Assembly: GCA_020852405.1 (NCBI GenBank) | Contig: JADZAX010000146.1 | Location: forward strand, 1-34,982 | Length of the DNA: 34,982 bases | Origin: Verrucomicrobiales bacterium | Lineage (GTDB): Bacteria > Verrucomicrobiota > Verrucomicrobiia > Verrucomicrobiales > DEV007 | Direction of reading: 5' to 3' | Shown: in pieces, positions 1 through 34,982 of the stretch | Numbering within the stretch: position 1 is the first letter of the stretch | Layout: every line of letters begins with the position of its first letter | The notes under the pieces: generated by a model | What the model saw: the letters and a program-made list of their open reading frames with translations, nothing else | What the model was told of the DNA's origin: nothing | Database searches by the model: none | Program-made: the position numbers and the translations under genes

Positions 1-77
1 AGACCACGTTCTTTCGCCCAACGACCATTGCCATCCATGATGATGGCGATGTGTTTTGGAATTTTTCGGCTGACCAT
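1..77 (-). CDS. uppS: Undecaprenyl diphosphate synthase (isoprenyl transferase), N-terminal fragment running off the left edge
   Basis: Reverse complement from ATG at 77 translates [26 protein letters not shown], the highly conserved UppS N-terminal motif [13 protein letters not shown]. Not in the ORF track because it is truncated by the window edge. Confidence 0.93.
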
Positions 78-311
78 AGACAACGGGGGTGGGCTTTCTC
101 CGCATGCGCGGATACCATACACCGGGTGACAAATCAATCGCGGAGTGCGCGATCACGCCACTCTCCCGTAAGTGGAAACCCTTGGCAGCACGTCAGGGGC
201 TTTCCTTGGCGCCGTCCAAAAATCGCTCCCAAAGAGCTGTTCGAGCGTTTATTTTCCTGATTCAATCTTGAAACCTGCCTCGCCAGGATGGGTTGAAAGT
301 GTGTCAGCCTC

Positions 312-1874
312 ATGAAAGATTCCCTTTTGCCTCTTTTGTTTTTGCTGACTGCGGTGCCCGGACAGGCTCTTCCGGCCCCGGTGGCGGATCGTCCCAATAT
401 CCTGCTGATCATGGCGGACGATCTTGGTTTTTCGGATCTTGGGTGTTATGGATCGGAGATCTCCACCCCCCATCTCGATGCCTTGGCGTCGGAGGGGCTT
501 CGCTTCACCCAGTTTTATAACACCGCCAAATGCCACAGTTCGCGGGTGTCTTTGCTGACAGGATTGTATTGCGATCAAGCCGGGGCGGAGTCGCTGGCCC
601 GCGGGGCGACCATCGCCGAGACTCTTGGCGCGGCAGGCTATTTCACGGCGATGGTCGGGAAATGGCACCTCAGTGGTCAGCCCACCGATTTTGGGTTCCA
701 GCGCTACTGGGGGCATCTTTCGGGGGCCACCAGCTATTTCACGGGCGACGGTTCGTTCCGGCTCGACGGGGCCAACTGGGAAGTGCCTCCGCAGCTGAAC
801 GGCCACCCTTTCTACACCACCCGGGCCAATGCCGACTTTGCGATCGATTTTCTGAAGCAACACCGGGATTCCGACGATGGTCGGCCATTTTTGCTCTACA
901 CGGCTTTCAATGCTCCTCACTACCCTTTGCAGGCGCCCGAAAAAATGGTGAAAAAATACAAAGGCCGCTACGACAAAGGGTGGGATGCGCTGAGGAAAGA
1001 GCGACAGCAGAGGCAGACCGACTCCGGTTTGCTCCCGGAGAAATGGGAGTTGAGTCCGCGCCCGGACCACATCCCGGCATGGGATTCCTTGGGAGAGGCC
1101 CAGAAAAAGTGGGAAGCAAGCAGAATGGAAGTGTTCGCTGCGATGGTTGATCTGCTGGATCACAATGTGGGCCGCCTTGTGACTTGGCTGAAAGAGAACC
1201 GCCTTTACGAAAACACCCTGATTCTGTTTTGCTCGGACAATGGGGCCTGCCCATTCGAACGCACCAAAGGCCGGGCTTTTCCTCCGTGGGATTCCCGGAG
1301 CCATTGGACCTACGATGCCAGTTGGGCTCATCTGGGCAACACGCCGTTTCGGCTTTACAAACAGAACCAGCACGAAGGGGGGATATCCTCCCCTCTCATT
1401 GTCCATTGGCCTGCCGGTCTGAAAACCCAACCCGGGACAACGACGAACCAACCCGGCCACCTCATCGACATCCAGGCCACCCTGATGGAGATCGCCGGTG
1501 CCGCCTATCCGTCGCAAATCGGAAAACGCAGCATCGATCCCTTGCAGGGGAAGTCCCTTCTGCCGATTTTTCGTGGGGAAACCCGCGAGCCTCACGGGAC
1601 CTTGTATTTCCACTTCTCGAACGACCGGGCCCTGCGCCAGGGGCCGTGGAAGCTGGTCTCCGCCAAAGGAGGCCGTTGGGAACTCTACCATCTGGATGAC
1701 GACCGCACCGAGCTACATGACCTCGCGGCCTCCCAGCCCGAAAGGGTGAAGCAGATGTCCAACGAGTGGCTCCGTCTCGCCCGCGAGTTGGATCGTCTGC
1801 CGGCGAACCAACTCAAGCCGGTCAAGGACAACTTGACTCCCCTCCGTTTTGAAAAAGGGGACCCCGGTAATTGA
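312..1874 (+). CDS. Sulfatase (arylsulfatase-like, alkaline phosphatase superfamily), secreted
   Basis: Signal peptide, RPNILLIMADDLGFSDLGCYGSEISTPHLDALASEGLRFTQFY, then KCHSSRVSLLTGLY at the formylglycine position, GKWHLS, and LILFCSDNGA. Confidence 0.95.
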   Translation: MKDSLLPLLFLLTAVPGQALPAPVADRPNILLIMADDLGFSDLGCYGSEISTPHLDALASEGLRFTQFYNTAKCHSSRVSLLTGLYCDQAGAESLARGATIAETLGAAGYFTAMVGKWHLSGQPTDFGFQRYWGHLSGATSYFTGDGSFRLDGANWEVPPQLNGHPFYTTRANADFAIDFLKQHRDSDDGRPFLLYTAFNAPHYPLQAPEKMVKKYKGRYDKGWDALRKERQQRQTDSGLLPEKWELSPRPDHIPAWDSLGEAQKKWEASRMEVFAAMVDLLDHNVGRLVTWLKENRLYENTLILFCSDNGACPFERTKGRAFPPWDSRSHWTYDASWAHLGNTPFRLYKQNQHEGGISSPLIVHWPAGLKTQPGTTTNQPGHLIDIQATLMEIAGAAYPSQIGKRSIDPLQGKSLLPIFRGETREPHGTLYFHFSNDRALRQGPWKLVSAKGGRWELYHLDDDRTELHDLAASQPERVKQMSNEWLRLARELDRLPANQLKPVKDNLTPLRFEKGDPGN

Positions 1875-1911
1875 ACCGGCCCCTGCTCCGTACCACCTCA
1901 TGTCTCCCCTC

Positions 1912-3372
1912 ATGAAGCTCCTTTTCCACCGCCAATGGCGGGGCATTTTCCTTGCTGTTTTGTTGGTGACAGATCCTGTGCGGTCCGAAGAAGCCGAGTG
2001 GCGGGTTTGGACCAGCACGTTGGGAACTTCCACCAAGGCGGTCCTGATCGGTGCTGCCGCGGACTTTGTCATGCTCCGACTGGAAGATGGCCGGGAGGTG
2101 CGGGTCGAGCTGCTGCAGTTGAGTGAACCGGACCGCTCCTACGTGGAAGCAAAGCGGGTTTTGCTGAGCCGGAGTCCGGCCTCTGCAGCGGCTGCGTCGG
2201 CATCCCCCATGAATCCATGGCCGGAGCAGGTTGGGACTTCCCGGCCGATTCTTTTGGCGGGTGCCGGAAGGGAGTATGAGACGCCCCATTTCATCTTCCG
2301 CACCGACGAGGCCGTGGATGGGACCTTCGTGAGGCGGGCGGCAGCCATTTTCGAAGACACCCTTGGCTTGGTGGATGCCGTGCCACTGGACCTGCGTCCC
2401 TCGCCGCCCGAAGGCATGGATCGGTTTGTGATCGACTTCACCAGCCGGAGACAATTTGATGCCGCAGTGTCCAAGGATTACCGCCTGATTCCGGGGCAGA
2501 AAGTCTTTGGGGTGTATCTCACCTCGCAGCGCCGCGTCCTGGTTCCCTACGATGCGATCTGGGATGAGGTGAAGCGGTCAGGTGGCGGATCCGGTGCTCT
2601 GGTGCATGAAGTTGCCCACCAAGCGATGCATGAATGGCTCCCTTTTCTGCCGGTGTGGTTGACGGAAGGACTGGCAGAGTGTTTTGCGGTGGTTCCATTG
2701 AATCCGGATGGCTTTGATCTCAGCAGATCTGAGGAAGGCCTGAAGTATGCACTGTCGGAGCGCTACCGGACCCAAACCCCGGTGATGCAGGCGCCCGGGG
2801 TCACCTTGGCACCGGAGAATTTTTCCGCCTGGAAAGACGAGGCCGACCGCTATCTCTCCGCCCTGCTGACCACTTACTTCTTCATGCATCTGGATGGGAT
2901 GGAACGAGGGCGGCCTCTGGCGGATTTCCTGAGCACCATCCGGAAGTCCAAAGATGACACCCGGCAGTTCATTGCGGACTACAACCAAGCCGTGGCGGAG
3001 TTTGAAAAGAAACGACTGGCGCACAATGCCGCTGTCGAGCAGTACAACCGCGAGGTCGATGCCTACAATGCGAAGGCGCTGGCGGCTTCCCCGGGAGGGG
3101 CGGTCACGATCCGGGGAGCGGGGAGTGCGGGCAAGATTATGGTGGGAGGCGGGACGTTGCCTCCGACGCCCGTGCCTGTTTTGGAAGTGCCGGAAATCAT
3201 CCGGCGCAACCAGGGCCGGAACACCAAGTTGGACATCGTGGCCCTGGCCAATGACGCGGCCCGCCCCAGCCTGATCCGGGGACGCAGCTTCGCCCAATTG
3301 GAATCAGAGATGAAGGCGGCCTATGCCCGCATCGGCATCACGGTGACCTTTGCCCCGCAAGGCAGTCCCTGA
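1912..3372 (+). CDS. SHD1-like domain plus HEXXH gluzincin-like peptidase domain protein (secreted)
   Basis: ORF 1849..3372; start more likely at 1900 or 1912 (MKLLFHRQWRGIFLAVLLVTDPVRS signal peptide), since 1849 overlaps the sulfatase. N-terminal EWRVWTSTLGTSTKAVLIGAAADFVMLRLEDGREVRVELLQLSEPDRSYV resembles SHD1; HEVAHQAMHEWLPFLPVWLTEGLAE resembles a zinc-peptidase HEXXH...E site. Confidence 0.75.
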   Translation: MKLLFHRQWRGIFLAVLLVTDPVRSEEAEWRVWTSTLGTSTKAVLIGAAADFVMLRLEDGREVRVELLQLSEPDRSYVEAKRVLLSRSPASAAAASASPMNPWPEQVGTSRPILLAGAGREYETPHFIFRTDEAVDGTFVRRAAAIFEDTLGLVDAVPLDLRPSPPEGMDRFVIDFTSRRQFDAAVSKDYRLIPGQKVFGVYLTSQRRVLVPYDAIWDEVKRSGGGSGALVHEVAHQAMHEWLPFLPVWLTEGLAECFAVVPLNPDGFDLSRSEEGLKYALSERYRTQTPVMQAPGVTLAPENFSAWKDEADRYLSALLTTYFFMHLDGMERGRPLADFLSTIRKSKDDTRQFIADYNQAVAEFEKKRLAHNAAVEQYNREVDAYNAKALAASPGGAVTIRGAGSAGKIMVGGGTLPPTPVPVLEVPEIIRRNQGRNTKLDIVALANDAARPSLIRGRSFAQLESEMKAAYARIGITVTFAPQGSP

Positions 3373-3397
3373 GAACTCAGGGGCGTCTGCTCCCCTT

Positions 3398-4243
3398 CTA
3401 GTGCTGCAGGGGCTCCAGTCGGAGGATCGCAAACACCGGCCGGTGGTCCGAAGCGAGAGATTCAGGACTGACCTTGGTCTCCAGCACTTTGAAAGCTGGT
3501 CCGGGGCGGTGGAGAATGTAATCGATCCGGGAAGTTGGCTGGGTCGACGGGATGCTGGGAGAGGGTGGATTTTCCAGAGTGGTGGTCCATTGCTCCAGGA
3601 GAATCCGGATCGGCTCCGATTCCGGAGTGGCATTGATATCCCCTGCGAGAATGGTCCGCATCTCATTGGCGGGGGCGCCAAACAACCGGTTGATCGCTTC
3701 CGCTTCCGCTTCCCGGTCTTCCGGAACATTGTGCTGGAAATGGGTGCTGACGAACCGGAGTGGTTTCCCATCCGGGGCGGTGACGGTCACCGCGAGGGCA
3801 CCGCGCGGATACGTGGTTCGCTCGGGGGTTGCTTCGGTGTAGGGAAGCGGGTGGATCTCGACATCAAGGATCGGCAGGCGGGTCAGCACGGCGTTGCCAA
3901 AAAGCCCTCCTTCATAATGCTGGGTCGGTCCAAACCGGGCCGCCAATCCGGTCAGGGTGGCGAGGCGCCTGACCTGGTGGACCTGCCCCGATCGTCTGAC
4001 CCCGACATCAACTTCCTGCAGAGCGACAAGGTCGGGTTGGGTGGCGGCGATGACTTTCGCCAATCGTTCGATGTCATACGTGCCGTCGGTGCCTTGGCCG
4101 TAGTGGATGTTGTAACACAAGACCCGAACTTGGGGCGAGGCTTCCGGCGCTCCCATCAGCAGTGGCGTCAGCAGGACGAGGAGGCCCGCAGCCACAGCGG
4201 ACTGTGCCGGGAACCACTGGCGGCAGGAGAGGAGAGAAGGCAT
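3398..4243 (-). CDS. Endonuclease/exonuclease/phosphatase (EEP) family protein
   Basis: VLCYNIHYGQGTDGTYDIERLAKVIAATQPDLVALQEVD, ILAGDINATPES, RIDYIL and SDHRPVFA are EEP signature motifs; N-terminal signal-like segment. Confidence 0.9.
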   Translation of the reverse strand: MPSLLSCRQWFPAQSAVAAGLLVLLTPLLMGAPEASPQVRVLCYNIHYGQGTDGTYDIERLAKVIAATQPDLVALQEVDVGVRRSGQVHQVRRLATLTGLAARFGPTQHYEGGLFGNAVLTRLPILDVEIHPLPYTEATPERTTYPRGALAVTVTAPDGKPLRFVSTHFQHNVPEDREAEAEAINRLFGAPANEMRTILAGDINATPESEPIRILLEQWTTTLENPPSPSIPSTQPTSRIDYILHRPGPAFKVLETKVSPESLASDHRPVFAILRLEPLQH

Positions 4244-4298
4244 GCCCCTTTTTAGGGGGTGTCAGGATCCCGCACAAGCGGCGCAAATGCGGTCGGGA

Positions 4299-4655
4299 TC
4301 AGTCCCCAGGGTCGTCCGCGGGCCCCTCCGGAACACAGACCTCGATGATCCCGTCCACTTCGCGGACCGGGTAGGTTTTGACTCCTTGGTAAACGGGAAG
4401 CGAACGGGGTTCTCCGGTCGCGAGGTCAAACTCGCCATAGTGCCAGGGGCAGGCCACACAGCCATCCCGGAGAGATCCGAACGCAAGCGAAGCGGCGCCG
4501 TGAGTGCATCCGTCGTCCAGTGCATAGAGCCGGCCTTCATGGCGGAAGACGGCGATGCGGCGACCTGCGATCGTAAATGCTTTCCCGATGCCTTCCCGCA
4601 CGGATCCGGCTGGTCCGGCGGGAAGGAAGGGGGGAGACGGGGCATCACCAGTCAT
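4299..4655 (-). CDS. Rieske [2Fe-2S] ferredoxin-like protein (NirD-like)
   Basis: Cluster motif CTHGAASLAFGSLRDGCVACPWHYGEFD (CxH...CxxH). Confidence 0.9.
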   Translation of the reverse strand: MTGDAPSPPFLPAGPAGSVREGIGKAFTIAGRRIAVFRHEGRLYALDDGCTHGAASLAFGSLRDGCVACPWHYGEFDLATGEPRSLPVYQGVKTYPVREVDGIIEVCVPEGPADDPGD

Positions 4656-4667
4656 GCTGGGACACCT

Positions 4668-7600
4668 TTAACACGTGCCGGAAGCTGTCGCAATCCGGGC
4701 TTTTTCGGCTTCGACAGCAGATTTTTTCAGGGCTTGCCCACGTGCCTCGACCATGCGGTAGAGGACGGGAAGGAGTACCAGAGTCAGGAAGGTGGAACTG
4801 AGAATGCCACCGATGACCACGGTCGCGAGAGGGCGCTGGACTTCGGCCCCGGCACCGGTTCCGATGGCCATCGGAATGAATCCCAGACTAGCCACCAGCG
4901 CGGTCATCAGGACCGGACGGAGCCGGGTGACCGCCCCCGCAAGGACCGCGTCGACCACTGAGAACCCTTCGTTCCTCAGTTGGTTGAAGTAACTGATCAG
5001 CATGACGCCATTGAGCACGGCCACCCCGCAGAGGGCGATGAAACCCACCGCCGCGCTGATGCTGAATGGCATCTCCCGCAGCCAGAGGGCGGCCACTCCA
5101 CCGGTCATGGCGAGGGGGATACCCGTGTAGACCACGAGGGACTGCTTCACGCTTTGGAAAAGAGTCAGGATCAGCACGAAGATGACCACCAGGGCGACGG
5201 GAACGATGATGGTCAGCCGCTGCCGGGCCTCTTGGAGATGCTCGAATTGTCCTCCGAAATCCACCGAGATGGACTCCGGCAGAGTCTTCATTTCCAAAAG
5301 CCGGGCCTTTGCTCCGGCGACAAACCGTTCCGCGTCCGTCCCTGGAAGCAGGTCGACATTGATGGCGATCCGGCGGCGCGCGTTTTCGCGACCGATGACA
5401 TCAACCTGGGCCGTGGTTTCCAGTTTCGCGACTTTGCCCAGCGTGATCAAGGCGCCGTCCCGGGTGCGCACCGGGAGATTCAGGATCACGTTCTCATCGC
5501 GGCGGAGTTCCTCGGGTAGGCGGACCACGATGTCCCGCCGACGATCGTGTTGCAGCAGAATGCCGCATTCATATCCGGCGAGGGTGGAGTGAATTGTCGC
5601 GTTGGCTTCTTCCGCATCGACATTGAGCCGGGCCATGGCGCCATGATCTAGACGGATTTCGAGGACGGGGACGCGGCCTTCCGATTCGAAGGCCACTTCA
5701 TTGGCACCGGACTGGCTTTCCAGGGCGGATTTGACTTCCTCGGCGGCCCGCTCCATTTCGTCGAAATTTTCGCCGAAGATTTTCACACTGAGATCGGCCC
5801 GGCTCCCTTCCAGCATCTCGTTGAACCGCATCTGGATCGGCTGGGCAAAGTCGAAGTTCTGTCCCCCGACCTTTTGATCGAGCGTTTCCCGGACGATTTC
5901 CTCCAGCCGGTCGCGGGAGACGGGCTTGCCGTTTTCCTGCCGCCATTCTTTGGGATCTTTGTAGAAGATGTAGAGATCATATTCCCCCGGGGCCATGGGA
6001 TCGGTGGCGACCTCGCTGGTGCCGATGCGGGCGAAGGTCCGCGTCACTTCCGGGAAGTCCGCGAGCAGCACTTTCTGGGTGGCCAGACACCGGTTCAAGG
6101 AGGTCGTTAGATTGGTCGAGGCCGGTTGGTAAACCATGGCGGTCCAGGATCCCTCATTGAGGGTGGGAACAAACTCCTGCGGCAGCTTCCGGGCTCCCCA
6201 GACTGAGGCGGCGCAGACGATGATGGCCCCTGCGATGACCCCGTAGCGGGTTGACCAGGCAAGGCCGAGAATGCGGCGGTAGAACGTCTTGACCCCGTGC
6301 ATGAGGAAGTTTTCTTTTTCCGAAACATTCCCGAAGAGGAGCAGCGAACAAAGGGTAGGCATCAGGGTCAGCGCAAGCACCAAAGCGCCTCCGAGGGCCA
6401 GCATCACGGTGATGGCCATGGGATGGAACATTTTTCCCTCCACCCCGGAAAGAGCGAGGATCGGAATATATACGATCGCGATGATGAGCACGCCGTAGAA
6501 CATGGGGCTGGCCACCTGCTGGGCGGCATCGCGGACCGCGTCGGTGCGTTCCCGGAGGTTCAAAGGACGTCCCAGTTCGGCCTGCCGGTGGCCGAGGACG
6601 CGGACGATGTTTTCCACCATGACCACCGCACCATCAATGATGAGGCCGAAATCGACTGCCCCGAGGCTCATCAGATTTCCGGAAACGCCGAACCGTGCCA
6701 TGCCAAGGATGGCGAAGACAAAGGCGAGCGGAATCGCCAGGGCCACGATGATGGCGGCGCGCCAGTTGCCAAGCAACAACAGGAGCACCACGACGACCAG
6801 AATCGCCCCTTCGGAAAGGTTTTTTTCAACGGTCTCAATGGTCCGATCAACCACCGCGGAACGGGTGTATTGAATCCGTGTTTCCATGTCGGGCGGCAGT
6901 TTTTCCTGAAGTTGCTTCAGCTTTTCTTCGACCCGCAGCGCGATGGTGCGGCTGTTTTCGCCGACCAGCATCATCACGGTTCCCAGCACGGCTTCCTCGC
7001 CGTCCTCTGTCGCCGCTCCCGTCCGGGTGGCAGATCCGATCACGACCTCGGCGAGATCACCGACCTTGAGGGGCTCGACGCTCGCGGCGAATTTGACGGG
7101 AAGTTGGGAGATCGCCTCTTTGTTTTCCACCCGCCCCACCCCGCGAAGGAGAATCCGCTCTTCCCCCCGTTCGATGATACCGCCGCCGGTGTTGTCGAGA
7201 TTGTGGGCCACGGCTTCGGCCAGTTCATCAAAGGTCAGTCCGGCGTTCATCAGCGCGTCCGGGCGCGGTTCGATCACGATCTGGCGGTCATAACCACCGG
7301 AACTGTTGATTTCCGCCACACCGGGAATGGAGAGCATGAATGGTTTGACCACGTAGTCATGGACATCCCTCAGTTCCATCAACTGCTCCTTGCGGGGCCG
7401 TTGCCGTTGCGGGGTGCCGCTTTTGTAATCCAGCGTGTAATAGAGGATCTCCCCGAGGCCTGTGCTGACGGGCGACATTTCCGGGTGGACCCCGTCGGGT
7501 AATTCGGCATTGGCGAGTCTTTCGCTGACCAGTTGGCGGGCGCGGTAGACATCGGTGCCGTCGTGGAAGACCAGCGTGATCTGGGAAAGACCGGACTTCG

Positions 7601-7856
7601 TGATGGAACGGAACTCCTCGACTCCCTGGATCCCCCTCAGTTGTTGTTCGAGAGGGAAGGTGATCAGTTTTTCGATTTCTTCCGGCGCCAGGGCATTGAC
7701 GCTGGTGTTCACCTGCACCTGCGTGTTGGTGATGTCCGGAACCGCGTCAATGGGAAGGTGGAGGGCGGACCAGATACCTGCCGAGAGAAGCAGCAGGGCC
7801 CCCATGATGACAAGGAGACGTTGTCGGAGGGAAAACTCGATGAGTGCGGCAAGCAT
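4668..7856 (-). CDS. czcA: Heavy-metal efflux RND transporter, CzcA/CnrA-type
   Basis: 1062 aa; RND architecture; TM4 motif VDFGLIIDGAVVMVENIVR matches the DFGxxxDGAxxxxEN signature of divalent-cation (Zn/Co/Cd/Ni) HME-RND pumps. Confidence 0.93.
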   Translation of the reverse strand: MLAALIEFSLRQRLLVIMGALLLLSAGIWSALHLPIDAVPDITNTQVQVNTSVNALAPEEIEKLITFPLEQQLRGIQGVEEFRSITKSGLSQITLVFHDGTDVYRARQLVSERLANAELPDGVHPEMSPVSTGLGEILYYTLDYKSGTPQRQRPRKEQLMELRDVHDYVVKPFMLSIPGVAEINSSGGYDRQIVIEPRPDALMNAGLTFDELAEAVAHNLDNTGGGIIERGEERILLRGVGRVENKEAISQLPVKFAASVEPLKVGDLAEVVIGSATRTGAATEDGEEAVLGTVMMLVGENSRTIALRVEEKLKQLQEKLPPDMETRIQYTRSAVVDRTIETVEKNLSEGAILVVVVLLLLLGNWRAAIIVALAIPLAFVFAILGMARFGVSGNLMSLGAVDFGLIIDGAVVMVENIVRVLGHRQAELGRPLNLRERTDAVRDAAQQVASPMFYGVLIIAIVYIPILALSGVEGKMFHPMAITVMLALGGALVLALTLMPTLCSLLLFGNVSEKENFLMHGVKTFYRRILGLAWSTRYGVIAGAIIVCAASVWGARKLPQEFVPTLNEGSWTAMVYQPASTNLTTSLNRCLATQKVLLADFPEVTRTFARIGTSEVATDPMAPGEYDLYIFYKDPKEWRQENGKPVSRDRLEEIVRETLDQKVGGQNFDFAQPIQMRFNEMLEGSRADLSVKIFGENFDEMERAAEEVKSALESQSGANEVAFESEGRVPVLEIRLDHGAMARLNVDAEEANATIHSTLAGYECGILLQHDRRRDIVVRLPEELRRDENVILNLPVRTRDGALITLGKVAKLETTAQVDVIGRENARRRIAINVDLLPGTDAERFVAGAKARLLEMKTLPESISVDFGGQFEHLQEARQRLTIIVPVALVVIFVLILTLFQSVKQSLVVYTGIPLAMTGGVAALWLREMPFSISAAVGFIALCGVAVLNGVMLISYFNQLRNEGFSVVDAVLAGAVTRLRPVLMTALVASLGFIPMAIGTGAGAEVQRPLATVVIGGILSSTFLTLVLLPVLYRMVEARGQALKKSAVEAEKARIATASGTC

Positions 7857-7882
7857 GATGGAAGGTGGTCAATGGTTCAGGC

Positions 7883-9148
7883 TTACTTCAAGGAGGAACC
7901 CGTGAGGCGTTCCAGCTCCATGCGGTGCTTCCACGCCTGGCGACGGGCATCGGTCAGAGCCTGCATGGCGTCGACATACTGCCGTTGCATTTCGATGTAG
8001 ATGGAGGAGGGAACCGCTCCAAGGCGGAAATGGCGGTCGGCATCCGCCGCCGCCTCCGCGAAAGCCTGCTCTGTGCCGTCGTTCCACTGTTCCAGGGAAG
8101 CTTTCTCAGTGGCATAGCTGGCGCGGGCAACTGCGAGATCGCGCTCCAGGTCACGGAGGGTCGCCTGGACCACGGTTTCGGCCTGCTTCTGGCGGGCCTC
8201 CGCAATGGCCACGCTGGTGCGATGGCGCTTCCAGAGGGGGAGCGGCAGACTCAGGGCAATGCCGCCTTCCACTTCACGGGCTCCGGCATTCTCACCGCCG
8301 ACATAGGGTCCCACCGTGATCTCGCTCCATTTTTCGGTGTGGGCCAGATCGACCTCCAGGCCTTGCTTGCGGAGTTCGGCCTGGCGTTGGCGGACGATGA
8401 AGTTGGTTTCCAGCGACTGGGTCTTGAGTTTCTCCATCGATGGCACAGCGGGAAAATGCGTGGTGGCATCCTTCAGATCGAGCGGGGCATCCGGGGCCCG
8501 GTTGCAGAGCATGTTGAGGGCGGTCCGGACCGTGATGGTTTCTTTGGCCGCTTCGCTGACCCGACGGTCAGCCACGAGCACACTGGCTTCCATGATGCGC
8601 TGCTCCAACCGGGCGCTGACGGCGCCACTGTCGCGTTGCACCAGCACTTCCAACATCGCGCGGAGACGGTCACGCACTTCGGCTGCGGCGGCTTCCTGGC
8701 GTTTCAAAAGAAGCAGGTCTCCCGCTTGGGAGCGGACCTCATTGGACAATTCGGCCCGAGCCTGATCGAGTCCGAGACCGGCGAGCTCGATGTCGCGGTC
8801 GGCGAGTGCTTTCCGCAGGGCGAGGCGGTTCGAGAATTCGAAGGTCTGCGATATCTGGGCTCGCCAGACCGCGCCATCACCTTCGTGGCGGATGTTTTTG
8901 GCACCTCCGGAAAGCTCCAAGGATGGCTCGGCAGGGGTCAGGGCCGCCGATTTGCCTGCCTTGGCGGCTTCAATTTCCGCCTCATAAAAGCGGATTTCGG
9001 GATTTTCTCCGACGGCTTTGGCGACCAGAGCCTCGACGGTCTCGGCGCGGATGGGTGAAGGGACAAAGCTCGCTGAAAGCAGTGCCAAGGAAACCGGCAG
9101 GCAGGACATCAGACTGGAAACAAGAAAGAGACGGGTGTTGGTGATCAT
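7883..9148 (-). CDS. czcC: TolC/CzcC-family outer membrane efflux protein
   Basis: 421 aa, signal peptide, outer membrane efflux protein repeat-like helical pattern, 26 bp upstream of the RND gene. Confidence 0.85.
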   Translation of the reverse strand: MITNTRLFLVSSLMSCLPVSLALLSASFVPSPIRAETVEALVAKAVGENPEIRFYEAEIEAAKAGKSAALTPAEPSLELSGGAKNIRHEGDGAVWRAQISQTFEFSNRLALRKALADRDIELAGLGLDQARAELSNEVRSQAGDLLLLKRQEAAAAEVRDRLRAMLEVLVQRDSGAVSARLEQRIMEASVLVADRRVSEAAKETITVRTALNMLCNRAPDAPLDLKDATTHFPAVPSMEKLKTQSLETNFIVRQRQAELRKQGLEVDLAHTEKWSEITVGPYVGGENAGAREVEGGIALSLPLPLWKRHRTSVAIAEARQKQAETVVQATLRDLERDLAVARASYATEKASLEQWNDGTEQAFAEAAADADRHFRLGAVPSSIYIEMQRQYVDAMQALTDARRQAWKHRMELERLTGSSLK

Positions 9149-9305
9149 GCAATGAACTGGATAGAAAGAGTTTGTGGGAGTCGTGAATCGCCCGTCTGGA
9201 AACCGGCGGGGACGGCCTGCCGCAGTCTGCAGGAGGGAACAAAAAAACGCGTCAGGCAGTCGGAGAACGCCGACTACAGGGGACGCGCGGAAGAAGAGGA
9301 AGTTA

Positions 9306-9713
9306 TCAGATCAAGAAAACCCCAAGCGAGGCCTGACGTCGTGGAGACGACGTTGCCTCAAGGCACTGCTTCACGTCCAAGCCTGGAGGGGATCCCCGGC
9401 AGGCGATGGTGTCGGATACCAGGCCGTAGCCTTGCTGGTAACCGGTTTGCAGAGTGGCGAAGAAGGCCTCCACCAAGATCACCTCGGGAGCCTTCGGAAA
9501 TGAGGTCATCACCTCGGCCGCGCGGTTCTCACTCTCATCGCAGGTGCAATGGGCCGCCCAAACGAAGGTGTCGTTGAAGCTGACGCCGGGCAGAGGATCG
9601 TGCTTGAGTTCCTCAATGCCGAAAATCCGGCGATATTGGCATGAACAAACCGGAAGAATCAGCGTTACCGCTGTCCAGACACAAAGCATTGCTTTTGCGG
9701 CCCGTCCAATCAT
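9306..9713 (-). CDS. Hypothetical exported or lipoprotein-like protein
   Basis: ORF 9306..9764; probable start MIGRAAKAMLCVWTAVTLILPVCSC (9713) gives a signal/lipobox-like N-terminus; Cys-containing body, no family recognised. Confidence 0.5.
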   Translation of the reverse strand: MIGRAAKAMLCVWTAVTLILPVCSCQYRRIFGIEELKHDPLPGVSFNDTFVWAAHCTCDESENRAAEVMTSFPKAPEVILVEAFFATLQTGYQQGYGLVSDTIACRGSPPGLDVKQCLEATSSPRRQASLGVFLI

Positions 9714-9803
9714 CGAAACAAAACCTAGGGACAATTGGTCCCCTGTCCATCGAATATTTGCCACCTCCCATGGCGTGGTGGCGCCAGAATCCGTGTCAGT
9801 CTT

Positions 9804-10361
9804 TCAGGGCTTCCTGATCACTTCCGATATGCGGGAGACATGGTCAGCAAAAGACGCATCATCCAGAACTGGGACTGCTTTCTGGAGAATGTCATGGTCG
9901 GGCTCGGGAAGGCCGATCCAAGAGCGGCAACCACCGAAGCCGGCCTGATGCGGCACCGTCCAGGTTTCCGCGAGCTTCCGAATCCGGACGACCGCCAAAC
10001 TGATTCCGGGCTCTTCGCCCCACTCGAAACGTTCGCGGATGGCTTCATCCGTCCAGATGTGAAACGGTGAAAGACCCTGGACTTCGTCCCAGCGGGTCAA
10101 CCTTGCAGTCCACTCCGTGGTGGCGTGAAGCCGGAAAGGAACCGGCGCCTCTGCGGCCGGAGCGGCCGGGAGATGCGGGTTACCCTTGACTTGCCGCACC
10201 TGCTCATGGAAATGGGTGGGGAAGAGAAGGAACGCGTCGTGGAGCCACTGGAAGCCAAGTTTTCCCTCAGAAATCCCCCCTTTTCGGAGAATCAAGGTTT
10301 GCTCCCCCGCTTCCAGGGCATCGCAAACAACCTGCCATTCTTTGAAGGCAAACAATTTCAT
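9804..10361 (-). CDS. DUF1802 family protein
   Basis: FKEWQVVCDALEAGEQTLILRKGGISEGKLGFQWLHDAFLLFPTHFHEQ is the typical DUF1802 N-terminal pattern. Confidence 0.85.
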   Translation of the reverse strand: MKLFAFKEWQVVCDALEAGEQTLILRKGGISEGKLGFQWLHDAFLLFPTHFHEQVRQVKGNPHLPAAPAAEAPVPFRLHATTEWTARLTRWDEVQGLSPFHIWTDEAIRERFEWGEEPGISLAVVRIRKLAETWTVPHQAGFGGCRSWIGLPEPDHDILQKAVPVLDDASFADHVSRISEVIRKP

Positions 10362-10388
10362 GCGCTGGTCAGGCGTTGATCGCCCGGA

Positions 10389-10964
10389 TCAATTGGACTG
10401 CCAGTTGGTGATCCACTTGGATTGGTCATCCGGGGAATCCATCACCGACCAAATGTCAAAGTTCGGGTTGAACGTCAGCTTCTTTTTGGCCGCCGGCTTT
10501 TCGCAGAGATAACGGATCTGGGAGCCGCTTGGATCGATCAACACATAGTCTGATCCTGATTTCGCCGAGCGCGGGTTTTTGGAACTTTGGCTAGTCGCGT
10601 AGTCGATCCGGGCGACATACACCGTGGTCTCCGGATCCACTTTGCCATCCAAATTCTCATCACCGGAAAGCTCCTTGTAGAGAATCGAGGACCCCTTGAT
10701 CCCGTCACCATCCCGGTCTGTTGAGGGACTGCCATCCGCCGGGCTCATGGGAAAAATGGCATTTTCCTGCTGGTAACGGACCAGCCCGTTGTTGATTTCG
10801 GCGATGAACGTCCTGGTCCTGTCCCTTTCGATCTTGGCCTGGATGCCAGGCAGGGCAGAGATCAGAATCCCGGCGAGGATTCCAATGATGGCGATGACGA
10901 CGAGTAGTTCGATCAGGGTGAATCCTGACCGCCTGACGGAGGGGGAGAAGGACGCGGTGTTCAT
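10389..10964 (-). CDS. gspG: Type II secretion pseudopilin, GspG-like
   Basis: Prepilin cleavage/methylation motif RRSGFTLIELLVVIAIIGILAGILISALPG followed by a globular domain. Confidence 0.85.
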   Translation of the reverse strand: MNTASFSPSVRRSGFTLIELLVVIAIIGILAGILISALPGIQAKIERDRTRTFIAEINNGLVRYQQENAIFPMSPADGSPSTDRDGDGIKGSSILYKELSGDENLDGKVDPETTVYVARIDYATSQSSKNPRSAKSGSDYVLIDPSGSQIRYLCEKPAAKKKLTFNPNFDIWSVMDSPDDQSKWITNWQSN

Positions 10965-10982
10965 GGCTTTATTTGGGGGGGG

Positions 10983-12236
10983 TTATTGCTGGAGTCCCTG
11001 CAAAATGTCGATCATGGGCAGGAACAGGGCGATGACGATGGTCCCGACCACAAGGGCCAGGAAAACAATCATGACCGGTTCGATCATGGACGTCATGGCG
11101 TCGACCGCATTGTCGACTTCGTCGTCATAGACGTCCGCAACCTTCAACAACATGTCGGGAAGCTGGCCGGTTTCTTCCCCGACCTGCACCATGCTGGTGA
11201 CCATGGGAGGAAAGATCCGACTGGCCTCCAGAGGAGCGACCACGGACTCCCCTTCACGCACCGCTTCATGAACTTTCTCGATGGCGTCTGCCACCACCAG
11301 ATTGCCGGCGGTGTCTCGGGTGATGTTGAGAGCCTGGAGGATGGGAACGCCGCTGGTGACAAGCGTACCCAGAGTCCGGGCGAACCGCGAAATCGAGCTT
11401 TTGAGCTGCACCGGACCGACGCCGGGCAGTTTCATTTTCCAACCGTCGATCGTCTTCCGTCCCCCTTTGGAACTCGCGAAGAGACGCCACATGCCCCAGA
11501 ACAGAACGATCCCGATCAGAATCATCCACCAGTACGATTTTACCACGTCACTGATATCAACAATGAACTGGGTCAGTCCTGGCAAGGGGCGTCCCTGCAG
11601 CATGTCATCGAAAATAGTCTTGAATTTGGGCACAATGAAACCCAAGAGAAAGCAGAGGATGCCGACCGCGATGACCATGACGATGATCGGATAGACCATG
11701 GCCGCGACGATGCGGTTTTTGAGTTTTTGGGCTTTCTCCAAGTATTCGGCCAAACGGGAAAGCACGATTTCAAGCACCCCGCCGAGCTCACCGGCTTTGA
11801 CCATGTTGACGAAGAGTTTGTCGAAAATTTTGGGGTGCTGACCGAGACCTTCCGAGAAGGTGCTGCCACTTTGAACCGAGTCCGCCAACTGGTTGATGGT
11901 GCTCTGCATGATGCGGTTTTTCTCCTGTCCCGCGAGGACCGAGAGGCCGCGCAGAAGGGGCAGGCCGGCCTCGACCAGAGTGGCCAATTGCCGGGTGAAA
12001 ATCATCAGCGTTTTGGTGCCGACCTTTCCGCTGGCCCCGGCGCGCGCTTTGACACGCTGCTTCTGGGCTTTCTGGGCCTGACGCTTGGCCGCTCCGGAGA
12101 CTCCGGCCCCGATCTGGGTGGGGTAGAGGCCGCTCTTGCGCAGCTGGGCCACGGCTTCGGCTTCATCTTTGGCACTGATGGATCCGGCGGTCTGCTCTCC
12201 TCGGGCGTCGAGGGCGATGTAATCAAAACTCGGCAT
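10983..12236 (-). CDS. gspF: Type II secretion/type IV pilus inner membrane platform protein GspF/PilC
   Basis: MPSFDYIALDARGEQTAGSISAKDEAEAVAQLRKSGLYPTQI...FTRQLATLVEAGLPLLRGLSVL, repeated T2SSF domains. Confidence 0.93.
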   Translation of the reverse strand: MPSFDYIALDARGEQTAGSISAKDEAEAVAQLRKSGLYPTQIGAGVSGAAKRQAQKAQKQRVKARAGASGKVGTKTLMIFTRQLATLVEAGLPLLRGLSVLAGQEKNRIMQSTINQLADSVQSGSTFSEGLGQHPKIFDKLFVNMVKAGELGGVLEIVLSRLAEYLEKAQKLKNRIVAAMVYPIIVMVIAVGILCFLLGFIVPKFKTIFDDMLQGRPLPGLTQFIVDISDVVKSYWWMILIGIVLFWGMWRLFASSKGGRKTIDGWKMKLPGVGPVQLKSSISRFARTLGTLVTSGVPILQALNITRDTAGNLVVADAIEKVHEAVREGESVVAPLEASRIFPPMVTSMVQVGEETGQLPDMLLKVADVYDDEVDNAVDAMTSMIEPVMIVFLALVVGTIVIALFLPMIDILQGLQQ

Positions 12237-12273
12237 GTTATGGGCGGGTGGTGGTGGAAGCGCTTTGGTTCAA

Positions 12274-12302
12274 ATCGTAGCGAAAATGCAATACAATGTA
12301 AA
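12274..12302 (-). promoter_or_regulatory. Candidate sigma70-type promoter upstream of gspF
   Basis: On the minus strand TTTACA - 17 nt - TACGAT, in the AT-rich gap upstream of the GspF start at 12236. Confidence 0.4.
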
Positions 12303-12337
12303 CATTTAATCACGCAATCGCGTGGGGGATGGCTGAA

Positions 12338-14002
12338 TCAGGTGTACTTGAGAACTTCTTCAATGGTCGTGATCCCCTCATAGATGGACCGGAGTCCATC
12401 CTCCCGGAGGGTTCGCATTCCCAATTCAATGGCTTTTTGGCGGATGACCACCGTCGCGGCGCGTTCGGTGATCAGTTCACGGATGGGATCGGTGATGTCG
12501 AGGAGCTCGAAAAGCCCCTGGCGGCCTTTGTAGCCGGTGTCATTGCAGACATCGCAACCACGGCCGGTACAAAACTCCTTGGAGCCGATGTCCATCGGAG
12601 AAAGGCCAAGCTGGGCGAGAACGGCCTCGCTGGGGCGGTAAGAGACCCGGCATTCCGCGCAGATCTTGCGCAGGAGACGTTGGGCGAGGACCCCCTCCAG
12701 AGTGGCTGCCACGAGGAATGGTTCGCAGCCCATGTCGACGAGACGGGTCACCGCGCCGGGAGCGTCGTTGGTGTGGAGGGTGGAGAGCACCAAGTGGCCC
12801 GTCAAGGAGGCCTGAATGGCGATCTGGGCGGTCTCGAGGTCGCGCATTTCTCCGACCAGAATGCGGTCGGGATCCTGCCGGAGGAATGCGCGCAGGACAC
12901 GGCCGAAAGTCATGCCGATGGCTTCATTGACCGGAACCTGCATGATGGCGTCGATGTCATACTCCACCGGGTCTTCCGCCGTCAGGAGCTTGGTGTCGAC
13001 GGTGTTGATCCGGCGCAGGCAGGCGTAAAGGGTGGTGGTTTTGCCGGCGCCGGTCGGGCCGGTGCAGATGAAAATGCCGTTCGGCTTTTCAATGGTTTCC
13101 TCGATGTATTCGAAGAGGTAGGTCGGCAGGTTGAGGTTTTCCAGATCCAGATTGACACTGGAGCGGTCCAGAACGCGGAGCACGACGCTCTCACCATAGA
13201 CCGTGGGCAGCGTGGAGACGCGTAGATCGACTTTCTTGTCAGCGATTGTCGTCATGATGCGCCCGTCCTGAGGGAGACGGGTTTCCGCAATGTTCAGACT
13301 GGCCATGACTTTGACCCGCGAAATGATGGCGGACTTCAAATGCTGGGGCGGGGGGGCCATTTCGTAGAGCCCGCCGTCGACCCGGTAGCGGATCTTGAAA
13401 TCGTTCTCGAACGGCTCGAAATGAATGTCCGAGGCGCGTTCCTTGATCGCCTGGTAGAGGACAAGGTCAACATACCGGATGATGGGGGCGGAGTTGGCTT
13501 CGGAGATCGCATCCTCGCCGGTCAGGGCGGCCGCCTCTTTCTGGAATTCCAGCATCGCGTCCGACATGGTGTTGTTGCCACCGTAATGTTTGTCGATCAA
13601 TGCGTGAATCTGGGAGGGCTCCGCGACCGCGGGGATGATCCGCTGGTCGAGGGAAAAACCCAGTTCCTCAAGGATTTGGGGGTCCAGGGGATTCACCAGG
13701 GCCACCAGCAGGCCTTCCTCGGTGAATTGGATCGGGAATGCCTCATGAAGTCGCGCGGATCCGCTGGGCATCGCGGCTACCACTTGGGGGGCCGGCTCGA
13801 AGCCATTCAGATCCAGGTAATACCCCCCGATATCTTCCGCGACGAGCTGGTAGAGTTGGTCGCGGGTGATGATGCTGTAATCCTCCAGCGCCTCCACGAT
13901 TTCCTTCCCCGACTGGGCTAGAGTATGCAGCACTTCGTCACGCTGCCCGGCATCCACCAGATCCCGTGCCACCAACAAATCGATCACCGCCTCCGCATTC
14001 AT
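12338..14002 (-). CDS. gspE: GspE/PilB-family secretion/pilus assembly ATPase (copy 1)
   Basis: Walker A GPTGAGKTTTLYACL, Asp box LTAEDPVEYDI, Walker B RILVGEMRD, His box TGHLVLSTLHTNDA, CAEC...CDVC zinc motif. Confidence 0.93.
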   Translation of the reverse strand: MNAEAVIDLLVARDLVDAGQRDEVLHTLAQSGKEIVEALEDYSIITRDQLYQLVAEDIGGYYLDLNGFEPAPQVVAAMPSGSARLHEAFPIQFTEEGLLVALVNPLDPQILEELGFSLDQRIIPAVAEPSQIHALIDKHYGGNNTMSDAMLEFQKEAAALTGEDAISEANSAPIIRYVDLVLYQAIKERASDIHFEPFENDFKIRYRVDGGLYEMAPPPQHLKSAIISRVKVMASLNIAETRLPQDGRIMTTIADKKVDLRVSTLPTVYGESVVLRVLDRSSVNLDLENLNLPTYLFEYIEETIEKPNGIFICTGPTGAGKTTTLYACLRRINTVDTKLLTAEDPVEYDIDAIMQVPVNEAIGMTFGRVLRAFLRQDPDRILVGEMRDLETAQIAIQASLTGHLVLSTLHTNDAPGAVTRLVDMGCEPFLVAATLEGVLAQRLLRKICAECRVSYRPSEAVLAQLGLSPMDIGSKEFCTGRGCDVCNDTGYKGRQGLFELLDITDPIRELITERAATVVIRQKAIELGMRTLREDGLRSIYEGITTIEEVLKYT

Positions 14003-14050
14003 GCTTTGTAATTCGCTCGCGCCAAATGTCTTGTTCCCGCCTTGTGTTTC

Positions 14051-15721
14051 TCAGTCCGAGTCCGCCATGGTGACCCGCACGACTTCCGCTGCCGATGTTC
14101 TGCCGTTCAGGACCTTCCTGACGCCGTCTTCGCGCAGGGTCCGCATGCCCAGTTCGCGGGCCCGTTTGCGGAGCTGCGGCGTGGACATCTCCTTGTTGAT
14201 CATCTGGCTCACTTCCTCGGTGATGCGGAAAATTTCAAAGATTCCGATTCGGCCCCGGAAACCGGTGTTCCGGCAGGCCCGGCAACCCGCGCCAGTCATG
14301 ATGCTGGCCCCTTCGATCTGCCGTTCATCCAGCCGGAGCATGCGCATTTCCTTTTCCGTGATCCGGGTCGGGGTTTTGCATTCCTGACAAACGCCGCGGA
14401 CGAGACGCTGAGCCATGATGGCCCGCACCGCGCTGGCGATGAGGAACCGTTTGATGCCGATGTCGGCGAGGCGGGCGACCGCGCCGGGGGCGTCATTGGT
14501 GTGAAGGGTGCTGAAAACCAAGTGGCCCGTGAGGCTGGCATTGATGGCGATGGAGGCAGTTTCCTTGTCGCGAATTTCCCCGATCATGATGATGTTGGGC
14601 GCCTGCCGGAGAATCGCCCGCAGGGCGGCGGCGAATGACATTCCGATATCCTCTTTTACCTGAACCTGGTTGATCCCCGAGAGCAGATATTCCACCGGAT
14701 CTTCGACCGTGATGATCTTGCGGTCCGGTTTGTTGATTTCGTTCAGACAGGCATAGAGCGTGGTCGTTTTGCCGCTCCCGGTGGGACCGGTGACGAGGAG
14801 GATGCCGTCGGGCAACCGGATCAGTTCATGGAAAATCTGTTGGTCATCCGTGAAAAAGCCAAGCTGCGGCAGTCCGAGACTGAGCGAGCTTTTGTCCAAG
14901 ATACGCATGACGACGCTTTCGCCGCCATTGGTGGGAACGGTGGACACCCGCAGATCGAGGTCTTTGTCCCCGACCGTCGCCTGAATGCGTCCGTCCTGGG
15001 GGAGCCGCTTTTCCGCGATGCTCATCGTGCCACTCATGATCTTGATCCGCGCGATGATCGCGGAGTGCAGTCGCAGCGGGTGGGTCGCGACCTTGTGGAG
15101 GGCTCCGTCAATCCGGTAGCGCACCCGGATTTCGGTTTCCAGAGGCTCGATATGGATGTCGCTGGCCCGATTCTGGTAGGCTTCCTGGAGGATCTGGTAA
15201 ACGAGCTTGATAATGGGGGCATCCCCGACTTCCGCGGTGTTGCTTTCCCCCCCGCCGGCGACTTCCCGGGTCGTGACTTCCGTCCCGAACGTCGCGCCGT
15301 AAATGGAAGTCAGGAGCTCTTTGATCTGGCTTTGAGGGGCGCAGAGGAATTCCGGTTCATAGGACAGCACATGACGCACCGAGTCCAGGGCGTCGAAATC
15401 AAGCGGATCTCCCACCGCGATATAGATGCCCGCCCCGTGGAAGCCGATGGGTATGATTTTATAGCGGATCGCCGTTTCCGAATCCACCACTTCCTGGGCT
15501 GCCGGGTCGAGTTCCGCCCGGTTCAGGTCCACATAGTCCATGCCGGCATTGATAGCGACCGTGCGGGCGACATCTTCCTCGCCCACTTTGCCCATGCGGA
15601 TCAAGGCTTCGAGCATGGTTTCGTCCGCTTTTTTGCGGTGCCGGACGCCCTCAAAATCTGCCTTGTTGAGCATGCCGCTTTCCAGCAGCAGTTCGATGAG
15701 GAATTCTTCGTTGGTATACAA
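14051..15721 (-). CDS. GspE/PilB-family secretion/pilus assembly ATPase (copy 2)
   Basis: Walker A GPTGSGKTTTLYACL, VEDPVEYLL, IIMIGEIRDKETA, TGHLVFSTLHTNDAPGA, CQEC...CRAC; same architecture as the adjacent copy. Confidence 0.93.
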   Translation of the reverse strand: MYTNEEFLIELLLESGMLNKADFEGVRHRKKADETMLEALIRMGKVGEEDVARTVAINAGMDYVDLNRAELDPAAQEVVDSETAIRYKIIPIGFHGAGIYIAVGDPLDFDALDSVRHVLSYEPEFLCAPQSQIKELLTSIYGATFGTEVTTREVAGGGESNTAEVGDAPIIKLVYQILQEAYQNRASDIHIEPLETEIRVRYRIDGALHKVATHPLRLHSAIIARIKIMSGTMSIAEKRLPQDGRIQATVGDKDLDLRVSTVPTNGGESVVMRILDKSSLSLGLPQLGFFTDDQQIFHELIRLPDGILLVTGPTGSGKTTTLYACLNEINKPDRKIITVEDPVEYLLSGINQVQVKEDIGMSFAAALRAILRQAPNIIMIGEIRDKETASIAINASLTGHLVFSTLHTNDAPGAVARLADIGIKRFLIASAVRAIMAQRLVRGVCQECKTPTRITEKEMRMLRLDERQIEGASIMTGAGCRACRNTGFRGRIGIFEIFRITEEVSQMINKEMSTPQLRKRARELGMRTLREDGVRKVLNGRTSAAEVVRVTMADSD

Positions 15722-15955
15722 GGCGAACCTTTCTTCGCGTGGGTTGAAAGCGGTATTCCCGGGAGTGTTTCCAGAGGCCTTGGGCCAAAGCCAAAGCGCC
15801 CCGGCACTGCGGGAGAGGAATCGTCACTCTATCGGAATCGGCGACGCAAACAAAGAAAAAAGATCGCTGGAAGCCCCGTGGAATGCGACTTTTTTCAAAA
15901 GAGACCGCAAAAGTTCCTTAGTGGCAGTGCGGAAGCCCGGTTTTGTTTCGGCCCA

Positions 15956-15984
15956 ACAAAAAACCCCGGGTTTCCCCGGGGTTT
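15956..15984 (-). terminator. Rho-independent terminator of the MFS gene at 16023..17630
   Basis: Minus strand AAACCCCGGG-GAAA-CCCGGGGTTT followed by T residues. Confidence 0.85.
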
Positions 15985-16022
15985 CTCATCAGAAATATGG
16001 ACTCCAGTTCCGGAGTTAATGG

Positions 16023-17618
<1,596 letters not shown>

Positions 17619-18156
17619 AGGGGATCGCAATCAGGGATGGGTTGGAGGGTTTGCCGGTTCTATGCTCGTGCAAAGGGGGTCTTTTTAACAAACCTGACGT
17701 TTTGCTCAAGCGAAAAAGGCCGAAGGACGCAAAAAAGGAAGGTTGAGGGCTCTTTTGGGGCGTTTTTGAAGGCAAAGTGACCCCAGAACTACCGGTTCGA
17801 AGGGACGTCGCCTGTCCGGACCAAAGTTCTTCTGCGAGTGTGGCTGCCTTCCGACGGTGGCTGCAGAATGCGTCTGGAGTCACCAGATCAGGGTGCGAGG
17901 CCGGAGGAAACGCCCAAAGGACGTCCCCAAGGGACGCTTCTTCCGCCCAAGCGACACAGCGCTGCCCTCCAGATGGGGAGGTGGCGAGAACAACGCTGGC
18001 CTGCCAATTTGGATCAGGGAGGCCCCCTTTGGTGCCGGAGGCTGTCGAGAACTGATCAGAGGATTGCCCTTAAGATCTGCCGCCCTGCCCCGTGCTTTTA
18101 TAGCAAGGGGCGATAGAAAAAGGGCGCGCTGTGGAGTGCAACCCTGGCTTGGTGCC

Positions 18157-18648
18157 TCAGGCAACGGCCCGATGGGGAGCCTGAGCCACATCGATCCGAC
18201 TGGCATGGCAGGTGACCGTGTGACCGGACTGCGCATGGGAGCCGATCAACCCAGTCAGCCGGGAATTCTCTGGCAGGACGAAGGCGGGATAAAGAAAGGT
18301 TTCTCCCAGGACCCGGACATTACAGACACAATTGCGGCCATACTTGTAAATGACGATGTCCACTTTGGTTCTTTGTCCGGGAATGAGTGGGGAGAGCGAA
18401 ACGTAGCCGATGACGCCGGATCCGTTGCTGAGATCACCCACTTCTCCCGTGGCTGGATGGATGGTGATGGCCACGCCGCGCTCTCTCGATTCGTCGAGAA
18501 GGCCGACCATCATCCGCTGGGTGATGTGTTTGTGTTCGATCTCCACGGTGAAGGAAATTTGGGATTCTCCTTGCTCGGTGCAGGTCTGCTCCAGGGCGAC
18601 CATGTCATAATCTTGCAGAAGTGGCGGTGCGAAGAGGGATGCGCTCAT
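18157..18648 (-). CDS. Conserved-looking hypothetical protein
   Basis: ORF 18157..18795; ATG at 18648 (MSASLFAPPLLQDYDMVALEQTCTEQGESQISFTVEIEHKHITQRMMVGLLDES...) avoids the AT-rich upstream segment. Confidence 0.55.
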   Translation of the reverse strand: MSASLFAPPLLQDYDMVALEQTCTEQGESQISFTVEIEHKHITQRMMVGLLDESRERGVAITIHPATGEVGDLSNGSGVIGYVSLSPLIPGQRTKVDIVIYKYGRNCVCNVRVLGETFLYPAFVLPENSRLTGLIGSHAQSGHTVTCHASRIDVAQAPHRAVA

Positions 18649-18833
18649 GGCTGGGATCGAATACTGTTGGTGGTTTTGAGAAGAGGAGGATTTCAAGATC
18701 ACCCAAAAGAAAGTTACAGCAATTATAATTTTATAAAAGCAAGGTGCTAAATTCTGGTGATTATAAAATAATCGGCCATAATTCCAGAAATTCAAGGAAA
18801 ATTATAGAATTTCCAGAAAATACTGCAAAATAA

Positions 18834-18882
18834 AACCGGGATCCCCGCGCCCATTATTGTAGGGCAGCGGGAGATCCCGGTT
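18834..18882 (-). terminator. Rho-independent terminator of the lipoprotein gene at 18909..19319
   Basis: Minus strand AACCGGGATCTCCCGC...GCGGGGATCCCGGTT hairpin followed by TTATTTT. Confidence 0.75.
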
Positions 18883-18908
18883 GGAAAGATACCAGATTCT
18901 GGGGAGAA

Positions 18909-19319
18909 TCAGTTCGTGCCAGTAGGAGCAGGAGCTGGTGTAGGAGCTGGTGTAGGAGCTGTAGCTGCGGGAGGTGTCACCGCTTCTTGAACCTTCTGGG
19001 CGGCTTCTTCAACCTTTTTGGCCCCGGCTTCGACCGCTTCCTTGGCGGATTCAGCAGCCTTGTTGGCGGTTTCAGCAGCCGCTTTTTGCGCGGCACCGGC
19101 GGCTTCCTTGACGGCTTCTTTGACCTCACCGGCCTTTTCTTCCGTTTTCGCCTTCATTTCTTCGCCGGCCTTCTTGGCGGCTTCCTTGGTTTCCTTGGCG
19201 GCGTCAGCAGCGCTGTCGGCGGCTTTGTCCATGGATTCTTTGACACTTTCGGAGCAGCTGCTGAAAAGGAAAGCAGCGGCGGCGATACCAACAATTGATG
19301 ACAGAGTGAGTAGTTTCAT
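18909..19319 (-). CDS. Ala/Lys/Glu-rich repetitive lipoprotein with Pro-Thr-Ala C-terminal tail
   Basis: Start at 19319: MKLLTLSSIVGIAAAAFLFSSCSESVKESMDKAADSAADAAKETKEAAKKAGEEMKAKTEEKAGEV...; lipobox-like FSSC and amphipathic helix repeats. Confidence 0.75.
   Translation of the reverse strand: MKLLTLSSIVGIAAAAFLFSSCSESVKESMDKAADSAADAAKETKEAAKKAGEEMKAKTEEKAGEVKEAVKEAAGAAQKAAAETANKAAESAKEAVEAGAKKVEEAAQKVQEAVTPPAATAPTPAPTPAPAPTGTN
18919..18960 (-). repeat. Short in-gene tandem repeat of a GGAGCTGGTGTA-like 12-mer
   Basis: ggagcaggagctggtgtaggagctggtgtaggagctgtagctg; encodes the TPAPTPAPAP tail of the lipoprotein. Confidence 0.75.
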
Positions 19320-19527
19320 ACGAGGAGTAATATACCCAACCCAGACTTTGGGCAAGTTCTCAATTCTTACATCGTTCAAACAATGGAACCAATTTTGTAA
19401 CGCAACTGCGGAATTTTCTTGTCGGCAACGATTCAAAACCGCATGATGGTCCGGTTCAAATGCAAGAAAGGCATCTTTCCTGCTGAGCATTCAAAATACC
19501 ACCGCACTCAACTAACCCACACTATCA

Positions 19528-19944
19528 ATGAACCATCCATTTCTGAACCTGCTTGCTCAAGATTCCTATCAAGATGCTCCTTCCGCCGGAGGAATGATCG
19601 GCGGGCTTCTAGGATTGGTCCTGTATTTTGGGATCATCATTCTCCTCATCGCTGCGATGTGGAAGATTTTCACCAAAGCCGGCAAACCCGGCTGGGCGGC
19701 GATCGTGCCCATTTATAACATCATCGTCCTGTTGGAGGTCGTGGGCCGTCCGGCTTGGTGGGTTATCCTTTTCCTGATTCCCTTCGTGAATGTCATCATG
19801 GCGTTCATCGTGATGGTTGATCTGGCAAAATCATTCGGCAAAGATGTCGCCTATGCGTTGGGGTTGATTTTCTTGGGCATCATTTTCTTCCCGATGCTCG
19901 CCTTCGGCAGCGCGACCTATCGTGGTCCGGCCGCGTCCGCCTGA
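19528..19944 (+). CDS. DUF5684-like small membrane protein
   Basis: LIAAMWKIFTKAGKPGWAAIVPIYNIIVLLEVVGRPAWWVILFLIPFVNVIMAFIVMVDLAKSFGK is characteristic of this family. Confidence 0.8.
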   Translation: MNHPFLNLLAQDSYQDAPSAGGMIGGLLGLVLYFGIIILLIAAMWKIFTKAGKPGWAAIVPIYNIIVLLEVVGRPAWWVILFLIPFVNVIMAFIVMVDLAKSFGKDVAYALGLIFLGIIFFPMLAFGSATYRGPAASA

Positions 19945-19982
19945 TCCAGGTGGCTGAAAATCCCGGCATTTGTTTGCCTTGG

Positions 19983-20011
19983 AACCCGGAAGGAAACTTC
20001 CGGGTTTTTTT
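19983..20011 (+). terminator. Rho-independent terminator of the DUF5684-like gene
   Basis: AACCCGGAAG-GAAA-CTTCCGGGTT then TTTTTG. Confidence 0.88.
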
Positions 20012-20150
20012 GTTGCCGGCGGGGGAGTCCCAGCGCGCGGCTTTTGTAAAAAAGGGTTGACTGAAAATAAATGATGATATACGCATCAATGAATCCTGAT
20101 TCGACGATACGTTAGAAATAGGCAATTTACCCCATTTAATCCGCACCCCC

Positions 20151-22025
20151 ATGATGATCAAAAAATCAGCCCTCCTCTTCTCGGGTTTGCTGGCAGTGGC
20201 CGCATTCCCCTTGCTGGCAGCCGACACCGAGGATCTCAACCGTCTGCTCATCGTGACCGAGGTGGCCACCAAAACGCCCCAGACATTGGCTCAGTTGGCC
20301 CCCTCGGTAGACACGATCTCCGGTGGCGAGCTCAAAACTCGTCAGCTGCATTCCGTGAATGAAGCGTTGAGCTATTTGCCCGGGACCACGCTGATTCAGA
20401 CCGGCCAAACCGGATCCCAGACCTCCCTCTTCGTTCGGGGCATGGAAAGCAACCACACCGTGGCCCTTCTCAATGGCCGACGACTCGCCCCGGGACTGGC
20501 GGGTCTTTACCAACTGGAGCAGATTGATGCCACGTTCTTGGAAGGGATCGATTTGGTCCGCGGTCCGGTGTCCACTCTGTATGGTTCGGATGCCATCGCC
20601 GGGGCCTTGAATCTCCGGATGGCGGACGCCCGCAAGGTGCCGCAAGGGGCAACCTTTTCCACCTTCGCCGAAGGGGGGGCCTTCCGCACCGCGAGGGCGG
20701 GGCAGCAGGTCATGATCCGCGAGGGCAAGCTCGGGGCGGTCGTTGACGCCGGCTATCTGACCACGGAGAACGACCTGCCCGAGACCGATTTCCGCAACCT
20801 CAGCCTGCGCGGGAATGTGGCCTACGAACTCGGGGATGGCGTTTATTTGGATGTCCTCGGGTACTACCAGGACTCGCGTCTCCAGGTCCCCGGTCCCACC
20901 CATAGCCCGCTTTTTCCGGAGCCCCAGCTGAACGACAGCACCACCTGGCTGGCGAGCCCGCGTCTCACGATCGAGCGGGACGGCTGGGATTTTCAGCTCT
21001 ATTACTCCCGCAACGAAAGCGAGCTGGAGGCAACCCGGGACGTCTTTCTCCAGGACAACCTCCTTGATCAGGCTTCGGACGAGGCGGAAGCGCGCGTCAA
21101 TCTGAAACCCTCCAAGGACACCACCCTGACGCTGGGCACGGCTTGGTATTCCTATGAATTCACCCGCACGCCCCTGGTGCCGGGAGCGTTCAACACGCCG
21201 GCGGGATTTGATTACGCCTACTGGAGCACCTTCGCCCAGATCGACACGAAGCTTCCCGCGGAGCTTCGGCTGATCGCCGGCGCCCGCTGGGACGAGCACG
21301 ATTCCTTCGAGAGCAAGGGCACCTGGAGCGTGGCTCTGTCCCGCGATTTCGAGGCCACCCACACCCAGCTCTTCGGCAAAGTGGCGACCGGTTACAAAGC
21401 CCCGTCGGGCCAGGATTTTGTCTTCCTCGACCCCTCGGTGGAGGTGGCCCTCATCGATCCCGAGGAAAGCCTCTCCTGGGAAGCCGGGGTCCGGCAGCAC
21501 TTGCCGCAGGACTTCGGGTCCCTGTCGGCGGTGTTTTTCCACAACGACGTCACCAATCTCGTCGATTCCGTGGGCTATCCGGCCTTTCCCACCATTGTCG
21601 ACACGGAAACCCAGGGAGTGGAACTCGGCCTTGACCTGCACCCGGCCCAGGGGCTGACGGTCTACACCCATTACACCTGGCTCGACACGGAAATTCAGGA
21701 TGGCTTGTATTTCGGAGGCTATGCCGGAGGCCCGGGCGACCGGCTGCCGCGACGTCCGACCCACTCCCTCAGTGCCGGGTTTTGCTACCGCACCCCGGAC
21801 TGGAAATTCGGCGCCGAAGTGACTTCCGCCTTTGACCGTTATGACAGCCCCGGTGTGTTCCTCGATGACTATGCGGTGGCCCGTGCCTATGGCAGCGTCT
21901 ATGTGGGCGAACAGGTCGAGTTTTTCGGTCGGGTGGAGAATGTGTTCGACGCGGACTACGAGTACACCCTGGGCTACCCCGCCACCGGGCTGGGTTTCTT
22001 CGGTGGCATCCGGGTCACCTTTTAA
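20151..22025 (+). CDS. TonB-dependent receptor, BtuB-like
   Basis: Signal peptide; plug domain (SVDTISGGELKTRQLHSVNEALSYLPGTTLIQTGQTGSQTSLFVRGMESNHTVALLNGRRL...VRGPVSTLYGSDAIAGALNL); C-terminal GFFGGIRVTF. Confidence 0.9.
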   Translation: MMIKKSALLFSGLLAVAAFPLLAADTEDLNRLLIVTEVATKTPQTLAQLAPSVDTISGGELKTRQLHSVNEALSYLPGTTLIQTGQTGSQTSLFVRGMESNHTVALLNGRRLAPGLAGLYQLEQIDATFLEGIDLVRGPVSTLYGSDAIAGALNLRMADARKVPQGATFSTFAEGGAFRTARAGQQVMIREGKLGAVVDAGYLTTENDLPETDFRNLSLRGNVAYELGDGVYLDVLGYYQDSRLQVPGPTHSPLFPEPQLNDSTTWLASPRLTIERDGWDFQLYYSRNESELEATRDVFLQDNLLDQASDEAEARVNLKPSKDTTLTLGTAWYSYEFTRTPLVPGAFNTPAGFDYAYWSTFAQIDTKLPAELRLIAGARWDEHDSFESKGTWSVALSRDFEATHTQLFGKVATGYKAPSGQDFVFLDPSVEVALIDPEESLSWEAGVRQHLPQDFGSLSAVFFHNDVTNLVDSVGYPAFPTIVDTETQGVELGLDLHPAQGLTVYTHYTWLDTEIQDGLYFGGYAGGPGDRLPRRPTHSLSAGFCYRTPDWKFGAEVTSAFDRYDSPGVFLDDYAVARAYGSVYVGEQVEFFGRVENVFDADYEYTLGYPATGLGFFGGIRVTF

Positions 22026-22126
22026 TCACCGCCTCCGGGCGGGGCAGGCTTGATGCCGGGAGCAATCCGTGCGAGCCTTTCCGCCTTTCCATTCCCCGGA
22101 CTATCCGCCTCCCGCCCTGACATTCC

Positions 22127-25100
22127 ATGCCTGACGACCTTACCGCCGAACTGACCCAAGCCCTGCGGCAGCGCATTCTCGTGCTCGACGGTGCCATGGG
22201 GACCACGATCCGGGGGTATGGCTTGGATGAGGCTGCCGCGCGCGGCACCCGTTTCGGATCCAACGAGAAGGATCTTCTCAACAACGGGGACATTCTCTCC
22301 CTGACCCAGCCGGGAGTCATTGGTGACATTCACAAGCGCTTTCTCGAAGCCGGATCGGACATCATCGAAACCAACACCTTCTCCGCCACCGCGTTGGCGC
22401 AGAGTGAGTTTTTCGTGCCCGATCCCCGGGAAACCGGCGGGCGGAAGGATCCGGAGTTCTTCCAGTCGAAGGTGATGGAGAATGCGTTTCTCCGGGACCT
22501 GGCCTGGGAGCTCAATGTGGAGTCGTCGCGCCTCGCCCGTCACTGGGCGGACCGCATCGGCGAGGAGACCGGCCGGAAACGCTACGTCGCCGGAGCCATC
22601 GGGCCTCTCACGGTGTCGTTGACCAACTCTCCCGACGCGGATGATCCCGGTTTCCGGGTCGTGACCTTTGACCAGGTCACGGAAACCTACCGCCAGCAGA
22701 TCCGCGCCATGATCGAAGGCGGCTGCGACATCCTGATGGTGGAGACCATCTTCGACTCTCTCAATGCCAAAGCCGCCTTGGTCGCGATCCGCGAGGTCTA
22801 TGACCAGGACGGGGTGCGGCTGCCGATCATTGTCTCCGCCGCCGTGGGCCGCGGGGGGGAAACCTTGATCTCGGCGCAGAAGGTGGGCGCCCTGTGGAAT
22901 GCCATCGCCCACGTCAAACCGCTCGCGGTGGGGCTCAACTGTTCGCTCGGGCCGGATCTGATGCGGCCGTTCCTCTCCGAGTTGTCCGAAGCGGCGGAAA
23001 CCTTTGTCTCGGTCTATCCCAATGCGGGCCTGCCCAATCCCCTGGCCCCGACGGGATTCGACCTCGGACCGGAGGACATGGAGCGCTATCTGGAAGAGTT
23101 CGCCGCGCACGGGTTGGTGAACCTCATTGGTGGCTGCTGCGGCAACACCCCGGAGCACGTTGCCGCGATCGCCAAGGTCGCGCAGCGCCAACCTCCGCGG
23201 GAGGTGCCGCACCCCGCTCCGACCCTCCGCCTCAGCGGATCGGAGTCTTTCAATGTCACGCCGGGGACGAATTTCCTCATGATCGGAGAGCGGACGAATG
23301 TGGCCGGGTCGCCCAAGTTCGCCAAGCTCATCAAAGGAGGGCAGCTCGAGGAAGCCACCGCGATCGCCCGTCAGCAGGCCGAGAGCGGGGCCAACATCAT
23401 CGACGTCTGCATGGACGAGGGCATGATCGATGGCGTCAGCATGATGACGCGGTTCCTCAATCTGCTGGCCTCCGAGCCCGATGTCGCCGCCTTGCCGATC
23501 ATGGTCGACTCCTCCAAGTGGGAGGTCATCGAGGCCGGTTTGAAATGTCTTCAGGGCAAGGGGATCGTGAACTCAATCTCCCTCAAGGAGGGCGAGGAGA
23601 AATTCAGGGAGCAGGCCCGTAAAGTCCTCAAATACGGGGCGGCGGTGGTGGTCATGGCTTTCGACGAGCAGGGCCAGGCGGCCTCGCTGGAGGACAAGAT
23701 CCGGATCTGCTCCCGGGCCTACCACATCCTGGTCGACGAGGTCGGCATGCCCCCCGACGACATCATTTTCGACCCCAACATTCTCACCGTCGCCACCGGC
23801 ATGGAGGAGCACAACCGGTATGCCATCGATTTCATCGAGGCGACCCGGTGGATCAAGCAGAACCTCCCCGGCGCCCGTGTCAGTGGCGGGGTGTCGAACA
23901 TTTCCTTCAGCTTCCGCGGCAACAACCGGGTCCGCGAGGCCATGCACTCGGCGTTCCTCTACCATGCCTGCGCGGCGGGCATGGACATGGGCATCGTCAA
24001 CGCCGGGATGCTGGAGATCTATGACGAGATCCCCAAGGATCTGCTGGGACTGGTCGAGGACGTGCTGCTCGACCGGCGGCCCGATTCCACGGAGCGTCTC
24101 ATCGACTTTGCGGAGCAGCTGAAGCGCGACGGCGAATCCGGCGGCTCGGCCAAAAACACCGGCCCGGATCTCAGTTGGCGCGAGGGCTCCGTGGAGGACC
24201 GGCTCGCCCATGCCCTGGTCCGGGGGGTGGATGAATTTGTCGCGCAGGACACGGAGGAAGCCCTCGCCAAGATCGGGATTCCTCTCAACGTCATCGAGGG
24301 GCCGCTCATGGCTGGCATGAAAATCGTCGGGGAACTGTTCGGCGCCGGCAAGATGTTCCTCCCCCAGGTCGTGAAGAGCGCCCGGGTCATGAAAAAGGCG
24401 GTCGCCTGGCTCACCCCCCATCTCGAAGCCGCCAAAGCCGGGAGCGGGAAAAGCGCCGGGACCTTTGTCATCGCCACCGTGAAGGGCGATGTCCATGATA
24501 TTGGGAAGAACATTGTCGGCGTGGTCCTGGGGTGCAACGGCTACGATGTCATCGATCTCGGGGTCATGGTCGACTGCCAGAAAATTCTCGACGTGGCGGT
24601 GGAGAAAAAGGCCGAGTTCATCGGCCTCAGCGGCCTCATCACTCCCAGCCTGGACGAGATGATCCACAACGCCAAGGAAATGGAACGGCTCAACTTCGAC
24701 GTGCCGCTCCTCATTGGCGGGGCCACAACGAGCCGCGCCCACACCGCCATCAAAATCAGCCAGCATTACAGCGGCCCGGTAGTCCACGTCACCGATGCCT
24801 CCCTCGTCGTCGGGGTCTGCAACCGCCTCAAATCGGACAACCTCCGCGGGGCCTTCCTCGCGGATCTCGCCGAGTCGGAGGAGAAGGAGCGCCGGCTCCA
24901 TGCCGGGCGGGGATCGTCGGCCACCTATCTCACCCTCGAGCAGGCCCGCGCCGCCGCGCCGGTAACGGATTGGTCCACCGTGGACATCGCCACGCCCGAC
25001 ACCTGGGGGCTTCGGATCTGGGACGACATCGCCCCGGCCGATCTGGTTCCCTATTTCGACTGGACCCCGTTTTTCCATGCCTGGGAACTGCGGGGAGTGT

Positions 25101-25900
25101 ATCCCAAGATCCTCGATCATCCCGACCATGGTCCCCAGGCCCGCGAACTCCATGAGGATGCTCTCCGGGTTCTCGACGACATTGTCCGGCACGGCCGGGT
25201 CCATCCCCGCGCCGTCTGGGGCCTTTGGCCCGCCAATGCGGTCGGGGACGATGTCGAAATCTACGCCGGCTCGGACCGTGCGGAGCGCCTCGAAACTAGG
25301 TATTTCCTGCGCCAGCAGAAAGAAAAAGTCCAGGCCGGACAGCCCTATCTCTGCCTCGCCGACTTCGTCGCCCCGCGCCGTTCGGGACGCATCGACACCG
25401 TGGGGGGCTTTGCCATCACCGCCGGCCGCGAGATTGAAGACTATGCCCAGTCGTTGAAGGAGGCCCACGATGATTACACCGGCATTCTGGTGCAGGCTCT
25501 GGCGGACCGCTTCGCCGAGGCCCTTGCGGAATACGTTCATCAGAAAGCCCGTGCCGCGATGGGTTTCGGCCTGACGGAGAACTTCACCGTCGGGGAGCTG
25601 ATCGATGAGAAATACCGCGGCATCCGGCCGGCGGCGGGTTACCCCAGCTGCCCCGATCACACCGAAAAAGCAGGTCTCTGGCGGCTCCTTGAGGCGGAGA
25701 AAAACACCGGGATCAGCCTGACCACTTCTTATGCGATGAATCCGCCGGCCTCGGTCAGCGGGCTCTATTTCTTTCATCCGGAGGCCCGCTACTTCCCGGT
25801 GGGCCGCATCCTGCCGGATCAGTTGGAAGACTACGCGCAGCGCAAGGGCATTTCATTGGAAGAAGCGACCCGCTGGCTCCAGCCGAACTTGGCGGAGTGA
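22127..25900 (+). CDS. metH: Cobalamin-dependent methionine synthase, full length
   Basis: 1257 aa: homocysteine-binding ([34 protein letters not shown]), pterin-binding ([18 protein letters not shown]), cobalamin-binding ([29 protein letters not shown]) and C-terminal AdoMet activation domain ([17 protein letters not shown]). Confidence 0.97.
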
Positions 25901-25949
25901 GGCTTGATCCCGCCTTCCTTCCCGATGGACCTTGTGCCCGTGCCCGGGC

Positions 25950-28847
25950 TCACTCGACAAACCGGAAATCGGCGCTGCTGAACAGGGCGTGGAAGAGGGC
26001 CTCCCAGCAGGAGGTGCCGTCGATCCCCGGGCTGCTCTCGGCGAGGAATTGACGGGCGACCGCGCTTTCTCCGGCGGACGGATGCCGTCCGAGGATGGAG
26101 CGGTAGGCTTGGTCGATTTTCTGCTCCACCGTCCCCGGCAGCGCGACCCAGTGCGCCGCCGCCGCCGCGCACTGTTCGCGGACGAAGGGGTGGTTCAACA
26201 GATAGAGCGCCTGGGGGGCGATGGTGCTGGCATGGCGGGCGCCCTGGACGCGGCTTGGATCGGCCCCGTCGAAGGTCGCGAGCAGTTCCACCGGCGAGTT
26301 CCGGAAGGCGGGCTCATAGACCGCGCGCCGAGCCCCTTGGTGCGGGTAGAGATAATCCGTCGCGGTGCCGGCGGCGATGGTCGGCCCTCCGGCGGTGGGA
26401 TCGAGCCGTCCCGCGACCTGCAGCATGGTGTCGCGCATGGCCTCGGCGGGGAGCCGGCGGCGGTTCGCGTGCGAGAGGAGCCGGTTCTCCGGATCCAGTC
26501 CGGCGGCTTCCGAGCCGGGTGTCGAGGAGAGGCGGTAGGCGTGGCTCGTCATGAGGGTGCGGACGAGCTGCTTGACCGACCATTTTCCGGCCATGAACTC
26601 CACCGCGAGGTGGTCGAGCAGCTCCGGATGGGTCGGCCGGTCGCCCGTGGTGCCGAAGTTGTCCACGCTGCGGACCAGACCGTTGCCGAACAGCCAGAGC
26701 CAAGCCCGGTTCACGAAGACGCGGGCCGTGAGGGGGTTCTCCGGCGAGCTGAGCCACTCCCCGAGCTGGCGGCGTCCGCTCTCGGTGGGGGAGAAGACAG
26801 GCTCCGTCCCCGGAAGAGTGGCGACCTGGAGAAAGCCGCGGGGCGCCTGGTCACCCAACCGGTGGACATTGCCCCGGATGTGGATGGGGCAGTCCGCGGC
26901 GGCGCCGGTCTCGGTCACGCCCATGGTGCGGGGACGGGGATCGAGGGTGCTCCGCAGGTGCTTCAGTTCCTCTTCCGAGGCGCGCAACACAAGTTCCAGG
27001 GCGCTGCGTTGGGCGCTCTGCTTCGGGGAGGCTGCGCTCACCGGAGTTTCGGGCATTTCCTGCTGGCTTAGCTCCTCCGGCAGGAGCTGCAGGGCGTCCA
27101 CCACGACGTGCCCGTCGGTCCCGGTGTTGGAGACGAGGACAAAGCCCTCCCCGCTGTCGAGAAAGCGGTAGGTGCCCAAAGAAACGAAGATTCCATCGAT
27201 CGGAGGGGGCACGGTTTGGTCCACCTTGACGACGACTTCCCCGTCGGCGCTGAAGATCGTGACCGGGACGTTGGTGGCGCGGTTGCTCGCGGGGACGTAG
27301 GCCAGCCGGACCTCGTAGCGCCCGGATTTGCGGACCTTGGGGGTGAAGGTGAGGGTCTTGTTGCCCTTCTCCTCATTGGCATCGTGCAGGTAGCCGCTGC
27401 CGAAAAACCGCTTGGAATAAGTCGAGGTCGTCCAGTTGCCGATCAGCTTGGCGTCGCCGTCATCGAGGGTGATTCCCGGCAGGGCGGCGAGGTTGAGCAC
27501 TCGGGGCTTGTTTTTGGTGGCCGGGTCGAGCGTTTCCCGCAGGGCATTGAGGGCTTCGCGATCCTTTTTGACGCGGGTTTCCAGGGTCGCGATGGCGGCG
27601 TCATTGGCCTCATAGCGGGCGGCCAGCGCTTCCGGGAGCGGCAGGTCCACCTCCACCCATTTCGAGACGTTGGAATGTTTGGCGGAATTCACCGACCGCA
27701 GGATCCCGGCCATGGCGTAGTAATCCTTGGTGGGAATGGGGTCGAACTTGTGGTCATGGCAGCGGGCGCACCCAAGGGTCTGGCCGAGGAACGCCTTGCC
27801 GATGGTGTCGAGCTGCTCGTCGACGATGTCCATGTTCAGCTGGGCCTTGTCCTGCTCCTCCATGTTGTGGTTCCCCAGCACGAGGAACGCCGTGCCGAGC
27901 GTCTGGCGCTGCTTTTCCTGAGGCGACTCCGCCGGCAAGAGATCGCCCGCGACGTGTTCCCGGAGGAGTTGGTCGTAGGGCAGGTCCCGGTTGAAGGCGT
28001 CGATGACATAGTCTCGGTAGCGCCAGGCTTCCGTGAAGACGAGGCCCCGCAGGGTCAGGGATTCCCCGTAGCGGACCACGTCGAGCCAGTGGCGGCCCCA
28101 GTGCTCGCCGAACCGGGGGGACTCGAGAAGGCGGTCGACCAGCACCTCCCAGGCCTGTGCCGAGGGATCGGCCAGCCATTGGTCGATCTGCTCCGGCGTG
28201 GGGGGCAGTCCGGTCAGATCGAGGTAGAGCCGGCGCACCAGGGCGGTGGGCTCCGCGTCCCCGGCGGGGGCGAGACCGGCGGTTTCGAGCCGGGCGAGGA
28301 GGAAGCGGTCGACGTCATTGTCCGCCCAGTCCGGATCGGCCACCGCCGGCGGGGGCGTGTCCAGCGGGGGGAGATAGGACCAGAAGCGCCGGCCTTCAGC
28401 CAGGCTGAGGCCGACCTGGTGCTTGGGGCCCGCTCCCGGTGCCTGTCCCCGCGGGTCGGGGGCTCCGCGGCTCACCCATTCCTCGAGGATGGCGACCTCC
28501 GCGGGCGGGAGCCGGTCCTTCGGCGGCATCTGGAGGCCTCGTTCGGCATCGCGCACCGCCTTGAGGAGCAGACTCCCCTCGACCTCGCCTGGGACCACTG
28601 CGGGACCGGACTCGCCCCCGTCGTGCCAGCCTTGGGCGGAGTCGAGAGCCAGCCCGCCTTTGGTTTTTTTGCCGGCGGTGTGGCAGTCCAGACAGTGCTC
28701 CGCGAGGAGCGGGCGGATCCGGTTTTCAAAAAAAGCCAGATCCTCCGCCGGGAGGACGGGATCCGCCGCCACCGCCCTTCCGGTACACAAAAACCCGGCT
28801 CCGGCGAGGAGCAGGAAGGTCAGGGTGCGGGGGCCGGGACAGGGCAT
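25950..28847 (-). CDS. PSD1 / planctomycete cytochrome C domain protein (PSCyt1-DUF1549-DUF1553) with internal golvesin-like domain
   Basis: Start MPCPGPRTLTFLLLAGAGFLCTGRAVA at 28847; HCLDCHTAGKKTKGGLALDS, QMPPKDRLPP, DRFLLARLE...RRLYLDLTGLPPTPEQI, NRAWLWLFGNGLVRSVDNFGTTGDRPTHPELLDHLAVEFM. Replaces the over-extended 1277-aa ORF in the track. Confidence 0.92.
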   Translation of the reverse strand: MPCPGPRTLTFLLLAGAGFLCTGRAVAADPVLPAEDLAFFENRIRPLLAEHCLDCHTAGKKTKGGLALDSAQGWHDGGESGPAVVPGEVEGSLLLKAVRDAERGLQMPPKDRLPPAEVAILEEWVSRGAPDPRGQAPGAGPKHQVGLSLAEGRRFWSYLPPLDTPPPAVADPDWADNDVDRFLLARLETAGLAPAGDAEPTALVRRLYLDLTGLPPTPEQIDQWLADPSAQAWEVLVDRLLESPRFGEHWGRHWLDVVRYGESLTLRGLVFTEAWRYRDYVIDAFNRDLPYDQLLREHVAGDLLPAESPQEKQRQTLGTAFLVLGNHNMEEQDKAQLNMDIVDEQLDTIGKAFLGQTLGCARCHDHKFDPIPTKDYYAMAGILRSVNSAKHSNVSKWVEVDLPLPEALAARYEANDAAIATLETRVKKDREALNALRETLDPATKNKPRVLNLAALPGITLDDGDAKLIGNWTTSTYSKRFFGSGYLHDANEEKGNKTLTFTPKVRKSGRYEVRLAYVPASNRATNVPVTIFSADGEVVVKVDQTVPPPIDGIFVSLGTYRFLDSGEGFVLVSNTGTDGHVVVDALQLLPEELSQQEMPETPVSAASPKQSAQRSALELVLRASEEELKHLRSTLDPRPRTMGVTETGAAADCPIHIRGNVHRLGDQAPRGFLQVATLPGTEPVFSPTESGRRQLGEWLSSPENPLTARVFVNRAWLWLFGNGLVRSVDNFGTTGDRPTHPELLDHLAVEFMAGKWSVKQLVRTLMTSHAYRLSSTPGSEAAGLDPENRLLSHANRRRLPAEAMRDTMLQVAGRLDPTAGGPTIAAGTATDYLYPHQGARRAVYEPAFRNSPVELLATFDGADPSRVQGARHASTIAPQALYLLNHPFVREQCAAAAAHWVALPGTVEQKIDQAYRSILGRHPSAGESAVARQFLAESSPGIDGTSCWEALFHALFSSADFRFVE

Positions 28848-28909
28848 CCCGCATCCTGCCGGAAATCCGTGTCGAAGGCAAGGCCCCTCATCGCGCAGGG
28901 ACCTCTCCG

Positions 28910-30445
28910 TCAGTGCAGTTCCTTGCCCTTCGTCTCCGGGGAGATCCAGATCAGGACCATGCCGATGACATAGACGCAGGAGAGCACCGAATAGGCGTTG
29001 GCCTCCGACTGCATGATGGGCACCCCGTCGCGGGCGAACAGCTTGGTCAAACTGCCCAGCTGGAGAGCTCCGATCGCCGCGATGAGGCGGCCGAAATTGA
29101 AGCAGAATCCCTGTCCGGTGGCGCGCACGCTCGTCGGGAACAGTTCCGGGAAATAGAGGGGGAAAAATCCGTAAAAGGACGCCGTGAGCCCGCCGAGGAG
29201 GAACGCCTTGAGCATGAATCCGGAGGGAATGGTGTCCCCGGTGAAGGGATGGCTCGTCTGGAAAAACACCAGCGCGATGGCGAGGCTGACGACGCAGAGC
29301 AGCGTGTAGGTGACGCGGCGTCCCAGCCGGTCCGCGATGAACGGGGCCACCATCGAGGCGAGGATCGCGCCGAACGCCGTCGCGATGACGACATACTCGA
29401 TGACCGGGATCACCGTGCCCTCGGGGGCCAGACCGGACGACCATTTGGCGGCCTGCTGGGCCGAGCCCCAGGTGCCAAGGAGCGCCACCGCGGCGAGACC
29501 GGCGCCGAGCAGCAGGTTTTTCTGGTTGGTCGACCGCTCCGTCGCGAGGAGGCTGCCCGAGGCCAGGGCCCGGGACATGTATTGCTGGATCGGGTGCAGG
29601 TAGCCCCAGAGCGCGATCACCAGTCCCACCAGGGTGAGCAGCCCGGCGAGCCAGACATTGATCGTCACCATCGGCGACCAGATGTAGATGATCCCCATCG
29701 CGGCGACACAGGCCAGGACCACCCCTCCCAGATCGAGCGTGGCCCAGTGCGAGGTCCCTCCCGATTTCTTTTCCGCCTCCCATTTATGGGATTCGGGGAC
29801 GAAAACGAGGATGAAGAAATTGATCAGGGCCGGGAGCGCCCCGCTCACCGCGAGGAACCGCCAGGCACGGTTGTGGAGCAGGAAATCGGTGCTTTCCTGG
29901 CCCAGTCCGATGCTCCCCAGCGCGTGGCCCACCGCCTCGAGGCTGGCATTGAGATACAGGCTGAGAATGCCGGTGAGGAGGAAGCCGATGTTGGACGCCG
30001 CCCCGATCATCCCGGCGATCCAGGCCCGGTTCCGTCCGGCCCAGATTTCATTGACGAGGGCGACCCCGAGTGACCATTCCCCGCCCATGCCGAGCGAGGC
30101 CACAAAGCGCAGTCCGGCGAACTGCCACGCCTGGGTGACGAAGGCGCAGAGACCGGTGAAAATGGCGTAGGTGAAAATCGCCAGGGTCATCGCCTTGACC
30201 CGCCCCATCTTGTCCCCCAGCCAGCCGAAGAGGACCCCGCCGGTGGCGGCCCCGACGAGGAAGACCGCGATGATCACGGTGAACCACTGCCCCTGGACGA
30301 TCGGCGTGGCTCCCGGCAGGAGGTCCTGCAGGGCCGGCTTCCCGATCAGCGGGAACAGCCCCATTTCAAAACCGTCGAAGAGCCAGCCAAGAAAGGCGGC
30401 CACCAGTGCGGCGACAGCGCCTTTGGAGGGGGATTTGGTATTCAT
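28910..30445 (-). CDS. MFS transporter (sugar/metabolite-type)
   Basis: 511 aa; FLGWLFDGFEMGLFPLIG, GWLGDKMGRVKAM, FVPESHKWE, ADRLGRRVTYTLL, YFPELFPTSVRATGQGFCFNFGR. Confidence 0.92.
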   Translation of the reverse strand: MNTKSPSKGAVAALVAAFLGWLFDGFEMGLFPLIGKPALQDLLPGATPIVQGQWFTVIIAVFLVGAATGGVLFGWLGDKMGRVKAMTLAIFTYAIFTGLCAFVTQAWQFAGLRFVASLGMGGEWSLGVALVNEIWAGRNRAWIAGMIGAASNIGFLLTGILSLYLNASLEAVGHALGSIGLGQESTDFLLHNRAWRFLAVSGALPALINFFILVFVPESHKWEAEKKSGGTSHWATLDLGGVVLACVAAMGIIYIWSPMVTINVWLAGLLTLVGLVIALWGYLHPIQQYMSRALASGSLLATERSTNQKNLLLGAGLAAVALLGTWGSAQQAAKWSSGLAPEGTVIPVIEYVVIATAFGAILASMVAPFIADRLGRRVTYTLLCVVSLAIALVFFQTSHPFTGDTIPSGFMLKAFLLGGLTASFYGFFPLYFPELFPTSVRATGQGFCFNFGRLIAAIGALQLGSLTKLFARDGVPIMQSEANAYSVLSCVYVIGMVLIWISPETKGKELH

Positions 30446-30583
30446 GGAGAAAGGGTCGGGAGTGGGGTGCGGTGTCGGGTGACGGGGCGCCGACCGGTGG
30501 GGAACCCCTCCCCGGAACAGGCGCTTGGTCCCCGGATAAAGCCCCGTTTGGTCCGGTGTGTCAAAACAAAACGACCCGCGCGA

Positions 30584-31480
30584 TCATTGCCGGGTGTCTT
30601 CGGCGAAGCGGAACGGGGTTCCCCCGGTGAGGTCCTCGCTGGTGCACGAGGGGCACCAATGCCGCTCCACGTGGGCGATCATGAGGTCGGTCCCGGTGAA
30701 ATGATCCACCCCCGGCGGGCGTTCCGGGTTGTACATGGTGTCGGTCAGATCCCGCAGCAGGACCACCTCTTTCCCGAGGGCCACCATCTGGCGGATCGCG
30801 AAGGGCCGGCCGAGGACGCACATGTTGAGGTGGACCCCGCAGAGGATCACGTGGTCAATGCCCCGCGCCGTCAGCAGATTGTAGGTTTCCTGCCCGTTGT
30901 CGGTCACGGCGTCCCCCGGAGCCATCTCGATGGTGGCGATCTGCCGGGTCCAGGGAGTTCGGATCTCGCATTTCGTCCCGCGGCAGCTGCAGCCCATGTC
31001 GGAGTCATCGATCGGGAGCACGGATTCCCGCTTCGGATCTGTCCAGCACCAGGCCGTTCCCCACCGCTCGGTGGTGGCGAGGGGCACCGGGGCTTTGGCG
31101 AAGGGGGCGGACCGGGCCAGTTGCCGCTGCGGGGTGCCCTCGTAAAAATCCGCGCAGGTGCTCGGGGCGTGAATGATGAAGACGCCGCGGCGGCGGGCCT
31201 CGGCGACCACCGCGTTGAGCGGTCCCGCCATCTCCGCGACCCGGCGCTCGGCGGAGAGGCACCAGTGGTGGTCCCACATGTCGCAGACGATCAGGACGGT
31301 CCGCTTCGGATCCCACGAGACGGTCTTCTCCACCGCAGCCGCGGCGGGATCTTTCGGGAGGGACCGCAGGCGCAGGGTCAGCGGAGCGTCGGCGGACTGG
31401 GACCGGGCCGGGGCCGGAGCCAGGAAAGGGCAGGCCGCGAGCGTCAGGAGGCAGGCAAGAGGAACGGCGGGACGGGTCAT
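30584..31480 (-). CDS. Isochorismatase/cysteine hydrolase family protein, exported
   Basis: Start at 31480 MTRPAVPLACLLTLAACPFLAPAPARS; RTVLIVCDMWDHHWC...GIDHVILCGVHLNMCVLGRPFAIRQMVALGKEVVLLRDLTD. Confidence 0.85.
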   Translation of the reverse strand: MTRPAVPLACLLTLAACPFLAPAPARSQSADAPLTLRLRSLPKDPAAAAVEKTVSWDPKRTVLIVCDMWDHHWCLSAERRVAEMAGPLNAVVAEARRRGVFIIHAPSTCADFYEGTPQRQLARSAPFAKAPVPLATTERWGTAWCWTDPKRESVLPIDDSDMGCSCRGTKCEIRTPWTRQIATIEMAPGDAVTDNGQETYNLLTARGIDHVILCGVHLNMCVLGRPFAIRQMVALGKEVVLLRDLTDTMYNPERPPGVDHFTGTDLMIAHVERHWCPSCTSEDLTGGTPFRFAEDTRQ

Positions 31481-31635
31481 GTCGGGGAGACTAGCACGTC
31501 GCCCGGACCGGGCGCCAGAACGGGATTGCGCTGCCCGGGGGCGATTTTTTTTCGCCTTCGGCAAAATTGGGGTGAATACATCGGTCCCGGAAAGAGTATA
31601 AAAGAAGACCACCTGCATCCTTTCCCGTTTTCTTC

Positions 31636-33504
31636 ATGCACTCTCGTTCGCTGATCGCCGCCGTCCTCGCCCTCCTTTCCGCCCTGCCGCTCGGCGCCGC
31701 CGAGCGGGTCGCCCTCGTGATCGGGAACGACGCCTACCCCGCCTCGGTGGACCCGGCCACGCAGCGGCTGCGCGAGGTGAAGCTGGAGAACTGCGTCAAT
31801 GACGCGACCGCCGTGCGGGACATGCTGCGCGACCAGCTCGGGTTTCCGGCGGAGGGCATCATCTTCGGGCGGGACCTGACCCGGACCCAGATCTACCAGA
31901 AACTGGAGGCCTTCAAGAAAGCCGCCGCCGGGTCCGAAATGGCCCTCGTCTTCTACGCCGGACACGGCATGGAAAGCCTCGACGGACGGGAGAATTTCAT
32001 CATCCCGGTCGATGCCGACCTCGTCGGGGCGGGGGAGTCCGAGGCGCTGCTGCGGGGCACCGCGGTGAATCTGACGGAGGTCCTCGGCTACGTCACCAAG
32101 GCCACCGGCGGTCCCAAGGTGGTGCTGCTGGACTGCTGCCGGGACCGCCCGGCGAAGCGGACCGCGACCGGCAAGGTCGCCGAGGGCGGGGGCCTGGCGC
32201 AGTTGCCGGAGGACCAGATCCCGGCGGACACGCTGATCCTGCTGGCCGCCGCGCCGAACAAGCAGGCCAGTGACGGGCGGGGTCACGGGCCGTTCACGGC
32301 GGCGCTGCTGGCGAATCTCCCGGCGCGGGGGCAGAATCTCCTCGACGCCTTTTTCAAGGTGAGCGACGCGGTCCAGGAGGCGACGGGGAAACAGCAGATC
32401 CCCTGGCTGAAGTTCGACGGCTCGGGAACGATCTTCCGGCAGAGCGCCCTGGTGACGGGGAACGCGCCGGTCGTGGCGCCCCCGGGGCCGGTGATGAACA
32501 CGGCGGAACTGGCGGCGCGGGATCGTCAGATCGAGGAATTGAAGGCGCAGATCGCGAAGATGGCGCGGGAGAGCACGGGCCGGGCCGACCAGGCGGCGGA
32601 GCTAGCGGTGGTGAAAGAGCAGCTCACGGCGATCCAGGAACAGATCAAAAGCAAACCGGCGGTCACGATGACGCCCCCGGCGTCTCCGGCGACGAAGCCG
32701 TCAGATCAGTCCAATACGTCCCATACGACCTATACAACAGGCCTGGACCGGGGCGCCATTGGGGACTCAAGGAGCTTCGAGATCGGCGGGGGGCAGAAGG
32801 TGGTCCTGAAATACGTGCCGGGCGGGGAGTTTCTGATGGGGAGTCCGGAAGGGGAACAAGATCGGAGCGACGACGAGAAGCAGACGCGGGTGACGCTGAG
32901 CAGCCATTACTGGATGGGAGAGACGGAGGTGACGCAGGGGCAGTGGGAGGCGGTGATGGGGAGCAACCCGAGCAATTTCAAGGGGGCGACGCTGCCGGTA
33001 GAGCAGGTGAGCCACGACGACGCGGTGGCCTTCCTCGGGAAACTGAACGCGCAGAGCCGGCCGGCGTCCGGGTGGCGGTGGGCGTTGCCGAGCGAGGCGC
33101 AGTGGGAGCGGGCGTGTCGCGGGGGCACGGAGACGGTGTTCAGCTATGGGAACAGTCTGGACAGCACGCAGGCAAACTTCGACGGGAACTATCCCTACGG
33201 AAACGGGAAGAAGGGGCCGTATTTGGAGAAGACGGCGGCGGTGAAATCCTACGCCGCCAACGGGTATGGGCTGTATGACATGCACGGGAATGTGTATGAA
33301 TGGTGCGCGGACTGGTATGGCGAGACGCTCCCCGGCGGAGTGGATCCCCACGGTCCTAAGACTGGCTCCAACCGCGTGGGCCGCGGCGGGTCGTGGGGCA
33401 ACCGCGGCAGGAACTGCCGCTCCGCCTACCGCTTCTGGTTCACGCCGGACTTCCGGGACTACTACCTGGGGTTCCGCTTGGCCGCAGTTCCCGAGGAGCG
33501 GTAG
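31636..33504 (+). CDS. Secreted caspase (peptidase C14)-like + FGE/SUMF1 (C-type lectin-fold) fusion protein; candidate DGR target protein
   Basis: Signal peptide; AERVALVIGNDAYP, MALVFYAGHGMESLDGRENFIIPVDAD (His), VVLLDCCRDRP (Cys); Ala/Glu-rich linker; FGE domain VVLKYVPGGEFLMGSPEGE...HYWMGETEVTQGQWEAVMGSNPSNFKG...LPSEAQWERACRGG...YDMHGNVYEWCADWYG...RVGRGGSWGNRGRNCRSAYRFWFTPDFRDYYLGFRLA. Confidence 0.92.
   Translation: MHSRSLIAAVLALLSALPLGAAERVALVIGNDAYPASVDPATQRLREVKLENCVNDATAVRDMLRDQLGFPAEGIIFGRDLTRTQIYQKLEAFKKAAAGSEMALVFYAGHGMESLDGRENFIIPVDADLVGAGESEALLRGTAVNLTEVLGYVTKATGGPKVVLLDCCRDRPAKRTATGKVAEGGGLAQLPEDQIPADTLILLAAAPNKQASDGRGHGPFTAALLANLPARGQNLLDAFFKVSDAVQEATGKQQIPWLKFDGSGTIFRQSALVTGNAPVVAPPGPVMNTAELAARDRQIEELKAQIAKMARESTGRADQAAELAVVKEQLTAIQEQIKSKPAVTMTPPASPATKPSDQSNTSHTTYTTGLDRGAIGDSRSFEIGGGQKVVLKYVPGGEFLMGSPEGEQDRSDDEKQTRVTLSSHYWMGETEVTQGQWEAVMGSNPSNFKGATLPVEQVSHDDAVAFLGKLNAQSRPASGWRWALPSEAQWERACRGGTETVFSYGNSLDSTQANFDGNYPYGNGKKGPYLEKTAAVKSYAANGYGLYDMHGNVYEWCADWYGETLPGGVDPHGPKTGSNRVGRGGSWGNRGRNCRSAYRFWFTPDFRDYYLGFRLAAVPEER
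33376..33480 (+). repeat. Candidate DGR variable region (VR) at the 3' end of the caspase-FGE gene
   Basis: GSWxNxxRNCRSAxRxxxxPDxRxxxLGFRL scaffold; most putatively variable positions use NNC codons (ggc, aac, cgc, ggc, tac, ttc, ttc, ttc, gac, tac, tac) compatible with AAC codons in a template repeat. Confidence 0.6.
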
Positions 33505-33574
33505 GAGGAGCCGCCGCGAAGAGAAGCGAGGGACGAGCGGAACGCAGGGCGGCGACGGGGTGGGGGGGAGTGAA

Positions 33575-33587
33575 CCCGCGAAGCGGG
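33575..33587 (+). other. Small GC hairpin downstream of the candidate VR (terminator-like)
   Basis: CCCGC-GAA-GCGGG, followed by cggaaaatttttct. Confidence 0.4.
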
Positions 33588-33632
33588 CGGAAAATTTTTC
33601 TAAGAAGTTGAGACAATTCCCGGACAACACCG

Positions 33633-33785
33633 ATGGCTTACGCGTTTTTCAAAGTGCCTTGCACCCCTGAGCCCGGGGCCTCCGACTTGCTGAACGATTT
33701 TTTGCGGAGGCACTCCGTGCTCGCGGTGGAAAAGCAGTGGGTGGGAAGCGGGGAGGCTTCCTTTTGGGCGTTTTGCATCCAGTAA
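33633..33785 (+). pseudogene. Truncated N-terminus resembling the HRDC-type DGR accessory ORF
   Basis: ATG at 33633 to TAA at 33785: MAYAFFKVPCTPEPGASDLLNDFLRRHSVLAVEKQWVGSGEASFWAFCIQ*; 50 aa, missing from the ORF track. Resembles the FFxIP...ELNxFLxxHRVLxVExxFVxxGxxSxWxxCV N-terminus as I recall it for these accessory proteins. Confidence 0.55.
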
Positions 33786-33800
33786 TCCCCCGAACCCGTC

Positions 33801-33897
33801 TCAGGCCAGGATCGGGCGCACCACTTCGCCGTGGACGTCGGTGAGGCGGAACTCGCGGCCCTGGTATTTGAAGGTCAGCCGCTCGTGTTTGTTGGTC
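33801..33897 (-). pseudogene. C-terminal fragment of a DUF1501 protein
   Basis: Minus strand reads [31 protein letters not shown], the usual DUF1501 C-terminus ((L)[29 protein letters not shown]); a TGA interrupts the frame just upstream. Confidence 0.7.
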
Positions 33898-34051
33898 CAT
33901 CATCACTGCGGATTCCATTGACTGTGTGTGAAAACCAGTATTTCAGGACTGCCTACGAATTTGAAAGGGATTCGGATCACAGTATTTTTTTAGATCGGTC
34001 GTTGAATTCTATTGCCACGCTCAAGCATTCCAACTAGGAGGGGTTGGACCA

Positions 34052-34837
34052 ATGAAAAGCGAGAAAACCTTGAGTGGAGACGGAGGATTGTTTCCAGAAA
34101 CAGATTGGGAGGCACTAGGGCACCTGAAACTCACCAATGGAGATGCGCCAGGATTGGTGGATCGACTCTCCCGTGCGTATTGGCGTCCACTTTGGATTGT
34201 GGCCCAGAACCGTGGATTGAACAGTGAAGATGCCCGAGACGCTGTCCAAGGTTTTTTTCTGCATGCGATTACCACATCCCTCTTTACCAAACCCACTGAG
34301 GCCTTGGGGAGATTTCGCAGTTATCTCTACCGGTCTTTCTGCAACTACTTGGCTGGCTTGCGCCGGAGGGAGGTGGCGGCCTCGCGAAGGCCCAGGAAGG
34401 GACTTGTCTCACTGGACGAACTTGATTCGGGAGAAGTCGAAGGTCGGGGCGGCTTCGCTGACCCCTCATTCACTGATGAAGAGGACAGGTTTCGAACTGA
34501 ATGGACTATTGCCTTGATTCATAAAACATTGTCAAGATTGCGTGAGGCCTGTGAATCCAAATCCAGGATGACGCACTTTGACGTTTTTAATGAATGGTTG
34601 GTCCTTCCTGTTTTGGATCCAGAAGCGGCGCGTTCGCCAAGCGGCAAGCGGACGCTTGCTGAATTGGCGCAGAAGTATCGCCTGACAGTGAAACAGGCTT
34701 CCAATGTCGTGGTCACGATGAAGCGAGCCTTTCGTAGAGCCCTTCACGAGGAATTGAATGAATTGCCCCTGACCGAGACCTCACTCTCCATCCAAGTGAG
34801 GGAAGCTCTTTCCATGCTTGAGATACATTCTGATTGA
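34052..34837 (+). CDS. Sigma-70 family (ECF-like) RNA polymerase sigma factor, PVC type
   Basis: LVDRLSRAYWRPLWIVAQNRGLNSEDARDAVQGFFLHAI (region 2-like); LAELAQKYRLTVKQASNVVVTMKRAFRRALHEEL (region 4 HTH); good SD aggagg upstream. Confidence 0.75.
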   Translation: MKSEKTLSGDGGLFPETDWEALGHLKLTNGDAPGLVDRLSRAYWRPLWIVAQNRGLNSEDARDAVQGFFLHAITTSLFTKPTEALGRFRSYLYRSFCNYLAGLRRREVAASRRPRKGLVSLDELDSGEVEGRGGFADPSFTDEEDRFRTEWTIALIHKTLSRLREACESKSRMTHFDVFNEWLVLPVLDPEAARSPSGKRTLAELAQKYRLTVKQASNVVVTMKRAFRRALHEELNELPLTETSLSIQVREALSMLEIHSD

Positions 34838-34982
34838 AAAAACCCTATTTTCTCTGGTCCGCGCAGCCTTTGGCGGATCTTTGCATATTCCCTAAAAGAG
34901 AATTCCTATTGTTGATCTTCAACTCGCCACCGAAAATGCCCGCTCCCTCTTCACAGTCATCTTGGATCCTTCAAGAAGGAGA

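Follow-up and report, generated by a model that had tools for sequence, protein, structure and literature searches.

A candidate orphaned variable region of an HRDC-type DGR at the end of a caspase-FGE gene in a Verrucomicrobiales genome

The stretch of DNA analysed here (the window, 34,982 nt) is contig C146 of a Verrucomicrobiales genome, G000, whose 5.14-Mb assembly is MAG-like, comprises 648 contigs and is 83% complete. A sequence-only reading of the window had proposed that the last codons of one gene, a caspase-FGE fusion, are the variable region (VR) of a DGR, the product of adenine mutagenesis of a template repeat (TR). Two questions follow: is this gene end a VR, and where are the reverse transcriptase (RT) and the TR that would have served it? 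Comparison with related loci leads us to an answer that we hold with good confidence, namely that the gene very probably encodes the variable protein of an HRDC-type DGR whose cassette has since been lost, so that its VR is now orphaned. The features that bear on this answer are listed below.

31636..33504, plus strand: caspase-FGE gene of 622 aa, candidate orphaned DGR variable protein (Pfam and translation)
31636..31701, plus strand: hydrophobic, signal-peptide-like N-terminal segment, MHSRSLIAAVLALLSALPLGAA (from the translation; export inferred)
31705..32415, plus strand: caspase (Peptidase_C14) domain, PF00656, aa 24-260, E 7e-30
32815..33483, plus strand: FGE / C-type-lectin-fold domain, PF03781, aa 394-616, E 2e-42
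33373..33483, plus strand: candidate VR, RVGRGGSWGNRGRNCRSAYRFWFTPDFRDYYLGFRLA, with its core RGGSW...GFR at 33382-33477
33575..33587, plus strand: hairpin of DGR target type, CCCGC(GAA)GCGGG, 97 nt 3' of the GFR codon
33588..33599, plus strand: CGGAAAATTTTT tract directly after the hairpin, a form kept at related DGR targets
33633..33785, plus strand: remnant of an HRDC-type DGR accessory gene, its initial 50 aa (MAYAFFKVPCTPEPGASDLLNDFLRRHSVLAVEKQWVGSGEASFWAFCIQ) followed by TAA, the HRDC domain lost
33786..33803, no strand: break at which HRDC homology stops, the remaining cassette, RT and TR included, being absent (deletion or assembly join)
33804..33890, minus strand: C-terminal stump (29 residues, 87 nt) of a large paralogous protein family, debris beside the break

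The architecture of the protein is that of a protease fused to a binding domain. Its caspase part carries the predicted catalytic dyad of an orthocaspase (Peptidase_C14), formed by the histidine of YAGHG (His110, codon 31963-31965) and the cysteine of DCCR (Cys168, codon 32137-32139), and both residues are unchanged across 16 aligned relatives. A segment resembling MHSRSLIAAVLALLSALPLGAA stands directly ahead of the caspase domain in most intact relatives, and to judge from this signal-peptide-like N-terminus the protein is apparently exported. The C-terminal domain has the C-type-lectin/FGE fold of DGR targets, with the candidate VR at the 3' end of the gene, and its closest solved relative is TvpA (2y3c; sequence E 9e-28, Foldseek E 3e-18). 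Known FGEs have a pair of active-site cysteines lying close together towards the C-terminus. This pair is absent from the window protein, which has a single cysteine within the 37-residue VR segment; the domain therefore has the FGE fold and is unlikely to be an FGE enzyme. In an AlphaFold2 model of the protein (mean pLDDT 77, pTM 0.45, values that make the arrangement of the domains unreliable), the caspase part resembles the MALT1 paracaspase in fold.

The proposal of a VR relied on conserved anchor residues and on the codons between them. On re-reading, the coordinates, residues and NNC codons reported for the gene end all proved correct. NNC codons make up 25 of the 37 codons of the VR (68%), compared with 29% in the remaining FGE domain. 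The GC-rich third positions of this gene weaken the codon argument, as C-ending codons reach 46% in the caspase part and a 37-codon stretch near the 5' end is as NNC-rich as the VR. Nine verified TRs of related DGRs define ten columns at which the template codon is mostly AAY, and the window VR has NNC at all ten (p about 1e-4 to 3e-4 from codon usage), which together with the 68% against 29% places the NNC pattern above chance. The argument from the scaffold was borne out only in part: the anchors are present, but RGGSW, CRSA and GFR are not restricted to DGR targets and are found also in FGE proteins without a known DGR role, so that the scaffold by itself is no proof of a VR. The natural similarity of FGE-family C-termini likewise calls for caution in direct comparison, for which the available TRs, the VR's own not having been found, come from other genera and differ from the window VR at no fewer than ten non-A bases. 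Against one of these, the TR of locus L112 from another genus of the same family, the VR core shows differences at 15 of the 25 adenines, compared with 10 of the 71 other bases (p 2e-5), and across a 38-nt stretch, CGC...CCT, beginning with the CGC at 33430, all nine differences fall at adenines. The case for the window VR is made by three further elements, the hairpin, the stump of an accessory gene and the intact sister loci.

Behind the VR, the window reads in the order caspase-FGE gene, hairpin CCCGC(GAA)GCGGG, AAAATTTTT and the ATG of the accessory gene. The sequence CCCGCGNAGCGGGNGG occurs three times in the 5.14-Mb genome, each time on the strand of its gene, and the other two copies lie behind the DGR target genes of contig C565; a reversed control pattern had no copies. 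So few copies, all behind DGR targets, rule out a common genome-wide terminator as the sole explanation, and the window hairpin with its T-run could act as a transcription terminator, possibly in addition. In the first set of loci (1.52 Mb) we counted eight GC-rich hairpins that combine a GNA loop with a T-run after it. Seven follow a VR-like end at no more than 170 nt, and the last follows the truncated gene of C565; of nine similar hairpins with other loops, none stands in such a place. A scan of 23 further RT loci, with slightly looser stem rules than the first, placed 6 of 10 GNA hairpins within 170 nt behind VR-like ends, zones that amount to 1.5% of the bases. The same type is common to the window, the C565 targets, L216, L231, L235 and others.

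A hairpin behind the VR, with a GRNA loop in phage DGRs, is required for efficient homing in BPP-1 (Guo et al., PMC3240598). The window hairpin matches the BPP-1 target site in being GC-rich, in its position behind the VR and in its G..A loop, and at C565 the stop codon TAG lies within the hairpin, as in mtd of BPP-1 (PMC3240598). It departs from that model in form and in spacing. BPP-1 and its phage relatives have GRNA tetraloops on stems of 7-10 bp, 4-34 bp away (PMC3240598), whereas the window and its relatives have a GNA triloop on a stem of 5 bp here and 5-8 bp in the relatives, followed by a T-run, and their hairpins stand about 50-160 nt behind the VR core. In view of these departures (triloop, 5-bp stem, longer distance) and of the possible terminator role, we call it a putative target hairpin, a reading that its distribution supports.

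The gene that begins after the hairpin is recognizable as a DGR accessory gene of the HRDC type, intact in L216 and L231 and truncated here. An HMM built from nine accessory proteins of other DGR loci scored the stump at 48.4 bits (E 1e-13), compared with a maximum of 5 bits for 2000 shuffles of the same stretch, and a six-frame search of the window with this HMM returned no other scoring segment. At the DNA level, the stump is 68% identical to the intact L216 HRDC gene over 152 nt, and this similarity ends exactly at GCATCCAGTA. On the far side of the break, the minus-strand stump belongs to a family that has about 49 other members in this genome, many of which measure 460-610 aa and which are perhaps sulfatases. 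With the head of an HRDC gene on one side of the break and this stump on the other, the locus looks like a cassette from which the HRDC domain, RT and TR are missing. Near the break, at the contig end, an ECF/sigma-70-like factor is encoded at 34052-34837, with a TIGR02937 match below cut-off.

Intact relatives of such a cassette exist. DGR-type RTs adjoin FGE genes in several of the 57 related genomes examined, an adenine-specific repeat-pair scan found TR/VR pairs in most of these RT-FGE loci, and a related RT is present in 31 genomes of a 387-genome sample of the order. Caspase-FGE genes are the DGR targets in four loci. At L104, two of them flank one Avd-type DGR, with 0 of 72 non-A mismatches per VR core; the Avd-type locus L156 (identical to L252; public contig DDTJ01000022.1, Akkermansiaceae UBA2367) has 0 of 73; and the Avd-type L241 likewise pairs its caspase-FGE target with a TR in an adenine-specific manner. 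The HRDC-type locus L231 (G060:C102), from the window's own family, runs from a caspase-FGE gene through the hairpin GACCGC(GAA)GCGGTC and a T-run to an HRDC gene (PF00570), an RT (PF00078) and a TR. Of the differences within its 127-nt TR/VR pair, 20 fall at TR adenines; the only two others are C>T and lie at the outer edges. At L216 (G070), a caspase-FGE gene is followed by the hairpin GCCGC(GAA)GCGGC and an intact HRDC gene, and then the contig ends. The window keeps the order of L231 and L216, with a 50-aa stump in place of the HRDC gene, which supports a decayed HRDC-type cassette.

We then come to the whereabouts of the RT and the TR. One proposed check was for a nearby DGR RT; a PF00078 search found no RT on the window contig, and a DGR RT is encoded on another contig, C565. 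G000 has three RT loci, on C7, C565 and C347, and the RTs of C7 and C347, which look like group II intron RTs, were rejected as DGR RTs. On C565 (3308 bp, locus L042), an HRDC gene, a DGR-type RT and a TR stand between two FGE genes, the first of them represented by its end alone, and the C565 TR departs from its own VR at 13 positions of the 127-nt core, every one an adenine in the TR (7 A>T, 5 A>G and 1 A>C). As the template of the window VR this TR was rejected, with 16 of 72 non-adenine mismatches over the 96-nt VR core. The near-identical TR that had been named as a check did not appear elsewhere in the genome either: two degenerate pattern searches of the 83%-complete assembly for TR-compatible sequence (same base or A; 66 nt, at most three non-A mismatches) returned only the window VR itself, which rejects a hidden TR elsewhere in the assembly, and a DNA search gave no candidate better than the C565 repeats. 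The window locus thus has neither an RT gene nor a TR. Since no matching TR was found, we claim here the VR of a decayed or orphaned DGR and not a working one; what endures of the original proposal is the VR, upheld by the hairpin, the HRDC-gene stump and the adenine-specific sister cassettes.

Some minor observations concern these RT loci. The C565 RT frame (L042 576-1952) runs on across the TR and for about 150 nt more before it closes, so that the RT ORF contains the TR, in a different frame; RT frames extend into the TR also in L112 and L233. At the other end of C565, L042 1-193 is the 3' end of an FGE target whose VR is lost at the contig end, and over 81 nt this gene end is 96% identical to the downstream C565 target. 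The group II intron-like RT of C347 (L044 630-2121) is split into several reading frames.

An assembly error could also separate a VR from its cassette: the contig may be falsely joined near 33785, with the RT and the cognate TR on a missing or unbinned contig and the VR still being rewritten. The fragmented and incomplete state of the assembly is in keeping with this, as is the tendency of DGR repeats to break assemblies (the contigs of L216, L217 and L218 end beside VR or HRDC genes), and the NNC codons of the window VR show no decay. However, at the break the head of the HRDC gene faces the tail of a gene of the large paralogous family, two stumps that together look like genomic debris, and neither an RT fragment nor a TR-like sequence for the window VR was found in the assembly. 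We consider a false join unlikely.

A poorer prospect is that the C565 RT diversifies the window VR in trans, from its own or another TR. The two loci share a genome, a related RT/HRDC type and an identical hairpin sequence, and in cyanobacteria remote variable proteins are served by a single DGR (PMC7517822). Set against these likenesses are the 16 of 72 non-adenine mismatches of the C565 TR to the window VR, compared with none to its own VR, and the sequence 3' of GFR, which is unlike between C565 and the window. Service from C565 is accordingly quite improbable.

A second caspase-FGE gene in G000 (C275; L043 1496-3415) bears no DGR marks and can serve as a control from within the genome. 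Its overall identity to the window gene is 68%; the caspase domains share 84%, the FGE domains 66% and the VR segments 54%. At the ten TR-AAY columns C275 has NNY at only six, and it has neither the hairpin nor the AAY-derived codon pattern. Least probable of all, by a small step, is that the window gene simply ends in an ordinary FGE-family C-terminus in a GC-rich genome, from the stock out of which DGR targets evolved, a reading in keeping with the wide occurrence of RGGSW...GFR, the frequent C-ending codons of the caspase part and the lack of a TR in the assembly, but one that leaves unexplained the hairpin confined to DGR targets, the well-placed HRDC stump and the intact sister cassettes, and that has in C275 an example of what such a copy looks like.

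If the window VR was orphaned by loss of an HRDC-type cassette, its history can be sketched; we infer that the VR was once rewritten, that a deletion took place, that the protein is exported, and that the VR binds a ligand and thereby controls the caspase. In the ancestor, the VR would have comprised the last ~35 codons of an FGE/C-type-lectin binding domain fused to an apparently exported orthocaspase. Error-prone at adenines, the RT would have made cDNA from a TR close by, and this cDNA would have taken the place of the VR next to the hairpin downstream, with changes to about a dozen residues. The cassette may later have been lost by deletion or rearrangement, the RT and TR entirely and the HRDC gene for the greater part, which would have left a single VR variant frozen. 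In the protein, a ligand-binding face is most likely formed by the VR residues, and the protease is most likely controlled by binding there.

Among known systems, TvpA of the Treponema denticola DGR is alike in the sequence and fold of its FGE domain and in its C-terminal VR; it is not known to have a caspase domain. The T. denticola DGR includes an HRDC accessory gene (PMC4891356) and retains the TR and RT, unlike the window locus. Closer in domain composition are cyanobacterial DGR variable proteins with an orthocaspase N-terminus and a C-terminal CLec domain that holds the VR (PMC7517822). Like the window gene, they are fusions of a caspase-type peptidase and a CLec domain, accompanied by genomic paralogs and by remote copies; they differ in belonging to another phylum and a separate RT clade, whereas the window copy is orphaned, and HRDC is absent from the main text of that report. 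In Thiohalocapsa PB-PSB1 and its relatives, FGE/CLec VRs have been proposed to be invader (antigen) sensors coupled to protease effectors (PMC10907252). One target of this type has a caspase-like CHAT domain, akin to the caspase here, but the partners are mostly STAND, MoxR or vWA (PMC10907252), none of which occurs in the window protein, and that protein differs further in placing sensor and caspase on one polypeptide with a signal-peptide-like N-terminus. In the literature searched, we found no paper on caspase-FGE DGR targets in Verrucomicrobia.

These loci extend caspase-type DGR targets, known from cyanobacteria (PMC7517822), to Verrucomicrobia-type bacteria, and the single-chain caspase-FGE design is used by HRDC- and Avd-type cassettes alike. 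A broader idea, which we put forward tentatively and regard as somewhat doubtful, is that both types diversify the binding faces of exported single-chain caspase-FGE proteins, which would be extracytoplasmic, ligand-triggered hypervariable proteases, the window gene being a frozen member. What sets the window gene apart is its orphaned state and its well-marked hairpin. An orphaned frozen VR, C275 without DGR marks and the intact cassettes together form a test set for asking whether the variable FGE domain regulates the caspase, and the recurrent GNA-loop hairpin offers a practical marker for DGR targets that lack a TR or lie far from one.

Two other genomes of the survey contain arrangements of a related kind. 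At L113 (G032:C7, 1499-7042), caspase-FGE genes lie on either side of an RT with an Avd-like gene, and no TR was recovered within 9 kb. Genome G025, which carries DGR RTs, has two ORFs with at least six tandem FGE domains each (G025:C4 89445-95039, 2462 aa; G025:C128 307-4959, 1695 aa), and these are possible multi-VR proteins.

Follow-up and report, generated by a model that had tools for sequence, protein, structure and literature searches.

Gene content around the caspase-FGE gene

The window analysed here is the entire contig C146 (34,982 nucleotides) of a Verrucomicrobiales genome of 5.1 Mb that consists of 648 contigs and is 83% complete. A gene on its plus strand (31636..33504) codes for a protein of 622 amino acyl residues that combines a caspase domain (Peptidase_C14; Pfam PF00656, E=6.6e-30) with an FGE-sulfatase domain of the C-type lectin fold (PF03781, E=1.9e-42). 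At its 3' end this gene contains a variable repeat (VR; 33361..33495, plus strand) with 72% identity to the TR of G480, a genome of the same family; we refer to it as the target gene. Downstream of it, on the same strand, a hairpin (CCCGC-GAA-GCGGG, 33575..33587) is followed by an A4T5 tract (33591-33599). A spacer of 128 nt separates the stop codon of the target gene, which ends at 33504, from an open reading frame at 33633-33785 on the plus strand that encodes a peptide of 50 residues; position, strand and translation are exactly those given in an earlier, sequence-only reading. Taken alone, a length of 50 residues carries no meaning. None of the models in Pfam and NCBIfam matches the peptide, so that routine annotation would miss the ORF, as that reading had expected.

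Past the end of the ORF, at a distance of 15 nt and on the opposite strand, lies the stop codon of a truncated gene (33801..33899, minus strand), which we take to be of the DUF1501 type. Its 3' end, with a translation of 32 residues, is present and the gene is cut at about position 33899. This piece has many paralogues within its own genome, which match the window at about 33801-33890 with identities of approximately 75-85%. From 33903 to the contig end at 34982, the GC content falls from about 0.65 to 0.50, and this low-GC stretch includes a sigma-70-like gene (34052-34837). No HRDC domain is found in any frame of the whole window and no reverse transcriptase (RT) of the type encoded by diversity-generating retroelements (DGRs, bacterial systems that diversify proteins) anywhere in it, the contig ending 1.2 kb downstream of the 50-residue ORF. 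Given this contig end and the incomplete, fragmented state of the genome, a cassette situated elsewhere may be missing from the assembly.

Homologs of the 50-residue peptide and their genomic context

A profile (HMM) built from 20 N-termini of HRDC-type DGR accessory proteins, with the peptide itself left out, matches the 50-residue frame with E=3.9e-17 (60 bits), and this is its sole match among the 788 stop-to-stop frames of the window. When the same residues are shuffled (n=5000), the top score is 8.7 bits. With the peptide as sole query, a search of 390 genomes from this phylum yields matches at 16 places, distributed over 13 other genomes and with E values from 6e-10 to 0.009; every match is the N-terminus of an HRDC accessory gene. 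At each of these places, tblastn on the surroundings detects a DGR-type RT close by and an FGE gene nearby, and a recognisable TR is also present at most of them. The sequence-only reading had taken the peptide for the N-terminus of an HRDC-type DGR accessory protein and had in advance let this assignment depend on homologs being tied to reverse transcriptases; both are supported by these 16 places. The idea that the ORF is a chance frame unrelated to DGRs, which its shortness and the missing match to a curated family might suggest, is refuted by the profile match and by 70% identity to a syntenic gene.

The same places are recovered when the full-length HRDC accessory protein of a complete DGR from the same genome (contig C565, see below) is used as query. 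Pairwise BLASTP of the peptide against this C565 accessory gives no match, the N-terminus of the latter being only 27% identical, and as far as sequence comparison goes the link between the two is revealed only by the profile and by closer relatives. A PDB profile search with the peptide gives no meaningful match, a scan with the peptide alone finds no relative, and none of the searches turned up a close relative that shares the short ORF. A single-sequence AlphaFold2 model of the 50 residues is weak (mean pLDDT 60) and suggests a strand-helix-strand-strand arrangement.

Intact relatives clarify what is missing from the window. In G434, a member of the same family, a caspase-FGE gene is followed after 150 nt by an accessory gene (locus L134) that starts with MAYAFFRVPSAPEAGAVDELNRFLRSHSVLAVQREWVSAGDGSFWAFCIQYGETGQ and runs into the HRDC domain as far as the end of its contig. 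The window peptide shares 35 of 50 residues (70%) with this accessory protein (pN 0.19, pS 0.79, pN/pS 0.24). Over these first 50 codons the window gene is free of frameshifts and internal stops and has kept the conserved residues; then CAG-TAA in the window stands against CAG-TAT-GGC in the relative, and similarity stops there. The earlier statement that the HRDC part is gone is thus borne out by the syntenic comparison that the same reading had proposed. Of the features that characterize HRDC-type DGR accessory genes, the window shows the homologous N-terminal domain; a C-terminal HRDC domain and an adjacent DGR RT are both absent from it. As no frame of the window encodes an HRDC domain, the ORF is a remnant rather than a working member of this group.

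The complete cassette of G428 (locus L179) consists of a caspase-FGE gene, an accessory gene with HRDC, an RT gene and a TR, in this order. Target and accessory gene are separated by 127 nt in this locus and in that of G480 (L180), versus 128 nt in the window. Among the relatives the usual order is target - accessory - RT - TR, and some loci have target - RT - TR - accessory; the order target - accessory - TR - RT given in the sequence-only reading therefore has to be corrected. In G428 there are also several copies of the caspase-FGE gene that have no accessory piece. Contig C275 from the genome studied here carries a second caspase-FGE gene (1032-2915 of locus L017; 68% identity to the window gene), and an accessory remnant is lacking downstream of it.

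The variable repeat, the hairpin and the DGR on contig C565

Comparison of the window VR with the TR of G480 reveals differences at 21 of 34 TR adenines versus 17 of 101 other bases (Fisher p=1.6e-6), and each of the 13 AAC codons of this TR corresponds to NNC in the VR. If VRs are compared with VRs, the asymmetry is much weaker (p=0.01 to 0.04). A C-type lectin/FGE fold is present at the C-terminus of the target. Judged by the AAC-to-NNC pattern, the VR of the caspase-FGE gene is probably genuine, and this pattern supports this part of the earlier reading independently of the peptide. A TR fitting the window VR is not found in its own, 83% complete assembly.

A hairpin with a GCGAAGC core and an A/T tract precede the accessory ATG in the window as well as in the same-family cassettes L134, L179 and L180, and the hairpin on C565 has the form GCGTAGC. 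The hairpin published for DGRs has a stem of 7-10 bp and a GRNA loop of 4 nt and is located 4-34 bp from the VR (PMC3240598). In the window, the stem comprises 5 bp, the loop is a GAA triloop and the structure lies 70 nt past the stop codon of the target gene, so that loop and distance differ from the published ones. We consider the element at 33575-33599 a putative counterpart, in the form of a triloop variant, of the published post-VR hairpin.

A complete HRDC-type DGR is encoded on contig C565 (positions 1-3308, locus L015). It comprises an accessory gene (208-657) whose product carries an HRDC domain (PF00570, E=1.2e-16), an RT gene (654-1952), an FGE target gene (1949-2896), a TR near 1661-1793 and a VR near 2661-2793; the VR departs from the TR at 14 of 28 adenines and at 0 of 105 other bases. 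The contig begins inside another VR copy. Both this DGR and the window locus have an FGE target, and C565 possesses in addition the HRDC accessory, the RT and the TR. In contrast to the window, however, its target lacks a caspase domain, its TR is a different one and its accessory N-terminus is the distant one mentioned above. The C565 TR is ruled out as donor of the window VR, because non-adenine positions outside a shared core and the 3' end differ, and by its sequence the C565 DGR is not the partner of this VR. Other RTs of the genome, encoded on contigs C7, C347 and C643, were rejected as DGR RTs since their sequence and context look group II intron-type.

Cassette remnants and the origin of the window locus

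Accessory fragments are also encountered in relatives. Our survey employed the N-terminal profile only, and scars retaining other parts of a cassette are not counted in it. Behind FGE target genes, 5' fragments of accessory genes that are not followed by HRDC or RT comprise codons 1-31 in L190, 1-37 in L191, 1-40 in L192 and 1-24 in L195. In L124, a caspase-FGE gene is followed by accessory codons 1-31 joined to a piece of an RT gene, and L183 has suffered an internal deletion of the cassette in which the TR was kept. In G422 (L177), the VR, its 3' flank and the first approximately 26 accessory codons are duplicated (5529-5890 and 7272-7640), with flanks more than 95% identical; this duplication is recent. 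The duplicate sits where the TR would be expected and is followed by an apparent transposase gene, and a VR-to-TR conversion has possibly disabled this DGR. As seen by eye, L189 (1950-3600) has kept the accessory N-terminus and the TR, with an apparent REP-associated (RAYT-like) transposase in the place of the RT. Nearly all scars comprise the accessory gene from its start onwards, they end at differing codons and there is no conserved stop; such varied breakpoints are more in line with debris than with a short protein that is conserved.

Taken together, the 50-residue ORF is very probably what remains of the 5' end of an HRDC-type DGR accessory gene and, as such, the scar of a cassette that was lost by deletion or by copying of the target with its flank. 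It thereby lends the VR call independent support, in agreement with the sequence-only reading. The ancestral locus would have consisted of a caspase-FGE target with its 3' VR, the hairpin, an accessory gene encoding the N-terminal domain and HRDC, the RT gene and the TR. The RT, aided by the accessory protein, would have copied TR RNA with mutagenesis at adenines, and the cDNA would have taken the place of the VR. In the lineage of the window, everything past accessory codon 50 is missing and the sequence joins the 3' end of the DUF1501-type gene. Two routes might have led there, either a deletion of the cassette at this place or a copying of the target that took along its 3' flank and the accessory gene as far as codon 50. 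What seems to remain is an orphan target, a VR that retains the mutation signature and a non-functional scar.

The second route, according to which no cassette ever existed here, is a sub-case of the same explanation that differs only in the origin of the remnant, and we give it somewhat less than an even chance. The duplication in G422, the caspase-FGE copies of G428 that lack an accessory piece and the variable endpoints of scars that nearly all begin at the accessory start speak for such copying. On the other hand, a donor cassette whose accessory is closely similar is not present in the assembly, that of C565 being only 27% identical at its N-terminus, and in L124 and L183 it is internal deletions that have affected the cassettes. 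An assembly artefact, i.e., a contig that is chimeric between 33783 and 33900 while the real accessory gene continues, seems unlikely, although two breakpoints fall inside 120 bp, the end of the contig is 1.2 kb away, the GC content drops after 33903 and assemblies are frequently interrupted at DGR repeats. With identities to its paralogues of only about 75-85%, the DUF1501-type piece is no collapsed repeat; other parts of the window have a low GC content too, and comparable truncations exist in other genomes.

There is also little to be said for a functional mini-accessory, in which the 50 residues would by themselves make up a complete small domain and continue to assist an RT encoded at another place in the genome. 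The frame is open and conserved, its stop coincides with the end of the conserved N-terminal block, the weak model suggests strand-helix-strand-strand and a complete DGR exists on C565. However, this cassette has a full accessory of its own, the same short ORF was not found in a close relative and the scars of relatives share no conserved stop, which makes this reading very improbable. Equally improbable is the notion that the domain is kept as a stand-alone docking module for orphan targets and might, for instance, bring an RT encoded elsewhere to the hairpin behind the VR; if it were true, accessory scars would be functional modules and not debris. Under the preferred explanation of a remnant, the ORF is probably without function and the window VR is presumably no longer diversified. 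Nevertheless, the open frame, the kept residues and the pN/pS of 0.24 leave room for a recent truncation or for some residual function.

A tiny, unannotated ORF can thus serve as proof that a gene belongs, or once belonged, to the DGR targets when RT and TR are gone, and the occurrence of scars behind FGE targets in several relatives suggests a simple tracer for the loss and spread of DGR targets. The targets concerned here are caspase-FGE proteins, a kind linked to conflict systems.

HRDC-type DGR accessory proteins are known, for example, from Treponema denticola (PMC4891356). The N-terminus of the window peptide is homologous to those of the intact relatives analysed here, which carry HRDC (PF00570 in the case of C565) beside a DGR RT. 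In contrast to those proteins, the first 50 residues are all that is kept in the window, and its locus lacks HRDC, RT and TR. Degenerate DGR loci are on record for T. denticola as well (PMC4891356) and for Thiohalocapsa PB-PSB1, where targets are incomplete or remote and some incomplete loci are still diversified in trans (PMC10907252). Similarly to the latter, the window has a VR target beside DGR machinery that is missing or broken, and the same genome possesses a complete DGR as well. Whereas some degenerate loci of Thiohalocapsa PB-PSB1 are served in trans, the incomplete assembly studied here contains no TR that matches the window VR. Degenerate DGR loci are therefore already known, and the window locus is a further example of them.
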